64,000 bases of DNA from Devosia sp. A16 (GTDB lineage: Bacteria; Pseudomonadota; Alphaproteobacteria; Rhizobiales; Devosiaceae). The notes below the pieces were generated by a model. The model was not told the DNA's origin. It saw only the letters and a list, made by a program, of their open reading frames with translations, and ran no database searches. A program made the translations under genes and the position numbers. The first letter of the stretch is position 1; each line of letters begins with the position of its first letter. Shown here one piece after another: positions 1 to 64,000 of the stretch. The DNA is taken from contig NZ_CP012945.1 in assembly GCF_001402915.1 (NCBI RefSeq), positions 4,937,501 through 5,001,500 on the forward strand. Direction: 5' to 3'.

Positions 1-120
1 GACATTCTGACTCGATTCCAAAACGCCCCTAATGGCCGGCCTTATAGTGGCGCAGGGGCATGCTTCGCAAGCTTTCAAAAGCTTGGTGATCAATCCGTGA
101 GCGGAGAGCCGCCAACTGTG

Positions 121-546
121 TCAGGCGGGAAACAGTCCGCGCTTGGCCAGCTCAACCCGTGCCCGGAGCTCGATCTCGTCGAGCAATGCGTCCAGCCCGG
201 GCTCCGATCGCTCCCGCGCCTGGCTCAACACAGCCATGAGCTGGTTGAGGCGGCCCTCGGCCATCCGCCCACCCAGGAGGTCGCCGCGCAGCCCCTCCAG
301 CGTGTCGATCAACTGGTTGCCGCGCCGCACCATCTTGCGCCGCTTGAGCAGCGGGTCCTCGACGGCCTGCAGCGCCAGCAATGCGTCAAGCGAGGTGGCT
401 GCGGCAATGGAGGCGGTCGGCCGCGCCTCCTGGGCCTGCGGTCCCTGCCCGATCTCGAACGCCACGCCGGACGCGCCGCGACCGGACGCCGAGCGCCCCG
501 CCACATTGCCTACCCGCGCATTGTTCTCGATCCGCACCGGACTCAC
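121..546 (-). CDS. fliX: Flagellar assembly regulator FliX
   Basis: A 141-residue protein matching the FliX family, a small alphaproteobacterial regulator that couples early flagellar assembly to sigma-54/FlbD-dependent expression of later genes. The N-terminal 45 residues are low complexity (Ala/Gly/Ser/Arg), followed by a conserved helical part with the family-like stretch DALLALQAVEDPLLKRRK and a helix ending near the C-terminus. The start used is a GTG at 546; an in-frame GTG lies three codons downstream, so the start is not certain. The gene diverges from flgI, the same arrangement described in Caulobacter, and a perfect CtrA-type box lies 40 bp upstream of the start. Identification is from sequence recognition only. 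Confidence 0.88.
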   Translation of the reverse strand: MSPVRIENNARVGNVAGRSASGRGASGVAFEIGQGPQAQEARPTASIAAATSLDALLALQAVEDPLLKRRKMVRRGNQLIDTLEGLRGDLLGGRMAEGRLNQLMAVLSQARERSEPGLDALLDEIELRARVELAKRGLFPA

Positions 547-585
547 CCGCCCTGCTCGCTGCCCGGCAAAATCTGCCGCCAGCAG

Positions 586-600
586 TTAAGCAAACGTTAA
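586..600. promoter_or_regulatory. CtrA-type box TTAA-N7-TTAA
   Basis: Perfect match to the CtrA consensus: TTAA, seven bases (GCAAACG), TTAA. It lies in the fliX/flgI divergent intergenic region, 40 bp upstream of fliX and 157 bp upstream of flgI. CtrA control of fliX is known in Caulobacter; here it is inferred from the motif alone. Confidence 0.75.
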
Positions 601-686
601 TGCGCCCGGCAGGACTTGCCCATCGACGCCAGGCGCCACGCTTCCGTCGAGAGCATTATCGAGCAAAATCAAACATTTGTGGAGTT

Positions 687-702
687 TGGCACGGTTCTGG
701 CA
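687..702 (+). promoter_or_regulatory. Sigma-54-type promoter of flgI
   Basis: TGGCACG-GTTC-TGGCA fits the -24/-12 consensus TGGCACG-N4-TTGCW with one mismatch and has exact GG-N10-GC spacing. It ends 55 bp before the flgI start, leaving room for a short leader. Caulobacter-type class III flagellar genes use such promoters. Confidence 0.6.
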
Positions 703-756
703 ACGCTCCCGGCAATCGCGGTGCATGGGGATGTGCCGCTTTCCGGGGACTACCAG

Positions 757-1881
757 ATGGCCAAATTCAACCTGAAGCGCGCCTTGCTTGGTCTGATGAC
801 CGCCTTGCTGCTGCTGCCGCAGCCAGGCGTGAGCTTCGCCGCCGCCGCGCGCATCAAGGACGTCGTCAACATCGAGGGCGTGCGAGACAACCAGCTGGTC
901 GGCTACGGCCTGGTGGTCGGCCTCAACGGCACCGGCGACGGCCTCAACAACTCGCCCTTCACCAAGCAGAGCCTGCAGGCCATGCTGGAGCGGCTGGGCG
1001 TTAATACCCGCGGCGAGAGCATGCGCACCGGCAATGTCGCAGCGGTTATGGTGACAGCCAACCTGCCGGCCTTCTCGACCCAGGGCTCCCGTCTCGACGT
1101 CAACGTCGCCTCCTTGGGCGATGCCAAGAGCCTGCAGGGCGGAACCCTGCTGGTGACGCCGCTGCTCGGCGCCGACGGCGAGGTCTACGCCATCGCCCAG
1201 GGCTCGGTGACCATCAACGGCTTCTCGGCCGCCGGCGATGCGGCCTCGGTCGTCTCGGGCGTCCCGACCACCGGCCGCATTTCCTCGGGCGGGCTGATCG
1301 AGCGCGAGATCGGCTTCGTGCTCGGCGCGCAGCGCTCGCTGCGTCTGGCGCTCCGCAATCCCGACCTCACCACCTCGCGCCGCATCGCGCTCGCGATCAA
1401 CGATTTCATCGGCGTGCCCTGCGCCACGCCCGAGGATCCGGCGACTATCCGGCTCAACCTGCCCCGCAACTTCAACGGCAATATCGTCGACCTGCTCACC
1501 GACATCGAACAGCTGGTCATCGAGACCGACCTGCCGGCCAAGATCGTCATCGACGAGAACTCCGGCATCATCGTCATGGGCAAGGATGTGCGCGTCTCCA
1601 CCGTGGCCGTGGCCCAGTCCAACCTCACGGTGACCATCGCCGAGAGCCCCACGGTGGTGCAGCCCAACCCGCTGAGCCTCGGCCAGACCGCCGTCGAGCC
1701 GCGCACCGATCTCTCGGTGAACACCACCGACAGCAACCTCGCGGTGGTGCCGGAATCGGTGAGCCTGCAGGAACTGGTCGATGGCCTCAATGCGCTCGGC
1801 ATCAGCCCGCGCGACCTGATCGCCATCCTGCAGGCGGTGAAGGCCTCGGGCGCCTTGCAAGCCGACATCGAGGTGCTGTGA
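757..1881 (+). CDS. flgI: Flagellar P-ring protein FlgI
   Basis: A 374-residue precursor of the P-ring subunit, which assembles round the flagellar rod in the peptidoglycan layer. The ATG at 757 gives a typical signal peptide: a basic start, then LLGLMTALLLL, and an Ala-rich cleavage region near residues 28-31. The mature protein begins with RIKDVVNIEGVRDNQLVGYG and contains GLNGTGDGLNNSPFT, both hallmark FlgI segments; the C-terminus (VSLQELVDGLNALGISPRDLIAILQAVKASGAL) is also characteristic. Length is normal for the family. An open frame extends upstream to 616 but would bury the signal peptide. The stop overlaps the next start by 1 bp (TGATG), so translation is probably coupled. Confidence 0.97.
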   Translation: MAKFNLKRALLGLMTALLLLPQPGVSFAAAARIKDVVNIEGVRDNQLVGYGLVVGLNGTGDGLNNSPFTKQSLQAMLERLGVNTRGESMRTGNVAAVMVTANLPAFSTQGSRLDVNVASLGDAKSLQGGTLLVTPLLGADGEVYAIAQGSVTINGFSAAGDAASVVSGVPTTGRISSGGLIEREIGFVLGAQRSLRLALRNPDLTTSRRIALAINDFIGVPCATPEDPATIRLNLPRNFNGNIVDLLTDIEQLVIETDLPAKIVIDENSGIIVMGKDVRVSTVAVAQSNLTVTIAESPTVVQPNPLSLGQTAVEPRTDLSVNTTDSNLAVVPESVSLQELVDGLNALGISPRDLIAILQAVKASGALQADIEVL

Positions 1882-2228
1882 TGCTGAGTTCCCCCGCCGG
1901 GCTGGGCTATGCCGGCCAGAGCCGGTCGACCACCCTTGCGCCCGCACAGGTCGGCCATCTTCGCGAGCAGGCAAAGGACCTTGAGGGTGTTTTTCTCAAC
2001 ACCTTGATGAAGGAGATGTTCTCCTCGCTCAAGACCGACCATAGCGCCATGGGCGGTGGCTTTGCCGAAGAGACCTGGCGCGGCATGCAGGCCGAGCAGA
2101 TGGCGGACGTGTTGGCCCGCTCCGGCGGCGTCGGCCTCGCCGATGCCCTGCTGCCCGACCTCATTGCGGCACAGGAAGCCGCCCAGAACGCCATTCCGAC
2201 CACACGAACCAGCGGAGCGCTGAAATAA
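1881..2228 (+). CDS. Single-domain rod-binding protein (FlgJ N-terminal type)
   Basis: A 115-residue protein matching the rod-binding domain of FlgJ (in alphaproteobacteria often annotated CheL or rod-binding protein). The core LREQAKDLEGVFLNTLMKEM followed by GGGFAEETWRGMQAEQMADVLARSGGVGLAD is typical. The C-terminal muramidase domain of enterobacterial FlgJ is absent, as usual in this class, so a separate lytic enzyme must open the peptidoglycan. It lies between flgI and a FlgN-like gene with overlaps at both ends, in one translationally coupled operon. Confidence 0.9.
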   Translation: MLSSPAGLGYAGQSRSTTLAPAQVGHLREQAKDLEGVFLNTLMKEMFSSLKTDHSAMGGGFAEETWRGMQAEQMADVLARSGGVGLADALLPDLIAAQEAAQNAIPTTRTSGALK

Positions 2229-2698
2229 TGAATGCTGCTGCCGAACGCCTCGCGGCTCTCGATACCCTTCCGGCTGCCGAGCTCTGCGGGCTCGCCATGG
2301 AGACGCTGGAGAACCTGGTGGTGGTGCTGAACCAGGAGACTACCCTGCTCCGCGCCGGCCGTGCCCGCGACGCCGGAGAACTCACCGCCGAAAAGACGCG
2401 GCTGGCGCAGGACTATATGGGCTTTGCCCGATCGGTGCAGCGCCAGTCGGCGCGATTGCGCGCCGAGGCGCCCGAATTGGTCGATCAACTGCTGAACGGC
2501 CATGATCGACTTGCAACGCAGATGGCCGAGAACCTGCGCGTCATTGCTACCGCCCGCTCGGTCACCGAGGATCTGCTGACCGATGTCGCCCGCGCGATGA
2601 GCGCCAGGGCCCGCCCCCGGACCTACGGCGCCACTGGAGAGCTCGCCGGGCAACCGCCACAGATCGCCAGCGGCGTATCGATCAACCGCGCCCTCTAG
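2228..2698 (+). CDS. FlgN-like flagellar export chaperone
   Basis: A 156-residue helical protein that starts inside the stop codon of the preceding gene (TAATG). Residues about 18-125 form a long predicted helical hairpin rich in Leu, Arg and Glu (AMETLENLVVVLNQETTLLRAGRARDAG, then a second helical block), the shape of FlgN-type chaperones that bind FlgK and FlgL before export. The C-terminal 30 residues look disordered. The assignment rests on the fold-like pattern plus the position in the flgI operon, so it is less certain than its neighbours. No alternative function suggests itself. Confidence 0.65.
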   Translation: MNAAAERLAALDTLPAAELCGLAMETLENLVVVLNQETTLLRAGRARDAGELTAEKTRLAQDYMGFARSVQRQSARLRAEAPELVDQLLNGHDRLATQMAENLRVIATARSVTEDLLTDVARAMSARARPRTYGATGELAGQPPQIASGVSINRAL

Positions 2699-2846
2699 CC
2701 CCGCCGGCCGGAGCGGCTCGCCGCTCGCCGAACGGAGAGGCGCTTCGCATCCCTACAGTTTTCGGCAAATTGCCACGGCCGGCGAAAGCTGCCTGCAAGC
2801 CTCGGCCGGCACTATTCCGATTGATTGACAATTGGGATTGCCGGTC

Positions 2847-3170
2847 ATGAGCGCCAGAATAGCGCCCGAACCGATCAACACGGGACTGGGAGCCGTTGCG
2901 GATTACCGTTCGCGGACGCTGCTTGGCGATTCCCGCGCCGGCTCGGACCAGGCCGACGCACCGCCGCCCCCTCCTCCGCGCCCGGGCCAGCCACAGTTGC
3001 TGCCGCCCCTGCCCACTCCTCCGCCGCCGCCGGGCTCCGCCTTTGCCGCTGCCCTGCTCTCGGGCCAGCTACCGCCCAAGCCGACCAGCGATCGAGAAAT
3101 CCTGTTGCGCCTCGGCAGCGCCGACTTGCCGGCCCAGGGATCGCTCGCCTTGCACGACCGGCTGGTCTGA
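2847..3170 (+). CDS. Small proline-rich protein in the flagellar cluster
   Basis: A predicted 107-residue protein that I do not recognise. The ATG at 2847 gives MSARIAPEPINTGLGAVADY; a TTG five codons upstream is also possible. Residues about 35-70 are dominated by Pro runs (three consecutive Pro-rich patches), flanked by a charged N-terminal part and a C-terminal segment with helical character (SDREILLRLGSADLPAQGSLALHDRLV). There is no signal peptide or membrane segment. It lies 148 bp after the FlgN-like gene and 250 bp before the first flagellin, so a role in the flagellum is possible but unsupported. The Pro runs are GC-rich, and a chance open frame cannot be excluded. Confidence 0.5.
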   Translation: MSARIAPEPINTGLGAVADYRSRTLLGDSRAGSDQADAPPPPPPRPGQPQLLPPLPTPPPPPGSAFAAALLSGQLPPKPTSDREILLRLGSADLPAQGSLALHDRLV

Positions 3171-3420
3171 GCACACGATTCTGCCCCGCGCGGCACGCGG
3201 CTCCCTAATACCGTAACCATCCCACGCTGCCCGGCAGAACTTGCCGGAGCGAAATATTCCTTAATCTTCACAAGGCCTTACGACCTACGAAAAGCGATCG
3301 CGGAACAGAAAATTAACCGCACCGGGCAGCATTCCGTTAACCATTCCTAAGCCGGCGGCAGCTACGATCCCTCCCAATCTCAGGACGAGATTATTGATCT
3401 AGCCAGAAGGGATTCCACCC

Positions 3421-4881
3421 ATGCCGGAAGTTAACCTGTCAAAGGCGGTTCGCTCGAACCTCCTCAGCCTGCAGTCCACCGCGGCCTCCATGGCCAAGAC
3501 GCAGGAGCGTCTTGCCACCGGCCTCAAAGTGAACACGGCGCTCGACAACCCGACCAACTTCTTCACTGCCGCGTCGCTGAATAGTCGTGCGTCCGACATG
3601 GCAAACCTGCTGGACTCGATGTCGAACGGCATCAAGACCATCGAGGCCGCCGATAACGGCCTCACCTCCATCACCAAGACCGTGGAGTCGATGCAGTCGG
3701 CGCTCCGCCAGGCGCGCCAGGACAAGTCCTTCAAGACCATGTCCTACAGCCTCGACGCCGCCGCGATCGGCACCGCAGCGGTAAAGACGATCTCGTTCGA
3801 AGGTGGCGCGGTTGGCACCACCCCGACCAGCGTCGACCTCAACACCGTCTCTGCCGCTGCAACACCCGCGACCCTCACCGGCTCGGTGGCCGTGGCCGAC
3901 GATACCGCGCTGCAAGCGTTCGCCGGCCAGACGATCACGCTGACCTCGGGGACCAACACCACGAGCTTCGCGATCACCAACACCTCGACCAAGGCTCAGC
4001 TCGAGACCGCGCTGTCGGCTGCCGGCTTCACCGCCGCCTTCGATTCGGGCACCGATGAGTTGGGGATCACCCGCGCTGACGGCGCCAACTTCACCGGGTC
4101 GGGCGCCGCGGCGACCAGCCTGGGCGTCGCCGCCACCTCGTCCGACGGCGTGGCCGCGGTCACCGGTGCGGTCAAGACGGTCGATGCGCTGGTGCAGGAG
4201 ATCAACTCCAACACCTCGCTGAAGGACAAGATCCGTGCCTCGAACGACAACGGCAAGCTGCGCATCGAGAACCTGTCGACCGAAGAGCTGACCGTCAACG
4301 GCATCAGCTCGAGCGGTCAGGTCGACGGCGGCACGGGCACCGGCGATATCGGTGGCAACACTGTCCGCAAGAACCTCGTCACCCAGTTCAATGAACTGCG
4401 CGACCAGCTCGACAAGTTCGCTGACGATGCTTCGTTCAACGGCATCAACCTGCTCCGCGGCGACAAGCTCAAGCTGACGTTCAACGAGACCGGCACCTCG
4501 ACCATCGACATCCAGGCCAAAAACGAGAATGGCGACCCGATCGCCATCAACAACACCACCTTGGGCATCGAGCACGTCGTCAACTCCGACTTCGACGCCG
4601 ACTCCAAGCTCGACGCCAAGCTGGAAATCCTCGGCTCGGCACTGGGCAAGCTCCGCTCGCAGGCCTCCTCGTTCGGTTCGAACCTGTCGATCGTGCAGAA
4701 CCGCACCGACTTCACCAAGAACATGATCAACACGCTGGAAACCGGCGCCGCGAACCTGACCTTGGCCGACACCAACGAGGAAGCGGCGAACCTCCTCGCC
4801 CTGCAGACCCGCCAGCAGCTGTCGTCGACGGCCCTGTCGATGGCTTCGCAGGCCGACCAGGCCGTGCTCCGCCTGTTCTAG
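3421..4881 (+). CDS. Flagellin 1
   Basis: A 486-residue flagellin, the first of three in tandem. The N-terminal D0/D1 part (VNLSKAVRSNLLSLQSTAASMAKTQERLATGLKVN, with the ALDNPTNFFTAASL motif) and the C-terminal D1/D0 part (NMINTLETGAANLTLADTNEEAANLLALQTRQQL, ending QADQAVLRLF) are canonical. The middle, about residues 120-300, is a Ser/Thr/Ala-rich variable domain with no cysteine. A ribosome-binding site AGAAGGG precedes the ATG. A 59-bp stretch of the variable region is identical in DNA to flagellin 2, which looks like gene conversion. A rho-independent terminator follows, so the gene can be transcribed alone from the 250-bp upstream region. Confidence 0.97.
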   Translation: MPEVNLSKAVRSNLLSLQSTAASMAKTQERLATGLKVNTALDNPTNFFTAASLNSRASDMANLLDSMSNGIKTIEAADNGLTSITKTVESMQSALRQARQDKSFKTMSYSLDAAAIGTAAVKTISFEGGAVGTTPTSVDLNTVSAAATPATLTGSVAVADDTALQAFAGQTITLTSGTNTTSFAITNTSTKAQLETALSAAGFTAAFDSGTDELGITRADGANFTGSGAAATSLGVAATSSDGVAAVTGAVKTVDALVQEINSNTSLKDKIRASNDNGKLRIENLSTEELTVNGISSSGQVDGGTGTGDIGGNTVRKNLVTQFNELRDQLDKFADDASFNGINLLRGDKLKLTFNETGTSTIDIQAKNENGDPIAINNTTLGIEHVVNSDFDADSKLDAKLEILGSALGKLRSQASSFGSNLSIVQNRTDFTKNMINTLETGAANLTLADTNEEAANLLALQTRQQLSSTALSMASQADQAVLRLF

Positions 4882-4904
4882 GCGCGACGCTAATGAAGAC
4901 GATG

Positions 4905-4933
4905 AAGGCGGGCCTCGGCCCGCCTTTTTCTTT
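4905..4933 (+). terminator. Rho-independent terminator after flagellin 1
   Basis: GGCGGG, a 6-base loop, CCCGCC, then TTTTTCTTT. It is nearly identical to the terminator after flagellin 2, consistent with duplication of a whole gene-plus-terminator unit. Confidence 0.88.
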
Positions 4934-5125
4934 GCCGGCAGCGCTTCCGTATCACTTCGAAGCATGGAGCAAACCGCTCGTTAACTTTGCGTTCAATGGC
5001 ATCGGCGGCCTTCAATTCACGCGACGAACTTAAGACTTCTTTTGCGGGTCCGGCACGATGATCCGGCCACGTCTCAGGAGAGACGGCCTTAGTAACTGAG
5101 TACGGACCCAGAAAGGGCCTCCAAA

Positions 5126-6586
5126 ATGGCTGATGTAAATCTGTCAAAGGCAGTTCGCTCGAACCTGCTGAGCCTGCAGTCAACCGCCTCGTCCATGGCC
5201 AAGACGCAGGAGCGTCTCGCCACCGGTCTCAAGGTGAACTCGGCGCTCGACAACCCGACTAACTTCTTCACCGCCGCATCGCTGAATTCTCGTGCTTCGG
5301 ATATGGCGAGCCTGCTCGACTCCATGTCCAACGGCATCAAGACCATCGAAGCCGCGGACAATGGCCTGTCGTCGATCACCAAGACCGTCGAATCGATGCA
5401 GTCGACGCTCCGTCAGGCGCGCCAGGACAAGTCGTTCAAGACCACGTCCTACGCACTCGACGCGACGGCTATTGGCACGTCTTCGGTCAAGACCCTGTCG
5501 TTCGAAGGCGGCGCCGTCGGCACCTCGCCGGTCAGCGTCAACCTGAACACGACCTCGTCTGCTGCAACCCCGGCAACCCTCGCCGGTTCGGTGGCTGTTG
5601 CCGACGATACCGCACTGCAGGCCTTTGCCGGCCAGACGATCACGCTGACCTCGGGGACCAACACCACGAGCTTCGCGATCACCAATACTTCGACCAAGGC
5701 CGAACTCGAAACGGCCCTGTCTTCGGCCGGCTTCACCGCCGCCTTCGACTCGGGCACCAACGAGCTCGGCATCACCCGCGCCGACGGCGTCAACTTCACC
5801 GGTTCGGGTGCTGGCGCAACCAGCCTCGGCGTGGCGACGACGTCGACCGACGGCGTGGCTGCCGTGACCGGTGCGGTCAAGACCGTTGACGCGCTCGTTT
5901 CCGAGATCAACTCCAACTCGTCGCTGAAGGACAAGATCCGCGCCTCCAACGACAACGGCAAGCTCCGCATCGAGAACCTCTCGACCGAAGAGCTGACCGT
6001 CAACGGTGTTGGCTCGGATGGCGAAGTCGATGGCACTTCGGGCACGTCGACGATCGGCGGCAACGAGGTCCGCAAGAACCTGGCCAAGCAGTTCAACGAA
6101 CTGCGCGACCAGCTCGACAAGCTGGCCGATGATGCCTCCTTCAACGGCATCAACCTGCTCCGTGGCGACAAGCTCAAGCTGACGTTCAACGAGACGGGCA
6201 CTTCGACCATCGACATCCAGGCCAAGGATTCCGATGGCGACGCGACCTCGATCAACAATACGTCGCTCGGCATCACCACCGTTGCCGACAAGGATCTCGA
6301 CAGCGACGCATCGATCGACGCCAAGTTGAGCACGCTGGGCGACGCCCTGGGCACCCTGCGTTCGCAGTCTTCGGCCTTCGGCTCGAACCTGTCGATCGTG
6401 CAGAACCGCCAGGACTTCACCAAGAACATGATCAACACCCTCGAAACCGGTGCGGCGAACCTGACGCTTGCCGACACCAACGAGGAAGCGGCGAACCTTC
6501 TCGCCCTGCAGACCCGCCAGCAGCTGTCTTCGACGGCTCTGTCGATGGCCTCGCAGGCCGACCAGGCCGTGCTGCGCCTGTTCTGA
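5126..6586 (+). CDS. Flagellin 2
   Basis: A 486-residue flagellin of exactly the same length as flagellin 1 and colinear with it over the whole protein. The N-terminus (MADVNLSKAVRSNLLSLQ) and C-terminus (SMASQADQAVLRLF) are virtually the same; differences concentrate in residues about 115-140 and 380-420. The ATG at 5126 is preceded by GAAAGGG. The 244-bp gap from flagellin 1 contains that gene's terminator and must hold the promoter for this one; a TTAA-N7-TTCA sequence, one base from a CtrA box, starts at 4981. A terminator follows the gene. Alphaproteobacteria commonly build filaments from several flagellins. Confidence 0.97.
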   Translation: MADVNLSKAVRSNLLSLQSTASSMAKTQERLATGLKVNSALDNPTNFFTAASLNSRASDMASLLDSMSNGIKTIEAADNGLSSITKTVESMQSTLRQARQDKSFKTTSYALDATAIGTSSVKTLSFEGGAVGTSPVSVNLNTTSSAATPATLAGSVAVADDTALQAFAGQTITLTSGTNTTSFAITNTSTKAELETALSSAGFTAAFDSGTNELGITRADGVNFTGSGAGATSLGVATTSTDGVAAVTGAVKTVDALVSEINSNSSLKDKIRASNDNGKLRIENLSTEELTVNGVGSDGEVDGTSGTSTIGGNEVRKNLAKQFNELRDQLDKLADDASFNGINLLRGDKLKLTFNETGTSTIDIQAKDSDGDATSINNTSLGITTVADKDLDSDASIDAKLSTLGDALGTLRSQSSAFGSNLSIVQNRQDFTKNMINTLETGAANLTLADTNEEAANLLALQTRQQLSSTALSMASQADQAVLRLF

Positions 6587-6609
6587 GACGTCCGACCCAA
6601 GACAAGACG

Positions 6610-6638
6610 AAGGCGGGCTCCGGCCCGCCTTTTTCTTT
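6610..6638 (+). terminator. Rho-independent terminator after flagellin 2
   Basis: GGCGGG, loop CTCCGG, CCCGCC, then TTTTTCTTT. It differs from the flagellin 1 terminator only in the loop. Confidence 0.88.
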
Positions 6639-6760
6639 GCGCTGGACTGTTTTCGTCCGTCGTTTAACCCCTCGTTTCCGATTGGGACGCGATAGATGAA
6701 GCACAGTGACTAGCCGGGCCCCAGGATGCGGGCATTTAGACAGACCAGAAGGTTTGTGAC

Positions 6761-8578
6761 GTGGCTGACGTAAACCTCTCCAAGGCGGTTCGCTCGAACC
6801 TGCTTGCGCTCCAGTCGACGGCCGCTTCGATGGCCAAGACCCAGCAGCGCCTCGCCACCGGCCTCAAGGTCAACTCGGCGCTCGACAACCCCACCAACTT
6901 CTTCACCGCCGCTTCGCTCAACAGCCGCGCCGGCGACATGTCGAACCTGCTCGACTCGATGTCGAACGGCATCAAGACCATCGAAGCTGCGGATAACGGC
7001 CTGAGCGCGATTACCAAAACGGTCGAGTCGATGCAGTCGACGCTCCGCCAGGCGCGGCAGGACAAGTCGTTCAAGACCCAGTCTTTTACCTTGGACCCTG
7101 CCCGCACCGGCCTGCTCGAGTTTACCGGTGGCGCCGTTGGCGGCGCCGCCGTCGGTGTATCGCTGGGCAGCGCCGCTGCGGTGCAGTCGACGTTCGCCGC
7201 CAGCGCCGATTTTACCGCTCCAGGCGACGGCTCGGTATCCTTCGCCTATGCGCCCTCGGGCGGCACCACCTTCGGCGCGTCCGACGAGATCACCTTCCAA
7301 CTCGACCAGACGGGCCCCTTTGCGGTTTCCTGGAACGTCAGCATCAGCTTGGCGAACCTTCCGGGCTATGGCAACGGAGACAACACCATCGACGATATCG
7401 ATGAGTTTACCGACATCCTGCACGGGACTTTGCTGGCCGATGGTTACGCGACCTCCGTGACCAATGACGGCACCAACATCATCATCGCCACAACCGCTGG
7501 TCCGGGCAGCAAGCTGACGATCGGAGCGGTCAACGGCGACGTCGACGGCGGCGGATCCATCAACAGCACCTTCGGCATGGCACCGGTCGCGGGCAACCCG
7601 TCGGCGCCGATCACCATCAGCAACGGCACGACCACGGCCAGCATCAATCTGACATCTGCCAACGCGGCGACGATCGGACAGGCCCGCAGCTACATCCAAT
7701 CCGAACTCAGCGCGCAGGGTGTAACGGGCATCACCGTCGGCGGCTCGGGCAACCGCATGGACCTCCAGGGCGCGGCCGACGGCTCGAACACCGTAACAGT
7801 CGGCGGCGCCGGAGCGGCAGCAATCTTCGGCACCTCGGGCACGCAAACCGCAGGCGCCACCGCGGGAAGCTATCCGGTCGACCAACTCGTCCAGTCGATA
7901 AACAGCAACTCGGGCCTCAAGGACAGGATCCGCGCCTCGAACGACAACGGCAAGCTCCGCATCGAAAATCTCTCGACCGAGGAACTCACCGTCCACGGTG
8001 TCGGCTCCGACGGCGAGATCGACGGTACTTCCGGCACCGCCGATATCGGCGGCAACGAAGTGCGCAAGAACCTGGTCAAGCAGTTCAACGAGTTGCGCGA
8101 CCAGCTCGACAAGCTCGCCGATGACGCTTCCTTCAACGGAATCAACCTCTTACGCGGCGACAACCTGAAGCTGACCTTCAACGAGACCGGCACCTCGACC
8201 ATCGACATCCAGGCCAGGGATGCCGACGGCGATCCCACCTCCATCAACAACGCCACGTTGGATATCGCCTCGGCCGTATTCGCCGATTTCGACAGCGACG
8301 CCGCGCTCGATGCCCGTCTCGGCAAGCTCGGCGAAGCGCTCGGCAAGCTCCGCTCGCAGGCCTCGGCCTTCGGCTCGAACCTCTCGATCGTCGAGAACCG
8401 CAACGACTTCACCAAGTCGATGATCAACACGCTGGAGACCGGCGCGGCCAACCTGACACTTGCCGACGCCAATCAGGAAGCCGCCAACCTTCTCGCCCTG
8501 CAGACCCGCCAGCAGTTGAGCTCCACAGCCCTGTCGATGGCATCGCAGGCCGACCAGGCGGTGCTGCGCCTGTTCTGA
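6761..8578 (+). CDS. Flagellin 3, enlarged variable domain
   Basis: A 605-residue flagellin sharing the conserved ends of flagellins 1 and 2 (VNLSKAVRSNLLALQ at the start, SMASQADQAVLRLF at the end) but with a different, about 120-residue longer central region. That region, about residues 115-370, contains a stretch of mixed beta character rich in Gly and aromatic residues (SFAYAPSGGTTFGASDEITF), unlike the Ser/Thr-rich middle of the other two. After residue about 370 similarity to flagellins 1 and 2 resumes. The start is GTG at 6761, with AGAAGG upstream, whereas the other two use ATG. No strong terminator follows before flbT, so read-through into flbT-flaF is possible. Confidence 0.96.
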   Translation: MADVNLSKAVRSNLLALQSTAASMAKTQQRLATGLKVNSALDNPTNFFTAASLNSRAGDMSNLLDSMSNGIKTIEAADNGLSAITKTVESMQSTLRQARQDKSFKTQSFTLDPARTGLLEFTGGAVGGAAVGVSLGSAAAVQSTFAASADFTAPGDGSVSFAYAPSGGTTFGASDEITFQLDQTGPFAVSWNVSISLANLPGYGNGDNTIDDIDEFTDILHGTLLADGYATSVTNDGTNIIIATTAGPGSKLTIGAVNGDVDGGGSINSTFGMAPVAGNPSAPITISNGTTTASINLTSANAATIGQARSYIQSELSAQGVTGITVGGSGNRMDLQGAADGSNTVTVGGAGAAAIFGTSGTQTAGATAGSYPVDQLVQSINSNSGLKDRIRASNDNGKLRIENLSTEELTVHGVGSDGEIDGTSGTADIGGNEVRKNLVKQFNELRDQLDKLADDASFNGINLLRGDNLKLTFNETGTSTIDIQARDADGDPTSINNATLDIASAVFADFDSDAALDARLGKLGEALGKLRSQASAFGSNLSIVENRNDFTKSMINTLETGAANLTLADANQEAANLLALQTRQQLSSTALSMASQADQAVLRLF

Positions 8579-8679
8579 TCGACACTCCGGCGGCTGCACT
8601 TGTCGCACCGCCGGCGATCCTCCGTGGCGCCTGCGCCATCCTCGCCTCCGCCCTCGCCCGGTAGCGTTTTGGTGAGGTG

Positions 8680-8695
8680 CGGCATGCAGTATGCT
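8680..8695 (+). promoter_or_regulatory. Possible sigma-54 promoter of flbT
   Basis: CGGCATG-CAGT-ATGCT has the exact GG-N10-GC spacing but three mismatches to the -24/-12 consensus. It ends 33 bp before flbT. Weak; supported mainly by position and by better matches upstream of flgI and flgE. Confidence 0.3.
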
Positions 8696-8728
8696 GGCTT
8701 CACGGAATCATGGAATCGAGCCACCGAC

Positions 8729-9115
8729 ATGTCGCTAAAGGTCGAGTTGAAGCCGGGCGAGCGCCTGATCGTCGGCAACTGTGTCATCACCAATTCGGAT
8801 CAGCGCACCCGCCTGTTCATCGATGGCAAGGCGCCAATCCTGCGGGAAAAGGACATCCTGACTTTCGAAACCGCCGACAGTCCCGCCAAGCGCATCTACT
8901 TGGCCGTCCAACTGATGTACATCCATGAAAACGTCGAACGACTGACTCAGGACTACTTTCATCTGGTCAACGACATCATCACCGCAGCGCCATCAACCAT
9001 CCGCATTGTTGACGAAATCAATAACGAGATATTAACCGGCTCCCTGTACAAAGCGCTCAAGGCTGCGAAAAAGCTGATCCAGTACGAACAGGAACTCCTC
9101 GGCAATGCAGAATAG
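8729..9115 (+). CDS. flbT: Flagellin mRNA regulator FlbT
   Basis: A 128-residue FlbT, the post-transcriptional regulator that in Caulobacter binds the 5' leader of flagellin mRNA and represses it until the hook is complete. The ATG at 8729 gives MSLKVELKPGERLIVGNCVI, the conserved family start; the body carries RIYLAVQLMYIHENVERLTQDYFHLV and ends with a helical segment (LYKALKAAKKLIQYEQELL). The open frame extends upstream, but that part is Pro/Ser/Arg-rich and not conserved in kind. The end overlaps flaF by 11 bp. Location directly after the flagellin array fits its target. Confidence 0.95.
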   Translation: MSLKVELKPGERLIVGNCVITNSDQRTRLFIDGKAPILREKDILTFETADSPAKRIYLAVQLMYIHENVERLTQDYFHLVNDIITAAPSTIRIVDEINNEILTGSLYKALKAAKKLIQYEQELLGNAE

Positions 9116-9476
9116 TGCGGCGCTCGCCTACCAGCAGGTAGGCAGGCAGACGGTCAATCCTCGTCTCCTCGAGGCCAACCTCCTCTCCCGAGCTGCCGGC
9201 CAGATGCAGCGTGTGCGTGACGACTGGGAGAACGAGCGGCACGAGTTGACCGCCGCCCTGATGTTCAATCGCAAGCTGTGGACGGTGTTCCTTGGCTCGG
9301 TCACCGGCGAGGAAAGCCAGCTGCCCAAGTCGCTGCGCGAGAACATCGCCAATCTCGCCCTGTTCGTCATGAAGCAGACCATGACCATCCAGGCCGAGCC
9401 TTCGGCCAACAAGCTCACCGTGCTGATCAACATCAACCGCGAGATCGCCGCCGGACTGCGCGCCGGCCAGAGCTGA
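9105..9476 (+). CDS. flaF: Flagellin synthesis regulator FlaF
   Basis: A 123-residue FlaF. It carries family features: N-terminal AALAYQQVGRQTVNPRLLEANLLSRAA, the central MQRVRDDWENERHELTAALMFNRKLWTVFLGSV, and C-terminal LTVLININREIAAGLR. FlaF is needed for flagellin translation or secretion and acts opposite to FlbT. The start lies inside flbT, so expression of the pair is coupled. A bidirectional terminator follows and separates it from the converging flgL. Confidence 0.95.
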   Translation: MQNSAALAYQQVGRQTVNPRLLEANLLSRAAGQMQRVRDDWENERHELTAALMFNRKLWTVFLGSVTGEESQLPKSLRENIANLALFVMKQTMTIQAEPSANKLTVLININREIAAGLRAGQS

Positions 9477-9500
9477 GCCGTTCCTCCGGACCGGAAAACG

Positions 9501-9526
9501 AAAAGCCCGCACTTCGCGGGCTTTTG
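9501..9526. terminator. Bidirectional terminator between flaF and flgL
   Basis: AAAA-GCCCGC-acttc-GCGGGC-TTTT. The A-tract on one side and T-tract on the other let it stop transcription of flaF from the left and flgL from the right. Confidence 0.88.
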
Positions 9527-9553
9527 CATCTTCTGGCCATATGGATACGGCGG

Positions 9554-11056
9554 CTATCTCATGTAGTTGACGAGCGACAGCTGGCTCAGCAGCGCCGTTG
9601 TCTGGTAGCTGGCTTCGAGTCGGGTCTTCAGCGCCAGGATCTCCATGGCGATGGTCTCCGTGGGCGCTGCCTCGATCTGCTCCAGCATGTTGCCCAGCTG
9701 AGCCGAATGCGCCGTGTGCCGCTCGGCGATCGAACCGGTGGTGCTCTGCGCTAGCCCCAGCTCGACCGTAATGGCGGCCAGCGAGCCCGGCTGATTGTCC
9801 TTGGTGTCGGCCAGCCGCGAGGCGTTGCGCGACATCATCGAGGTGTAGCGCTCCTCCGAGGTCGGGTCGCTGTCGGGGAAATCCTGCACGGCCACCGCCG
9901 CCAGCGTCTGGATCAGGTTGAGAAAGCCGCTCTCGTTGGCCTGGACCCCATAACCCACGGTGGTCCCCTCACCCACCCGCGCCGTCACCGTGTTGCGGGG
10001 ATCGGCGCTGTCCTCGCCGTTGTACCAGAGCATCGTGTTGGCGGTGGTGCCGGCGATCAGCCCGGTGGCGCTGTCGAACGGCGGCCCGTCGACCCGCATC
10101 ACCGGCTGGCCCTGGCCGTTGAAGAAATTGCCGGCCGCCGCATAGGCCGAGGCCGATACCATCTTGGTCTCGGCCAGGTGCTTCACCGAACCGGTGAGGG
10201 CTGTGCCGAAGCTTGCAGCGGTGGCATCGGCGTCGGCGCCGATCTGGAACTCGCCGTCGCCTGGCGTACCCGTAGTGGCGGTCAGAACGATCTGCTCCTC
10301 GGTGCCATCCGGCAGGGTGAAGCTCACCTGCACCTTGTCGCCGGCGGTCGGAAGCGGGGTGCCGAACTGCACCGTCAGCGCCGGCGGTGGGCCGCCGCCG
10401 GGCGCCGTCACCGCGATATTTGCCGAGGTCGTGGTGATGCCTGAGAGCTTCATGCCGAATACGGTGTTCTGCTCGCCCAGCGTCACCGTGTCTGTCGCGG
10501 TCGTGACGTCGAGCCGTCCCAGGTGGTTTGCGCCCAGATCAGCGAGTTTGCGTTCGCCGACCACCTGCTTGAACCCTGCCCGAGCGCCGACGCCGTTCAT
10601 CAGTTCCGACGGCGTCGCCACCGGCTTGCTGTCGGTGCGGTTGCCGCCGAACATGTAACGGCCGGCGATATCGGTGTTGAGCAGCGTCAACACCTCGTCG
10701 AAGCGCGATTGCGCCAGTGTCGGGGTGGTCTGGAAGTTGATGCCCGAGGTGCCGCCACCTCCCGAGATCGCGCCGGCGCGCGCGTCGGATTCGATCTTGT
10801 CGAGCCGGCTCATCACCGTATCCAGCACTTCGAGGCGGAGGTTCACCGTCGAGATCGACTGCTGATAGCCATCCATGCGCGCCATGCGCTGGCGCAGCGC
10901 CAGGTCGAAATACCGGTCGGAGCCCATCTCGGCGAGGGTCGAGGCCTTCTCGCCGCTCGCCAGCTGGGTCTGCAGCTGGTCATAGCGCGCCTTCATCGCG
11001 GTGATGTTCTTGATGCCGTTGGCGAGCGGGAACATCGTCTTGCCCACTGAGGTCAT
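9554..11056 (-). CDS. flgL: Hook-filament junction protein FlgL (HAP3)
   Basis: A 500-residue flagellin-fold protein assigned as FlgL, which joins hook-associated FlgK to the filament. The N-terminal helix (NGIKNITAMKARYDQLQTQLASGEKASTLAEMG) and the segment RFDEVLTLLNTDIAGRYMFGGNRTDSKPV are typical of alphaproteobacterial FlgL; the C-terminus (EIEAAPTETIAMEILALKTRLEASYQTTALLSQLSLVNYMR type) matches too. It is the last gene of flgE-flgK-flgL, 13 bp after flgK. It lacks the ADQAVLRLF ending of the three flagellins, which argues against it being a fourth flagellin. Confidence 0.93.
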   Translation of the reverse strand: MTSVGKTMFPLANGIKNITAMKARYDQLQTQLASGEKASTLAEMGSDRYFDLALRQRMARMDGYQQSISTVNLRLEVLDTVMSRLDKIESDARAGAISGGGGTSGINFQTTPTLAQSRFDEVLTLLNTDIAGRYMFGGNRTDSKPVATPSELMNGVGARAGFKQVVGERKLADLGANHLGRLDVTTATDTVTLGEQNTVFGMKLSGITTTSANIAVTAPGGGPPPALTVQFGTPLPTAGDKVQVSFTLPDGTEEQIVLTATTGTPGDGEFQIGADADATAASFGTALTGSVKHLAETKMVSASAYAAAGNFFNGQGQPVMRVDGPPFDSATGLIAGTTANTMLWYNGEDSADPRNTVTARVGEGTTVGYGVQANESGFLNLIQTLAAVAVQDFPDSDPTSEERYTSMMSRNASRLADTKDNQPGSLAAITVELGLAQSTTGSIAERHTAHSAQLGNMLEQIEAAPTETIAMEILALKTRLEASYQTTALLSQLSLVNYMR

Positions 11057-11069
11057 GCCGTTGGCTCCT

Positions 11070-12917
11070 TCACAGCTGCATCAGGGCGTCCATCAGTTCC
11101 TGCACCACGCTCATCACCCGCGCATTGGCGGCGAAAGCGTTCTGCAGTTCCATCAGGCGTGCCATTTCTTCGTCGACGTCGACGCCGTATTCGCTGTCGA
11201 GCCGCTGCGTCAGGGCATCCAGCGTCATGTCTTGGGTATCGCGGTCCGAGATCGCGGCGGCCGCGGCGTTGCCCTGGAAGTTGATCGTCTGCGAGATGAT
11301 GTCGGCAACCGTGCCGCCCAGGCGGAAGCTGGCCGTGGTGCCGCTCGAGCCCTGCGCGCCGGCGAAGCGCATGCTATCGAGATTGCTGACGATCTGATTG
11401 AGCCGGTCCTGGTCGCCCAGCGGCGTGGTGCCGGTATATTGCACCAGCAGTTTGTTGTCGTTGACGATCGCCTGGTTGACGCTGATGCGGCCGGCGAAGC
11501 CGAGCTTCTGGCCGACGCCGTCGAGGCTGTCGGTGAAATCGGCATTGTTGGTATCGACGAACAGCGAGAAGCCGAGACTGCCGTTCTGAACGCCGGTGGC
11601 CGTAGTACGGGTCGAAAGCGACAACATGTCGGTCGTGCCGGCAAGGCCGTCGTCCATGATCCGCAACGTTGTGCCCGAGGGGCTGCTGACCGACAGGCTG
11701 GTGCCGAGCCTGCCCTGCAGCTGCGTGGCGATCGATGGCGCGCCGCTCGAGAAATCGAGCCCGATCACCCGCGCGCCGTTGGCATCGACATAGTCGAGCG
11801 GCAGCTTGGTGGTGTCGTCGACGCGCATCACGCGCACCGTCTTCTCGGCCCCGCCCTGCAGATACTTGAAGGTGAACTCGTTGCCGTTGCGGACATCCGC
11901 CAGATCCACCTCGTAGCCATTGGCGGGGCCCGAGGTCACCTGCGTGCCCGCCGTGACATTGGTCGACATCGCCTTGGCCAGCGACGAGGCGATTTCGTCC
12001 AGTTGGTCCTGTGCCTGCACCAGCGACTGGTCGCGCAACTGGATCAACCCGGCCAACTCGCCCGAGCTCAGGACGTTCTGCTTCACCAGGTCGATCTCGA
12101 GTCCGGCCGGGGTCATGATGGTGAGCTTGCCAACCCCGCTCACCGCATCGTCCGGGCTGAAGCGGGAGCTTGCCGACAGCGCGCCGGCGCTTTCGTACTG
12201 GAACACCGAGGCCTTGACGTCGAGGATGCCCACCCCTGAGCGGGTCATCAGCGATACCGTACCGTCGCTGCGATAGCTTACGCGCAGGTCCATCTGCTGC
12301 GACAGGCTCTCGACCAGCCGGTCGCGCTGGTCCATCAGCGTGGCGCGCGATCCCGGATCGATGCCCTGGTCGGCCAGCCGCAGGTTGACCTTCTCCAGCG
12401 ATTGCAGCTGGTTGTTGATGGTGTCGACGCTGTTTGAAAGGCGCGCCTCGGTCTCCTGCCGCAGCGACTGGATGTCCGACGTCATGCGGTTGAGCGTGCC
12501 GGCCAGCGCCTGCGCCTTCTGCACCAGGTCGGCGCGGTTGGCGTAACTGTCAGGGCTGGTCGCAGCCGCAGCCAATGCGCTTTCGAAACCATTGTAGGCG
12601 CTGTCGATCGAGCCGGTCGTGCCGGGCTTGCCGAACAAGGTCTGCACCCGGTCGAGGAAGCTCGCCTTGACGCTGGAGAACCCCGACTCCGCCGTCGCCC
12701 GCGTATAGTGCTGCTGCAGGCTCTGGTTGAAGGTGCGGGTCAGCTGGCCCTCGCGGGCATAGGTGGAGTTGACCCCCACCGAGTCGATGACGCTGACCGA
12801 CCGCCGATGATAGCCGGGGGTACCGGCATTGGCGACGTTGTTGGACAGCGTGTCGAGCGCGTTCTGCCCGACGCGCATACCGCTCAGCGCGTTGCTCAGG
12901 GTAACCGAAAGCCCCAT
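11070..12917 (-). CDS. flgK: Flagellar hook-associated protein 1 FlgK
   Basis: A 615-residue FlgK. The N-terminus (LSVTLSNALSGMRVGQNALDTLSNNVANAGTPGYHRR) is the classic rod/hook/HAP1 motif, and the C-terminus (LTQRLDSEYGVDVDEEMARLMELQNAFAANARVMSVVQELMDALMQL) is the paired D0 helix with the DEEMARLM signature. FlgK caps the hook and anchors FlgL. It sits between flgE (71 bp gap) and flgL (13 bp gap) on the same strand, so one transcript from the flgE promoter is likely. Length is within the normal 450-650 range for alphaproteobacteria. Confidence 0.97.
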   Translation of the reverse strand: MGLSVTLSNALSGMRVGQNALDTLSNNVANAGTPGYHRRSVSVIDSVGVNSTYAREGQLTRTFNQSLQQHYTRATAESGFSSVKASFLDRVQTLFGKPGTTGSIDSAYNGFESALAAAATSPDSYANRADLVQKAQALAGTLNRMTSDIQSLRQETEARLSNSVDTINNQLQSLEKVNLRLADQGIDPGSRATLMDQRDRLVESLSQQMDLRVSYRSDGTVSLMTRSGVGILDVKASVFQYESAGALSASSRFSPDDAVSGVGKLTIMTPAGLEIDLVKQNVLSSGELAGLIQLRDQSLVQAQDQLDEIASSLAKAMSTNVTAGTQVTSGPANGYEVDLADVRNGNEFTFKYLQGGAEKTVRVMRVDDTTKLPLDYVDANGARVIGLDFSSGAPSIATQLQGRLGTSLSVSSPSGTTLRIMDDGLAGTTDMLSLSTRTTATGVQNGSLGFSLFVDTNNADFTDSLDGVGQKLGFAGRISVNQAIVNDNKLLVQYTGTTPLGDQDRLNQIVSNLDSMRFAGAQGSSGTTASFRLGGTVADIISQTINFQGNAAAAAISDRDTQDMTLDALTQRLDSEYGVDVDEEMARLMELQNAFAANARVMSVVQELMDALMQL

Positions 12918-12988
12918 TCCGTCTTACTCCAGCCTCGACCCGGGTCGCCGCGGCCAGGCCGCGACGCCCCCATGCATCACCCCCACGG

Positions 12989-14743
12989 TCAGCGGACCAT
13001 GTTCAGCGCTTCCTGCAGCATCTGGTCGGCCGTCGAGACGATCCGGGTGCCGGCGGCATAGGCTTGCTGGGTGATGATCAGTTTGGTGAACTCCTCGGAG
13101 ATGTCGGTGTTGGACGCTTCGAGCGAGGAGCCAATGACGCCCCCATTGTCGAGCAGCGGTTCGCCCGATTCCGAGGTCGCCGCGAACACGCCGCCATCCA
13201 TCCGCTTGAGCGCGTTGGCGGCATTGAAGTTGGCGGTCACCACCTGCGCCACTTCGAGTTGCTGGCCGTTGTTGTAGGACACCACCACGCGACCATTGTC
13301 GTTGACCGCGACCGAGACGTATTCGCCTGCGGCATAACCGTTCTGGTTCAGCGTCGTCACTTCCGCCGTCCCGTTCGGATCGGCGAACTGGGTGAGCCCG
13401 TTGGCGCCATGCTGCAGCCGCACGTTGCCGACGGTGACGCCGTTGACGGTGAGGCCCGGCAGGTCGGTGTATTCCACCGACGGGCTGGGCGAGCCGTCAG
13501 CGCCGAACGTGTAGTCGCCGCCGACGCGGGTCCATGCCGTGCCGGTGCCGGTCGCCTCGGAATTGGTGAGGATGAACATGTTCCACCGCTCGGCGCCGCC
13601 ATTGGCGGTCGAGTTCACCTTGGCCCAGCGCATCTGCACGTTGGCCGGAGCGCCGTTGCCGGCATAGACGGTGATCGCGCCGCCGGAGATCGACTGCGCC
13701 ACGAACTTGTCGGCATCCGCCGCGCTGACCGTGTTGACGCGCGCCGCCAGTGCCGTCGCCGGCGAAACGGTCGGGCTGATGGTCCCGTCGGCGAGGTTGA
13801 AACCGGTGGTCGAGGTGCCGGTGGTGTTGTCGGTGACGGTGACGGTGTCGCTGGCATTTGCCGCCGTCACGGTGATCGCGCCCGCCGGGTTGCGGGCCAG
13901 CGTCACGCCGCCCGGCAGCAGGCCCTGGATCGCCGTCAGCATCGCGTCGACATCGGCATAGGCAGTGATGTCGATATCGTTGCCGGAGCTGCCGCCGCCG
14001 CTGATGAAGTTGATCACCGTGGCGGGGCCGCCATTCACCGACACGCTGAGCGAGTCGCCCGCCGCCGCAATGGTCGAAGGCAGGGCCGTGCCCGTGGTGG
14101 TGGCGCCCGAGAGGGTTGCCGGGGTGTCCGGGGTCAGCGACAGGAAGTCCTGCGCCCTCAGCAGCTCGCTACCCGGCGCCTTGGACGCCTGGTAGGCCGC
14201 GGTCTTGGGCAACTGCGGCAGGTTGAGTTCGTAGTTGACGCGCGTCGTCTGCGCCGCCGGCAGGAACGAGTTCGAGACCCGCAGCACCTGCGGCACCGAG
14301 CCGGAAATGTTCTGCGTAACTGGATCGATCGGCAGGCCCTTCAGGTAGTAGCCCGCGCCGTTGACCAGGTAGCCGTTCTTGTCGAGTTCGAAGTCGCCAC
14401 GACGAGTGTAGTAGCTGGCGCCCGAGAACAGCGTGTCCCCGTCGGCCTGCCCGATCGGCGGCTCGACGATGAAGAAGCCGTTGCCGTTGATGGCCATGTT
14501 GGTGGCGGTCGAGGTGCCCTTGACGTCGCCCTGCAGGCTGTTGGTGGAGCGCGACTGCGCCAGCACCGAGCCCGCCGTCTGGCGCTTCTGCGGGGCGTCG
14601 GGGATCAGGTCGACGAAATCGGTGTCGATGCGCTTGAAGCCGGTGGTCTGGCTGTTGGCGATGTTGCCCGAGATATTCTCGAGCGCGAAGGATTGGGCGC
14701 GTAGCCCGGTGACTGCGGTCGAAAGAGCGCCGTAGATGCCCAT
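12989..14743 (-). CDS. flgE: Flagellar hook protein FlgE
   Basis: A 584-residue hook subunit. The chosen ATG at 14743 gives MGIYGALSTAVTGLRAQSFALENISGNIANSQTTGFKR, the standard FlgE start, and has GGAG seven bases upstream; the frame stays open to 14962, but the extra N-terminus (Arg/Pro-rich) is not FlgE-like. The C-terminus (ASNTDISEEFTKLIITQQAYAAGTRIVSTADQMLQEALNMVR) is canonical. The middle holds Thr/Gly-rich hook domains (about residues 170-330), longer than in enteric FlgE. A sigma-54-type promoter lies 55 bp upstream. First gene of flgE-flgK-flgL. Confidence 0.96.
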   Translation of the reverse strand: MGIYGALSTAVTGLRAQSFALENISGNIANSQTTGFKRIDTDFVDLIPDAPQKRQTAGSVLAQSRSTNSLQGDVKGTSTATNMAINGNGFFIVEPPIGQADGDTLFSGASYYTRRGDFELDKNGYLVNGAGYYLKGLPIDPVTQNISGSVPQVLRVSNSFLPAAQTTRVNYELNLPQLPKTAAYQASKAPGSELLRAQDFLSLTPDTPATLSGATTTGTALPSTIAAAGDSLSVSVNGGPATVINFISGGGSSGNDIDITAYADVDAMLTAIQGLLPGGVTLARNPAGAITVTAANASDTVTVTDNTTGTSTTGFNLADGTISPTVSPATALAARVNTVSAADADKFVAQSISGGAITVYAGNGAPANVQMRWAKVNSTANGGAERWNMFILTNSEATGTGTAWTRVGGDYTFGADGSPSPSVEYTDLPGLTVNGVTVGNVRLQHGANGLTQFADPNGTAEVTTLNQNGYAAGEYVSVAVNDNGRVVVSYNNGQQLEVAQVVTANFNAANALKRMDGGVFAATSESGEPLLDNGGVIGSSLEASNTDISEEFTKLIITQQAYAAGTRIVSTADQMLQEALNMVR

Positions 14744-15154
14744 AGTTTGCTCCATACCCCCATTTGGCGTGCGGACACGCGGGTTCGGCCGAAGCAATGC
14801 AAGGTCGATGCCAGATCGGTTGATCCTTGAAATTGCTCGATTATTTTCCTTGGCCGTAACGGATGTGGCGACAAAGGGGCAAAAGAGTCCGGCCCGGGCG
14901 GCAACTATTGCCGGGATGCGAGTGATCGTCCGAAGGAACCGGCTGGTACCTCGCCGACGCAAGCTCGCCGAGATGGCGCCAGTTCAGGATCCTGGGGCCA
15001 CGAAGGTCGGCCTGTACCAGCTTGCACTTTGCCGCCATCATGCGGCTATGCAGGAAAGTTTCAATCAGACCCCGTCTGGTGGGCGTTTCGTCGCCGGTCG
15101 GCCGGGAAAGCGCCAGCTCCGGTCGCGCCGAGGTGGCGGTGGCTCGCAGTGACG
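14744..15154. other. Intergenic region between flgE and the LysR gene
   Basis: 411 bp between two divergent genes. It holds the flgE ribosome-binding site and sigma-54-type promoter near the left end. The remaining 340 bp contain AT-rich patches (about 14825-14880) suitable for promoters but no open frame I would call a gene, no terminator and no clear repeat. Confidence 0.6.
14798..14813 (-). promoter_or_regulatory. Sigma-54-type promoter of flgE
   Basis: Read on the minus strand: TGGCAT-CGACC-TTGCA, one mismatch from TGGCAC-N5-TTGCA, with exact GG-N10-GC spacing. It lies 55 bp upstream of the flgE ATG. This is the best -24/-12 element in the window. Confidence 0.72.
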
Positions 15155-16111
15155 ATGAATAGCCGCTCCAACTTCTTTGGCCTGAGCCTGCGCGAGCTCG
15201 ACATTCTGCGTCGTCTGCTCGCCGAACGCAGTGTTTCGGGGGTGGCGGCGCAGCTTGGTCAGAGCCAGCCATCGGTCAGCGCCATCCTCCGCCGCCTGCG
15301 CGACATTTTCGGTGACCCGCTCCTGGTGCGCTCGGGGCAGAGGATGCTGCTCACCGACAAGGGCATGCTGGTCTCGACGCAGGTCGAGGAGCTCATGAAT
15401 CGCTTCGTCGATTTGCTCGAGTCCGACGAGACATTTGATCCGGCCACGTCCGAGCGGACCATTCGAATAGCCGCCGCCACGTCCTTCGAGTTCTTCCTTG
15501 TGCCCCACCTCATCGCCGAGTTGCACAAGGTTGCGCCGCGCTGCCGGTTGGAGCTGTTCGTGCCGACGATGCAAAGCGGCGAAGAGACAGAGCGCGAGAC
15601 AGGTGGTCTCGATGCGATCGTCGGCAACTGGCCGGTGCCGCCACCGCATCTGAAGCACATGCCGCTCGCGAACTCGGAACTCGCCTGCCTCGTCTGTGCG
15701 TCCCACCCCCTGCCCGCCGGCACGCAGCTGACGCTCGAGGATTATGTGAGGTTGAGCCACATCTCCCCCTCGGCCCCTCAGGATCTCTCCATCCGTCCGA
15801 TCGAGGGCATGCTGATGCGGTTGGGGCTTGAGCGGCGCGTCGTGGTGTCGGTGCCCGACTATTCGATAATTCCGCAACTATTGCCCGGAACGCACCACGC
15901 GTTCACGGTGGGGCGCCGCTATGCAGAGCACGCGACGCGTGGCGGCAAGCTCAAGCTTCTGCTGATGCCGGACGAACTCAAGGTCATGGCCTTCTACCTG
16001 CTCTGGCACGAGAGGTCGCAATCCAGCCGCTATCATCGCTGGCTGCGCGAGACCATCCGCCGGCTGGTCCGAGAGCGGGACGTGCTGGCGGTTCCCGCCA
16101 CTGCCTCATAA
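15155..16111 (+). CDS. LysR-family transcriptional regulator
   Basis: A 318-residue LysR-type regulator. Residues about 8-68 form the winged helix-turn-helix (LSLRELDILRRLLAERSVSGVAAQLGQSQPSVSAILRRLRDIFGDPLLVRSG), the clearest LTTR signature; the rest fits the substrate-binding effector domain. The ATG at 15155 puts the HTH at the usual distance from the start. It lies 119 bp upstream of, and on the same strand as, an ABC importer operon, so it probably controls that operon in response to the imported compound. LTTRs are more often divergent from their targets, so the link is an inference. Confidence 0.92.
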   Translation: MNSRSNFFGLSLRELDILRRLLAERSVSGVAAQLGQSQPSVSAILRRLRDIFGDPLLVRSGQRMLLTDKGMLVSTQVEELMNRFVDLLESDETFDPATSERTIRIAAATSFEFFLVPHLIAELHKVAPRCRLELFVPTMQSGEETERETGGLDAIVGNWPVPPPHLKHMPLANSELACLVCASHPLPAGTQLTLEDYVRLSHISPSAPQDLSIRPIEGMLMRLGLERRVVVSVPDYSIIPQLLPGTHHAFTVGRRYAEHATRGGKLKLLLMPDELKVMAFYLLWHERSQSSRYHRWLRETIRRLVRERDVLAVPATAS

Positions 16112-16230
16112 GGGCGCGGTTATGACGCCTATACGGGATGGGCACCTGTCCCTCAGTTTGCACCATGCCTAGTCTCCTCGCGACGTGCCTTTGCGAGTGG
16201 GCACGGGAACATCAACACAGCAGGGAATCC

Positions 16231-17262
16231 ATGAAACGCATTGCTTGTTACGCGGCCTTGACCGCGGTGAGCCTTTTCCCGTGCCTGCCCGCCCTTGCGC
16301 AGGATTACTCGGGTCACACTCTCGTCGTCGGCACCTGGGGCGGCGATATCGAACGGCTGCTTCGCGAGCATGTCGCCGGTCCCCTCGAGGCCAAGACCGG
16401 CGCCAAGGTCGAGTTCCTGCTCGGCGGCAGCGGTGACCGCATGTCCAAGATGGTTGCCGAGCGCAACAATCCCACCATGGATGTGACCTTCCAGAACATC
16501 TACGAGGCGCCCGCCGCCCTCAAGGAGGGGCTGGTTGTCGCCCCCGATGCCGCTCTGGTGCCGACGGCTGCCGACGTCTGGGCCGGCATGAACGATGGTT
16601 GCTATGCCATGAGCCTGGTTGGCCTGGGCATCGCCTACAGCAAAGCCCTGTTCCCCGAAGCACCAGAATGGGCCGACCTGTGGAAGGCCGAGTTCAAGGG
16701 CAAGATGGCCTATGCTCCATATCCGAGCTCGGAAGGTGACGGCATGCTGGCCGTCGCCGCCCGTATCGCCGGCGTCGACGAACACGATCCGGACGCCGCT
16801 TTCGCCAAGCTGGCGGAACTGGGTGCGCCGGTGCTCAGCTATAGCAGCCTCGACGAAGTCTTCACCCTCATGGATGCCGGCGAGATCGCCGCAGCGCCGA
16901 TGATATCGGGCTACGTCCTGTCGAACCTGGGCAACTATGAAGGCATTGGTTTCGTGTTCCCCAAGGACCCCGGACCGGTGCTGGTGCGCGACATGGTCTG
17001 CCAGGTCGCCAACAGCCCTGAGCCTGAACTGGCCAAGATGTTTATCGACCTTGCGCTCAGCGTCGAAACCCAGACGGCCTATGCGAAGGAACTCAATTTC
17101 GGCCCCACCAACTCCAAGGTGGAACTGACCGAAGAAGAAGCCGCTCGCGTGATCAATACCCCGGAAGAAGTGAAAAGCCTGCTTCAGCTGGATTGGTCCT
17201 ACATCATCGAGCAGCGTTCCGATTGGACCGATCGCTGGAACAAGCAAATCCTTGGTCAGTAA
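16231..17262 (+). CDS. ABC transporter periplasmic binding protein, polyamine/iron(III) type
   Basis: A 343-residue extracellular solute-binding protein. The ATG at 16231 gives a clean signal peptide (MKRIACYAALTAVSLFPCLPALA, cleavage before Q24). The mature start (HTLVVGTWGGDIERLLREHVAGPLEAKTG) is typical of the PotD/AfuA group that binds polyamines, Fe(III) complexes, thiamine or small organic acids. Together with two PotB/PotC-like permeases and a PotA-like ATPase it forms a complete importer. The substrate cannot be read from sequence. The terminal 5-formyl-THF cyclo-ligase-like gene suggests a link to a vitamin, pyrimidine or one-carbon compound rather than to a simple polyamine. Confidence 0.9.
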   Translation: MKRIACYAALTAVSLFPCLPALAQDYSGHTLVVGTWGGDIERLLREHVAGPLEAKTGAKVEFLLGGSGDRMSKMVAERNNPTMDVTFQNIYEAPAALKEGLVVAPDAALVPTAADVWAGMNDGCYAMSLVGLGIAYSKALFPEAPEWADLWKAEFKGKMAYAPYPSSEGDGMLAVAARIAGVDEHDPDAAFAKLAELGAPVLSYSSLDEVFTLMDAGEIAAAPMISGYVLSNLGNYEGIGFVFPKDPGPVLVRDMVCQVANSPEPELAKMFIDLALSVETQTAYAKELNFGPTNSKVELTEEEAARVINTPEEVKSLLQLDWSYIIEQRSDWTDRWNKQILGQ

Positions 17263-17293
17263 TCGCTCCGGCCTGAACTAAGGATCTCGTCCA

Positions 17294-18160
17294 TTGAAAC
17301 AGACACCGGACATCAAGCCGACCGCAACGGCGCTGCTCGTTGCACCAGCGGCCATCCTGATGTTCGGTGTCTTCGTCCTGCCGTTCGTGTTTCTGGTGGT
17401 GCTCAGCTTCTGGAGCCAGGTGCCTGGCTCTGTCGGCATCGACCCCACCTTCACGCTGGCCAACTACGCTCGCATCATCGGCGACGGCTATTACCTGGGC
17501 GGCCTGTGGACCACCCTGTGGCTGAGCGGGCTGGTGACGCTGATCTGCCTCGTTCTCGCCCTGCCCCTGGCGCGCTGGATCGTGCTCCACGCCAAACGGT
17601 CGAAAGGCCTGCTCATCGGGCTTTGCATCCTGCCGCTGGTCTGCGGTGCGCTGCTGCCGACCCTAGGCCTGGTCAATCTGCTGAGCCCGCTGGGCTTCAT
17701 CAACGGCGCACTCAAATCCATGGGCCTGATCAAGACCAGCCTGCCGCTGCTCGGCAATATCGCCGGGGTCAGCATCGGCCTGGTGCAGGCCTTCCTGCCG
17801 CTGATGATCCTGCCCCTGATCAGCACCATCGAGCGCATTCCGCACGACTACGAGAAGGCGGCCATGTCGTTGGGCGCCACTCGCCTCGTGGTGTGGCGCC
17901 GCGTGCTGCTGCCGCTGATGCTGCCGGGCATCGTCGCGGGCAGCCTGCTGGTGTTCTGCGCATCGCTCACCGCCTTCGTTACCCCGCAAATTCTGGGTCA
18001 GGGCAAGGTCGTGACCTTTGCCTCGCTGGCCTATCAGCAGGCCGCCATGGTGCTGGATTGGCCGTTCGCGTCGGCGCTGGGCATGGTCATGCTGCTGTTC
18101 CTGGCATTAGCAGGGCTGCTGGGCGCACTGGTTTCCCGCGGGTTGGGGAGACGCACATGA
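17294..18160 (+). CDS. ABC transporter permease, PotB/CysT-like
   Basis: A 288-residue inner-membrane permease with six predicted transmembrane segments. The binding-protein-dependent transport EAA loop is visible as IERIPHDYEKAAMSLGATRLVVWRRVLLPLMLPGIVAG (about residues 175-212). The start is TTG at 17294, with AAGGA nine bases upstream; the next in-frame ATG would remove the first membrane segment. The end overlaps the next permease by 4 bp (ATGA), showing coupled expression. Confidence 0.92.
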   Translation: MKQTPDIKPTATALLVAPAAILMFGVFVLPFVFLVVLSFWSQVPGSVGIDPTFTLANYARIIGDGYYLGGLWTTLWLSGLVTLICLVLALPLARWIVLHAKRSKGLLIGLCILPLVCGALLPTLGLVNLLSPLGFINGALKSMGLIKTSLPLLGNIAGVSIGLVQAFLPLMILPLISTIERIPHDYEKAAMSLGATRLVVWRRVLLPLMLPGIVAGSLLVFCASLTAFVTPQILGQGKVVTFASLAYQQAAMVLDWPFASALGMVMLLFLALAGLLGALVSRGLGRRT

Positions 18161-18948
18161 CCTCGCGTTTCGGTAAGGCAATGCTGCTCGGCACCGTCCT
18201 CGCCATCCTGCTCTTCCTCCTGGCGCCGATTCTGGTGCTGATCCTGTCGGCCTTCGACAGCGGCAACGTCTTCCGTTTTCCGCCACGGGGCCTGTCGCTG
18301 CGCTGGTTCGAAACGGCGCTCAACCATTCCGAATATCGCAGCAGTCTGTGGATCAGCACGGTGCTGGGCCTCCTCTCCACCGTGATCGCGGTGGGGTTGG
18401 CCAGTCTTGCCGCCTTCGGGCTGGTGCGTGGCAAGCCATCCTACCGGCTGGCCATGGAGGTACTGCTGCTGGCGCCGCTGACCCTGCCGCTGGTGGTCTG
18501 GGCCATCGCCCTGCTCTCGATCTATGCGCAACTGGGCATCAACGGCACGCTGCCGGGCCTGATCCTCGCCCACGTCACCATCACCATGCCGTTTGCGGCA
18601 CGCATTATGATCGCCACGTTCGACGAGATCGATCCCAACCTCGAGGCCGCCGCCAAAAGCCTGGGCGCATCACCGTGGCAGGTGGTTCGTCGCATCACTC
18701 TGCCGCTGGCTCGACCGGGTCTGCTGTCCAGCACGGCCATCGCCTTTCTCGTCTCGTTCAATGACGTCGTGGTCACGACGCTGATCGCCGGCGCCGGCTG
18801 GATCACCTTCCCTGTCCGCACGTTCTCCCGGCTTCGCACCGAGGGGATCGACCCGACGACCATCGCCATCGGCGCCATGATCGTCGCCTTCACGATTTTG
18901 GTGATCGTCCTCGGACAACGCCTCTTTCAGCTTTCGAGGCGTCTCTGA
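18157..18948 (+). CDS. ABC transporter permease, PotC-like
   Basis: A 263-residue second permease of the importer with six predicted membrane segments. The EAA loop reads FDEIDPNLEAAAKSLGASPWQVVRRITLPLARPG (about residues 150-183). The N-terminus MTSRFGKAMLLGTVLAILLFLLAPILVLILSAF is the first segment. The ATG at 18157 overlaps the previous stop; a longer frame upstream to 17506 lies inside the first permease and is not used. The stop overlaps the ATPase start by 1 bp. Confidence 0.92.
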   Translation: MTSRFGKAMLLGTVLAILLFLLAPILVLILSAFDSGNVFRFPPRGLSLRWFETALNHSEYRSSLWISTVLGLLSTVIAVGLASLAAFGLVRGKPSYRLAMEVLLLAPLTLPLVVWAIALLSIYAQLGINGTLPGLILAHVTITMPFAARIMIATFDEIDPNLEAAAKSLGASPWQVVRRITLPLARPGLLSSTAIAFLVSFNDVVVTTLIAGAGWITFPVRTFSRLRTEGIDPTTIAIGAMIVAFTILVIVLGQRLFQLSRRL

Positions 18949-20033
18949 TGACCGGCTCTTCCTATCTGCGCATCCGCTCCGTGCAAAAGAGCTACAAGGG
19001 GGCATTGGCGCTGCACGATATCGACCTCGCCGTCGAACAGGGCGAGTTCGTTTCCCTGCTTGGACCGAGCGGCTGCGGCAAGTCGACCCTGCTGCAGATC
19101 CTTGCCGGCCTGCTGGAGCCCGACCGTGGGCAGATCCAGCTCGACGGCGCGGACATCACCAATCTGCCGCCCTGGCGACGCAACATCGGGCTGGTATTCC
19201 AGAACTACGCTCTGTTTCCCCATCTCAGCATTCGCCAGAATGTGCGCTTCGGCCTCGACATGCTGGGCATGGGGCGCGCCGAGGCCGAAGAGCGCGTCGA
19301 TGAATCGCTCGAGATGGTCGGGCTCGATCCGTCGCTAAGCCGGCGCCCCGGCGAGCTGTCCGGTGGCCAGCAGCAGCGTGTAGCCATCGCCCGGGCCATC
19401 GCGATCCGGCCCCGGCTGCTGCTGATGGATGAGCCGCTGTCCAACCTCGATGCGGTGCTGCGCCACAAGGTGCGCCTCGAACTGCGCGAACTGCATGACC
19501 GGACCGGCATCACCACGATCATGGTCACCCATGATCAAGCCGAGGCTCTGGCCACCTCGGATCGCATCGCGGTGATGCAGGGTGGCCGGATCCTGCAGTT
19601 CGAAGCCCCCGAAGCCCTCTATGCCGCCCCCGCGACGGCATTCATCGCCGGCTTCGTCGGTAGCCCGCCGGCGAACCTCTTGCCCCTCACGGCAAACGGG
19701 CCGGACAGCTGGACCCTGGCCGATGGCCAGCTCTGGCAGCCCGCGGCACCTCTCGCCCCGAAAGCCAACGGCGCAGCGGCCGGCCGAGCCTGCCTGATCG
19801 CCTTGCGGCCGGAGAGCCTCACTATCGGCGCGACCGGTGAAGGTGGCCTGCCGGCCCGGGTCGCCGCCGTCGAATTCAACGGTGGCGATCGCCTGGTCCA
19901 TGCCGAAACCGGCGGCACGCGGATCACGGTTCGCCTCGCCGCCACAGAGGCCGTTACCGGCCCCGACATTCTGCTTTTCCCGCCGCAGCAGGCGCCCGTG
20001 TTGTTCGACGCGGCGACCGGCACCCGCCTTTGA
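18948..20033 (+). CDS. ABC transporter ATP-binding protein, PotA-like
   Basis: A 361-residue ATPase subunit. Walker A is GPSGCGKST (residues 39-47), the Q-loop lies near FQNYALFPH, the signature LSGGQQQR is at 137-144, Walker B LLLMDEP at 157-163, and the switch His in MVTHDQAEA. The C-terminal 90 residues look like a TOBE domain as found in PotA, MalK and FbpC. It is the fourth gene of the importer operon and is followed after 25 bp by the cyclo-ligase-like gene. Confidence 0.95.
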
Positions 20034-20058
20034 TTCCAAGAGATTGATGGAGATCGTC

Positions 20059-20817
20059 ATGACTGACCGTGGTCGTTGGGCAGGCCGCAACCCTGCCAAG
20101 GACGAGCTGCGCAACGCCATCTGGGATCAACTCGTTGCCGACGGGGTGGCGATCGGCCCGGCGCGCAGCCACATCCCCAACTTTACCGGCGCGGACGTGG
20201 CCGCCTGGCACATGGTGCAGATCCCGGCCTGGCGGACGGCCAAAGCCGTGAAGGTCAACCCCGATTCAGCGCAATACTCGCTGCGGCTACGCGCCCTGTA
20301 TGAGGGCAAGACGCTCTATTGCCCGGTTCCGGAACTGGTGCAGAAGGCGCCCTATGTCCGGATCGATCCCGACCAGCTCAAGGACAAGGGTATCTCGTTC
20401 GAGCTGGCGGCGAGCCACCAGGGCTACATGCATTACGGCGAGCGGATCGAGTTTACCGACATTCCCGAACTCGACTTCTGCGTGTTCGGCTCGGTGGCCG
20501 TGACCCGGCAGGGCGCGAGAACCGGTAAAGGCGGCGGATTTGCAGACCTGGAAGCCGGGGTGCTGAACGAACTGGGTCGCATCCGGCCCGACACGCCGCT
20601 CGTCACCAGTGTGCATTCGAGCCAGGTCGTGCCGGACGGGGACATCGTCATGATGGATTTCGACTGCTGGATGGACTACGTCGCAACCGAGACCGAACTG
20701 ATCGTCACCGCCAGCGCGCATCCCCGCCCCAAGGGCATTTCGTGGGACCATGTCCAGCCTGACCAGTTCGACTCGATCCCTTTCCTGCGTGAGCTGCAGC
20801 CCAAGGCGCAGCGGTAG
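20059..20817 (+). CDS. 5-formyltetrahydrofolate cyclo-ligase-like protein
   Basis: A 252-residue protein of the 5-formyl-THF cyclo-ligase (MTHFS) superfamily. The family motif TGKGGGFADLEAGVL is at residues 155-169, preceded by LDFCVFGSVAV. True cyclo-ligases are about 180-200 residues; this one is longer at both ends, like the paralog group (COG0212) that comparative genomics has linked to thiamin metabolism rather than folate repair. The start at 20059 has GGAG six bases upstream; an ATG at 20047 is possible. As the last gene of an ABC importer operon it may process the imported compound in the cytoplasm. Function is inferred, not shown. Confidence 0.78.
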   Translation: MTDRGRWAGRNPAKDELRNAIWDQLVADGVAIGPARSHIPNFTGADVAAWHMVQIPAWRTAKAVKVNPDSAQYSLRLRALYEGKTLYCPVPELVQKAPYVRIDPDQLKDKGISFELAASHQGYMHYGERIEFTDIPELDFCVFGSVAVTRQGARTGKGGGFADLEAGVLNELGRIRPDTPLVTSVHSSQVVPDGDIVMMDFDCWMDYVATETELIVTASAHPRPKGISWDHVQPDQFDSIPFLRELQPKAQR

Positions 20818-21035
20818 GCCATCCGGATGACCAGCTGAACGAGGCCATCTCCAGCACGGCGCTTTCGGCGGCGGCTGCTTGTGACAAGACCGTGGCATGA
20901 TCGCCTGGGTCCGAGGGCGGGAGTGTTTCACTGCCGGTTTCCTCGCACTGCCAGATGGCGCCGGGGGCCTCCTCCTGCCCTTGTCGCTGCCGCGCGCATC
21001 GTCTAAATCGATCACGCCGAACCGGACCCGCCCTT

Positions 21036-21902
21036 ATGCTGTTCAATTCCGCCGAGGATTTCCTGAGCGCGCCGCGTCACGCCGTGACGGTGTTCGGCAT
21101 GGCCGGCGTCGGCAAGACCTGGCTGGCGGCGCTGCTGCGCAAGCACCAGTGGTTCCATTACTCCGCCGACTACCGCATCGGCACGCGCTACATGGGCGAG
21201 TTCATCGTCGACAACTTCAAGGCCGAGGCCATGAAGGTGCCGTTCCTGCGCGAGTTGCTCAGGACCGACTCGATCAAGATCGACAGCAACATCACCTTCG
21301 CCAACCTCGACCCCCTCTCCACCTATCTGGGGCGGCCGGGCGACACTCGCCGCGGCGGGCTGACGCTGAGCGAATATCAGCGGCGCCAGGAGCAGCATCG
21401 CGTCGCCGAGATCGCCGCGCTCACCGACGTGCCCTACTTCATCGAACGCGCCGACAAGCTCTATGGTTATGCGAACTTCATCGCTGACACCGGCGGCTCG
21501 CTGATCGAGGTGGTCGACCCGTCCGATGCCGACGATCCGGTGATCAAGGCGCTGACCGCGAGCACCCTGCTGCTCTACATCCGCGGCACAGAGGACGACG
21601 CGCACAAGCTGATCGAGCGCTTCCGGCACAGCCCCAAGCCGATGTACTACCAGCCGCATTTCCTCATCGAGAAGTGGCAGGAGTTCAAGCGGCTGAACAA
21701 GGTGAAGGACGACGCCGACGTCGATCCCGACGCATTCGGCGCCTGGGGGTTCGAGGCGCTGCTCAAGGACCGGCTGCCGCGCTACCAGCAGCTCGCCGAC
21801 ACTTTCGGCTACACCATCGAAGCCAGCGATCTCGCCACGGTGCGCGACGGCGACGAGTTCCTCGACCTGGTGGCGGGGGCGATCCGCAAGCGAATGCGAT
21901 AG
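21036..21902 (+). CDS. P-loop ATPase of unknown function
   Basis: A 288-residue soluble protein with a Walker A motif GMAGVGKT at residues 21-28 near the N-terminus. No recognisable second domain, membrane segment or signal peptide is present. The middle contains TYLGRPGDTRRGGLTLSEYQRRQEQHRVAEIAALTD (a charged helical region), and later IEVVDPSDADDP and a helical C-terminus. I recognise it only as a conserved P-loop NTPase without a named function. It lies 59 bp upstream of metA on the same strand; a short hairpin (GCGCCGA/TCGGCGC, 21902-21919) sits between them. Confidence 0.75.
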   Translation: MLFNSAEDFLSAPRHAVTVFGMAGVGKTWLAALLRKHQWFHYSADYRIGTRYMGEFIVDNFKAEAMKVPFLRELLRTDSIKIDSNITFANLDPLSTYLGRPGDTRRGGLTLSEYQRRQEQHRVAEIAALTDVPYFIERADKLYGYANFIADTGGSLIEVVDPSDADDPVIKALTASTLLLYIRGTEDDAHKLIERFRHSPKPMYYQPHFLIEKWQEFKRLNKVKDDADVDPDAFGAWGFEALLKDRLPRYQQLADTFGYTIEASDLATVRDGDEFLDLVAGAIRKRMR

Positions 21903-21961
21903 CGCCGAGATATCGGCGCCGCTTCCGCTCACCTGATCGCTATCCTATCTAGAGGCACATC

Positions 21962-22879
21962 ATGCCCATTCGTATTCCTGACCACCTGCCGGCGGCCAAG
22001 ACCCTTCAGTCGGAGGGTGTCATGGTCATGGACTCTTCCCGCGCCGCCCGCCAGGACATCCGCCCGCTGCAGATCGGCCTGCTCAACCTGATGCCCAACA
22101 AGGAGCGGACGGAGACGCAGTTCGCCCGGCTGATCGGCGCCACCCCGCTGCAGGTCGACCTGACGCTGGTGCGGGTCAGCGACCACAAGTCCAAAAATAC
22201 TTCCGAAGCCTATCTCAAGAGCTTCTATTCGACCTGGGAAGAGGTGCGGGAACGCAAGTTCGACGGCTTCATCGTCACCGGTGCGCCGGTGGCCAACATG
22301 CCGTTCGAGGAGGTCAAGTACTGGTCCGAGATGCTCGAGATCATGGACTGGACCCAGACCAACGTGCACCACACCATGTTCATCTGCTGGGGCGCACAGG
22401 CCGCGTTGCACCATTTCCACGGCGCCAAGCGCTACCGCATGCCCAAGAAGGCCTTCGGGGTGTTCCGCCACCAGTTGGTTGGGCCGCAAACGCCATGGCT
22501 GCACGGCTTTTCGGACAGCCCGATGATCCCTGTCAGTCGCTACAACGACATCGACCGGACCAGCTTGGGAGAAAACCTCGAGGTGCTGATCGACAATCCG
22601 GAGATCGGCGTCTGCATGTTGCAGGACAAGGCGCGCCCTGCCCTCTACATGCTGAACCACCTCGAGTACGACAACCGTTCGCTGGCGGACGAGTACGAGC
22701 GTGACATCAAGGCCGGCCTCGACACAGCGCCGCCGGTCAACCTGTTCCCCAATGGCGACACTACGGTGGAACCGGAGAACCGCTGGCGCAGCCATGCGCA
22801 CCTGTTGTTCCAGAACTGGATCAACGAGATCTACCAGACCACCCCGTACGAGCTCGAGAAGATCGGGCTCGGCGAATAG
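21962..22879 (+). CDS. metA: Homoserine O-acyltransferase MetA
   Basis: A 305-residue MetA, which acylates homoserine in the first committed step of methionine synthesis. It aligns colinearly with the E. coli enzyme: start MPIRIPDHLPAAKTLQSEGV, RPLQIGLLNLMPNKERTETQ, catalytic Cys142 in MFICWGAQAAL, and His233/Glu235 in LNHLEYD. Donor choice in MetA is set by residue 111: Gly gives succinyl-CoA use, Glu acetyl-CoA use. Here it is Ala (TGAPVA), so the donor is uncertain. I looked for a SAM riboswitch in the 59-bp leader and found none. Confidence 0.95.
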   Translation: MPIRIPDHLPAAKTLQSEGVMVMDSSRAARQDIRPLQIGLLNLMPNKERTETQFARLIGATPLQVDLTLVRVSDHKSKNTSEAYLKSFYSTWEEVRERKFDGFIVTGAPVANMPFEEVKYWSEMLEIMDWTQTNVHHTMFICWGAQAALHHFHGAKRYRMPKKAFGVFRHQLVGPQTPWLHGFSDSPMIPVSRYNDIDRTSLGENLEVLIDNPEIGVCMLQDKARPALYMLNHLEYDNRSLADEYERDIKAGLDTAPPVNLFPNGDTTVEPENRWRSHAHLLFQNWINEIYQTTPYELEKIGLGE

Positions 22880-22900
22880 TTCTTTCGCAGGGAACCGAGA

Positions 22901-23026
22901 GAGACGCCCCCTCCCATCCTCCCCCATGAAGGGGGAGGTGCCGCATCGAGATTGCGGCACCGATGGTGCCAAGCGCTCGACTCTTCACCTCCCCCTTCAT
23001 GGGGGAGGCCGGGAGGGGGCCGTCTC
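22901..23026. repeat. Intergenic palindromic repeat, family A copy 1
   Basis: A 126-bp element in the metA/SRPBCC convergent gap. Its ends are inverted repeats (left GCCCCCTCCCATCCTCCCCC, right its near complement), each arm also containing a small internal hairpin CCCCCAT-gaa-GGGGG. A second copy at 51471-51596 shares both arms and the inner CTCGACTCTTCACC. No coding potential. Confidence 0.85.
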
Positions 23027-23032
23027 TGTCAG

Positions 23033-23467
23033 TCAGCGCATCCCCTCCGCAGACTGCTTCAGCCCTTCCAGCATCATGGTCCAGTTCTTCTCGAACTCGG
23101 CGCGGGTCTTGGCGTCGAGCTGCGTCTCCTTGCCTTCGTTGAACTGGCTGAGGGTCACCCTGGTGCGCTTGCCTGAGGGCTCGAGGCGATACTTCACCAA
23201 GTGGTAGCTGAGCGGACGTTTGCCGGAGCCGTCGGTGTCGCTCCAGTGGGTAAAGCTCAGCTCCCGGCCCTCGGACAGGGTCTGGATTTCACCGCGGTCG
23301 GTGAACAGCTTGCCGTTCCACTCGCCCTTGAAGGTAATGGGATGGCCGATCTTCCAGTCCGTCTCGATGACGGTGCCGGGAAACATGGCGCCCCTGCGCA
23401 TGGCCTGCCAGACCTCGGCGGCGGACGCCGCGATGGTGGTGTCGACTTCGACAACGGGTTTCTGCAT
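23033..23467 (-). CDS. SRPBCC (AHSA1/START-like) domain protein
   Basis: A 144-residue single-domain protein with the helix-grip pattern of the SRPBCC superfamily: N-terminal VEVDTTIAASAAEVWQAM, then GTVIETDWKIGHPITFKGEW, and a long C-terminal helix with FEKNWTMMLEGLKQSAEGMR. Such proteins bind lipids or other hydrophobic ligands, or act as Hsp90 co-chaperone-like factors; the actual role cannot be told. It stands alone, converging with metA, with the family A palindrome between. Confidence 0.85.
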   Translation of the reverse strand: MQKPVVEVDTTIAASAAEVWQAMRRGAMFPGTVIETDWKIGHPITFKGEWNGKLFTDRGEIQTLSEGRELSFTHWSDTDGSGKRPLSYHLVKYRLEPSGKRTRVTLSQFNEGKETQLDAKTRAEFEKNWTMMLEGLKQSAEGMR

Positions 23468-23511
23468 GTCTTGTCCTCCATTGCTGGAGGATCAAACGCC
23501 CGGCCGCAGCG

Positions 23512-24657
23512 TCAGGTTGCCAGGCCTTGCGGCACGAAGTTGAACAGCGCTGCCTTCCAGGCCGCATCGTTCCACAGATCGGTGTAGGTCCAGCTCGCGG
23601 CGGCCGCGAGCAGCAGCAATGCCAAGGACAGCAGGCGCAACTGGAACGGCAGCCGCACCACGGCCAGCCAGGAGACGAACGCCACCATCATTGCCGTCGG
23701 CGGCACGATGGGCGTCATCGTGGTTGTGAGGATCGAACGCGCAAACACCAGATAGAGCGGCAGGACGATCACCGCCAGCGCACTGAACACGTGGCGGCGC
23801 TCTTCGAGGTCCGGCCAGAAACAGTAGAGCAGCGGCACGATGAGGACGGGCGCGAACACCGCCAGTGCCTCCAGTCCGCTGCTCAGCGCCTGCACGTCGA
23901 AATGCAGGTTCGTGTAGGTGCTGACATAGGGCAGCAGTGCCGCGCCCACATCCATGCGCGCCTGCATGATGAAGCCGACGATCCCGATGGCGACGATCAG
24001 CGTGGGCAGGATCGCCACCAGCAGCATGGCGACGAAGGCGCGCGGATCGGTGCGCCCGTCCGGGTCGGCCAACGCCGTGGCAATGGCCAGGGGCACGATG
24101 AGCAACGCCGCGATCGGGCTCGCCAGCAGCAAGAGCGGCAGCAGCAGGCCTAGCCCGATAGCCGACTGCACGTCGCCCACGTCCTCGAGCGAGCGGATCG
24201 CCGGGATCAGTGCGGCAAAGGCGATGTAGAGCGGAATGGCCCGCGACGACGCGGTGACCGTATAGAGGCCACCGGCGTGCAGCATCAGCAGCACCAGCGC
24301 GATGAAGGCGCCGATGCGGAACCAGCCATTGGCGCGCAACCGGTCGTAGAGTGCGCCGAACGCGAATCCCGAAACCAGCACCGCAGTGAGCGACAATGCC
24401 CACTGCTGCAGCGGCGTCCCGGGCAACAGGCTGACCACGCGCAGTACCACCTGCGACAGCCAGCCGCCGGTACGCCAGGCTTCACCCGCCTGCAGCTGCT
24501 CGACATCCCGGCGTATATAGCCGCCGTCGATCACATGCAGCGCCACGACCAGGAGAATGAGCACCGCGACGAGCGACCACAGGATCGTCGCCGGGCGCCA
24601 GAACGGCCGCCGCTGATGCGCTGCGACCGGAGCAGTGGCGAGATCGAGAAGGCTCAT
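23512..24657 (-). CDS. Polytopic membrane protein partner of the GT2 enzyme
   Basis: A 381-residue membrane protein with about ten predicted transmembrane segments, beginning after a short cytoplasmic N-terminus (TILWSLVAVLILLVVALHVI). The ATG at 24657 overlaps the stop of the glycosyltransferase gene by 4 bp (ATGA), so the two are translated together. I do not recognise a named family. Coupling to a processive-type GT2 suggests it forms part of a polysaccharide synthesis or export complex. The frame is open far upstream inside the glycosyltransferase, but that part is a shadow. Confidence 0.8.
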   Translation of the reverse strand: MSLLDLATAPVAAHQRRPFWRPATILWSLVAVLILLVVALHVIDGGYIRRDVEQLQAGEAWRTGGWLSQVVLRVVSLLPGTPLQQWALSLTAVLVSGFAFGALYDRLRANGWFRIGAFIALVLLMLHAGGLYTVTASSRAIPLYIAFAALIPAIRSLEDVGDVQSAIGLGLLLPLLLLASPIAALLIVPLAIATALADPDGRTDPRAFVAMLLVAILPTLIVAIGIVGFIMQARMDVGAALLPYVSTYTNLHFDVQALSSGLEALAVFAPVLIVPLLYCFWPDLEERRHVFSALAVIVLPLYLVFARSILTTTMTPIVPPTAMMVAFVSWLAVVRLPFQLRLLSLALLLLAAAASWTYTDLWNDAAWKAALFNFVPQGLAT

Positions 24658-26603
24658 TTTGCCGCCTCGCTGTTGACTTGCTGCAGCGTCTTCTGGGTCA
24701 CGCTCGAGGTGCCATGCTCGGTTTTTTCCCAATAGTGCGGGTTGAACATGAGCTGCCAGAACGCCTTGTAGGCGGCGATCGAGTGCAACACCCAATAGAC
24801 CGGCAGCAGGATGCCCACCGGCACCAGGTCGTAATACTTGCGCTTCAGCGCCGCGATCACCCCGAAATAGACGAGGAACAGGTTGCCGATCACCAGGTTG
24901 AACAGCGCCATGGTGCCGAACGGCTCGGGGAAGAGCCAGCCGAAATCCCAGGCATTGGTGAACCAGACCAGCAGAGTGATGACCCAGAGGATCGGCGCCA
25001 GCAGCATGGTGAGGGGCGGCGCGCCGATGAAGAAGTGGAACGAGAAGAAGCCCTTCGCGCCGATCGAACGCCATAGCTGCACAGGGTGCCGCATGTGCAC
25101 CAGCCAGGTCTGCATGTAGCCCTTGATCCAGCGCGAGCGCTGCTTGATCCAGCTCGGCAGCACCCCGTTGGCCTCCTCGTAGGTGGTCGAGTTGATGACG
25201 CCGACGGTGTAGCCCTCCTGCGCCAGCCGCACGCCGAGGTCGGCGTCCTCGGTCACGTTGTACGGATCCCAGGCGCCGACCTTGCGCAGCGCCGAGAGCT
25301 TGAAATGGTTGGAGGTGCCGCCGAGCGGAATCGGCACCTTGAGCCAGTCGAGCCCAGGCAGCAGGAAATCGAACCACTGGCTGTATTCCAGCGTGAACAT
25401 CCGCGTCAGCCAGTTTTCCGAACGGTTGAAGTAGTTGAGCCGCCCCTGCACGCAGGCGAGCCGCGGGTCGCCATTCCGGAAGGCCAGCACCGCCTTCTTG
25501 AGCTGATCCGGCTCGGGCTGATCCTCGGCATCGTAAATGGTCACAAACTCGCCGCGGCTGAACTGCAGCGCGTAGTTGCAGGCCTTCGGCTTGGTCTTGG
25601 GCTGGCTGGGCGGCACCCGTACGATCTCGAAGGTCCCCGGCAGGCGGAGCGCCTTGGCGGCCTCGATAGTCTCGGTGTCGTCCTCTTCGAGGACCAGCTT
25701 CACTTCGAGCTTCGACGCCGGGTAATCGAGCCCCTTCAACGCCTTGGTCAGCAAGGGCAGGACCTTGGCTTCCTTATACATCGGCACCAGCACGGTATAG
25801 ACCGGCAGCTCGCTGTCCTTGAGGGCGGCGATCGCTTCGGCCGAGATCTCCATGTCCGCCTTGCGCGACGAGCCGACAAAGGTGAGCACGAACTTGAACA
25901 CGAAGGTCAGTGTGTAGATGGTGGTGAAGAACGCCATCAAGGCCACTGCCGTCGCCATGGGCGCCAGCACGGCGGCCACCAGCAGCATCGCCAGCAACGC
26001 CCACAGCACCAGCTTCTGCGGCCTCGTCACCGTGAACTTGGCGGAATGCTCCGGCTTCCACGAATAGAGCGCCTCGCGGGCAAAGAAGCTGTCCCAGTCG
26101 CGGAACAGCTCCTGCGTCTGCCACAGGATGTCGAACGGCGAGGTGATGACGAAGTCGTAGTTGTCGGTTCCGAAGCGCTCGTCGCCCCACAGAAAGTGCT
26201 CGGCGGTGATCTCCGTCGCGGCGAGGATCATTCGTCCCTCGACCTGCCGCCAAGGCACGATGTGGCGCTCGGCATAGTCCCCGCGATCCTCGACCCTGAT
26301 CAGCGTCTTGTCGATCGGCTCGCGCTGCAAGTCGACGAACGGCAGCCCATACACCCTGGCGACGGCCTTGTAGTAGTCGATCGGCCGCACCAGCCCGAGC
26401 CCGATAATGGTCTGGGCCAGGCTTGAACCCCACTCGGCCGTCTGCCGCATCGCAACGGCGAGACCGGTGAGACTGAGCGTCTTGTCCGCAACCAGCAGCT
26501 TGGCGACATCCAGATGCAGCCGTTCGCCGGGTGTGCTGTCGCGCGGAACGCCGAGAAGTTCCGACGGATCGCCCTGAAAATTGCGCGTTACTGAATGTGC
26601 CAT
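24654..26603 (-). CDS. Membrane family 2 glycosyltransferase with N-terminal GspE-N/MshEN-like domain
   Basis: A 649-residue inner-membrane enzyme. Residues about 30-160 resemble the MshEN/GspE N-terminal domain (IIGLGLVRPIDYYKAVARVYGLPFVDL); two membrane segments follow at about 197-241. The GT2 catalytic core has TVLVPMYKEA, the DxD-like DAED at 358-361, TEDAD at 451-455 and QRSRW (QxxRW) at 488-492, the set found in processive beta-glycosyltransferases such as cellulose and chitin synthases. Several membrane segments close the protein. The sugar and polymer are unknown. The start at 26603 is preferred over an ATG at 26666. The gene diverges from ycjX and is coupled to a membrane partner. 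Confidence 0.88.
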   Translation of the reverse strand: MAHSVTRNFQGDPSELLGVPRDSTPGERLHLDVAKLLVADKTLSLTGLAVAMRQTAEWGSSLAQTIIGLGLVRPIDYYKAVARVYGLPFVDLQREPIDKTLIRVEDRGDYAERHIVPWRQVEGRMILAATEITAEHFLWGDERFGTDNYDFVITSPFDILWQTQELFRDWDSFFAREALYSWKPEHSAKFTVTRPQKLVLWALLAMLLVAAVLAPMATAVALMAFFTTIYTLTFVFKFVLTFVGSSRKADMEISAEAIAALKDSELPVYTVLVPMYKEAKVLPLLTKALKGLDYPASKLEVKLVLEEDDTETIEAAKALRLPGTFEIVRVPPSQPKTKPKACNYALQFSRGEFVTIYDAEDQPEPDQLKKAVLAFRNGDPRLACVQGRLNYFNRSENWLTRMFTLEYSQWFDFLLPGLDWLKVPIPLGGTSNHFKLSALRKVGAWDPYNVTEDADLGVRLAQEGYTVGVINSTTYEEANGVLPSWIKQRSRWIKGYMQTWLVHMRHPVQLWRSIGAKGFFSFHFFIGAPPLTMLLAPILWVITLLVWFTNAWDFGWLFPEPFGTMALFNLVIGNLFLVYFGVIAALKRKYYDLVPVGILLPVYWVLHSIAAYKAFWQLMFNPHYWEKTEHGTSSVTQKTLQQVNSEAAK

Positions 26604-26732
26604 CCGCCCAGTGAACGGGGGCAACAGTGAAGAAAGCTCAAACCCGGCGATCACGATTCGTCTCATCGTGCCAATGCGCTAGCCTTGCATTCCCGTGCGG
26701 ACCGCCTACCTTCCGGCGATCCGGGGAGCCCG

Positions 26733-28187
26733 ATGCCGCAAGCGCCGACCACCATTACCGACGAGATCGGCATCGCGCTGGGCAACCTCGCCGACGCCGC
26801 GTCGGCGCCGTTCACCCCCACCCTGCGGCTCGGCGTCACCGGCCTCAGCCGCGCCGGCAAGACCATCTTCATCACCGCGCTCATCCACAACCTGCTCACC
26901 GGTGGACGCCTTCCCGGTTTCGCGGCGCTGACCGAGGGAAGGTTTATCGGCGCCCGGCTGGCCGAGCACCCGGATGCCGGCATCCCGCGCTTCGCCTATG
27001 AACAGCATCTCGCGGCGCTGACCGGCAAAGATCCGCACTGGCCGGAATCGACCCGCAAGATCAGCCAGCTGCGGCTGACGCTGAAGTTCCAGTCGAAGCG
27101 CTGGGTATCGGGGATGTTCGGCCCGACAGTGCTCAACCTCGATATCGTCGACTATCCAGGCGAGTGGCTGCTCGACCTACCGCTGCTGTCGCTGAGTTTT
27201 GCCGAGTGGAGTGCGCAGGCGCTGGCGCGTGCCGCGCTGCCGCATTCGGCTGCCGAAGCGGAGGCATTCCTCAACGAACTCGGGAAGGTCGATGTCGCAA
27301 GCGAGGCGACCGATGTTGCAGCGGAGCGGCTGGCCGCGGCCTTTACCGACTACTTGAGGCGCAGCCGCGAGGATGGACGGGCGCTCAGCACCCTGCCCCC
27401 GGGCCGTTTCCTGCTGCCGGGCGACCTCGAGGGGAGTCCGGCGCTGACCTTCGCGCCGCTGCCGCCACCGGCGGGGCCGGTCCGCTCCTCCAGCCTCTAC
27501 GCCATGCTGGAACGCCGCTACGAGGCCTACAAGGCCATCGTGGTGCGGCCGTTCTTTCGCGACCACTTCGCGCGCCTCGACCGGCAGGTGGTGCTGGTCG
27601 ACACGCTGCGGGCGCTCAATGCCGGCCCCGCGGCGGTGGCCGACCTCGAGACGGCGCTGACCGACATCCTCGCCTGCTTCCGCCAGGGCGACAATAACCC
27701 CATCATCCGCCTCGTGGCGCGCCGCATCGATCGCATCCTGTTCGCTGCCACCAAGGCCGACCACATCCACTCCTCCAGCCACGATCGCCTCGAGGCGGTG
27801 ATGAACCGGCTGGTGGCCGACGCGGCGCGCAAGGCGCGGTTCGCCGGTGCTGAAACCCGTTCGATGGCCATCGCCGCGATCCGGGCCACGCGCGAAAGCG
27901 TCATCGAAGAGGGTGGTGAAAGGCACGAAGTGATCGTCGGCACCCCTGAGGCCGGCGAAGTGCTGGACGGAACAGTCTATGACGGCAAGACAGAAATTGC
28001 GTTGTTTCCCGGCGACTTGCCGGAACATCCTGATACATTGTTCGAAGATGGCCGCCCTCTGGCCCTGAACTTTCTGCGCTTCCAGCCGCCGCAGCGGCTG
28101 GAAAAGAACGCCGAAGGCAATGTCGTCCTGCCGCATATCCGCTTCGACCGGGCGCTCGATTACCTGATCGGGGACTGGCTGAGATGA
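26733..28187 (+). CDS. ycjX: YcjX-family P-loop protein
   Basis: A 484-residue member of the YcjX (DUF463) family. Walker A GLSRAGKT is at residues 37-44 in LRLGVTGLSRAGKTIFITAL, and LNLDIVDYPGEWLLDLPLL (about 138-156) is the conserved G3-like region. In E. coli ycjX-ycjF are heat-shock/phage-shock-associated genes of unclear function. The ATG at 26733 has GGGAG five bases upstream. It overlaps the next gene by 4 bp, preserving the ycjX-ycjF pair. Confidence 0.93.
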   Translation: MPQAPTTITDEIGIALGNLADAASAPFTPTLRLGVTGLSRAGKTIFITALIHNLLTGGRLPGFAALTEGRFIGARLAEHPDAGIPRFAYEQHLAALTGKDPHWPESTRKISQLRLTLKFQSKRWVSGMFGPTVLNLDIVDYPGEWLLDLPLLSLSFAEWSAQALARAALPHSAAEAEAFLNELGKVDVASEATDVAAERLAAAFTDYLRRSREDGRALSTLPPGRFLLPGDLEGSPALTFAPLPPPAGPVRSSSLYAMLERRYEAYKAIVVRPFFRDHFARLDRQVVLVDTLRALNAGPAAVADLETALTDILACFRQGDNNPIIRLVARRIDRILFAATKADHIHSSSHDRLEAVMNRLVADAARKARFAGAETRSMAIAAIRATRESVIEEGGERHEVIVGTPEAGEVLDGTVYDGKTEIALFPGDLPEHPDTLFEDGRPLALNFLRFQPPQRLEKNAEGNVVLPHIRFDRALDYLIGDWLR

Positions 28188-29206
28188 AACCGCCCTTTGC
28201 CCGCACGCTCGCGTCCGCCGGCGGCGCCGCCGAGGAACCGCGCCGACCGCGGGTATTCGAGCCGGCACAGGCGGTCGCCCTCCCCGAGGCGATCGAGCCG
28301 ATCACCGATATCGAAGCCCTGCCCGATGATGCCGCAAGGCCGCCGAAGCTGCTCGGCTGGGCCGGCAGGATCGCCTGGACGGCGGCCGGCATCCTGGTAT
28401 CGCTGGCGCTCGGGCTCGCGGCCGAGCGGCTGATCGCCGATCTGTTCGCGACGCAGCCCTGGCTCGGTTGGGTGGCCGTGGCGGTGCTGGCCGTGCTGGT
28501 GGTCGCGCTGCTGGTGATCATCGTCCGTGAGGTCGCATCGCTGCTGCGGCTGCGCACGCTCGACCGCCTGCGTCAGGCCGCACGGGCCGCTCTCGTCAGC
28601 GACAACAACCGAGCAGGCGCGGCCATCACCCGCGAGTTGCTGGACATCTACGCCCGTCGGCCGGATCTGGCGCGGCCGCGCGACGAACTCGAAAGCAATG
28701 CACCCCACGTGTTCGACGGCGCCGAGCATGTGCGGCTGACGGAGCGGCTGCTGATGGCGCCGCTCGATACACGGGCCCGGGCGCTGACCGCCGCCTCGGC
28801 GCGACGCGTTGCGCTGGTGACCGCGGTGTCGCCGCGCGCGCTGATCGATATCGCGTTCGTCATCTTCGAAAGCCTGCGGCTGGGCGGCGATATCGCTCGA
28901 CTCTACGGCGCGCGGCCAGGCTTTATCGGCACCTGGAGACTGATCGGGTCCATCCTCGCGCATCTGGCGGTGACCGGCGGGCTGGTGCTCACCGACGGCG
29001 TGGTCGAGCAACTGGTCGGCCAAGGCCTCGCGGCCAAGCTTTCGGCGCGGCTGGGCGAAGGCGTGGTCAACGGCCTGATGACGGTGCGGGTCGGCATCGC
29101 CGCCATGCGCGTCGTTCGCCCCCTGCCCTTCGAGGTGGTCAAGCAGCCCATGGTCAAGGATTTCATCCCAGAGCTCGCCAACGTGCTGAACGCCGAAAAG
29201 AAGTGA
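28184..29206 (+). CDS. ycjF: YcjF/TIGR01620-family membrane protein (DUF697)
   Basis: A 340-residue inner-membrane protein. A charged N-terminal region (about 65 residues) is followed by two transmembrane segments (WTAAGILVSLALGLAAERLI and WLGWVAVAVLAVLVVALLVIIV) and a C-terminal DUF697-like helical domain (LIDIAFVIFESLRLGGDIARLYG ... VVNGLMTVRVGIAAMRVVRPLPF). This is the normal YcjF architecture. It is coupled to ycjX by an ATGA overlap; the two products probably act together at the membrane under envelope stress, as in enterobacteria. Confidence 0.92.
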   Translation: MKPPFARTLASAGGAAEEPRRPRVFEPAQAVALPEAIEPITDIEALPDDAARPPKLLGWAGRIAWTAAGILVSLALGLAAERLIADLFATQPWLGWVAVAVLAVLVVALLVIIVREVASLLRLRTLDRLRQAARAALVSDNNRAGAAITRELLDIYARRPDLARPRDELESNAPHVFDGAEHVRLTERLLMAPLDTRARALTAASARRVALVTAVSPRALIDIAFVIFESLRLGGDIARLYGARPGFIGTWRLIGSILAHLAVTGGLVLTDGVVEQLVGQGLAAKLSARLGEGVVNGLMTVRVGIAAMRVVRPLPFEVVKQPMVKDFIPELANVLNAEKK

Positions 29207-29350
29207 CACCGGGCAACAGCCTCGCGCCGCCGGCGAGCCACCCGGCAGTGAACAGTGCGTTCGCCAGTCACATGCATGTGCCGTCTTGCGCGCTCATGAC
29301 CATAGGCACATATCCACCCCCAGTCACATTTTGTAACCAAGGGGGCACCA

Positions 29351-29938
29351 ATGTACCGGGTGGCCGTATTCGTCGGGAGCGCGCGCCCGACCTCGTCGAA
29401 CCTCAAGCTGGCCAAGGCGCTGGAAAAGCTGGCAGCCGGCAAGCTCGAGTTCCAGTACATCAGGATCGACAACCTGCCGTTTTACGACGATGCGCTGTGG
29501 AACGATCCGCCGGTCGAAGTGATGCGGCTGAAGCGCGAGATCGCCGCGGCGGATGCGGTGTTGTTCGTCACGCCCGAATACAACCGCTCGATTCCGGGCA
29601 TCCTGAAGAACGCCATCGACTGGCCGTCGCGGCCGTTCGGCGAGAGCGTGTGGACCGACAAGCCCGGCGCCATTGCCGGCGCTACTGGTGGGGTCAGCGG
29701 CACGGCCGCCGCGCAGGTACACCTGCGCTCGATCTTGCCGGTGGTGGGTGTGGCGCTGATGGGCCGCCCCGAGATCTATTTCCAGTCGCGTCCCGGCGCC
29801 ATCGACGATGACCACAACATCACCGACGAGCGGGTGAGAACCAACCTCACTATCTGGGTGGAGCGCTTCACCGACTGGATCGGCATGTTCACGAAGCCGC
29901 AGCAGGCCGTCGAGGAGATCGAGCGCAAGAGCGCCTAG
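29351..29938 (+). CDS. NADPH-dependent FMN reductase family protein
   Basis: A 195-residue flavodoxin-fold reductase. It has the phosphate-binding start VAVFVGSARPTSSNLKLAKAL and the family signature LFVTPEYNRSIPGILKNAIDWPSRP. Members reduce quinones, chromate or azo dyes with NAD(P)H using FMN. The ATG at 29351 is preceded by an AAGGGGG run. It is a distant paralog of the reductase at 32691-33290. The 144-bp upstream gap contains CAGTCACAT twice and a CACATGCATGTG palindrome that could be operator elements. Confidence 0.92.
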   Translation: MYRVAVFVGSARPTSSNLKLAKALEKLAAGKLEFQYIRIDNLPFYDDALWNDPPVEVMRLKREIAAADAVLFVTPEYNRSIPGILKNAIDWPSRPFGESVWTDKPGAIAGATGGVSGTAAAQVHLRSILPVVGVALMGRPEIYFQSRPGAIDDDHNITDERVRTNLTIWVERFTDWIGMFTKPQQAVEEIERKSA

Positions 29939-30052
29939 CAGCCGGCACACGTGCAATCGCGCCGGAACGCTCCACTCGCCTTCACACAAGAGTCGCACTG
30001 GGGGGATACGCGTGTCCACAGCCGGCAGGTCGCTGGCGATAGGAGATGCGCG

Positions 30053-30409
30053 ATGCCCAACTATCTCTTGGCCTACCATGGCGGTGGCGAACCCGAGAGC
30101 GAAGCGGCGCAGGCGGCAGTGATGCTGGCCTGGAACGAGTGGCTCGACGCGACCGGAGAGGCGATGCTCGACCTCGGCAGCCCGGTAGGCGCGACGATGA
30201 GCGTCGGTTCGGACGGCTCTGTTGGCCCGGCTCCCGCCGACCCGATCAGCGGCTACTCGATCATCGAAGCCGACGACATGGCGGCGGCGCTCGAGATCGC
30301 CAGGGGCTGCCCGGTATTGGCCGACGGCGGCACCGTCGAAGTCTCCGAACTCGTCGACATGGATTTCGACGACGAGGACGATGACGACGAGGACGACGAA
30401 GACGACTGA
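30053..30409 (+). CDS. YciI/DGPF-like protein with acidic tail
   Basis: A 118-residue protein whose first 100 residues match the YciI-like ferredoxin fold (YLLAYHGGGEPESEAAQAAVMLAWNEWLDATGEAMLDLGSPVG, then SGYSIIEADDMAAALEIARGCPVLADGGTVEVSEL). YciI-related proteins are small putative enzymes of mostly unknown function. The last 15 residues are almost all Asp/Glu, an unusual addition that could bind a cation or a basic partner. AGGAG seven bases before the ATG at 30053 fixes the start. Confidence 0.85.
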   Translation: MPNYLLAYHGGGEPESEAAQAAVMLAWNEWLDATGEAMLDLGSPVGATMSVGSDGSVGPAPADPISGYSIIEADDMAAALEIARGCPVLADGGTVEVSELVDMDFDDEDDDDEDDEDD

Positions 30410-30462
30410 AACCCGCTGGTGATCGCGGCGCGCCCCCAAGCGGCGCCGCGATCACCAGGGGC

Positions 30463-31014
30463 TCACTCGGCGCGAAGCGGGTGCAGCCGCGCCTTGCCGC
30501 CGAGGATCAGGAATGCCGCAACGCCGAGCGCGCCGTAGATCACGACCAGCGCGAAGATGTCGGTCCAGCCGGGCTTGAGCACCATCAGCGCGATGATCGC
30601 AACGATGCTGGCATAGTCAGCCGAGGCGAAGCGGATCATCCTGCCGCCATAGACTGCCGCCTCGGACAACTTGCCCTCCGCGATCAGCGCGGCGGCATTC
30701 TCGCCCATCGGACGCAGGAAGAAGTGGCCGCCGACGAAGCTCGCCAGCGCACCGAGCAGTCCGAGGATCACCCAGGCCTCGCCCCACAGGTTGCCGAGCA
30801 GCACGGTGACAAGGCCGAACAGCAGCGTCAGCCCTCCGGCCGGCAGGAACCACAGCATGGCAAGGTTGCCCATGCCGCCGGAAACCCGCATCAGGCTCTC
30901 ATCGTCGCCCTGGCGCAGCGCCAGCAGCCCTTGCAGCAGCATCACGGCCCCGCCGCCGAACCAGGCCATGGCGGCGAGCACATGCAGAAACTTGAAGATT
31001 GTGTAGAAGTCCAT
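30463..31014 (-). CDS. DUF2269-type integral membrane protein
   Basis: A 183-residue protein with four or five predicted membrane segments starting MDFYTIFKFLHVLAAMAWFGGGAVMLLQ, a pattern typical of DUF2269 (a small membrane family with an early conserved His; function unknown). The ATG at 31014 has GAGGG four bases upstream; the frame extends to 31170, but the added part is Arg-rich and non-membrane. The gene is monocistronic and converges on the YciI-like gene. Confidence 0.8.
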   Translation of the reverse strand: MDFYTIFKFLHVLAAMAWFGGGAVMLLQGLLALRQGDDESLMRVSGGMGNLAMLWFLPAGGLTLLFGLVTVLLGNLWGEAWVILGLLGALASFVGGHFFLRPMGENAAALIAEGKLSEAAVYGGRMIRFASADYASIVAIIALMVLKPGWTDIFALVVIYGALGVAAFLILGGKARLHPLRAE

Positions 31015-31228
31015 CGATCCCTCGCGTGCCCCCCGCGAGGCGCGCTGGGTAGGGCGGCGCGGGTGAACGGGCGATGAATGGCGGCCACCGGCTCGGTGCC
31101 TGTCTCCCCTCTTCCGAAGCCAAGGACACTTAGCCCCGCCAAACCCAGATTTTCGCTTTCTCCCTCGCAAGGCGGCAGATGAGCTGTGGCACTATCCAGC
31201 TCAAGTCACCGATTCCCCGGGCCCCGCG

Positions 31229-32086
31229 ATGAATCTCAAACTGGCAGCCCTGTGCGCGGCGACCCTGTGGGGCTTCACCTACATCATCACCACCACCATG
31301 CTGCCGCATAACCCGATCTTCATCGGTTCGGTGCGGGCACTCGGCGGTGGCTTGCTGCTCCTCGCCTTTGCCCGGCAACTGGCGCCGCGAGGCTACTGGC
31401 CGAAGCTGATCGTGCTGGGCACCCTGAATTTCGGGGCTTTCTTCTCCCTACTGTTCGTTTCGGCCATCCGCCTGCCGGGCGGTGTCGCCGGTACCTTCCA
31501 GACGCTTGGTCCGCTGATCACCATCCTGCTCGCCTGGGCTCTGCTTCGCCAGCCGCCCACCCTGATGAAGATCGTCTCGATCCTGATCGGGGCGGTCGGC
31601 GTCAGCTTGGTGATCCTGCGCGCCGATGCTGGCATGGACATGCTCGGCGTCGGCGCCGCGCTCTGCAGCGTCGTTGCCGGCTCGCTCGGCGGCATCCTGA
31701 TCAACCGCTGGGGCCGGCCAGCCGAGATGTCCCTGGTGAGCTTCACTGCCTGGCAGTTGCTGATCGGGGGAGCGGAACTCGCGGTGCTGGCGCTGCTCGT
31801 CGGCGATCTGCCCGCGGCCATAGATTGGACCAACGCGCTGGGGCTGGCCATCCTCGCGGTGGTGCTGACGGCCCTGCCCTTCATCCTGTGGTTCCGCGCC
31901 ATCGTGGCGCTCGGCGCGGCGTCGGTGATCCCATTCGTACTGGTGACGCCGGTGGTCGCCTTCGTCCTCGATGCGGCGATCCGCAACGTCGTGCCCAGCC
32001 CGCTGCAACTTGTGGGGGTCGTGCTGGTGATGACCGGGTTGGTCGTCAACCAATGGGCCGGGCTGCGGGCGGACAGACCAGGCTGA
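31229..32086 (+). CDS. DMT-superfamily (EamA) transporter
   Basis: A 285-residue membrane protein with ten predicted transmembrane helices in two repeated halves, the EamA arrangement. The first helix (LAALCAATLWGFTYIITTTMLP) and fourth region (FQTLGPLITILLAWALLRQPPTLMKIVSILIGAVGVSLVI) fit drug/metabolite exporters. The substrate is unknown. The stop directly abuts the stop of the converging HxlR gene with no terminator between. Confidence 0.92.
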   Translation: MNLKLAALCAATLWGFTYIITTTMLPHNPIFIGSVRALGGGLLLLAFARQLAPRGYWPKLIVLGTLNFGAFFSLLFVSAIRLPGGVAGTFQTLGPLITILLAWALLRQPPTLMKIVSILIGAVGVSLVILRADAGMDMLGVGAALCSVVAGSLGGILINRWGRPAEMSLVSFTAWQLLIGGAELAVLALLVGDLPAAIDWTNALGLAILAVVLTALPFILWFRAIVALGAASVIPFVLVTPVVAFVLDAAIRNVVPSPLQLVGVVLVMTGLVVNQWAGLRADRPG

Positions 32087-32560
32087 TCACCAGGCGAGGC
32101 GCCTGGCCTCTTCCTCGCGCTCGGCGAACCGCTCCCGGGCCTCCACGACGCGATGGCGGTTGGCATGGGCCCAGTTGCCGATGACGCGCAACGGCTCCTG
32201 CAGCTCCTCGCCCATCTCGGTGAGCGCATAGTCGACGCGCGGCGGGATGCTGGGAATCACCTTGCGTGAAACGAACCCATCCTTTTCGAGATCGCGCAGC
32301 GTTGCCGTCAGCATCTTTTGCGACACGCCCTCGATCTGCCGCTTGATCTCCGAGAAGCGCTTCGGGCCATCGCTGAGCACCCGGACCACGAGGATCGTCC
32401 ACTTGCCGCTGATCTGCGCCAGCACCTCGTGCACGGGCAGCATTGCGCGCTGGCATTGGGCCATGTTGTGCGGTTCGGGACTGTCGCCGTCGAACAATGC
32501 CGCGACGGCGTCCGGAGCTGCCGTCGGCAGCGGTTCCGTGGGGGTGACCAGGTCGTCCAT
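32087..32560 (-). CDS. HxlR-family transcriptional regulator
   Basis: A 157-residue winged-helix protein. The HxlR core starts at MLPVHEVLAQISGKWTILVVRVLSDGPKRFSEIKRQIEGVSQKMLTATLRDLEKDGFVSRKV, essentially the family consensus. An N-terminal extension of about 30 residues contains one Cys (AQCQRAM) just before the core, the place where redox-sensing HxlR members such as YodB have their sensor. It diverges from an FMN reductase gene with palindromic sites between; quinone or electrophile sensing is the likely role. Confidence 0.93.
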   Translation of the reverse strand: MDDLVTPTEPLPTAAPDAVAALFDGDSPEPHNMAQCQRAMLPVHEVLAQISGKWTILVVRVLSDGPKRFSEIKRQIEGVSQKMLTATLRDLEKDGFVSRKVIPSIPPRVDYALTEMGEELQEPLRVIGNWAHANRHRVVEARERFAEREEEARRLAW

Positions 32561-32603
32561 GCGTAACTCCGTCTCGAAACGGTGCCGTCTTGTGCACCTC
32601 TGC

Positions 32604-32662
32604 GGTAGTCACCAACATAGCGCCAGTTACTGACGGTGACTAGGTCTCTGTTGGTGGCTACC
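32604..32662. promoter_or_regulatory. Operator candidates in the hxlR/reductase intergenic region
   Basis: Two nested inverted repeats. The outer arms GGTAGTCACCAACA (32604-32617) and TGTTGGTGGCTACC (32649-32662) match at 13 of 14 positions. The inner one, AGTTAC-TGACG-GTGACT (32625-32641), has one mismatch per arm pair and resembles HxlR-type operators. Placement over the divergent promoters fits autoregulation plus repression of the reductase. Confidence 0.6.
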
Positions 32663-32690
32663 CATGCACTCCCTACAAGGCAGACAGTCA

Positions 32691-33290
32691 ATGAGCAGCA
32701 AGCCACGCATCGGCATCATTCTTTCCACTACCCGCGAAACCCGCTTCGCCGACCGTCCGGCACAATGGGTGCTCGACATCGCCAGGGCCCGCGGCGACGC
32801 CGATTACGAGATCGTCGATCTCAGGGACTATCCCATGCCGTTGTTCGAGGCGGCGATGTCGCCCGGCTATGCACCGATCGAGCATGAAGTGACCAAGCGC
32901 TGGGCGGCCAAGATCAATGAACTGGACGGCTACATCTTCATCACCGCCGAATACAATCACTCGATCACCGGCGCCCTGAAGAACGCCCTCGACCATGTCT
33001 ATCACGAGCCCAAGCGCAAGCCGGCAGCGTTCGTCGGCTATGGCGGCGTGGGCGGCGCGCGCGCAGTGGAACAGCTGCGGCTGATCCTCATCGAATTGCA
33101 GATGGCCCCCACCCGCTCTGCCGTGCATGTCGGCATGGAGCCGATGCTCGGCATGCTCCGGAACGGCAAGGATTTCGGCGACTACGATTATCTGGGCGCA
33201 TCGGTGGGGCCGATGCTCGACGAGCTCCTGTGGTGGACCAGAGTGCTGAAGGCCGGCCGCGACGACGCCGCGCTCGCCCAGGCAGCCTGA
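32691..33290 (+). CDS. NADPH-dependent FMN reductase, HxlR-linked
   Basis: A 199-residue flavodoxin-fold oxidoreductase: phosphate loop IGIILSTTRETRFADRPAQWV and flavin motif ITAEYNHSITGALKNALDHVYHEPKRKPAAFVGYGGVGGARA. Such enzymes detoxify quinones, nitro compounds or chromate. The start at 32691 gives MSSKPRIG; an ATG nine codons upstream is possible. It diverges from the HxlR gene, the usual regulator-enzyme pair for reactive electrophiles. Confidence 0.93.
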   Translation: MSSKPRIGIILSTTRETRFADRPAQWVLDIARARGDADYEIVDLRDYPMPLFEAAMSPGYAPIEHEVTKRWAAKINELDGYIFITAEYNHSITGALKNALDHVYHEPKRKPAAFVGYGGVGGARAVEQLRLILIELQMAPTRSAVHVGMEPMLGMLRNGKDFGDYDYLGASVGPMLDELLWWTRVLKAGRDDAALAQAA

Positions 33291-33381
33291 CGCTCCGGCC
33301 TCTCAGCTACAGATTCATACGGCGCCCGGGGAACTTCCGGGCGTTCCGGAACTTAATCGGGCTGCGAGGGACGGCGCGCGG

Positions 33382-33903
33382 ATGCGGACGCTTTCCGTTC
33401 CTCGGAACGATGGAGAGCTTATCCTGGCCCGCATGATCGCCTCGATCGCGCTGTTCTGTGCAGTCGCTTTGGTCGCTGCAGCATTTACGGTTCTCGGCTT
33501 CCGGTACAGCACCGCTGTGGTTGCGCAGCTGGCGGCCGCCGCCCCGGTACGAACCGACAATCTCAAACCCCGATATGAGCCGCGTTTCGCGTTGGCCAAG
33601 GCCGCCGACCTCGATGTCGCGCGGTCCGTACCGGTCAAGCCGGTAGCGCAAGCGCTGCCGCCCGAAGCGGCACTCCAGCCGGCGCCGGGGTTCACCCACA
33701 GCGTGACGGTCGAAGCCCTGCGGGTAAGGTCCGGCCCGGGACGGACCCAGCCCCAGGTGTTCACGCTCAAAGGCGGCACCTGGGTCAACATCAGCGACAA
33801 TGTGCGCGGCTGGGTCCGGATCACCGACCAGGCAGGCAAGACCGGCTGGGTCTATGGCAGTTTGTTGCGCCCACTCGACACCGCGCAGGTGCAGGCCCGC
33901 TGA
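33382..33903 (+). CDS. Exported or anchored SH3-domain protein
   Basis: A 173-residue protein with an N-terminal hydrophobic segment (ASIALFCAVALVAAAFTVLGF), a Pro/Ala-rich linker, and a C-terminal bacterial SH3 (SH3_3-like) domain: SVTVEALRVRSGPGRTQPQVFTLKGGTWVNI ... GWVRITDQAGKTGWVYGSLL. These domains bind peptidoglycan or metal ions. The start could be 33382 or the ATG at 33433, which would place the hydrophobic segment at the very N-terminus. It is isolated and monocistronic, pointing to a cell-envelope role. Confidence 0.85.
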   Translation: MRTLSVPRNDGELILARMIASIALFCAVALVAAAFTVLGFRYSTAVVAQLAAAAPVRTDNLKPRYEPRFALAKAADLDVARSVPVKPVAQALPPEAALQPAPGFTHSVTVEALRVRSGPGRTQPQVFTLKGGTWVNISDNVRGWVRITDQAGKTGWVYGSLLRPLDTAQVQAR

Positions 33904-33996
33904 CGCCCCTGCACACGAATCGCTGCTCCGGTCCGCCGCGATGGGAGCACGACAGCAGCCGGCATCCGCTTGACCTCCGGGTGCCGGCTGTGGACT

Positions 33997-34329
33997 TCAC
34001 GCAGCCTCGGAATCCTTTGCCGCGCTGGGCGCCAGCGTCACGCGCATGCCGTCCAGATCTTCGCTGAGCAGGATCTGGCAACTGAGCCGCGAGTTCGGCT
34101 TCTTGTCGAGCGTCGAGTAGAGCAGATCTTCCTCGTCGTCGCTCGGTTCGGGTAGCTTCTCGAACCAGCCATCCTCGACATAGACGTGGCACGTGGCGCA
34201 CGAACACGCGCCCCCGCACTCTGCCTTGATGTTGAGGCCCCAGTCGCGGATCACTTCCATCGTGCGCCAGCCATCGAGCCCTTCGAGCTCGTGTTCGACT
34301 CCGGATTGGTCGGTGACGAGGATCTTCAT
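33997..34329 (-). CDS. 2Fe-2S ferredoxin, adrenodoxin type
   Basis: A 110-residue ferredoxin. The cluster ligands are Cys38, Cys44 and Cys47 (ECGGACSCATC) and Cys84 (RLSCQI), the C-x5-C-x2-C-xn-C pattern of vertebrate-type/Isc ferredoxins. The start MKILVTDQ at 34329 is chosen because the upstream open frame runs through a tandem repeat. It lies downstream of the ferredoxin-NADP reductase on the same strand, so the pair probably delivers electrons to enzymes such as the nearby siroheme reductase. A paralog is at 41110-41430. Confidence 0.92.
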   Translation of the reverse strand: MKILVTDQSGVEHELEGLDGWRTMEVIRDWGLNIKAECGGACSCATCHVYVEDGWFEKLPEPSDDEEDLLYSTLDKKPNSRLSCQILLSEDLDGMRVTLAPSAAKDSEAA

Positions 34330-34351
34330 CGTGCCGGGCTCCCGGCGCGAT

Positions 34352-34452
34352 GGCAGTCGGCAGTCGGCAGTCGGCAGTAGAATAGGCTCGCCAAGCCACT
34401 GCACGCCGCTCGCAGAAAGCGTCCGACTGCCGACCGCCGACTGCCGACTGAC
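34352..34452. repeat. Heptamer tandem repeats in inverted orientation
   Basis: GGCAGTC repeated three and a half times (34352-34378), then a 46-bp spacer, then the reverse-complement units GACTGCC/GACCGCC/GACTGCC/GACTGAC (34425-34452). Together they can form a long hairpin with few mismatches. It occupies the gap between the ferredoxin reductase and ferredoxin genes and could weaken read-through. Confidence 0.8.
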
Positions 34453-34456
34453 GTCA

Positions 34457-35524
<1,068 letters not shown>

Positions 35525-35564
35525 TCAGGGTTGTGCGCAGCCTGTCACGCTCGGCGCGGCGAAA

Positions 35565-35594
35565 CGGCTGCCCCGCCGCGGCGGGGAACAGCCG
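35565..35594 (-). terminator. Weak terminator or hairpin between APS reductase and ferredoxin reductase genes
   Basis: On the minus strand CGGCTG-tt-CCCCGC, loop, GCGGGG-CAGCCG, followed by only TTT. The stem is strong but the T-tract short, so partial termination after the sulfur operon is the most that can be said. Confidence 0.45.
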
Positions 35595-35604
35595 TGAACT
35601 TTGA

Positions 35605-36891
35605 TCAGGCGTTCTCGAGCGCGCGGCGCAGGAACGGACGGGTGCCAACCGGCACCTCGGTCAGGCCGACCGGCTGATAGAACAGGTCGACGGTGGCGAG
35701 CTTGCCCTCCTCGAGGGCTTTGCGGGTCGGCTCATGCTTGACCACGAAGGCGTTCATGCCGCACCGGCGCATGTGCGGAATCTGATCGTGCAGCACGTCG
35801 CCCACGGCCCGCAACTCGCCCTTGTAGCCGTACCGCTCGGCGATGAGGCGCGAGGAGGAATAGCCGCGACCGTCGCCGAAGGCCGGGAAGTTGATGGCGA
35901 TCGAGCTGAAGCGATCGAGATCGCCTTTGACCAGCTCGACATTGTCGCCCGGCGAGACCAGGAGACCCACCGGATGCGGGTTGGCCAGTACGGCCTCTCG
36001 ATGCTCGAGGAACACCGGCAGCGGAATATGCGTGTAACGCACGGTGCCGGGATCATCGCCCTCGCCCCAGGCGCGGAACGGGTCGGCGATGAAGGCGCCG
36101 TCCTTGAAAAGGTTCAATTCCTGAGCGGCCATGGGTTTGGCGATGGCTCCGTTGAAATCGAAATGGATGCCGCACTCTTTCTTGTTGAGCCCGCGCCAGC
36201 GGCCGGCACGCGGATCTTCGCCTTCGGCCACCACGCTCGTGCACGGCGCGCAACCGATCGACTTGTAGCCCTTATTGTACAGCGGGTGCTCGGGCAACCC
36301 ATACTTGAGCTTGTAGGTCGTGATATCGGCATCGGAGAAATAGGCCAGCGGATTGACCTTGATACGGTCATCGCTGGTCAGCTCGAAATGCGGCAGCACG
36401 CCGCGCTCGGCGGTCTGGTAGCGCTTGCGGCCGGTGACCCAGCCCCCGAAACCCGAGACGGTGGCGTCGAGCGGCTCGGTCTTGCGGATATGGCAGCACG
36501 AATCCGGGTCGGTCTCCCACAGGTCGCCTTTGGGGTCGAAGCGCTCGATATCCTTGCTGTCGGGATGGAGCGCGATGACGTTGGTGAGGCCAAGGTGCCG
36601 CTTCAGCGTCTCGACATAATCGAGCGTTTCGGGGAAGTGCTTGCCGGTCTCGAGGAAATAGACCGGCAGGTCCTTGTTCACCTCCGAGACCATGTGCAGC
36701 AGCACCGAAGAATCGGCGCCGAAAGAGGAGACGATGGCGATGTCGTCGACCAGCAGCTCCTCGACGGCCTGGCGCAGCACGGCGACGCCGTCCATCTCGT
36801 CGAACATGCCATTGAGCGACATGATGCCGAGTTCACGCAGCTTGTCCGGCTTATGGGCCCGAACGCCCGAAGCGACGGCTAGATCAAGCAT
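35605..36891 (-). CDS. cysH: APS reductase (CysH) fused to DUF934
   Basis: A 428-residue two-domain protein. Residues 1-245 are an assimilatory adenylyl-sulfate reductase: P-loop-like SSFGADSSVLLH (55-66), CC at 132-133 and CAPC at 214-217 (the 4Fe-4S ligands that distinguish APS from PAPS reductases), and catalytic Cys240 in ECGIHF. Residues about 265-428 match DUF934, normally a separate protein encoded next to sulfite reductase: FRAWGEGDDPG, LVSPGDNVELVKGD, FPAFGDGRGYSSSRLIAERYGYKGELRAVGDVLHDQI. The frame is uninterrupted, so it is a genuine fusion or a lost stop. The start overlaps the reductase gene by 8 bp. DUF934 function is unknown. Confidence 0.93.
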   Translation of the reverse strand: MLDLAVASGVRAHKPDKLRELGIMSLNGMFDEMDGVAVLRQAVEELLVDDIAIVSSFGADSSVLLHMVSEVNKDLPVYFLETGKHFPETLDYVETLKRHLGLTNVIALHPDSKDIERFDPKGDLWETDPDSCCHIRKTEPLDATVSGFGGWVTGRKRYQTAERGVLPHFELTSDDRIKVNPLAYFSDADITTYKLKYGLPEHPLYNKGYKSIGCAPCTSVVAEGEDPRAGRWRGLNKKECGIHFDFNGAIAKPMAAQELNLFKDGAFIADPFRAWGEGDDPGTVRYTHIPLPVFLEHREAVLANPHPVGLLVSPGDNVELVKGDLDRFSSIAINFPAFGDGRGYSSSRLIAERYGYKGELRAVGDVLHDQIPHMRRCGMNAFVVKHEPTRKALEEGKLATVDLFYQPVGLTEVPVGTRPFLRRALENA

Positions 36892-38542
36892 TGCCGTACA
36901 GCGCCTCCTTGAACGGCGCGTCGCCCAGCCGGCGGTAGGCCGCGATGAACGGCTCGTCGGCGCTCTCGCGCTTCGCGATGTAAAGGTCGACCAGTCGCTC
37001 GATCGCAGCCGGCACTTCTTCGACGACGAAGCCGTGGCCGAGGATGTTGCCGATCGCGGCGTTCTCCGTGGCGTCCCCACCCACGGTGATCTGGTAGAGC
37101 TCGGTGCCCTTTTTCTCGACGCCCAGAATGCCGATGTGGCCGACGTGATGGTGGCCGCAGGCGTTGATGCAGCCCGAGATCTTGATCTTCAGGTCGCCGA
37201 TCTCGGCCTGCCGCTCGGGCGAGGCGAACTTGCGGCTGAGCTCCTGCGCCAGCGGGATCGAGCGGGCATTGGCCAAGGCACAGAAATCGAGCCCCGGGCA
37301 GCAGATGATGTCGGTGATCTGGCCGGCATTGCCTTCGGCCAGCTCGTGCTCGACCAGCTTGGCGTAAACCGCCGGCAGGTCGGCGATCCGCACATGCGGC
37401 AGCACCAGGTTCTGCTCGTGGCTGACGCGCAGCTCATCGAACGAATAGCGCTCGGCGAGGTCGGCAACCACATCCATCTGCTTGTCGGTGGCGTCGCCCG
37501 GCGCGCCGCCGGTCGGCTTCAGCGAGATGGTGACAGAGACATAGCCCGGCTGCCGATGCGCGCTGAGGTTGCGCTCGAGCCAGCGGCCGTAAGGCGGGTT
37601 GAGTATCTTTTCCTTCGCCACATCGACGGTGGTCTCGTTGACCAGCTCGTAGTCGGGCTGGGCGAAGTACCTGGTGATCCGGTCGAGCTCTTCCTGCGGC
37701 AGGGTCAGTACACCGCCCTTCACATGGGCGAACTCTTCCTCGACCTGCTCGCGGATGGTGTCGATGCCGGTCTCGTGCACCAGTATCTTGATGCGCGCCT
37801 TGTACTTGTTGTCCCGGCGGCCGTAGCGGTTGTATACGCGCAGGATGCTCTCGAGATAGGCGAGCAGGTGCTCGTGCGGCACGAACGGGCTGATCTGCTT
37901 GCCGATCATCGGCGTGCGGCCGAGACCGCCGCCGACCCAGACCTCCCAGCCGATCTCGCCAGCCGCGTTGGTCGCCGCCTGCAGGCCGATATCGTGGAAG
38001 CGGATCGCGGCGCGGTCGGTGGTCGAACCGGTCATGGCGATCTTGAACTTGCGCGGCAGGTAGCTGAACTCGGGGTGGAGCGACGACCACTGGCGCAGGA
38101 TCTCGGCGACCGGACGCGGATCGATGATTTCGTCGGCCGTGGCGCCGGCGAACTGGTCGGTGGTGATGTTGCGGATGCAGTTGCCCGAGGTCTGGATGGC
38201 GTGCATCTCCACCGACGCGAGGTCGGCCAGGATCTTCGGGATGTCGCGCAGCTTGGGCCAGTTGAACTGAATGTTCTGCCGCGTGGTGAAGTGGCCATAG
38301 CCGCGGTCGTAGTCGCGGGCGATGCGCGCCAGCATGCGCAGCTGCTTCGAGCTCATCGTGCCGTAGGGCACGGCGATCCGCAGCATATAGGCGTGGAGCT
38401 GCAGGTAGAGCCCGTTCATCAGCCGGAGCGGCCGGAACTGATCCTCGTTGAGCTCACCGGTCAGACGGCGGGCCACCTGGTCGGAAAACTGCGCCGTGCG
38501 CTCCTTCACGAACGCGGCGTCGAACTCGTCATATCGATACAT
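36884..38542 (-). CDS. cysI: Siroheme nitrite/sulfite reductase, ferredoxin type
   Basis: A 552-residue hemoprotein with the duplicated nitrite/sulfite reductase fold. Siroheme/4Fe-4S ligands are Cys415 and Cys421 (CCPGLDFC) and Cys458 and Cys462 (CINACGHHH). It is single-chain with no flavoprotein domain, so electrons must come from ferredoxin; a ferredoxin and its reductase are encoded downstream. Context with APS reductase and siroheme synthase makes sulfite the expected substrate. Overlaps with DUF2849 (14 bp) and cysH (8 bp) show one operon. Confidence 0.94.
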   Translation of the reverse strand: MYRYDEFDAAFVKERTAQFSDQVARRLTGELNEDQFRPLRLMNGLYLQLHAYMLRIAVPYGTMSSKQLRMLARIARDYDRGYGHFTTRQNIQFNWPKLRDIPKILADLASVEMHAIQTSGNCIRNITTDQFAGATADEIIDPRPVAEILRQWSSLHPEFSYLPRKFKIAMTGSTTDRAAIRFHDIGLQAATNAAGEIGWEVWVGGGLGRTPMIGKQISPFVPHEHLLAYLESILRVYNRYGRRDNKYKARIKILVHETGIDTIREQVEEEFAHVKGGVLTLPQEELDRITRYFAQPDYELVNETTVDVAKEKILNPPYGRWLERNLSAHRQPGYVSVTISLKPTGGAPGDATDKQMDVVADLAERYSFDELRVSHEQNLVLPHVRIADLPAVYAKLVEHELAEGNAGQITDIICCPGLDFCALANARSIPLAQELSRKFASPERQAEIGDLKIKISGCINACGHHHVGHIGILGVEKKGTELYQITVGGDATENAAIGNILGHGFVVEEVPAAIERLVDLYIAKRESADEPFIAAYRRLGDAPFKEALYGNA

Positions 38543-38840
38543 GGCCGTCCTCGTCGAGATGCTGCCGGTCGAAGCGCGGAGCCGTCGGGCCCTCGGCGCG
38601 GATGCGCTCGCGGATGCGGTCGGGATAAATCACCCCCTCGCGCAGCGATACGGTTTCGACCTCAATGGAGTTGATGCGTCCGGTCTTCTTGGTGGCGGCG
38701 ATGGCAGCATCCTTGGCCTCGGCCTCTTCCCTGAGGAAGACGCGCGCCTGCTGCAGCTCTTCGACCCACTTGCCCGCCCGGTCGAGATAGACCGTCGCGC
38801 CGCTCATCAGCTCATTGCCGGTGAGAATTTCCATGCTCAC
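38529..38840 (-). CDS. DUF2849 protein of the sulfite reductase operon
   Basis: A 103-residue protein matching DUF2849, a small family found beside siroheme-dependent reductases: LTGNELMSGATVYLDRAGKWVEELQQARVFLREEAEAKDAA followed by VSLREGVIYPDRIRERIRAEGPTAPRFD. The start is GTG at 38840, with AAGGTGG five bases upstream; ATG at 38834 is possible. It abuts the cysG stop and overlaps the reductase start. Function unknown; a role in reductase maturation is a guess from context. Confidence 0.88.
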   Translation of the reverse strand: MSMEILTGNELMSGATVYLDRAGKWVEELQQARVFLREEAEAKDAAIAATKKTGRINSIEVETVSLREGVIYPDRIRERIRAEGPTAPRFDRQHLDEDGHVSI

Positions 38841-40232
38841 TTACGCCACCTTGAATGCGGAGCTGGCGAGTTCGATCGCCTCGCTCCAGTCGCCATGAGC
38901 GATTGCCTCGCCCACGAAAATGATTGCCGGCCCGTCTTCGAGCTCGATGGTCCCCGAGGCCAGCGTGCCCAGCGTGCCGCGATAGAGCACCCGGTCCTTG
39001 CGCCCTGCCCTGACCACCACGCCGACCGGGATGCTCGCCGCCGCGCCTTCGGCGATCAGCCGCTCGGCGGTCGGCCCGGCTACGGATTTGCCCATGTAGA
39101 GTGCCAGCGTCAGCCCGGTCGAGGCGAGCGCCGCCCAGTGCTTCAGCTCCTCGGACTCGGCGCCATGCGCCGTGGCCAGCACGAAGCCGGTCGAGATCTT
39201 GCGCAGCGTTACCGGCGTCGCCGTATCGGCTGCGGCCGCCAACGCCGCGGTGACGCCGGGGACGATATGATAGGCAATGCCCGCGGCCTTCAGCGCATCG
39301 ATCTCTTCTCCGGCGCGGCCGAACACCATCGGGTCGCCGCCCTTGAGCCGCGCCACGCGCCTGCCGGCCTTGCCCAAGCGCACGATCAGCGCATTGATCT
39401 CGGCCTGGGTGAAGGAGTGATGGCCCTTCTGCTTGCCCACGAGGATGCGCTCGGCATCGCGCCGGCCCATCTCGACCGCCGCCGCGGGCACCAGGTGATC
39501 GTGGACGATCACATCGGCCTCCTGCAGCAGGCGCTGGGCCCTGAGGGTCAGCAGATCCTCGGAGCCGGGACCGGCGCCGATCAGCCAGACCACGCCGGGG
39601 CTGTCGCCCTCGGCGCCATGCTGAGCCAGCAGCGCCTCGGCCTTGGCCGCGCCCTGCCCGCGCAGCAGCGCCACCTCGACTTCCGGCGAGGTGACCAGTT
39701 CCTCGTAGTAGCGGCGCGCGCGCGCGCCGGGCAACAGCGCCGCCACCTTGTCGCGCATCGAGCCGGCGAGCTGGGCCAGCGCCCCGAGGTTCGGCGACAA
39801 GGCCGCTTCGATCCGCGCCCGGATCAGCCGCGCCAGCACGGGCGCATCGCCTTCGGTGGCGACGGCGATGCTCACCGGCGCCCGGTCGATGATCGAAGGC
39901 GTGTAGAAATCGCACTCGTCGGGAACGTCCACCACGTTTAGCGGTATGCGTCGGGCCCGCGCCGCGCGCTTGGCGGCCTCGCCGTCCGGACCGTGGTCGG
40001 CAACGAAAACCAGTGCCGCATCAACGAGATCGTCGTCCTCGAACGGGCGCTCCACCAGTGTGACCGGCACTTCGGAGAAATCGGCTTCGATGTTCTGGGA
40101 GACAATGACGACCAAAGCAGTCGTCTTAGTAACCAACCGGGCTTTGTTGAGGGCTTCTTCTCCACCGCCGATAATGACGATGCGCTGACCCTGGACTTTG
40201 TAGCTGACGGGGAATGTGTTGAGTTCACCCAT
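38841..40232 (-). CDS. cysG: Siroheme synthase CysG
   Basis: A 463-residue trifunctional enzyme that makes siroheme from uroporphyrinogen III. The N-terminal part (about 1-200) is the dehydrogenase/ferrochelatase domain with NAD motif IVIIGGGEEALNKARLV; the C-terminal part is the SAM-dependent methyltransferase with VWLIGAGPGSEDLLTLRAQRLLQEADVIVHD, LKGGDPMVFGRAGEEI and VPGVTAALAAAADTATPVT. It is the first gene of the sulfur operon (cysG, DUF2849, sulfite reductase, APS reductase-DUF934). A perfect palindrome lies 50 bp upstream. Confidence 0.95.
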   Translation of the reverse strand: MGELNTFPVSYKVQGQRIVIIGGGEEALNKARLVTKTTALVVIVSQNIEADFSEVPVTLVERPFEDDDLVDAALVFVADHGPDGEAAKRAARARRIPLNVVDVPDECDFYTPSIIDRAPVSIAVATEGDAPVLARLIRARIEAALSPNLGALAQLAGSMRDKVAALLPGARARRYYEELVTSPEVEVALLRGQGAAKAEALLAQHGAEGDSPGVVWLIGAGPGSEDLLTLRAQRLLQEADVIVHDHLVPAAAVEMGRRDAERILVGKQKGHHSFTQAEINALIVRLGKAGRRVARLKGGDPMVFGRAGEEIDALKAAGIAYHIVPGVTAALAAAADTATPVTLRKISTGFVLATAHGAESEELKHWAALASTGLTLALYMGKSVAGPTAERLIAEGAAASIPVGVVVRAGRKDRVLYRGTLGTLASGTIELEDGPAIIFVGEAIAHGDWSEAIELASSAFKVA

Positions 40233-40282
40233 TCACGGCCTTTCCGGAGCCGGATACATACTGACTTCGAGACTTCCGGACA

Positions 40283-40303
40283 AGCTATTGAAATTCAATA
40301 GCT
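40283..40303. promoter_or_regulatory. 21-bp perfect palindrome upstream of cysG
   Basis: Arms AGCTATTGAA and TTCAATAGCT around a single central A, all ten pairs matching. It lies 50 bp upstream of the cysG start in an AT-rich patch, where an operator for the sulfur operon would be expected. The AT-rich form resembles sites of Rrf2, Crp/Fnr or LysR-type sulfur regulators; which one cannot be told. Confidence 0.7.
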
Positions 40304-40416
40304 TTAATGTTTCCTCTGGCCGGTATGGATTAGAATTGCGTTGAGGCCGAACGATGTCAGCCGCGAAAAGAATCCATGCCTGCGTCCCATGGTGGAACGA
40401 TGACACTGCTACGGGC

Positions 40417-40787
40417 TCAAAGCGCGCTGCGGATATCGGTCTGACTGAAGTCGTCGCCGACGAAAAGCAAGGGGCAATCACGATCCTTGGCGAGAGCGTA
40501 GGCGAAGCAGTCGCCATAGTTGAGTTTGGCACGGTGCCGGCCCTTTCCGAACTCGGGGAAAGCCTCACCGACCTGGTATGCGAACTCCGCGGTCACAGGA
40601 ACGATGTCGAAATCGAGCCGCCCAAGAAGGTGGCGCATCTGAGGGGAGAGCTCTCGGGCCTCGGCAACAATTAGCGCCTCTGCAACAGTCGCAGTGGAGA
40701 TAAGCAACGGGGCTCCATGCTTGATCGCGTCCTTGCTGGCTCGTCTAGTATGATGGCCACCAGCGCGGATGTATCGACTGCAATCAC
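40417..40787 (-). pseudogene. VapC-type PIN toxin, frameshifted
   Basis: A PIN-domain toxin split between two frames. Reading from a GTG at 40787, which overlaps the antitoxin stop by 4 bp (GTGA), one frame gives VIAVDTSALVAIILDEPA and soon stops. The body continues in another frame as SKDAIKHGAPLLISTATVAEALIVAEARELSP ... LNYGDCFAYALAKDRDCPLLFVGDDFSQTDI. The switch falls near 40735-40748; the length of 371 bp fits loss of one base. All four acidic PIN residues (D of VDTS, E of AEAL, D of YGDC, D of GDDF) are present across the frames, so the inactivation looks recent, or is a sequencing error. Confidence 0.85.
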
Positions 40788-41044
40788 CAAGGCAACCCGT
40801 ACTCGTCGTACAGGTGATCCGAGCTATGCGCAGCGTCTGGTCCGGGAAGGCCCTTGCCTTTGGCGTCCTGAACGATCTCGTCAATGATGCGTCCACGTTC
40901 TTCGGGAGTCAGCGACGCTCGCTTGACCGGTCCTAGCTGCGCCACCGCACGTCCGTGCCTGGTCAAAACGATCTCCTCGCCCGCTTCCGCGCGGTCGAGC
41001 AGTTCTTCCAGCTTGTCGTGAGCTTCCTTGACGGAGATGTCCAT
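40784..41044 (-). CDS. Phd/YefM-type antitoxin
   Basis: An 86-residue antitoxin: MDISVKEAHDKLEELLDRAEAGEEIVLTRHGRAVAQLGPV is the standard Phd/YefM DNA-binding domain, followed by a toxin-binding tail ending YDEYGLPW. The ATG at 41044 has GAGG seven bases upstream; an ATG six codons earlier exists. It precedes the VapC-type toxin with a 4-bp overlap, the usual order. If the toxin is really broken, the antitoxin may remain as a repressor or protect against related toxins. Confidence 0.9.
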   Translation of the reverse strand: MDISVKEAHDKLEELLDRAEAGEEIVLTRHGRAVAQLGPVKRASLTPEERGRIIDEIVQDAKGKGLPGPDAAHSSDHLYDEYGLPW

Positions 41045-41109
41045 CCTAGACCTCAAAGGCATCCGAGCCTCTAATATAGGCGCCGGAAACCGTCCGGTCA
41101 AAGTCGGCC

Positions 41110-41912
<803 letters not shown>

Positions 41913-42250
41913 CCCCGCAACCCTTCCTACCGCCCGAACCTGGGCTATGGCAGGACGCTAGCGGGACCGGATGAAGGGCAGCCAAAACCAATGGGTACAA
42001 TCTTATCTATGCCCTTAACCGGCCGCATTCGGACCGGAAATTAACCTTCCATTAAGAATGCGTTCGGTTTGCCTCAAATTGTATGTATGTTTGAGGTCCA
42101 CCTAGCGTGCGGCGGCGTGGGGCATCGGGCAGACTGCGGGGCATTTGAATCGCATTTTACCCAATTTGGACGACTAACCGGAACCCCGGCGGTGGTCCAA
42201 TGCAGGCTCTGATCGACCGCCACGTGCCGATGCGAGAGTTGTAAAGAGTT
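41913..42250. other. Hpt/GPR divergent intergenic region
   Basis: 338 bp without a gene. It contains the perfect CtrA box at 42041-42055, an extra half-site TTAACC near 42015, and the promoters of two divergent genes. No terminator or further repeat is seen. Confidence 0.65.
42041..42055. promoter_or_regulatory. CtrA-type box TTAA-N7-TTAA
   Basis: TTAA, CCTTCCA, TTAA: a perfect CtrA consensus match, including the common TTAACC start. It lies 195 bp before the GPR-like start and 128 bp before the Hpt start. The other perfect match in the window is in the fliX/flgI region. Confidence 0.75.
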
Positions 42251-45200
42251 ATGGCCAAAAAGACCGCAACACCCCAGAACGATCCTGCAACTCTGGCATT
42301 CTCGGCAGTCGAGGACGCGCTCAAGGACTCGGTTTTCGCCAACCTTGACCAACCTGCTGCAGCGGAAGAGCCGCCGGCAGAGAAGGCCGCGCCGAAGCTG
42401 CCGCCGCGCGACAACTCGGCGCGCTCCGAACGTCAGCGCACCGCCGACAAGTTCGCGGCGCAGACCGGTTCGGTCGCCAACGACGACCGCTTCCCCTCTT
42501 CCAAGATTCTCTACGGCCTGCAGTCGAAATCGTCCGGCACGCCGACCATGGTGGCCGGGCTGGTGGCGCTCGGCTGGGTGGTGGCGATTGCGCTGGTGGC
42601 GATGATCCGCAACGGCGCCGACATGGGCACCGCTTCCTTCTGGGGCTCGAACGACTTCATCGGCCTCCTCGCGCTCGCCATCGTGCCGGTGATCGGTATT
42701 TTCGCCATCGCCACGCTGATCCGGCGCGCGCAGGATCTGCGCAATGCCGCGGCCGCCGTGACGCAGGCGGCGATCCGCCTTGCCGAGCCGGAAACCACGG
42801 CCTCCGAGAAGGTGGCCTCGGTCGGCCAGGCGGTGCGTCGCGAGGTGAACGCGCTGGGCGACGGCCTCGAGCGCGCCCTGTCGCGCGCCGGCGAGCTCGA
42901 AGTGATGATCCACAACGAGGTCACTGCGCTCGAGCGCACCTATTCGGATAATGAATCCCGCATGCGCGCTCTGATCCAGGAACTGGCGAGCCAGCGCGAA
43001 GCGGTGATCACCAATACCGAGCGCGTTCGCGAAGCGATCACCGAGAGCCACACCGGCCTGGTGTTCGACCTCGACATGATCTCGCAGCGCATCGCCGGCA
43101 CCATCGTCGAATCGGGCGGCAACCTGACCAAGGCGCTGGAGACCGCGGGCAACTCGCTGAACGGCGCCTTCGGCGAGCGCACCGAGAGCTTCGTGTCGCT
43201 GATCGACCAGCGGACCAGCCACCTGCTGGTCGCCCTCGACGATTCCGCCTCGCGCCTCAACATCACGCTCGAGGACCGCGCCGGTACCATCTCGGGCGCG
43301 TTCGAGAACCGCACGCAGGAGTTGAGCGCGGTGATCGACGGGCGCATGCAGTCGCTGACCGAGGCGCTCGACAGCCGCGCCGTGACCCTCTCCGACGCCA
43401 TCGACAACCGCACCTCCTCGCTCGCCAAGCTTCTGAGCCAAGGCGGCATCACCCTGCTCGACCAGTTGCGCGATCGCGGCCATGAAGTGTCGAGCGCCCT
43501 CGACATGATCGGCACCCGCATCGCTTCGGACATCACCGGCCGCGCCCGCGAGGCGGAGCAACTGCTGAGCGGCCTCAGCCACCAGCTCGACGAGCAGGTG
43601 CAGATCCAGGTCAACTCGATGGAATCGCGCCTGCAGTCGGCGATGATCGAGCTGAGCGGCGCCCTCGACGACACCACCGAGCGCGCCCGCGTCACTCTCA
43701 CCGGCGCCGGCTCGCAGAACCTCGCCCAGTTCGATGCCCGCCTCGACGAGATCGCGGTGGTGATCGACAACCGGCTCGCCAGCCTCGACGGCGTCATCGG
43801 CGACAAGGGCGACAAGCTGATCGCCGCGCTCGACAAGAACAATGCCAGCTTCGCGGCCCGCGCCAACGTGCTGGAGATGGCGCTCGACGAGAAGTCCGAG
43901 CACTTCAACGAGATCGTGTCGCAGCGTACCCGTGAGATGACCGAGACGCTCGGCCAGCGCACCAAGCAGATCACCGAGGCGATCGCCAACCGCTCTCAGG
44001 AGATCTCGGATTCGCTCGAAGGCCATACCCAGATCATCGCCGACGCGCTCGACAGCCGCACCCAGCTGCTGAACGACACGCTGGGCAGCCGTCATGGCGA
44101 GCTGAGCGCCGCGCTCGACGAGCACGTCAAGGCCTTCGACGTGACCATTGCCGGCCATGCCCGCGCCATGGACACCAACATCATCACCCACGCCCAGGCG
44201 ATCGACCTGGCGCTCGGTTCGCGCGTCGAGCAGTTCGACAACGTGCTGACCGGCCGCGCCAAGGAGCTCGACCAGGCCGTGGCGAGCCGCACCCAGGCGC
44301 TCGACCAGGCGGTGGCGACCCGCACTCAGGCCATCGACATCGCCCTGCAGCAGCACGCCCAGCAGATCGGCGACAGCCTCGATCAGCGCACCGCGACGCT
44401 CGACGCGACCCTGCTGCAGCATGCCCAGCAGCTCGGTGACAGCCTCGACCAGCGCACCCAGGCCCTCGACACCGCTCTGGTGCGGCACGCCGGACAGATC
44501 GGCGACAGCCTCGATCGTCGCAGCCAGGCGATCGACAGCACGCTGCAGCAGCATGCCCAGCAGATTGGCGACAGCCTCGACCAGCGCACCCAGGCGTTGG
44601 CATCGGCGGTTGCGACCCGCTCGGCCGAGCTCGCCGAAGCGCTCAACACCAGGACCCAGCAGCTGGCCGAAACCCTCGGCAGCCACACCGTCGGCATTGC
44701 CGCGGCGATCGGCGAACGCACCAGCGAGCTGGCCCGCACCATCGACGCCCAGGGCACGACGGCCCGCGACCGGATCGATGCAAGCCTGCGCAACGTCACC
44801 GAGGTGATGTCCGAGCGCGCCGGTGCCGTCTCGACGCTGATCGAAACCAAGGTCGCCGAAGTGAGCGAGGGCCTCGGTCGCGGCATCGACAGCGCCATCC
44901 TGCGCATGGCCGATGCCGAAGCGGGCGTGAACGCCCGCATCGAGAATGCGGCCGGCACCGTCGGCGAAAGCGCCCGCAAGGCCGCCGACATCATCGAGAC
45001 CGGCGTCAACTCGGCACGCAAGGCGATCACCGACATGGTCGATCAACGCCTGGGCACCCTGCCCGAGGCGATCACCGCCCGCGCCGATATCACCGCCGAG
45101 CGCCTCGCTTCGCTCAATACCGCAATCAACACGGCGCTGGTGCAGTCGATGACCGACCTCGAGGCCGGCGCAGACCGCATCGAGGAGACCATCTCCCGCC

Positions 45201-47524
45201 GCATCGTCTCGGCCACGCAGGGCATCGCCGACGATGTCACCTCGACCGCCGACCGCATGGACGTGGCCGTGGGTCGTGCCCTCGCCCAGATCCAGCAGGC
45301 CTCGAGCAACATCGACGAGCTGATCTCGATCAAGGCGGTGGCCGCAGCCGACGCCATCGGCGGCAAGGTCGCCGAGATCAACCGCGTGGTGTCCGAGAAG
45401 ACCGATGCCTTCTCGGCGCTGGTTTCCGACAGCTCGGCGCAGTTGGAAATGAGCCTGCAGAACCACGGGAACGTCTTGGCGCAGGCGCTGATCACCAACG
45501 CCTCGCAGGCCGAAGACCTGATGAACCAGTCGACCTCGCGCATCCTGACCGATGTGACCACGGCGCTGGGCAAGCTCAACGACTCCAACATGCTGCTGCA
45601 GAAGGTGCTCGACGCCTCGACCGCCAACCTCGCCAACCTCGAGAACTCGGTCGCCCAGCAGACCGCCACCTACTCGACCACGGTGCGCGAAGCGATCGGC
45701 TCGACAGAAGAGGCAGGACGCCTGGTCACCGAACATGTCGGCGCGCTGCAGGCCTCGATCGCCTCGATGGTCAACGAGTTCGGCTCGATGCTGGGCAACC
45801 TCGACGCCGAGGCCAAGAGCCTCGACAGCGCGGCGCAGAACCTCTCGGCTTCGGGCACCATGACCCTCGCCAACCTCGACGAGCGCCGCTCGGCGATGGA
45901 CGCGCTGGCGCAGGCCTTCACCGCCCGCGCCGACGAGATCGATGGCCGTATGCGTGGCTTCGCCCACTCGATCACCGAAACCGTCGAAGAGACCGAGCAG
46001 CGCCTGGTTGCCGCCCGCGAGTCGATGGAGCAGCTGCTGGCATCGACCACGTCCGGCGTCGCCGAAACGCTGGAAGCGACCTCCGGCACCATCAACGCCG
46101 CGCTCGCCGACACCACCGGCCAGCTGCACAGCGTGCTGACCAGCACCGCCGAGACGGTGCAGGCGGCTCTTGGCGAGACCACCGGGCAGCTCGAATCGGT
46201 GCTCACCAGCACGGCCGAAAAGGTGCAGAACGCCTTGGGCGAGACCACCAGCCAGCTCGAATCGGTGATGGGCAGCACGGCCGAGAAGGTGCAGACCGCC
46301 CTGGGCGAGACCACCGGTCAGCTCGAGTCGGTGCTGAACAGCACCGCCGAGCGGGTGCAGACCGCCCTGGGCGAGACCACCGGCCAGTTGGAGCAGGCCC
46401 TCACAGGCACCACCGACAAAGTGCAGAACGCCCTCGCGAGCGCCACTGCGGAGATGCAGACGGTGCTCGGCAAGAGCACCAACCTGCTGGAAGAGGCGCT
46501 GGAAGGCACCTCGCACCGCGTGGCGACGCAGCTGGGCTCGTTCACCGACACCGCGGCCAATGAAAGCCAGCGTGCCGCCGACGCCCTGCGCCAGACCCAG
46601 GCGACGATGATCCTCGAGATGCAGCAGGCCCTCGAGGCAGCGACGCAGCGCTTCAACGAGACCGCCTCGGCCATGCGTGCCACAGCCAAGGAAGTGGGTT
46701 CGGAACTCGAGAACACCCGCTCCGAGCTGGCGCGCGGCGTGATGGAGCTGCCGGAAGAGACCAAGTCGAGTGCTGCCGCAATGCGTCGCGTCGTTGCGGA
46801 GCAGATCGAGGCCCTGGCCGAGCTCAACGCCATCGTGCGCGCCCAGCCGGCGACCCACGATCTCAACGAACGCCGCCCGTCGGCCCCGACCCGGCAGAGC
46901 ATCGTGCGTGACGAAGCCCCCTCGCGGCCCGAGCCCATCCGTCCTGCCGAGCCGCCCAGGGCCGAGCCGGTTCGTCCGCAGCCGCGCCTGACGGCAACGA
47001 CCGAGGTCGTGGCGCCCACGGTCACCGCACCGCGCCCGCAGCCCGTTGCCGAGGCCAAGCCCGCGGCCAAGACCGAGGAAGGTGGCGGCTGGCTGCGCGA
47101 CGTGTTGCGCAACGCCTCGGGTCCGAGCACCGCAGCTCCGGCTGCGGCCGCCGCGCCGGCAGCGCCCGGTGCGTCCGCAGCCCCGGCGCAGAATCTCTCG
47201 ACCCTGACCGAGGAAATCGCCAAGTCGATGGAGCCCTCGGCCCTGGCCGACGCCTGGCAGCGTTACCAGGCCGGCGAGCAGAACGTCTTCTCGCGCCGCA
47301 TCTACACGCTGGGCGGCCAGGCGACCTATGACGAAGTGCGCAAGCGCATCCAGCGCGACAGCGACTTCGCCAAGACCGCCGCGACCTACATGGCCGAGTT
47401 CGAGCAATTGCTGAAGCGCGCCGCCACCGGAGCCAATCCGGCCGGCGAGACCCGCGAGTATCTGCTCAGCGACCGTGGCCGCGTCTACACCATGCTGGCC
47501 CATGCCAGCGGCCGTCTCGGCTGA
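42251..47524 (+). CDS. Giant growth-pole-ring (GPR/RgsE)-like coiled-coil protein
   Basis: A 1757-residue membrane-anchored protein resembling Agrobacterium GPR (growth pole ring protein, about 2100 residues) and Sinorhizobium RgsE, which form a ring at the growing pole and are needed for polar growth. Residues 1-95 are a cytoplasmic, Ala/Pro-rich part; two transmembrane helices follow (about 99-119 and 136-157); then over 1300 residues of nearly continuous amphipathic helix of apolipoprotein type. Exact 22-residue repeats occur at about 686-795 (DSLDQRTQALD units) and 1286-1395 (GETTGQLESVL units). A Pro/Ala linker (about 1535-1645) precedes a conserved C-terminal domain (ALADAWQRYQAGEQNVFSRRIYTLGG). 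A terminator follows. Confidence 0.85.
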   Translation: MAKKTATPQNDPATLAFSAVEDALKDSVFANLDQPAAAEEPPAEKAAPKLPPRDNSARSERQRTADKFAAQTGSVANDDRFPSSKILYGLQSKSSGTPTMVAGLVALGWVVAIALVAMIRNGADMGTASFWGSNDFIGLLALAIVPVIGIFAIATLIRRAQDLRNAAAAVTQAAIRLAEPETTASEKVASVGQAVRREVNALGDGLERALSRAGELEVMIHNEVTALERTYSDNESRMRALIQELASQREAVITNTERVREAITESHTGLVFDLDMISQRIAGTIVESGGNLTKALETAGNSLNGAFGERTESFVSLIDQRTSHLLVALDDSASRLNITLEDRAGTISGAFENRTQELSAVIDGRMQSLTEALDSRAVTLSDAIDNRTSSLAKLLSQGGITLLDQLRDRGHEVSSALDMIGTRIASDITGRAREAEQLLSGLSHQLDEQVQIQVNSMESRLQSAMIELSGALDDTTERARVTLTGAGSQNLAQFDARLDEIAVVIDNRLASLDGVIGDKGDKLIAALDKNNASFAARANVLEMALDEKSEHFNEIVSQRTREMTETLGQRTKQITEAIANRSQEISDSLEGHTQIIADALDSRTQLLNDTLGSRHGELSAALDEHVKAFDVTIAGHARAMDTNIITHAQAIDLALGSRVEQFDNVLTGRAKELDQAVASRTQALDQAVATRTQAIDIALQQHAQQIGDSLDQRTATLDATLLQHAQQLGDSLDQRTQALDTALVRHAGQIGDSLDRRSQAIDSTLQQHAQQIGDSLDQRTQALASAVATRSAELAEALNTRTQQLAETLGSHTVGIAAAIGERTSELARTIDAQGTTARDRIDASLRNVTEVMSERAGAVSTLIETKVAEVSEGLGRGIDSAILRMADAEAGVNARIENAAGTVGESARKAADIIETGVNSARKAITDMVDQRLGTLPEAITARADITAERLASLNTAINTALVQSMTDLEAGADRIEETISRRIVSATQGIADDVTSTADRMDVAVGRALAQIQQASSNIDELISIKAVAAADAIGGKVAEINRVVSEKTDAFSALVSDSSAQLEMSLQNHGNVLAQALITNASQAEDLMNQSTSRILTDVTTALGKLNDSNMLLQKVLDASTANLANLENSVAQQTATYSTTVREAIGSTEEAGRLVTEHVGALQASIASMVNEFGSMLGNLDAEAKSLDSAAQNLSASGTMTLANLDERRSAMDALAQAFTARADEIDGRMRGFAHSITETVEETEQRLVAARESMEQLLASTTSGVAETLEATSGTINAALADTTGQLHSVLTSTAETVQAALGETTGQLESVLTSTAEKVQNALGETTSQLESVMGSTAEKVQTALGETTGQLESVLNSTAERVQTALGETTGQLEQALTGTTDKVQNALASATAEMQTVLGKSTNLLEEALEGTSHRVATQLGSFTDTAANESQRAADALRQTQATMILEMQQALEAATQRFNETASAMRATAKEVGSELENTRSELARGVMELPEETKSSAAAMRRVVAEQIEALAELNAIVRAQPATHDLNERRPSAPTRQSIVRDEAPSRPEPIRPAEPPRAEPVRPQPRLTATTEVVAPTVTAPRPQPVAEAKPAAKTEEGGGWLRDVLRNASGPSTAAPAAAAAPAAPGASAAPAQNLSTLTEEIAKSMEPSALADAWQRYQAGEQNVFSRRIYTLGGQATYDEVRKRIQRDSDFAKTAATYMAEFEQLLKRAATGANPAGETREYLLSDRGRVYTMLAHASGRLG
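44306..44635 (+). repeat. 66-bp tandem repeats, block 1 (inside the GPR-like gene)
   Basis: GACAGCCTCGA recurs at 44372, 44438, 44504 and 44570, exactly every 66 bp. Each unit encodes 22 residues (DSLDQRT-x3-LD-x3-LQHAQQIG type), the helical period of apolipoprotein repeats. Units are degenerate at some codons, so they are not fresh duplications. Confidence 0.9.
46106..46435 (+). repeat. 66-bp tandem repeats, block 2 (inside the GPR-like gene)
   Basis: GGCGAGACCACC recurs at 46172, 46238, 46304 and 46370, every 66 bp, with a diverged unit before them. Each unit encodes GETTGQLESVL-TSTAEKVQNAL-type 22 residues. DNA similarity between units is high, so this block could change copy number by recombination. 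Confidence 0.92.
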
Positions 47525-47548
47525 CGGCAGCCACACCGGCTTTGAAAA

Positions 47549-47576
47549 AGGCCCGCGGGAAACCGCGGGCCTTTTG
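47549..47576 (+). terminator. Rho-independent terminator after the GPR-like gene
   Basis: GGCCCGCGG, loop GAAA, CCGCGGGCC, then TTTTGCTTT, 26 bp after the stop codon. A strong, textbook terminator with an A-tract on the other side. Confidence 0.92.
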
Positions 47577-47613
47577 CTTTGGGGCTGAGAAGCAGGAACG
47601 CCACGTCCGTGCA

Positions 47614-47758
47614 CTTGGCGCCCCTCACCCTAACCCTCTCCCCAGAGGGGCGAGGGGACGCGGTTTGCACGGACGGCGCCACAACGCCCCCTCGCCCCTC
47701 CTAGCGGACGCGAGAGCGTCCGCTAGGAGGGGAGAGGGACGGGGTGAGGGGCGCCAAG
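47614..47758. repeat. Intergenic palindromic repeat, family B
   Basis: A 145-bp imperfect palindrome. Outer arms are CTTGGCGCCCCTCACCC and its complement GGGTGAGGGGCGCCAAG, continuing into CCCTCTCCCC/GGGGAGAGGG. Inside is a perfect hairpin CTAGCGGACGC-gaga-GCGTCCGCTAG (47701-47726). No coding potential. It fills the gap between the GPR-like and MFS genes, which converge. Confidence 0.85.
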
Positions 47759-47811
47759 CGCGCTGGAGTCGCTGGCTCGGCAATGACTCAGCTAACCGCA
47801 AGCGACATGGC

Positions 47812-49011
47812 TTACCCCAGCCGGGCTGCCGCGGGCCGCTTCGGACCCTGCATTGCGATCGACAGCCAGATCAGCAGCGCCCCACCCAGCGCAAAGGCGG
47901 CGGCGACCAGGTAGGCTTTCGCCCCCATGAGCCCGATCAGCCAGCCGAAGCCGATCAGCGCGATGACGCTCATCACCTGCTGCAGCATCTGGAAGAAGCC
48001 TTGCGCTTCTGCGGCGATTTCGTCGCTGGTCCAGTTGGCGATGAAATTGACGCATCCCATGAAGCCCAGCGCGAAGGTGAAGGCGTGCAGCAGTTGCAGC
48101 GGAATCAGAAACTCAAGACCCGGCTGGAACGCCATGCAGATCCAGCGGAAAACCGCCGTGGCGGCCGACAGCAGGATCAGGCTGCGGGCCGAAAAGCGCC
48201 GCGCGATGCGCCCGAACAGGAACATGATCGCCGCCTCCGCGAAGGCGGCCAACGCCAGCAGCGGTGCGATCAGGTCGGCGGAAAGCCCCTGCTCCATCCA
48301 CAGCAGCGCCTGGAATGCGTTGAGGACGATATGGGTGGCATAGACCATCGAGAAGCCGACCAGCGGCAAGAGGAAGAACGGCTTCATCACTTCGCCCAGG
48401 CGAGCCGCTCCCGATGGCGGCGCCTGCACTTCGCCCCCACCCGCACGGAAGCGCGGCAGGCCGAACGCCACGAGGCCGCGCAGGATCGACAACCCGACGA
48501 ACAGCGGCAGGAATATGCCGCCGCCGAACTGGCTGATGACCCAGCCGACGCCGAACAGCGTGACCATGTAGCCGACCGTTCCCCAGGCTCGGATCGGCCC
48601 ATACTGGGTCCCTCGCCGCCGGGTCATCCGCATCGTCGCCGCGTCGGCGACCGGGCCGATCAGGCTGATCGGCAGCAGGGCGAGGGTCCAGAAGATCAGG
48701 ATGCCCCAGAAATCGTGAACGTAGAACAATCCGATCGGGATCAGTGCCGAAAGCAGGCAGCCGAGCACGATCACCTGCCGCCAGTCCGATGCGCGGTCGG
48801 CGATCTTGCCGACGAGGATGTTGAACACTAGCGTCACCAGCACCGGTACGGCGTTGATGATGCCGATCTGCTCGGAACTCAGCCCCTGGTCGGCGAACCA
48901 GATGCCGCCGTAGACGTTGAACGCAGCCCCAGCCATATAGATGGAAAAGTAGAATGCCGTGGCGCGCAGCTCAGGCGTGATGAACGGCTCGGTGGCCGAT
49001 TTGGCAGGCAT
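47812..49011 (-). CDS. MFS transporter 2 of a tandem pair
   Basis: A 399-residue major facilitator with twelve predicted membrane segments. The N-terminal half resembles nucleoside/sugar-type MFS_1-like permeases: AGAAFNVYGGIWFADQGLSSEQIGIINAVPVLVTL and the loop MRMTRRRGTQYGPIRAWGTVGYM. It follows a paralog after only 8 bp and shares with it ANWTSDEIAAEAQGF and LLHAFTFALGFMGCV. The substrate is unknown. The start at 49011 (MPAKSATEPFITPELRATAFYFS) matches the paralog's start in alignment. Confidence 0.92.
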   Translation of the reverse strand: MPAKSATEPFITPELRATAFYFSIYMAGAAFNVYGGIWFADQGLSSEQIGIINAVPVLVTLVFNILVGKIADRASDWRQVIVLGCLLSALIPIGLFYVHDFWGILIFWTLALLPISLIGPVADAATMRMTRRRGTQYGPIRAWGTVGYMVTLFGVGWVISQFGGGIFLPLFVGLSILRGLVAFGLPRFRAGGGEVQAPPSGAARLGEVMKPFFLLPLVGFSMVYATHIVLNAFQALLWMEQGLSADLIAPLLALAAFAEAAIMFLFGRIARRFSARSLILLSAATAVFRWICMAFQPGLEFLIPLQLLHAFTFALGFMGCVNFIANWTSDEIAAEAQGFFQMLQQVMSVIALIGFGWLIGLMGAKAYLVAAAFALGGALLIWLSIAMQGPKRPAAARLG

Positions 49012-49019
49012 TTCAAACC

Positions 49020-50237
49020 TCAGGGAGCCGGATCGGCTGGGGTCAGCTGATCCGACGTGATCGGGTGCGCGGAAGGGGGCTGCAACTTCAGCGAGAGCAC
49101 CACGCAAAACGCTCCGAGCACGGCATAGGCCGCGACGAACAACCACGCCATTGGACCAAAGGCGGCCACGAACCAGCCCATCGCAAGAATGGCCACCACC
49201 GACATCGCCTGCTGCAGCACGTAGGAAAGACCTTGCGCTTCGGCGGCGATATCGTCGCTGGTCCAGTTGGCAATGAAATAGATCCCGCCCAGATAGCCCA
49301 TGGCGAAGGTGATGGAGTGCAGGAGCTGCAGCCCGAACAGCACCCAGACTGGCGGCGAGAACGCCATGGCGGTCCAACGTACCGCCGCAACGAGGCAGGC
49401 CAAGATGATGATGTGACGCGCCGAGACCTTCAGTTTCAGCCGGGTCCACACGAACATCATCAGCGCCTCGGCCGCGGCCATGGTGGCGGTGAGCGGACCG
49501 ATGAGCCCGGGTGAAATCCCCTGTTCCGTCCACAATAGCGCAGCAAAGGCGCTCATGGCGCTATGCGTCGAATAGAGGATGCCGAGCCCGACCAGCCCCA
49601 TGACGAACCAGGGCTTGAGCACCTCGCGCAGATGCCGGGCGCCCTGCTTTGCGGCGGCGCGATCCTCGCCGGAGCGGAACTGCGGCAGCTGGAAGGCCAG
49701 CACGGCCCGCAGCAGCGCGAAGGCAACGAACACCGGTACGAAGGCCGCATCGCCGAGCCAGGCGATCAGCGGTCCGCTCAGCAGCGTCGCAGCCATGAAG
49801 CCAACCGTCCCCCAGGCCCGCACGGCGCTGAAATCGGTACCTCGTCGCTGCGTCATCCTCAGCGTCGCCGCATCGACCACTGGCACCAGTGCAAAGGCCG
49901 GCATCACCGACAGGATCCAGATTCCCAGAATGCCCCAGAAGCCGGAGACGAAAAACAGTCCGATCGGGACCAGTCCGGCGATCAGCGACAGCACGATGAT
50001 CACGCCGCGCCAATCCGGCATGCGGTCGGCGATCCGACCGACCAGCTGGTTGACCAGCAGCATGGCGACGAGCGGCGCGGCATTGATGATGCCGATCTGC
50101 TCGGCGCTGATGCCGTGGTTGGCCAACCAGATGCCCAGATAGACCGAGGCGACCCCGGTGCTGCCGAAGACGGTGAAATGAAAGATCGCGGCACGCAGCT
50201 CTGGCGAGAGGCGCGCGGCGACAGTGGTCGACGACAT
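49020..50237 (-). CDS. MFS transporter 1 of a tandem pair
   Basis: A 405-residue major facilitator with twelve predicted membrane segments, paralogous to the next gene: STGVASVYLGIWLANHGISAEQIGIINAAPLVAML, MRMTQRRGTDFSAVRAWGTVGFM and LLHSITFAMGYLGGIYFIANWTSDDIAAEAQG align without large gaps. The ATG at 50237 gives MSSTTVAARLSPELRAAIFHFT; a TTG at 50321 would add an unlikely N-terminus. GGGAG lies eleven bases upstream. The two genes probably arose by tandem duplication and are co-transcribed; they might form a heteromer or have split substrates. Confidence 0.92.
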   Translation of the reverse strand: MSSTTVAARLSPELRAAIFHFTVFGSTGVASVYLGIWLANHGISAEQIGIINAAPLVAMLLVNQLVGRIADRMPDWRGVIIVLSLIAGLVPIGLFFVSGFWGILGIWILSVMPAFALVPVVDAATLRMTQRRGTDFSAVRAWGTVGFMAATLLSGPLIAWLGDAAFVPVFVAFALLRAVLAFQLPQFRSGEDRAAAKQGARHLREVLKPWFVMGLVGLGILYSTHSAMSAFAALLWTEQGISPGLIGPLTATMAAAEALMMFVWTRLKLKVSARHIIILACLVAAVRWTAMAFSPPVWVLFGLQLLHSITFAMGYLGGIYFIANWTSDDIAAEAQGLSYVLQQAMSVVAILAMGWFVAAFGPMAWLFVAAYAVLGAFCVVLSLKLQPPSAHPITSDQLTPADPAP

Positions 50238-50340
50238 CCGGATGTGCTCCCGGCGGGAGAATCCGCCGCACCGCAGGACAGTGCCGAGCAGCCGCGCAAA
50301 GATCAACGGACTCTGCTTCAATGTGCGTTATCCGGCCCCG

Positions 50341-51366
50341 CTATGCCACCCTGGCCGCTGCCTCGCGTACCGGCACCAGCGCCTCGAGGAAGATGTCGGC
50401 GCAACGGGCCCAGGTGAAGCCGAGCGCCTGGGCGCGCGCTGCCTCGCGGCTGAGCGTCAGGGCGCGGATCACGGCGAAGCCGAGGTCCTCGTCGAGGGCG
50501 CCGCAGGTTGGATCGGTGAGAATGTCGCGCGGGCCGGTGACAGGATAGGCGGCGACCGGCAGGCCCGAGGCCAGGGCCTCGATCATGACATTGCCGAAAG
50601 TATCGGTGCGGCTCGGGAAGACAAAGACGTCGGCCGAACGGTAGAGCCGCGACAGCTCGTCTCCGGTCCTGAGGCCAAGGAAGACCGCCTCCGGGTAGCG
50701 CGCCGCGAGATCGGCGCGCGCTGGGCCGTCGCCGACGATGATCTTGGTCCCTGGGACATCGAGCTTGAGGAACGCCTCGACGTTCTTCTCCACCGCGACG
50801 CGCCCGACATAGAGCAGGTGCGGCCCCGCAAGATCGAGGAACTCGCTTTTCGGCCCCGGTGAGAAACGTGAATGATCGACGCCACGCGTCCATAGACGCG
50901 TGTGCCCGAACTGGCGGGCGGCAAGCTCTTCCTGCATTGAGGCGGTCGGCACCAGGGTCGCCGCGGCCGGCCCATGGAACCAGCGCAGGAACCCATAGGT
51001 CCACTCGGTCGGTATCGGCATCCGCGCCGCCACATACTCGGGAAAGCGTGTGTGGTAGCTGGTCGTGAAGGCCAACCGTTGCTCGAGGCAGACGAAGCGC
51101 GCCAGCAGCCCGAGCGGCCCTTCGGTGGCGATGTGAATATGCTCGGGAGCTTCCCGGGCAATCACCTGCCCGATGGTCATCGGAGTGACCAGTGACAGCC
51201 GGATCTCCGGATAGGTCGGCATCGGGAAAGTCCAGAAGCCTTCCGACGTGAGGTAGCTTACCTCGTGGCCGCGCCCCATCAGCTCGCGACCGACCGCCTC
51301 GAGACAGCGGACAACCCCATTGGTCTGCGGCAACCAGGCATCGGTGACGATCAGTACCTTGCGCAT
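50341..51366 (-). CDS. GT4-family glycosyltransferase
   Basis: A 341-residue GT-B fold glycosyltransferase of the group 1 (GT4) type, similar to diacylglycerol or mannosyl transferases of alphaproteobacteria. N-terminal VLIVTDAWLPQTNGVVRCLEAVGRELMGRGHEV and HIATEGPLGLLARFV; the C-terminal donor-site motif is FPSRTDTFGNVMIEALASGLPVAAYPVTGP with the E-x7-E pattern. The start at 51366 is used; a GTG three codons upstream exists. It follows the LpxH-like gene on the same strand, across a palindromic element. A role in glycolipid synthesis is plausible. Confidence 0.9.
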   Translation of the reverse strand: MRKVLIVTDAWLPQTNGVVRCLEAVGRELMGRGHEVSYLTSEGFWTFPMPTYPEIRLSLVTPMTIGQVIAREAPEHIHIATEGPLGLLARFVCLEQRLAFTTSYHTRFPEYVAARMPIPTEWTYGFLRWFHGPAAATLVPTASMQEELAARQFGHTRLWTRGVDHSRFSPGPKSEFLDLAGPHLLYVGRVAVEKNVEAFLKLDVPGTKIIVGDGPARADLAARYPEAVFLGLRTGDELSRLYRSADVFVFPSRTDTFGNVMIEALASGLPVAAYPVTGPRDILTDPTCGALDEDLGFAVIRALTLSREAARAQALGFTWARCADIFLEALVPVREAAARVA

Positions 51367-51470
51367 CGGCCCCACCCATCGGCAAGCGATGCGTGGGGTT
51401 TACGGGAGTCGGGTGACACGGCTGCGAATGCGGTGTGACGACGGGATGACGGGCGAGCGCAAGCTGTCAC

Positions 51471-51596
51471 AGACGGCCCCCTCCCATCCTCCCCCATAAA
51501 GGGGGAGGTGCCCTGCCGGTGCGTGTGGCACGATCGAAGACAGAACCTCGACTCTTCACCTCCCCCTTTATGGGGGAGGCCGGGAGGGGGCCGTCT
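51471..51596. repeat. Intergenic palindromic repeat, family A copy 2
   Basis: A 126-bp element with the same arms as the copy at 22901-23026 (CCCCTCCCATCCTCCCCC and its complement) and the same inner CTCGACTCTTCACCTCCCCC. The small hairpin inside each arm here has TAAA in place of TGAA. It lies between the LpxH-like gene and the GT4 gene, both on the minus strand. Confidence 0.85.
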
Positions 51597-51607
51597 CTAT
51601 CGGTGGA

Positions 51608-52423
51608 TCACTGCCCCGGCACCGCCGGTGCGCGCCGCAGCCGCAGGCGGCGCGGCTTGCGCGGCAGCGGCGTTTCGGTCCAGCGCACCAGTTCCAGCAC
51701 GCCGTCATGCGTCTCGCAGACGGCAGTGCAGCTTTCCACCCAGTCGCCGGTATTGACGTAGTGGATGCCCAGCCGCTCATGCATATCGGCATAGTGGATG
51801 TGGCCGCAGATGACGCCATCGGCGCCGCTCTCGCGTGCTTCCAGCGTCAGCGCTTCCTCGAAACGTCCGATGACGCTGACGGCGTTCTTCACCTTGTGCT
51901 TGGCCCAGGCCGAGAGCGACCAGTAGGTGAGTCCCATGCGCCGGCGCACCCAGTTGACCGCGATATTGAGGCGCAGCGCGGCCCGGTAGGCCCAGTCCCC
52001 CACATGCGCCAGCCACTTGGCATGCGCCACCACCACGTCGAACTGGTCGCCATGGATCACGACGTAGGTCTTGCCCTGCGCCGTGGTATGCACGGTGCGG
52101 TCGACGAACTCGACCTCGCCGAAATAGGTGCCGAGGTACTCACGCAGGAACTCGTCGTGGTTGCCCGGCAGCACCACGATGCGGGTGCCGGAAAGCGCCT
52201 TGTCGAGGAACAGCTCGACCAATTGGTGATATTCCGGCGGCCAGTACCAGGCCTTGGCCAACCGCCAGCCATCGACGATGTCGCCGACCAGGTAAATCGT
52301 GTCGGCCTCGTGCCAGCGCAGGAAATCGATCAACTGGGCGATGCGGGTGGGGCGCATGCCGAGATGCACGTCGGAGATGAACAGCGCACGTACCCGCCGC
52401 ACCTCCCTGCCCTCTTCGCTCAT
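51608..52423 (-). CDS. UDP-2,3-diacylglucosamine diphosphatase-like phosphoesterase
   Basis: A 271-residue calcineurin-like metallophosphoesterase. All metal-site motifs are present: FISDVHLG, YLVGDIVDGW, VVLPGNHDEFLR, VIHGDQFD and GHIHYADMHE. It belongs to the LpxH-like group, whose members hydrolyse UDP-2,3-diacylglucosamine in lipid A synthesis, though many alphaproteobacteria use LpxI for that step, so this copy may act on another lipid or nucleotide. Next to a GT4 glycosyltransferase, a glycolipid role is likely. Confidence 0.9.
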   Translation of the reverse strand: MSEEGREVRRVRALFISDVHLGMRPTRIAQLIDFLRWHEADTIYLVGDIVDGWRLAKAWYWPPEYHQLVELFLDKALSGTRIVVLPGNHDEFLREYLGTYFGEVEFVDRTVHTTAQGKTYVVIHGDQFDVVVAHAKWLAHVGDWAYRAALRLNIAVNWVRRRMGLTYWSLSAWAKHKVKNAVSVIGRFEEALTLEARESGADGVICGHIHYADMHERLGIHYVNTGDWVESCTAVCETHDGVLELVRWTETPLPRKPRRLRLRRAPAVPGQ

Positions 52424-52569
52424 GCTTTTGCCTCTCGCCTTCGGGATCGGAAGTTTAGCCCATTTGACCTATGAGGCGGGAGCGCTTTCGGCGTACCGCG
52501 CCCGCGAGGTGGGGAAAACTCCGGCCCTCATAAGGGAAACAGTACCGCTGCGACAACCCCGCGACGGCG

Positions 52570-53070
52570 CTACGGTGCCGGTGTCAGGCGGGTGATCACC
52601 GCCTCGTGCTGCGGGAAACGGGCCAGCAGCTCGGCGCGGGTGACGAGGATCATGTCCTCCATCTCCCAGCCCGTCGCCACCACTTCGCTGACGAGGCCGT
52701 ACTCGCCGGCCGGCAGCTCGGCGGCCTTCCACACCCCGCCGGCGACCGCGAGGCTCGGCACCTGCCCAGCCGCGAGATCCGGCCCCAGCACCACGGCCTC
52801 ATAGCGGCCGTCGGGGTGGATCATGTGGTAGGTCAGCGGCGCACCGAAATGGTGGAACTGGATGCCGTCCGAGTGCTTGGTGTGGAAATGGTCCACCGGC
52901 GAGTCGTCGGTCAGCATGTAATGGATGCTGGTCATCGTGCCGCGCGGGCCGCGCGCCGTTTTCACTTTCTCCCGGTGCGTCGGGCGGAACGTCTCGCGGA
53001 AATAGCCGCCCTCGAAATGGCCGCCGAGCCCCAGCGCGGCGATGACCTCGGCCTTACTGAGCCTCGGCAT
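52570..53070 (-). CDS. Cupin_5 (DUF985) family protein
   Basis: A 166-residue single-cupin protein: LGGHFEGGYFRETFRP, SIHYMLTDDSPVDHFHTKHSDGIQFHHFGAPLTYHMIHPDG, and AGEYGLVSEVVATGWEMEDMILVTRAELLARFPQHEAVITRLTP. The pattern is that of DUF985/cupin_5, whose function is unknown; the His-rich part suggests metal binding. The start at 53070 lies 17 bp inside the nagZ end, so it is coupled to nagZ. Confidence 0.9.
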   Translation of the reverse strand: MPRLSKAEVIAALGLGGHFEGGYFRETFRPTHREKVKTARGPRGTMTSIHYMLTDDSPVDHFHTKHSDGIQFHHFGAPLTYHMIHPDGRYEAVVLGPDLAAGQVPSLAVAGGVWKAAELPAGEYGLVSEVVATGWEMEDMILVTRAELLARFPQHEAVITRLTPAP

Positions 53071-54157
53071 TGCCGGCTCCGATGCGCGACTTGAGCGCCA
53101 CGATGCGCCTGAAGCTCTCTTCGATCCGCGTCCTGAACGCCGGATCGGTCTCGGCCTCCGCAACGAGGATGGCGCGCACCTCGTCGCCCAGCGTGGCGCG
53201 CTGGTAGGCGGTATTGGAAAACAGCAGCACATCGACGCCGGCCCGCACCGCATTGAGCACCGTTTCTTTGAGGCTGAAGTGGTCGCGGATGGCGCCCATC
53301 TCGAGGTCGTCGGTGATCACCACGCCCTTGAAGCCGAGCTTTTCGCGCAGCACGCCTTCGATCCACGGCCTTGAGAGGCTCGAAGGCATGCCGGAGGGAT
53401 CGACATTGGTGTCGATCAGATGGCCGACCATCACCATGTCGTCATAGCCGCCGGCGATCAGCTCGCGGTAGGGCTCGAGCTCACTCTCCTGCCAGGTCTT
53501 GGTGATATCGACATAGCCCTCGTGGCTGTCGGCGGTGGATGAGCCGTGTCCTGGGAAATGCTTGAGCGAGGTGAGCACGCCTGCCGCATGGTGGGCGGCG
53601 ATCACCTCGGCCGCGTACAGTGCCACCACCGCGCCGTCCTTGCCGAACGCGCGGCCATATTTGGCGATCACCTGGTTGTTGGGGTTGATCGACAGGTCGA
53701 CCACCGGCGCGAAGTTGACGTTGAAGCCCCAGTCGGCCACCCCCTGCGCCTGGGCATCATAGATGCCGCGGGCCTCGGTCGGCGTATTCCTTGCGGCAAC
53801 CGCCGCCGCGTCGGGGATTTCCTTGAAGCCGACGGACTTGTCGAGCCGCTCGACCAATCCGCCCTCCTGGTCGAGCGTGATGAACGGCGGCAGGCCTGAT
53901 GGAGCCGCCTCGCGGAACGCCGCATTCATCGCTTCGACCGCCTTGCGGCTCGCGACATTGGTCTTGAGATACATGACCCCGCCGATGTCGCCGGCAGCCA
54001 CCTCGGCCCTGAGCGCCGCCACGCCCTTGTCATCGACGCCGTTGCCGACAAAGCCGACGACGATCATCTGCCCGGCCATCTGCTCGAGCGACTGCGCGAG
54101 GGACGGCGTGGCGGCAAGGGGGAGGAGCGTCGCGAGCAGCATCGTGGCGAGGCGCAT
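53054..54157 (-). CDS. nagZ: Beta-N-acetylhexosaminidase NagZ-like, exported
   Basis: A 367-residue glycoside hydrolase family 3 enzyme. Motifs: PFITLDQEGGLVERL, the catalytic His loop KHFPGHGSSTADSHEG, and the nucleophile Asp in VITDDLEMGAI. Enteric NagZ is cytoplasmic, but this protein begins with a likely signal peptide (MRLATMLLATLLPLAATPSLAQ), so it probably acts on muropeptides in the periplasm. The start at 54157 has no clear Shine-Dalgarno sequence; an ATG five codons in is possible. A cupin gene overlaps its end. An intergenic palindrome lies just upstream. Confidence 0.92.
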   Translation of the reverse strand: MRLATMLLATLLPLAATPSLAQSLEQMAGQMIVVGFVGNGVDDKGVAALRAEVAAGDIGGVMYLKTNVASRKAVEAMNAAFREAAPSGLPPFITLDQEGGLVERLDKSVGFKEIPDAAAVAARNTPTEARGIYDAQAQGVADWGFNVNFAPVVDLSINPNNQVIAKYGRAFGKDGAVVALYAAEVIAAHHAAGVLTSLKHFPGHGSSTADSHEGYVDITKTWQESELEPYRELIAGGYDDMVMVGHLIDTNVDPSGMPSSLSRPWIEGVLREKLGFKGVVITDDLEMGAIRDHFSLKETVLNAVRAGVDVLLFSNTAYQRATLGDEVRAILVAEAETDPAFRTRIEESFRRIVALKSRIGAGNAEAQ

Positions 54158-54243
54158 GAGGGAGGGTCTCTCGGGACTAAGGAGCCCGGGCTTGTGGCCT
54201 AGGAGTGCGGCAAAAGCTGGTCGGTGTTGAAGGCGCTGCACTC

Positions 54244-54417
54244 TCAGTCGGTGCCTTCTCCCCTTGTGGGAGAAGGTGGCCGACAGGCCGGATGAGGGGT
54301 CCGCGCAACGAAGTGTAGCGCGCTCCGAGCGCAGCGAGGAGCGACCCAGTACGCGGAGAGAACCCCTCATCCGCCCTTCGGGCACCTTCTCCCACAAGGG
54401 GAGAAGGCACCGACTGA
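54244..54417. repeat. Intergenic palindromic repeat, family C
   Basis: A 174-bp element with perfectly complementary 35-bp ends: the left arm runs TCAGTCGGTGCCTTC ... GGAGAAGGTG-like and the right arm is its exact reverse complement (54244-54278 against 54383-54417). A second inner pair is GATGAGGGGT/ACCCCTCATC. It lies between acs and nagZ, which are on the same strand. No coding potential. Confidence 0.88.
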
Positions 54418-54440
54418 TAGACCTGCCCCACGCTCAGAGG

Positions 54441-56384
54441 TCAGCGGTTCTGCCGGTTCTCGATCAGGTCCGCCACCACGCTGGGGTCGGCCAGCGTCGT
54501 CGTATCGCCCAGCGCACCGTAGTCGTTCTCGGCGATCTTGCGCAGGATGCGGCGCATGATCTTGCCGGAGCGGGTCTTCGGCAGGCCGGGCGCGAACTGC
54601 ATCAGGTCAGGTGAGGCAATGGCGCCGATTTCCTTGCGCACCCAGTTCCTGAGCTCGGTCTTCAGCGCGTCGTCGCCCTTCTCGCCGGCCATCAGCGTGA
54701 CATAGCAATAGATGCCCTGCCCCTTGATGTCGTGCGGGTAACCGACCACGGCTGCCTCGGCGACCTTGGGGTGCGCCACCAGCGCGCTCTCGACCTCGGC
54801 TGTGCCGATGCGGTGACCCGAGACGTTGAGCACGTCGTCGACCCGGCCGGTGATCCAGTAGTAGCCGTCCTCGTCGCGGCGGCAGCCGTCACCGGTGAAA
54901 TAGTAGCCTTTGTAGGTCTCGAAATAGGTCGAGACGAACCGCGCATGATCGCCATAGACGGTGCGCATCTGGCCCGGCCAGCTGTCCTTGATGCAGAGCA
55001 CGCCTTCGGCCTTGGTCTGCTCCTGGATACGGCCCTCCGGCGACAGCACCACCGGCTGCACGCCGAAGAACGGTTTGGTGGCCGAACCTGGCTTGGTGGC
55101 GATGGCGCCCGGCAGCGGCGTGATCATGAAGCCGCCGGTCTCGGTCTGCCACCAAGTGTCGACGATCTCGCAGCGCTCCTTGCCCACATGCTTGTGGTAC
55201 CAGAGCCAGGCCTCGGGGTTGATCGGCTCGCCCACCGAGCCGAGCAGCCTGAGGCTCGGCATCTCGTACTTGTCGGGGAACTCCGGGCCGGCGCCCATCA
55301 GTGCACGGATCGCGGTGGGCGCGGTGTAGAAGATGTTGACCTTGTGCTTTTCCACCACCTGCCAGAAGCGCCCGGCGTCGGGGTAGCTCGGCACCCCTTC
55401 GAACATCAGCGTGGTCGCGCCGTTGGCCAGCGGGCCGTAGACGATATAGCTGTGGCCGGTGACCCAGCCGACATCGGCCGTGCACCAGTAGATGTCGCCG
55501 TCACGATAGTCGAAGGTGCGTTCATGGGTCAGCGACGCCCAGACGATGTAGCCGCCCGTGGTATGCAGCACGCCCTTCGGCTTGCCCGTCGAGCCCGAGG
55601 TATAAAGGATGAACAGCGGATCCTCGGCATTCATCGGCTCGGGCGGGCAGTCGGCGGAGACGGTTTTGGCCGCCTCCTCGTACCAGACGTCGCGCCCCGA
55701 CTGCATGTCGACCGGGTTGCCGGTAACCTTGACCACGATGACCTTGTCGACACCCGGCGCCTTCAGCAGCGCCTCGTCGACGTTCTTCTTGAGCGGAATG
55801 GTCTTGCCGCCGCGACGGCCCTCGTCGGCCGTCAGGATGATCCGGCTCTCGCAGTCATTGACGCGACCGGCGATCGAATCCGGCGAGAAGCCGCCGAAGA
55901 TTACCGAGTGCACCGCGCCGATACGGGCGCAGGCCAGCATGGCGATCGCAGTGTCGATCACCATCGGCATGTAGATGGTGACCCGGTCGCCCTTCTTGAC
56001 GCCATTGGCCTTGAGCACGTTGGCGAAGCGGCAGAGCCGCTCGTGCAGTTCGCGGTAGGTGATGCGGCCGTCGGTGCCGGGGATATCGCCTTCCCAGATG
56101 ATGGCGGTCTGGTCTGCTCGCGTGGCGAGGTGCCGGTCGACGCAGTTGTAGGAAATGTTGAGCACCCCATCCTCGAACCATTTGATCGAGACATTGGGGT
56201 ATTCGAACGTGGTGTTCTTGATCCTTGTCGGCGCCTTGATCCAGTCGATGCGCTGGCTCATTTCCTTCCAGAAGCCGTCGGGGTCGTTCACCGACCGGGC
56301 GTACATCTCGTCGTACTGCGCCGCCGTGGTCCGTGTCCGTGCAACCGCTGCCGCGCTGGGGGCGAACACCAAACTCTCGCTCAT
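54441..56384 (-). CDS. acs: Acetyl-CoA synthetase
   Basis: A 647-residue AMP-forming acetate-CoA ligase. The adenylate motif [20 protein letters not shown], the hinge region [41 protein letters not shown], and [17 protein letters not shown] with the conserved regulatory (acetylatable) Lys are all present. Length equals the enteric enzyme. The ATG at 56384 has GGAGG upstream. It activates acetate for growth or recycles acetate. It is monocistronic. Confidence 0.97.
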
Positions 56385-56561
56385 CGATAATCCTCCGATT
56401 TTGCGAACCGTTCTAGCCAAGCCCTCAAGGCCGGGCAAGCAGACCACTTGCCGCCTTTCGGCCTAGTGGCAGAACGACGAAAACCCTTCGGAAACCCTTG
56501 CGGTAAACGCTTTCTCGGCAGTTTAAGGCGACAATCGCGGCAATACCATTGGAGGCTCGCG

Positions 56562-57128
56562 ATGCCCGAACTCGGCTATCATGCCGCGCGACCGGACGAA
56601 CTCGACATGATCCATGCCGAACTGATGGCGGTAATCGACGAGTCGCCGCACTATTCCGAGCGCTTCAAGCAACACGAGAAGAGCCGCCTGACCAAGGGCT
56701 TCCTGCGCGCGCTGCAGCGCGTGGACCCGTTCCATGTCATCATCCTCACGCAGGACGGCCAGGCCGGCGGCGGGCTGATCTCGGGTCCCGAGACCGGCGC
56801 GATCTTCCGCTACTGGAGCTGGATCTTTCCCTCGCATCGGCAGAGCCGGCTTAGCCTCTATGGTATGCGGGTGTTCGACGAACACTGGGACAACGGCAAG
56901 TTCCACAAGGCCTTCACCTGGGTACGGCCCGAGAACGAGGTCGCACTCGCCCTGCTGCGCCGGTACGGCTATGAGCAGGCGGCGCTGCTGCGCCAGCAGA
57001 TCTTCGGGCAGGACTACGTGGTGATGGAGAAATTCTACACCAAGCGCACCGAGGAGTACGACTCCGGCATGAGCATGGGCCGCATCGCCCGGTTTAAGGC
57101 GCGTGTGGACATGCTGCTGGGGCGCTGA
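56562..57128 (+). CDS. GNAT-family N-acetyltransferase
   Basis: A 188-residue protein whose C-terminal half fits the GNAT fold: RQSRLSLYGMRVFDEHWDNGKFHKAFTWVRPENEVALALLRRYGYEQAALLRQQIFGQDYVVMEKFY, where the acetyl-CoA contacts would lie around ENEVALALLRRYGY. The N-terminal half is less typical. GGAGG six bases before the ATG at 56562 fixes the start. The substrate is unknown. It diverges from acs; because Acs is controlled by a GNAT-type lysine acetyltransferase in other bacteria, a link is conceivable but unproven. Confidence 0.75.
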   Translation: MPELGYHAARPDELDMIHAELMAVIDESPHYSERFKQHEKSRLTKGFLRALQRVDPFHVIILTQDGQAGGGLISGPETGAIFRYWSWIFPSHRQSRLSLYGMRVFDEHWDNGKFHKAFTWVRPENEVALALLRRYGYEQAALLRQQIFGQDYVVMEKFYTKRTEEYDSGMSMGRIARFKARVDMLLGR

Positions 57129-57175
57129 GCTCGCGCCGCGCCCATCCGTTCTGGAACGCGCACAACAGTTCGCGG

Positions 57176-57877
57176 TCAGTGAATCCCGGGAACGGGCGGC
57201 GCACCCTTGATCAGCGGGATCATCGGCAGGGTATGGCCGAGCAGCTGGTCGGCCCCCTCGTAGAGCATCTTCACCGCAACATAGAGAATGATCACCAGCC
57301 CCAGCCAAGCGATCCAGCGGAAACGGTGCAGGATGCCGGCCACCAGTGTCGCGGCAACGCCCATCAGCAGCACCGAAAGACCCAGGCCAAAGATCAGCGC
57401 CACTTCGTGGTGCTGCGCCGCGCCGGCCACGGCCAGCACATTGTCGAGCGACATCGACACGTCGGCGATGATGATCTGCCAGACGGCCGCCTTCAGCGTC
57501 TTGGTCTTGCTCTTGCCCGCTACCGTGCCATCAGCGTTCAGGTCGGCATTGGCGAGCGCTTCGTTCGCCTCGTGCTCGTCCGCGTGCGAGACCGACAGCT
57601 CGCGATACATTTTCCAGCAGACCCATAACAGCAACAGGCCGCCGGCGATCAGCAGGCCGCCGCCGAGCGCCAGCAGCTGCGTGGTGACCAGCGCGAAACA
57701 GATGCGCAGGATGGTCGCCGCGATGATGCCGATCAGGATGGCCTTGCGCCGAAGTTCGGACGGCAGCCCCGCTGCTGCGAGCCCGATGACGACCGCATTG
57801 TCGCCGGCGAGCACCAGATCGATCATGATAACCTGGAAGAATGCCGCAAAAGCCGAAGCATCTAGGCCAAAGGGCAT
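57176..57877 (-). CDS. TerC/YjbE-family membrane protein
   Basis: A 233-residue protein with about seven predicted membrane segments and the two TerC acidic motifs: VIMIDLVLAGDNAVVIGLAAAGL near the N-terminus and IIIADVSMSLDNVLAVAGAA in the middle. Between them is a charged loop (HADEHEANEALANADLN). TerC-family members are linked to manganese export or metalation of exported proteins. I looked for a yybP-ykoY manganese riboswitch upstream and saw none. Confidence 0.92.
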   Translation of the reverse strand: MPFGLDASAFAAFFQVIMIDLVLAGDNAVVIGLAAAGLPSELRRKAILIGIIAATILRICFALVTTQLLALGGGLLIAGGLLLLWVCWKMYRELSVSHADEHEANEALANADLNADGTVAGKSKTKTLKAAVWQIIIADVSMSLDNVLAVAGAAQHHEVALIFGLGLSVLLMGVAATLVAGILHRFRWIAWLGLVIILYVAVKMLYEGADQLLGHTLPMIPLIKGAPPVPGIH

Positions 57878-58006
57878 TATGGGTTATCTCCGAGCGCGAA
57901 AGGGTAATCGGGGCTATGTAAGCGGGCCTGCAGGGCTTGTGAAGAGCAACCCTGGATCAATTCAGCGCTCGGCGGCGCTTTTTGCTGGCTTTGAGAGACT
58001 TCCGAC

Positions 58007-59002
58007 GTGAACACCACGGACCACCGCCTCGCCTTCCACCATCGCCTTGTTCTGGCGGTCGCCCGCGCCTGGCTCACCCTGCGGCACCGCCGCCTGATCC
58101 GCGCTTTCCGGCGCGTGCACGGCTATCTGCCCGACCCCGCGCATCCACACAGCTACGTCGAAAAGATCCTGTGGCGAAAGATCTTCGACCGCGACCCGCG
58201 CTTCGTCACCTTCACCGACAAGCTGGCAAGTAAGGCATATGTTGCCGAGCGCGCCCCGACCCTGCCCATCCCGAGCACTTTGTGGACGGGGACCAGCATC
58301 GCCGCAGCACCCGGTGCCTTGCTCGAAGGGCCCGTCATCGTGAAGGTGAACAACGGCTGGGCCAGCAATATCATGGTCGAGCGCGGCAAGCCGACGCTGG
58401 CCGAGCTCGTGCCTGCGACCACGACTATGATGACCGCCCGCAGGCGCAAGGATGAATGGGCCTATCTGCCGATCAGTCCCAGGCTGTTCATCGAGGAGCA
58501 GCTGCCGCTCGATCACGGCACGCTGCCAACCGATATCAAGGTCTACATGGCCTGCGGCGTACCGGCCAACGTCTGGACGGTCGACAAGGTCGAGGGGCGC
58601 TCGCTCACGCTGGCGCCAGACGGCAGCCCGTCGCCGGGCCGCGATTCCGACTACCCACGCGATGACCAGGCCCTACCCCATTCTCCGGCACTCGCCAAAT
58701 TGGTGCGCGAAGCTGTGGTCTGGTCGAAACTGTTGGCAGCCGACGTGGACTTCCTCAGGGTGGATTTTCTGGTCAGTGGCGGGCGCCTCTATGCGGGCGA
58801 ACTGACGGTCTACTCGAGTTCCGGCACTGAACGGTTGGCCAACGCCGAGCAGGAGCAGCGGCTGGCCAGGTTATGGGATCTGCGTGAGTCGCACTTTCTC
58901 AAGCAGCGGCACCGCAGCCTGACTGCCCTCTACGTCAACGCCCTGCGCGCCGCCGAGACGCAGCGTCTCGGCAGTCATTCGCCGAACATATCAAAGATTT
59001 AG
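58007..59002 (+). CDS. TupA-like ATP-grasp protein
   Basis: A 331-residue ATP-grasp enzyme of the TupA-like family, found in surface polysaccharide and teichuronopeptide-type pathways. RVHGYLPDPAHPHSYVEKILWRKIFDRDPRFVTFTDKLASKAYV is the conserved start; LLEGPVIVKVNNGWASNIMV and PRLFIEEQLPLDHG ... DIKVYMACG follow, then the metal/ATP site VDFLRVDFLVSGGRLYAGELTVYSSSG. The start is GTG at 58007. The gene is alone, between terC and tRNA-Lys, so its partner pathway is not apparent. Confidence 0.85.
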   Translation: MNTTDHRLAFHHRLVLAVARAWLTLRHRRLIRAFRRVHGYLPDPAHPHSYVEKILWRKIFDRDPRFVTFTDKLASKAYVAERAPTLPIPSTLWTGTSIAAAPGALLEGPVIVKVNNGWASNIMVERGKPTLAELVPATTTMMTARRRKDEWAYLPISPRLFIEEQLPLDHGTLPTDIKVYMACGVPANVWTVDKVEGRSLTLAPDGSPSPGRDSDYPRDDQALPHSPALAKLVREAVVWSKLLAADVDFLRVDFLVSGGRLYAGELTVYSSSGTERLANAEQEQRLARLWDLRESHFLKQRHRSLTALYVNALRAAETQRLGSHSPNISKI

Positions 59003-59009
59003 GGGGACT

Positions 59010-59085
<76 letters not shown>

Positions 59086-59211
59086 GGTCCGAGCGGCTGA
59101 CTATCAGGGGTCCCCTACCTTGTCCAGCACCTATTCGCATTGCTGTGGACTTTCCTGCTTTTGCCAAGTTGGTAAGTTAACGCCCGCAGCGCAGCAGCCC
59201 CTGAAGAGCCG

Positions 59212-60081
59212 ATGAACGACCTGTCCACCGAAGCGACCGAAGCCCTTTCCCTGCCGCTCCGCTGGCTCGCCGACAACTCGGTGGCGCTGTTGAGCGCCCT
59301 CATCGTGCTGATCGCGGGTTGGTACCTGGCCCGCGTGCTGTCGCGCATGGTGCGCAACCTGTTGCCGCGCGCCTATGGGGTCGACAGGAACTTCGCCCCG
59401 CTGCTGGCGCAGGTGACGCGCTACGGCATCATCATCTTCTCGGTGGTGACGGCGCTGAGCTTCGTCGGCGTCTCGAGCGCCTCGATCTACGCGGTGATCG
59501 GGGCGGCCGGCCTCGCCATCGCCCTCGCCCTGCAGGGCACCCTCGCCAACATCGCGGCGGGAATCATGCTGGTCTGGCTCCGGCCCATTGCCATTGGCGA
59601 GTACATCGTCGGCGACGGCGTTGCCGGCGTGGTGGTGGAAATCGGCCTGTTCGGCACCCGGCTCCGCTCCACCAGCGGGCTCTACATCTTCACTCCGAAT
59701 CAGAAGCTCTGGTCGTCCGCCATCACCAATCACAGCCGCGAGCCGCGCCGCCGCATCGACGTCAACATCACGGTGCCTGACACGATCAATGTCGCGGCGG
59801 CGCGTCGGACGATGCTGAAGATCGCAACCTCCGACAAGCGCGTGCAGGTCGACCCGCCGCCGACGGTGCATGTCGAGAGCTTCGTCGGCGACAAGATCAT
59901 GCTGCAGTTGCGCGCCTGGGTGCCGACCCCTGAATATCTGCCGACGCTGCGCGACACGACCGAGAAAGCCAAACTCGCGATCAACAAGCTGCTGAGCGCC
60001 GACGGCGAGCAGGCACAGGTGGAGCTGGCAGCCGACCCGCACACCCAGGGTGCCGGTGAACGGACACCGGATCTGACGTAG
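59212..60081 (+). CDS. Small-conductance mechanosensitive channel (MscS family)
   Basis: A 289-residue MscS-type channel. Three N-terminal membrane segments include the pore helix ASIYAVIGAAGLAIALALQGTLANIAAGIMLVWLRPI, whose Gly/Ala packing pattern is the MscS hallmark; the cytoplasmic beta domain follows with PIAIGEYIVGDGVAGVVVEIGLFGTRLRSTSGLYIFTPNQKLW. Length matches E. coli MscS (286). It opens under membrane tension during hypo-osmotic shock. Confidence 0.95.
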   Translation: MNDLSTEATEALSLPLRWLADNSVALLSALIVLIAGWYLARVLSRMVRNLLPRAYGVDRNFAPLLAQVTRYGIIIFSVVTALSFVGVSSASIYAVIGAAGLAIALALQGTLANIAAGIMLVWLRPIAIGEYIVGDGVAGVVVEIGLFGTRLRSTSGLYIFTPNQKLWSSAITNHSREPRRRIDVNITVPDTINVAAARRTMLKIATSDKRVQVDPPPTVHVESFVGDKIMLQLRAWVPTPEYLPTLRDTTEKAKLAINKLLSADGEQAQVELAADPHTQGAGERTPDLT

Positions 60082-60107
60082 GCGCCCTGCCCGCCCCATC
60101 CACCGGG

Positions 60108-60184
60108 TCATTCCCGCGAAAGCGGGAACCTCTGTTTTCTTGCTGTACCACCGCAAACGGAGATCCCCGCTTTCGCGGTGATGA
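60108..60184. repeat. Intergenic palindromic repeat, family D
   Basis: A 77-bp imperfect palindrome: TCATTCCCGCGAAAGCGGGA at the left, and the near complement CCCCGCTTTCGCGGTGATGA at the right, with the smaller pair ACCTCTGTTTT/AAACGGAGAT. It lies between the convergent mscS and msrA genes and may also serve as a terminator. Confidence 0.75.
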
Positions 60185-60217
60185 CACCGAGTTGGTGGCC
60201 GCGCAGGTCGTCACACC

Positions 60218-60862
60218 TCAGGCGTGTCCATCCAATCCGCGGAAAGCTTCCTTGCCCCAGATGGCTTCCACCTGGGCATTCTTGCCGCAGCCGGAGCGAT
60301 AGCGGGCATAGTGCTGGGCGCGGGTCAGGCCGTTCTGCAGCATCTCCGACCCCTTCCAGAAATCCTGGTGATAGTCCTCGGCCGGCCAGAAGGTCGGCGC
60401 TATCTCGACCAGTGTGGCGACCGGCTTGCCGAGCGCCGCGGTGGTCGCTTCCTTGCCGGCCTCGGCTTCCTTCAGTTCCGTCTCGTTGCCGGCGTAGATC
60501 GCCGTGGTGTAGCTCTCGCCGAAATCGCAGAACTGCCCGCGCGTCTCGATCGGATCGATCAGGTGGAAGAAGGTATCGACCAGCTTCTCATAGCTGGTGA
60601 CCGACGGGTCGTAGACGATCTTCACTGCCTCGCGGTGCCCGGTGGTTTCGGTGACCACCTGCTCGTAGGTGGGGTTGTCGACATGCCCGCCGATATAGCC
60701 TGAAGTGGTCGAGAGCACGCCCGGCGCATGATCGAAATCGCTTTCGATCGACCAGAAGCAGCCGCCGGCGAAAATCGCGGTCGCCGTCTCCGCGCCCTGC
60801 GCGCCGGTCATACCCAGCGCCCCCACGATTGCTATCGCGAGCGCCAGCCTGTTCTTGTGCAT
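60218..60862 (-). CDS. msrA: Peptide-methionine (S)-S-oxide reductase MsrA, exported
   Basis: A 214-residue MsrA with a signal peptide (MHKNRLALAIAIVGALGMTGAQGAE). The catalytic motif GGCFWSIE puts the active Cys at residue 35; SGYIGGHVDNPTYEQVVTETTGHREAV and TFWPAEDYHQDFW are typical, and RSGCGKNA holds the resolving Cys. It repairs oxidised methionine in periplasmic proteins. The ATG at 60862 has AGGGTGG upstream; a GTG at 60871 is possible. It diverges from the aminotransferase gene. Confidence 0.95.
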   Translation of the reverse strand: MHKNRLALAIAIVGALGMTGAQGAETATAIFAGGCFWSIESDFDHAPGVLSTTSGYIGGHVDNPTYEQVVTETTGHREAVKIVYDPSVTSYEKLVDTFFHLIDPIETRGQFCDFGESYTTAIYAGNETELKEAEAGKEATTAALGKPVATLVEIAPTFWPAEDYHQDFWKGSEMLQNGLTRAQHYARYRSGCGKNAQVEAIWGKEAFRGLDGHA

Positions 60863-61099
60863 GGAGTCCACCCTGAAGGTTCCGATGGTGACGATGATGA
60901 TCCCGCCCCGGCGTCACGCACAACACAAACTAACGTGCGGCGAGGCGATGTAACCAAACAGATACGTGGTGCGACCGCGGGGAGTTGCAGCAGGCGCTTA
61001 GAGCGGATCGAGGCCGCCGAGCAGAACCCGGTCACATCGCCCGATCGAGATCGGAAAAGTCTGCGAGTTTTGTCGATCTCGATCTAAGTTCGCGCCACC

Positions 61100-62203
61100 A
61101 TGCGCCCGATCCTCACCCCGCTCGCCCAGTCCCTGCCGTCCACCGTGCCGTTCACCGGTCCTGAAGCGCTGGAGCGGCGGAGCGGCGTGTCGTTCCGGGC
61201 GCGGGTCGGGGCCAACGAAAGCGGCTTTGGCCCATCCCCGAAGGTGAGCGACGCGATCGCCGCCGCGGCGGGCGGGGTATGGATGTACGGCGACCCCGAG
61301 ATCCACGACCTCAAGGCAGCCCTCGCGGCCCATCTCGGTATTCCCTCAGCCAACGTTGCGTTGGGCGAAGGCATCGACGGCTTGCACGGGCTGATCGCCC
61401 GGCTGATCACCGAACCGGGCGACGTCGCCGTCACCTCGCTCGGCGCCTACCCGACTTTCAACTACCACGTCACCGGCTTCGGCGGCCGGATCGTCGCCGT
61501 CCCCTATTCCGGCCATCACGAAGATCTCCCAGCGCTCGCTGCGGCGGCGCGCCGCGAACGGGCCAAGGTCATCTATCTGTCCAACCCCGACAACCCGATG
61601 GGCACTTGGTGGGGCGCGACGGAGCTCGAGCGCTTCATCGCGGAGGTTCCGGAAGAAACGCTGATCCTGCTCGACGAGGCCTATTGCGAGACGGCGCCGG
61701 CGGGCACCCTGCCCCCGCTCGACCTTGCCCGCTCCAACCTGATCCGCACCCGCACCTTTTCCAAGGCCTACGGCCTCGCCGGCATGCGCGTCGGCTATGC
61801 CATCGGCGAAGCCCAATTCATCAGGGCCTTCGACAAGGTTCGCAACCATTTCGGCGTCACCCGGCTGAGCCAGGTGGCCGCGATGGCTGCATTGGCGGAC
61901 CAGGCCTGGCTGGCCGAGGTGGTGGCGAAGGTCGCGGCCGGTCGCGAGCGCCTCTACGCCATCGCGACGGAAAACGGCCTCGCCTCGGTGCCGTCGGCCA
62001 CCAATTTCGTCGCCATCGACTGCGGCCGCGACGGCGCATACGCCATGGAGGTGTTGAGAGCTCTCGAACGGCGCGGCGTGTTCGTCCGCAAGCCGATGGC
62101 TCCCGGCCTCGACCGCCACATCCGCATCAGCGTCGGGCGTCCCGAAGAGCTCGATGTGGTGGCTGCAGAACTGCCGGCCGCGCTGCAGGATGCCGCCCGA
62201 TAA
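61100..62203 (+). CDS. HisC-like PLP-dependent aminotransferase
   Basis: A 367-residue fold-type I aminotransferase of the histidinol-phosphate/aromatic group. VGANESGFGPSP is the N-terminal substrate loop, YLSNPDNPMGTWW and LILLDEAYCE carry the Asn and Asp that hold PLP, and RTRTFSKAYGLAGMRVGYAIG holds the PLP Lys at residue 222. No his genes are near, so the substrate may be histidinol phosphate or an aromatic amino acid. AT-rich sequence upstream (61030-61090) may hold the promoter. Confidence 0.93.
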   Translation: MRPILTPLAQSLPSTVPFTGPEALERRSGVSFRARVGANESGFGPSPKVSDAIAAAAGGVWMYGDPEIHDLKAALAAHLGIPSANVALGEGIDGLHGLIARLITEPGDVAVTSLGAYPTFNYHVTGFGGRIVAVPYSGHHEDLPALAAAARRERAKVIYLSNPDNPMGTWWGATELERFIAEVPEETLILLDEAYCETAPAGTLPPLDLARSNLIRTRTFSKAYGLAGMRVGYAIGEAQFIRAFDKVRNHFGVTRLSQVAAMAALADQAWLAEVVAKVAAGRERLYAIATENGLASVPSATNFVAIDCGRDGAYAMEVLRALERRGVFVRKPMAPGLDRHIRISVGRPEELDVVAAELPAALQDAAR

Positions 62204-62280
62204 CTCTTATTTAGTTCCGATCCCGAACACTTCCTTAGCGAACCTGCTGTCTATTGGTCTCGACAATCGGGGCCTATCTC

Positions 62281-62949
62281 ATGAGCAGAACGCTCGCTGG
62301 GGTTGATGGACGCAGACTTGGGCGCGCGACGACGCGACACCCGAGCGCTGTTGCCATCTTCGGGCTGTGCCTGGCCTTGGTCTTGCTGTCCCTCTGGTGC
62401 GCCCCTGTGTTTGCCCAGGAGCAGGCAGTCGCCATTCACCTGATCGACATGGCCCAGGACTCCGAGCTATCCGCCACCGCCGCCAGTCTGGCCGACGGCT
62501 GGTACGACGCGTCGGAGAACAGCTGGGTGCGGGGGTACGAACTCTCCGACGGCACGCCCGTGCAGCTCGCAGACTGGTATCGCACCGACTGGCCCGACAC
62601 GCGCGTCGACATGCTGACCCAGTTCGGCGACGACTTCGGCCTGTTATGGGGCTTCACCACCGGCGAACACGGCGAGAAGTACACCATCGACCCGAGCTTG
62701 CGTCTCGGCTTCGTCACCCAGGCGCATCCGCTCCCCAATGCCGTGCTGTCGCTTTCCGTCCGCGGCACGTTCTGGGGTGATCTCACCGAACATACCTGCG
62801 AAGCCGACTACGGCGACATCGCCGGTATCCAGACCGTCAACTGCCGCCTCGCCGCAACGGTCCTGCCGCCGGAAGAAACGCTGCAGTACCTCGCCCATGC
62901 CGAGCCCAACCGGCTCCACATTTCTCTCAGCTACACCGCCAGTTTCTAG
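62281..62949 (+). CDS. Exported protein of unknown function
   Basis: A 222-residue protein with an N-terminal basic region and hydrophobic segment (AVAIFGLCLALVLLSLWCAPVFAQ) that looks like a signal peptide ending at about residue 45. The mature part has two Cys (HTCEADYG and TVNCRLA) that could pair, and mixed beta segments (LSLSVRGTFWGDLTEH, LHISLSYTASF) ending in Phe, which hints at beta structure. I do not recognise the family. It lies 18 bp before the subtilase-like gene and is probably co-transcribed with it. Confidence 0.7.
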   Translation: MSRTLAGVDGRRLGRATTRHPSAVAIFGLCLALVLLSLWCAPVFAQEQAVAIHLIDMAQDSELSATAASLADGWYDASENSWVRGYELSDGTPVQLADWYRTDWPDTRVDMLTQFGDDFGLLWGFTTGEHGEKYTIDPSLRLGFVTQAHPLPNAVLSLSVRGTFWGDLTEHTCEADYGDIAGIQTVNCRLAATVLPPEETLQYLAHAEPNRLHISLSYTASF

Positions 62950-62967
62950 CGTCCAGGAGTGCACGCC

Positions 62968-63879
62968 ATGATCTCACCTTTCAGATACCTCGCAATCGCA
63001 GCCCTTGCCGCCCTTGGCGTGCTCGGCAGCGTCCCCGCCTCGGTCGCCCAAACCGCCACGCCGGTCCTCAGGAGCTGGATGAGCCCCGACATCGGCGACG
63101 CCTGGACCCAAGGGTACAAGGGCCAGCGGACAACCATCACCGTCGTCGACGACTTCAGCAGCGGCAACCGCTTCACCGGCAATCTCGGCACCGGCTCGTT
63201 GCTCTATCGGCACGGCGAGTGGACGCGGCTCGAGGTCAGCATGATCGCGCCGCTGGCAACGATCAGGTCACAGAGCTTTTATTCCGGCACTACGGTCAAC
63301 CTCGCCGCCGGGCTCAACGTGCTGAACCTCAGCTACGGCATGTATGCCAAAGGCACCTACAGCCTCAATCAGCTGGGATGGAGCGCGCAGGAATCCTCGA
63401 TCATCAACTACGCCAGGAACGGCCGGGCGGTTGTGGTGAAGGCGGCCGGCAATGATGGGATCGCCATCGGCTCCACCAACGCCGCCGGCAACAAGGATTT
63501 CTTCAACCTCGCGCTTGTCGGTACGCAGTCGGCCATCTATGTCGGCGCCCTCACCACCAATGGCACCGTCTCGAACCCTGCGAGCCTCGCCTCCTACTCG
63601 AACCGGGCCGGCACCAACACGGCGGTGCAGAGCCATTTCCTCGTCGTCGGCGTCGACAGCAGCAAGACCGGATTGGCCGGCACCTCGTTCGCCGCGCCGA
63701 TCATTTCGGGCTACGCGTCGATCCTGGGCAGCAAGTTTACCAGCGCGACACCCACGCAGATCACCAACCAGCTGTTGAACACCGCGCGCAAGGACACGCT
63801 GCTCAACTACAACGCGGCGACCTATGGCATGGGCGAGGCCAGCCTCAGCCGCGCTCTGGCGCCGCTGACGATCAGGTAA
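62968..63879 (+). CDS. Secreted S8 (subtilisin-like) serine peptidase, variant
   Basis: A 303-residue protein with a signal peptide (AIAALAALGVLGSVPASVAQ). Subtilase features: TVVDDFSSG with candidate catalytic Asp61 or Asp62, oxyanion Asn162 in AAGNDG, and Ser240 in GTSFAAPIISGYAS. The His motif is atypical: RHGEWTR (His82) in place of HGTHVAG, and the catalytic core is short (about 270 residues). Similar short exported S8 proteins are known in rhizobia, so activity is possible but unproven. AGGAG eight bases before the ATG at 62968 supports this start. It follows a small exported protein gene. Confidence 0.8.
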   Translation: MISPFRYLAIAALAALGVLGSVPASVAQTATPVLRSWMSPDIGDAWTQGYKGQRTTITVVDDFSSGNRFTGNLGTGSLLYRHGEWTRLEVSMIAPLATIRSQSFYSGTTVNLAAGLNVLNLSYGMYAKGTYSLNQLGWSAQESSIINYARNGRAVVVKAAGNDGIAIGSTNAAGNKDFFNLALVGTQSAIYVGALTTNGTVSNPASLASYSNRAGTNTAVQSHFLVVGVDSSKTGLAGTSFAAPIISGYASILGSKFTSATPTQITNQLLNTARKDTLLNYNAATYGMGEASLSRALAPLTIR

Positions 63880-63906
63880 CCCGATCGCGTCACAACTTCA
63901 CATGCA

Positions 63907-63938
63907 GATGTCGCCTCGGCCACTACCGAGGCGACATC
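63907..63938. terminator. Perfect 13-bp hairpin, probable convergent terminator
   Basis: GATGTCGCCTCGG, loop CCACTA, CCGAGGCGACATC. It lies between the S8 gene and the stop of a gene entering from the right on the minus strand. There is no T-tract on either side, so intrinsic termination is uncertain. Confidence 0.55.
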
Positions 63939-63948
63939 GTCCGCGACC

Positions 63949-64000
63949 TCAGCCCAGTTCCTTGCGCACGCCCAGCAGGATGCTGGTTTCGGTGTTGGCG
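63949..64000 (-). CDS. C-terminal fragment of an unidentified gene
   Basis: The last 16 codons of a minus-strand gene cut by the window edge: NTETSILLGVRKELG followed by TGA at 63951-63949. Too short to identify. The converging position and the hairpin next to it support a real gene end. Confidence 0.5.
   Translation of the reverse strand, partial: ANTETSILLGVRKELG

Follow-up and report, generated by a model that had tools for sequence, protein, structure and literature searches.

The intergenic region between a free-standing ShpA-like Hpt gene and a divergent GPR/RgsE-like growth-pole gene in Devosia sp. A16 contains a perfect TTAA-N7-TTAA box, which is retained at a near-constant position in related genomes. 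Its identification as a CtrA-type site, made from the DNA sequence, is supported by the half-sites, their spacing, genome-wide enrichment of the motif and conservation. It is likely that CtrA reads this region as a divergent promoter; it would bind TTAACCTTCCATTAA, most likely activating the GPR gene, and across much the greater part of the family it would control hpt as well. The retention in relatives of a likely CtrA site at a growth-pole gene makes it probable that polar growth in these bacteria follows the timing of the cell cycle.

Organization of the locus

The window, i.e. the whole 64,000-nt stretch analysed, contains the features listed in Table 1. Coordinates and Pfam matches agree with the 338-bp gap, the divergent Hpt gene and the 1757-residue gene described in an earlier note on this DNA, and both the perfect box (present as TTAACCTTCCATTAA) and the TTAACC half-site that it reported near 42015 were found. 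The start codon of hpt, and hence the exact length of the gap, is uncertain, as residues 1–19 are modelled at low confidence and the conserved part of the protein starts near residue 22. The description of the Hpt protein as an orphan also stands, in that the neighbouring genes scanned with Pfam included none for a kinase or regulator. Between the ferredoxin gene and sulfite reductase-type genes lies a PIN-domain gene (40417–40896, minus strand; PF01850, 7e-11) adjoining a small antitoxin-like frame within 40784–41314, the pair spanning 40417–41314.

Table 1. Features of the hpt–GPR region, numbered from the first nucleotide of the window
Feature	Position	Strand	Remarks
Intergenic gap	41913–42250		338 bp, between divergent hpt (−) and GPR-like gene (+)
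Free-standing ShpA-like Hpt gene	41520–41912	−	130 aa; Pfam Hpt 5e-9; phospho-acceptor His71
GPR/RgsE-like growth-pole scaffold gene	42251–47524	+	1757 aa; PF01442 5.4e-50
GPR-side CtrA-type box TTAACCTTCCATTAA	42041–42055	+	TTAA-N7-TTAA; anchored in 80/81 distinct near regions
TTAACC half-site	42015–42020	+	Kept only within the window's close clade
TTCGGT, possible GPR −35 and third half-site-like element	42063–42068	+	Near-family logo
TGTATGTT with conserved TGTAT, possible GPR −10	42084–42091	+	Near-family logo
Degenerate hpt-side CtrA-type box, TTTG-N7-TTCA on hpt strand	41972–41986	−	Family alignment
Possible hpt −10, CTAGCG region	41955–41963	−	TAnnnT columns, +26 of hpt-side box
GAATC, a GANTC (CcrM-type) site in the GPR leader	42147–42151	+	Offset kept in 19/80 near regions
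Ferredoxin gene	41110–41565	Same direction as hpt	Fer2 1.1e-11; conserved beside hpt order-wide

The CtrA-type motif in the genome

CtrA is a master switch of the bacterial cell cycle. The A16 genome encodes a CtrA orthologue with 83 % identity to a Caulobacter CtrA query sequence, the other matches reaching 32–38 %, and one ChpT-type protein (PF10090) is encoded about 5 kb from ctrA. There are 23 exact TTAA-N7-TTAA sites in the genome (one contig, 5.03 Mb), compared with three at spacing N6 and five at N8; the reversed pattern gives three, three and four sites at N6, N7 and N8, respectively. The controls average 3.6 sites per genome, a rate at which the Poisson probability of at least 23 N7 sites is about 8e-12. 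The same rate predicts 0.046 site per 64 kb and 0.0002 per 338 bp, which bears out the earlier, uncomputed statement that a chance match in 64 kb is unlikely. Two exact sites lie within the window, and none was obtained in 100 dinucleotide shuffles of it.

Eighteen of the other 22 genomic sites fall between genes as called by a crude gene caller. A Pfam scan around these sites covered 10 proteins at 8 of the 22, namely FliX, FlgI, FliP, a flagellar rod protein, a RAMA-domain adenine methylase (ccrM-like), an NtrC-type regulator, three GGDEF proteins and one EAL protein. In this genome, the motif is enriched beyond its spacing controls and is present at classical CtrA targets; fliX is a CtrA target in Caulobacter. 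For S. meliloti, ccrM is reported as a CtrA target (PMC4433202), and the consensus reported from CtrA ChIP-seq in Hyphomonas is TTAA-N7-TTAAC (PMC7200025).

The second site in the window, a perfect TTAA-N7-TTAA at 586–600 (TTAAGCAAACGTTAA), is located between fliX (121–546, minus strand; PF10768, 3.1e-33) and flgI (616–1881, plus strand; PF02119, 3.2e-136), and is likely to represent a CtrA-controlled divergent flagellar promoter.

Conservation of the GPR-side box within the family

A lack of conservation in close relatives was named in the earlier note as counting against its reading, but the box is kept there. A search with the Hpt protein found it in 51 of 61 genomes, giving 30 loci (L016–L045), in all of which the frames for Hpt and for the N terminus of GPR are adjacent and divergent. 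The exact box is present in 29 of these, 190–215 nt before the GPR start (308 nt in L032), the exception, L040, having one mismatch. The TTAACC half-site is kept in nine of the 30 (L016–L024), 233–237 nt before the GPR start.

With the addition of 80 contigs from Devosia, Arsenicitalea, Pelagibacterium, Maritalea and bins, the near set comprises 110 loci. A divergent Hpt gene is present in 107, and removal of duplicates left 81 distinct intergenic regions. The exact N7 box occurs in 42 of the 81, compared with 0–3 at nine other spacings; an AATT control reaches at most 7, at N6. When the search is anchored on TTAAC on the GPR strand and the second half may differ at one base at most, N7 is found in 71 of 81 regions and other spacings in 0–13. 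A GPR-side box could be anchored in all near regions except L142; its second half is exact in 40, has one mismatch in 30 and two in 10. These anchored counts are preferred to a count of 81/81 within one mismatch, which pools GPR-side and hpt-side boxes and so mixes the two, the hpt-side box being itself one mismatch from TTAA-N7-TTAA. In the logo of the 80 anchored regions, TTAA and the following C are invariant and the spacer letters vary; many Devosia regions have the form TTAACC-N5-GTAA. No exact box occurs in the first 900 nt of the GPR coding sequence in any of the 81 near loci, and one lies inside or just past the Hpt gene in two.

Possible promoter features flanking the box

The position of the GPR-side box is near-constant across the family, at a fixed distance both to GPR and to a conserved TGTAT. 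In the near-family logo, TTCGG is conserved at +22 of the box (T23 in 79, C24 in 78 and G26 in 77 of 80 regions), which extends the 11-bp periodicity of the half-sites; at +43 comes TGTAT (63 to 79 of 80 per column). The TTCGGT and TATGTT (42086–42091) elements, 17 bp apart, may represent −35-like and −10-like sequences, respectively. A sigma-70 scan of the 338-bp gap gave no consensus promoter match and a terminator scan of the same gap found nothing. At the offset of the GANTC site, the count of 19 in 80 near regions compares with 1–6 for other 5-mers. The GPR leader also contains a GC-rich element, AGCGnGCGGCGGcG, at 42091–42130, which is conserved in most aligned family loci.

A second box, facing hpt and overlooked in the earlier note, reads TTAA-N7-TTCA and is exact in 67 of the 81 near regions; on the hpt strand, other spacings of TTAA-NX-TTCA give 0–2, except for 16 at N4. 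Within one mismatch it is matched in 80 regions. In 59 of these the match lies 66–72 bp from the GPR box, in eight it is about 105 bp away on the other side, and thus at other places, and at least seven of the remainder are at other spacings. TAnnnT-like columns are found at +26 of the hpt-side box in the near regions. In the clade of the window, the family alignment shows that one half of this box has been lost. The proposal that the two genes are switched together is partly supported: the family mostly has one box per gene, but the degenerate hpt-side box makes joint switching less certain for hpt than for GPR in the window's clade.

The Hpt–GPR pair beyond the family

The GPR N-terminal profile gave six matches, two of them from the order, in a class-wide sample of 142 genomes. 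Among the GPR matches listed for Hyphomicrobiales, the divergent Hpt–GPR pair is present in 107 of 136 genomes and 30 of 34 families, 53 of the 189 genomes with a GPR match having contributed no locus through it. Adding 16 genomes fetched through an Hpt match raises these figures to 123/152 genomes and 38/42 families; this count is biased by the 16 genomes having been chosen for their Hpt, and 107/136 is the unbiased one. Of the 29 genomes without a divergent Hpt, 26 were searched (two loci ending at a contig end and G100 were left out). Twenty lack such an Hpt at E 1e-5, and in the other six, all from one family, Hpt is encoded in the same direction as GPR, 0.8–4.2 kb before it. Exact boxes within 600 nt of GPR number only three across the 29 loci; they come from a single family and are AT-rich.

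The box signal is weaker outside the family. In 115 regions from 37 families, exact N7 boxes are found in 10 families, compared with 1–6 at other spacings. TTAAC-anchored boxes facing hpt are found in 24 families (4–13 at other spacings) and those on the GPR strand in 11 (3–11). Under the loosest definition N7 reaches 27 families and other spacings 7–18; the far signal is thus partly due to chance, as N6 reaches up to 18. Six of 38 families (f2, f9, f28, f30, f39 and f44, with three, one, six, one, one and six boxless regions, respectively) keep the pair without an N7 box within one mismatch, which argues against a universal rule.

The constant adjacency of Hpt and GPR is suggestive. Beyond the family, however, a ferredoxin gene also lies past hpt in 88 of 92 loci, representing 32 of 33 families, and the near set has it in 59 of 108 loci, duplicates included. 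Part of the adjacency is therefore general synteny, and adjacency alone proves no functional link. Outside the order, a divergent frame whose N terminus is GPR-like (E 1e-21 to 1e-7) was seen at 11 of 24 loci with a ShpA-like Hpt, these 11 representing five families, in a survey that left out L325 and L328, where Hpt lies inside a long frame. To judge from these loci, the pair may predate the order. An exact N7 box is present in two of the 11 (N5 also two) and, within one mismatch, in eight compared with 1–6 at other spacings, a signal too weak to build on.

The encoded proteins

The identification of the large gene as GPR-like agrees with the PF01442 (Apolipoprotein A1/A4/E) match, which covers five stretches along the protein. 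Such a domain and two N-terminal membrane segments are reported for Agrobacterium GPR (PMC8262873), and a similarity of GPR to TipN is already in print (PMC8546619). Like GPR (A. tumefaciens Atu1348) and RgsE (S. meliloti SMc00190), it is a long helical protein with PF01442 domains, and among 199 genomes sampled from the order, 189 yield a single match each to the N-terminal profile. At 1757 aa it differs in length from Atu1348 (2115 aa), to which it is likened by domain content and not by direct alignment.

The Hpt protein has a four-helix bundle and a phospho-acceptor His, according to the structural model and the alignment: the modelled fold is a bundle of helices (pLDDT 88; low over residues 1–19), and the column of His71, within an H-x-x-K motif, carries His in 77 of 81 near sequences and in 114 of the 119 far ones. 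Its best PDB sequence match is Caulobacter ShpA (2ooc; profile E 1.4e-8), which Foldseek places second (TM 0.79 by target, 21 % identity) after a Shewanella Hpt domain. The two proteins share the fold and the GD, EVL-LF and H-x-x-KG motifs. They differ in that identity is only 21 % in the structural alignment and that here GPR adjoins the gene; a stalk role as in the Caulobacter ShkA–ShpA–TacA relay is not expected. With ChpT, the phosphotransferase of the CtrA relay, the Hpt protein has the type of function in common, but ChpT belongs to another family (PF10090) encoded elsewhere in the genome.

The two other Pfam Hpt domains of the genome both lie inside CheA-type kinases. The window Hpt is therefore the only free-standing one that Pfam recognizes in this genome, and it may act as a hub for hybrid kinases. 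The NtrC-type response regulator at one of the other N7 sites (L008, 1501–3013), whose called start lies 59 bp downstream of a perfect CtrA-type box, could be a partner of Hpt, by analogy with TacA and ShpA; a TacA model gave no match to it above the cut-off. In Caulobacter, tacA is reported as a direct CtrA target (PMC7010744), which ties the ShpA relay to CtrA and makes CtrA control of a ShpA-like Hpt plausible.

Proposed regulation and alternatives

A CtrA dimer would bind TTAACCTTCCATTAA at 42041–42055 and touch the DNA again at TTCGG, one helical turn further downstream. CtrA bound next to or over the possible GPR −35 would activate the GPR promoter, and synthesis of the scaffold would then occur at a fixed point of the cell cycle. 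Across most of the family, the second box would overlap the hpt −35 region and place hpt under CtrA too; in the window's clade, control of hpt is probably weaker or exerted through a shared site. The ShpA-like Hpt would be a working phosphotransfer protein, probably serving hybrid kinases. The half-sites and spacing are those of CtrA promoters in Hyphomonas, Sinorhizobium and Caulobacter, a CtrA orthologue is encoded, and the motif also occurs at fliX/flgI and a ccrM-like gene. Unlike those promoters, this candidate site, recognized by sequence, would have a growth-pole scaffold gene as its target; there are paired boxes for two divergent genes, and TTCGG in register.

Activation is the most likely outcome because of the position of the box relative to the possible GPR −35. 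In S. meliloti, CtrA is reported to act as a repressor as well as an activator, the Min system being among the functions that it represses (PMC4433202); here too it might bind but repress GPR, so that the scaffold is off in the CtrA-high phase. This is unlikely, given that the box would lie upstream of the likely −35/−10, in phase with them, and not over the likely start. That the box serves mainly hpt, or is shared by both genes, with GPR regulated otherwise, would fit the observation that the most prominent boxes in other families face hpt and that, with the hpt-side box degenerate in the window, the gap has no intact box other than the one at 42041. The family, however, usually has two separate boxes, the GPR-side one at a fixed distance to GPR and TGTAT, and this arrangement makes such a reading distinctly improbable.

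The adjoining promoter columns are conserved as well, as would be expected if the region were kept as a plain AT-rich promoter or as the site of a regulator other than CtrA. It is very unlikely that this accounts for the box, since N7 is specifically favoured in the genome and in relatives and the spacer letters vary. A chance match was considered too, control spacings yielding 3–5 sites per genome; with 0.0002 expected in 338 bp and the site kept in relatives, conservation and the spacing controls rule it out for practical purposes. CtrA activation of GPR from TTAACCTTCCATTAA is thus the preferred reading.

Implications

CtrA control of GPR/RgsE appeared in no title or abstract found, supplementary ChIP-seq lists being outside the scope of the search; rgsE may be listed among the S. 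meliloti CtrA ChIP-seq peaks (S4 Table of PMC4433202). Excerpts of PMC9022086, PMC8546619 and PMC9731437 contain no CtrA–GPR/RgsE link, and the main texts of PMC7327166, PMC8262873 and PMC9938171 mention neither CtrA nor Hpt. GPR expression is reported as unchanged on RdsA depletion (PMC9022086), which does not bear on CtrA.

A broader and rather doubtful possibility is that a ShpA-like Hpt and a GPR/TipN-type polar scaffold form an ancient module. The two genes would have stayed divergent neighbours throughout Hyphomicrobiales and in some alphaproteobacterial families outside it, with CtrA governing both over much of the order, and Hpt would act in a relay at the growing pole that feeds back on CtrA or the scaffold. 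If true, such a module would close a loop between the cell cycle and polar growth. To our knowledge, how polar growth is timed to the cell cycle in Hyphomicrobiales is largely open. With a CtrA-type site conserved at the scaffold gene's promoter, this timing becomes testable with one mutation, and the conserved Hpt partner is a candidate link from phosphorelays to the growing pole.
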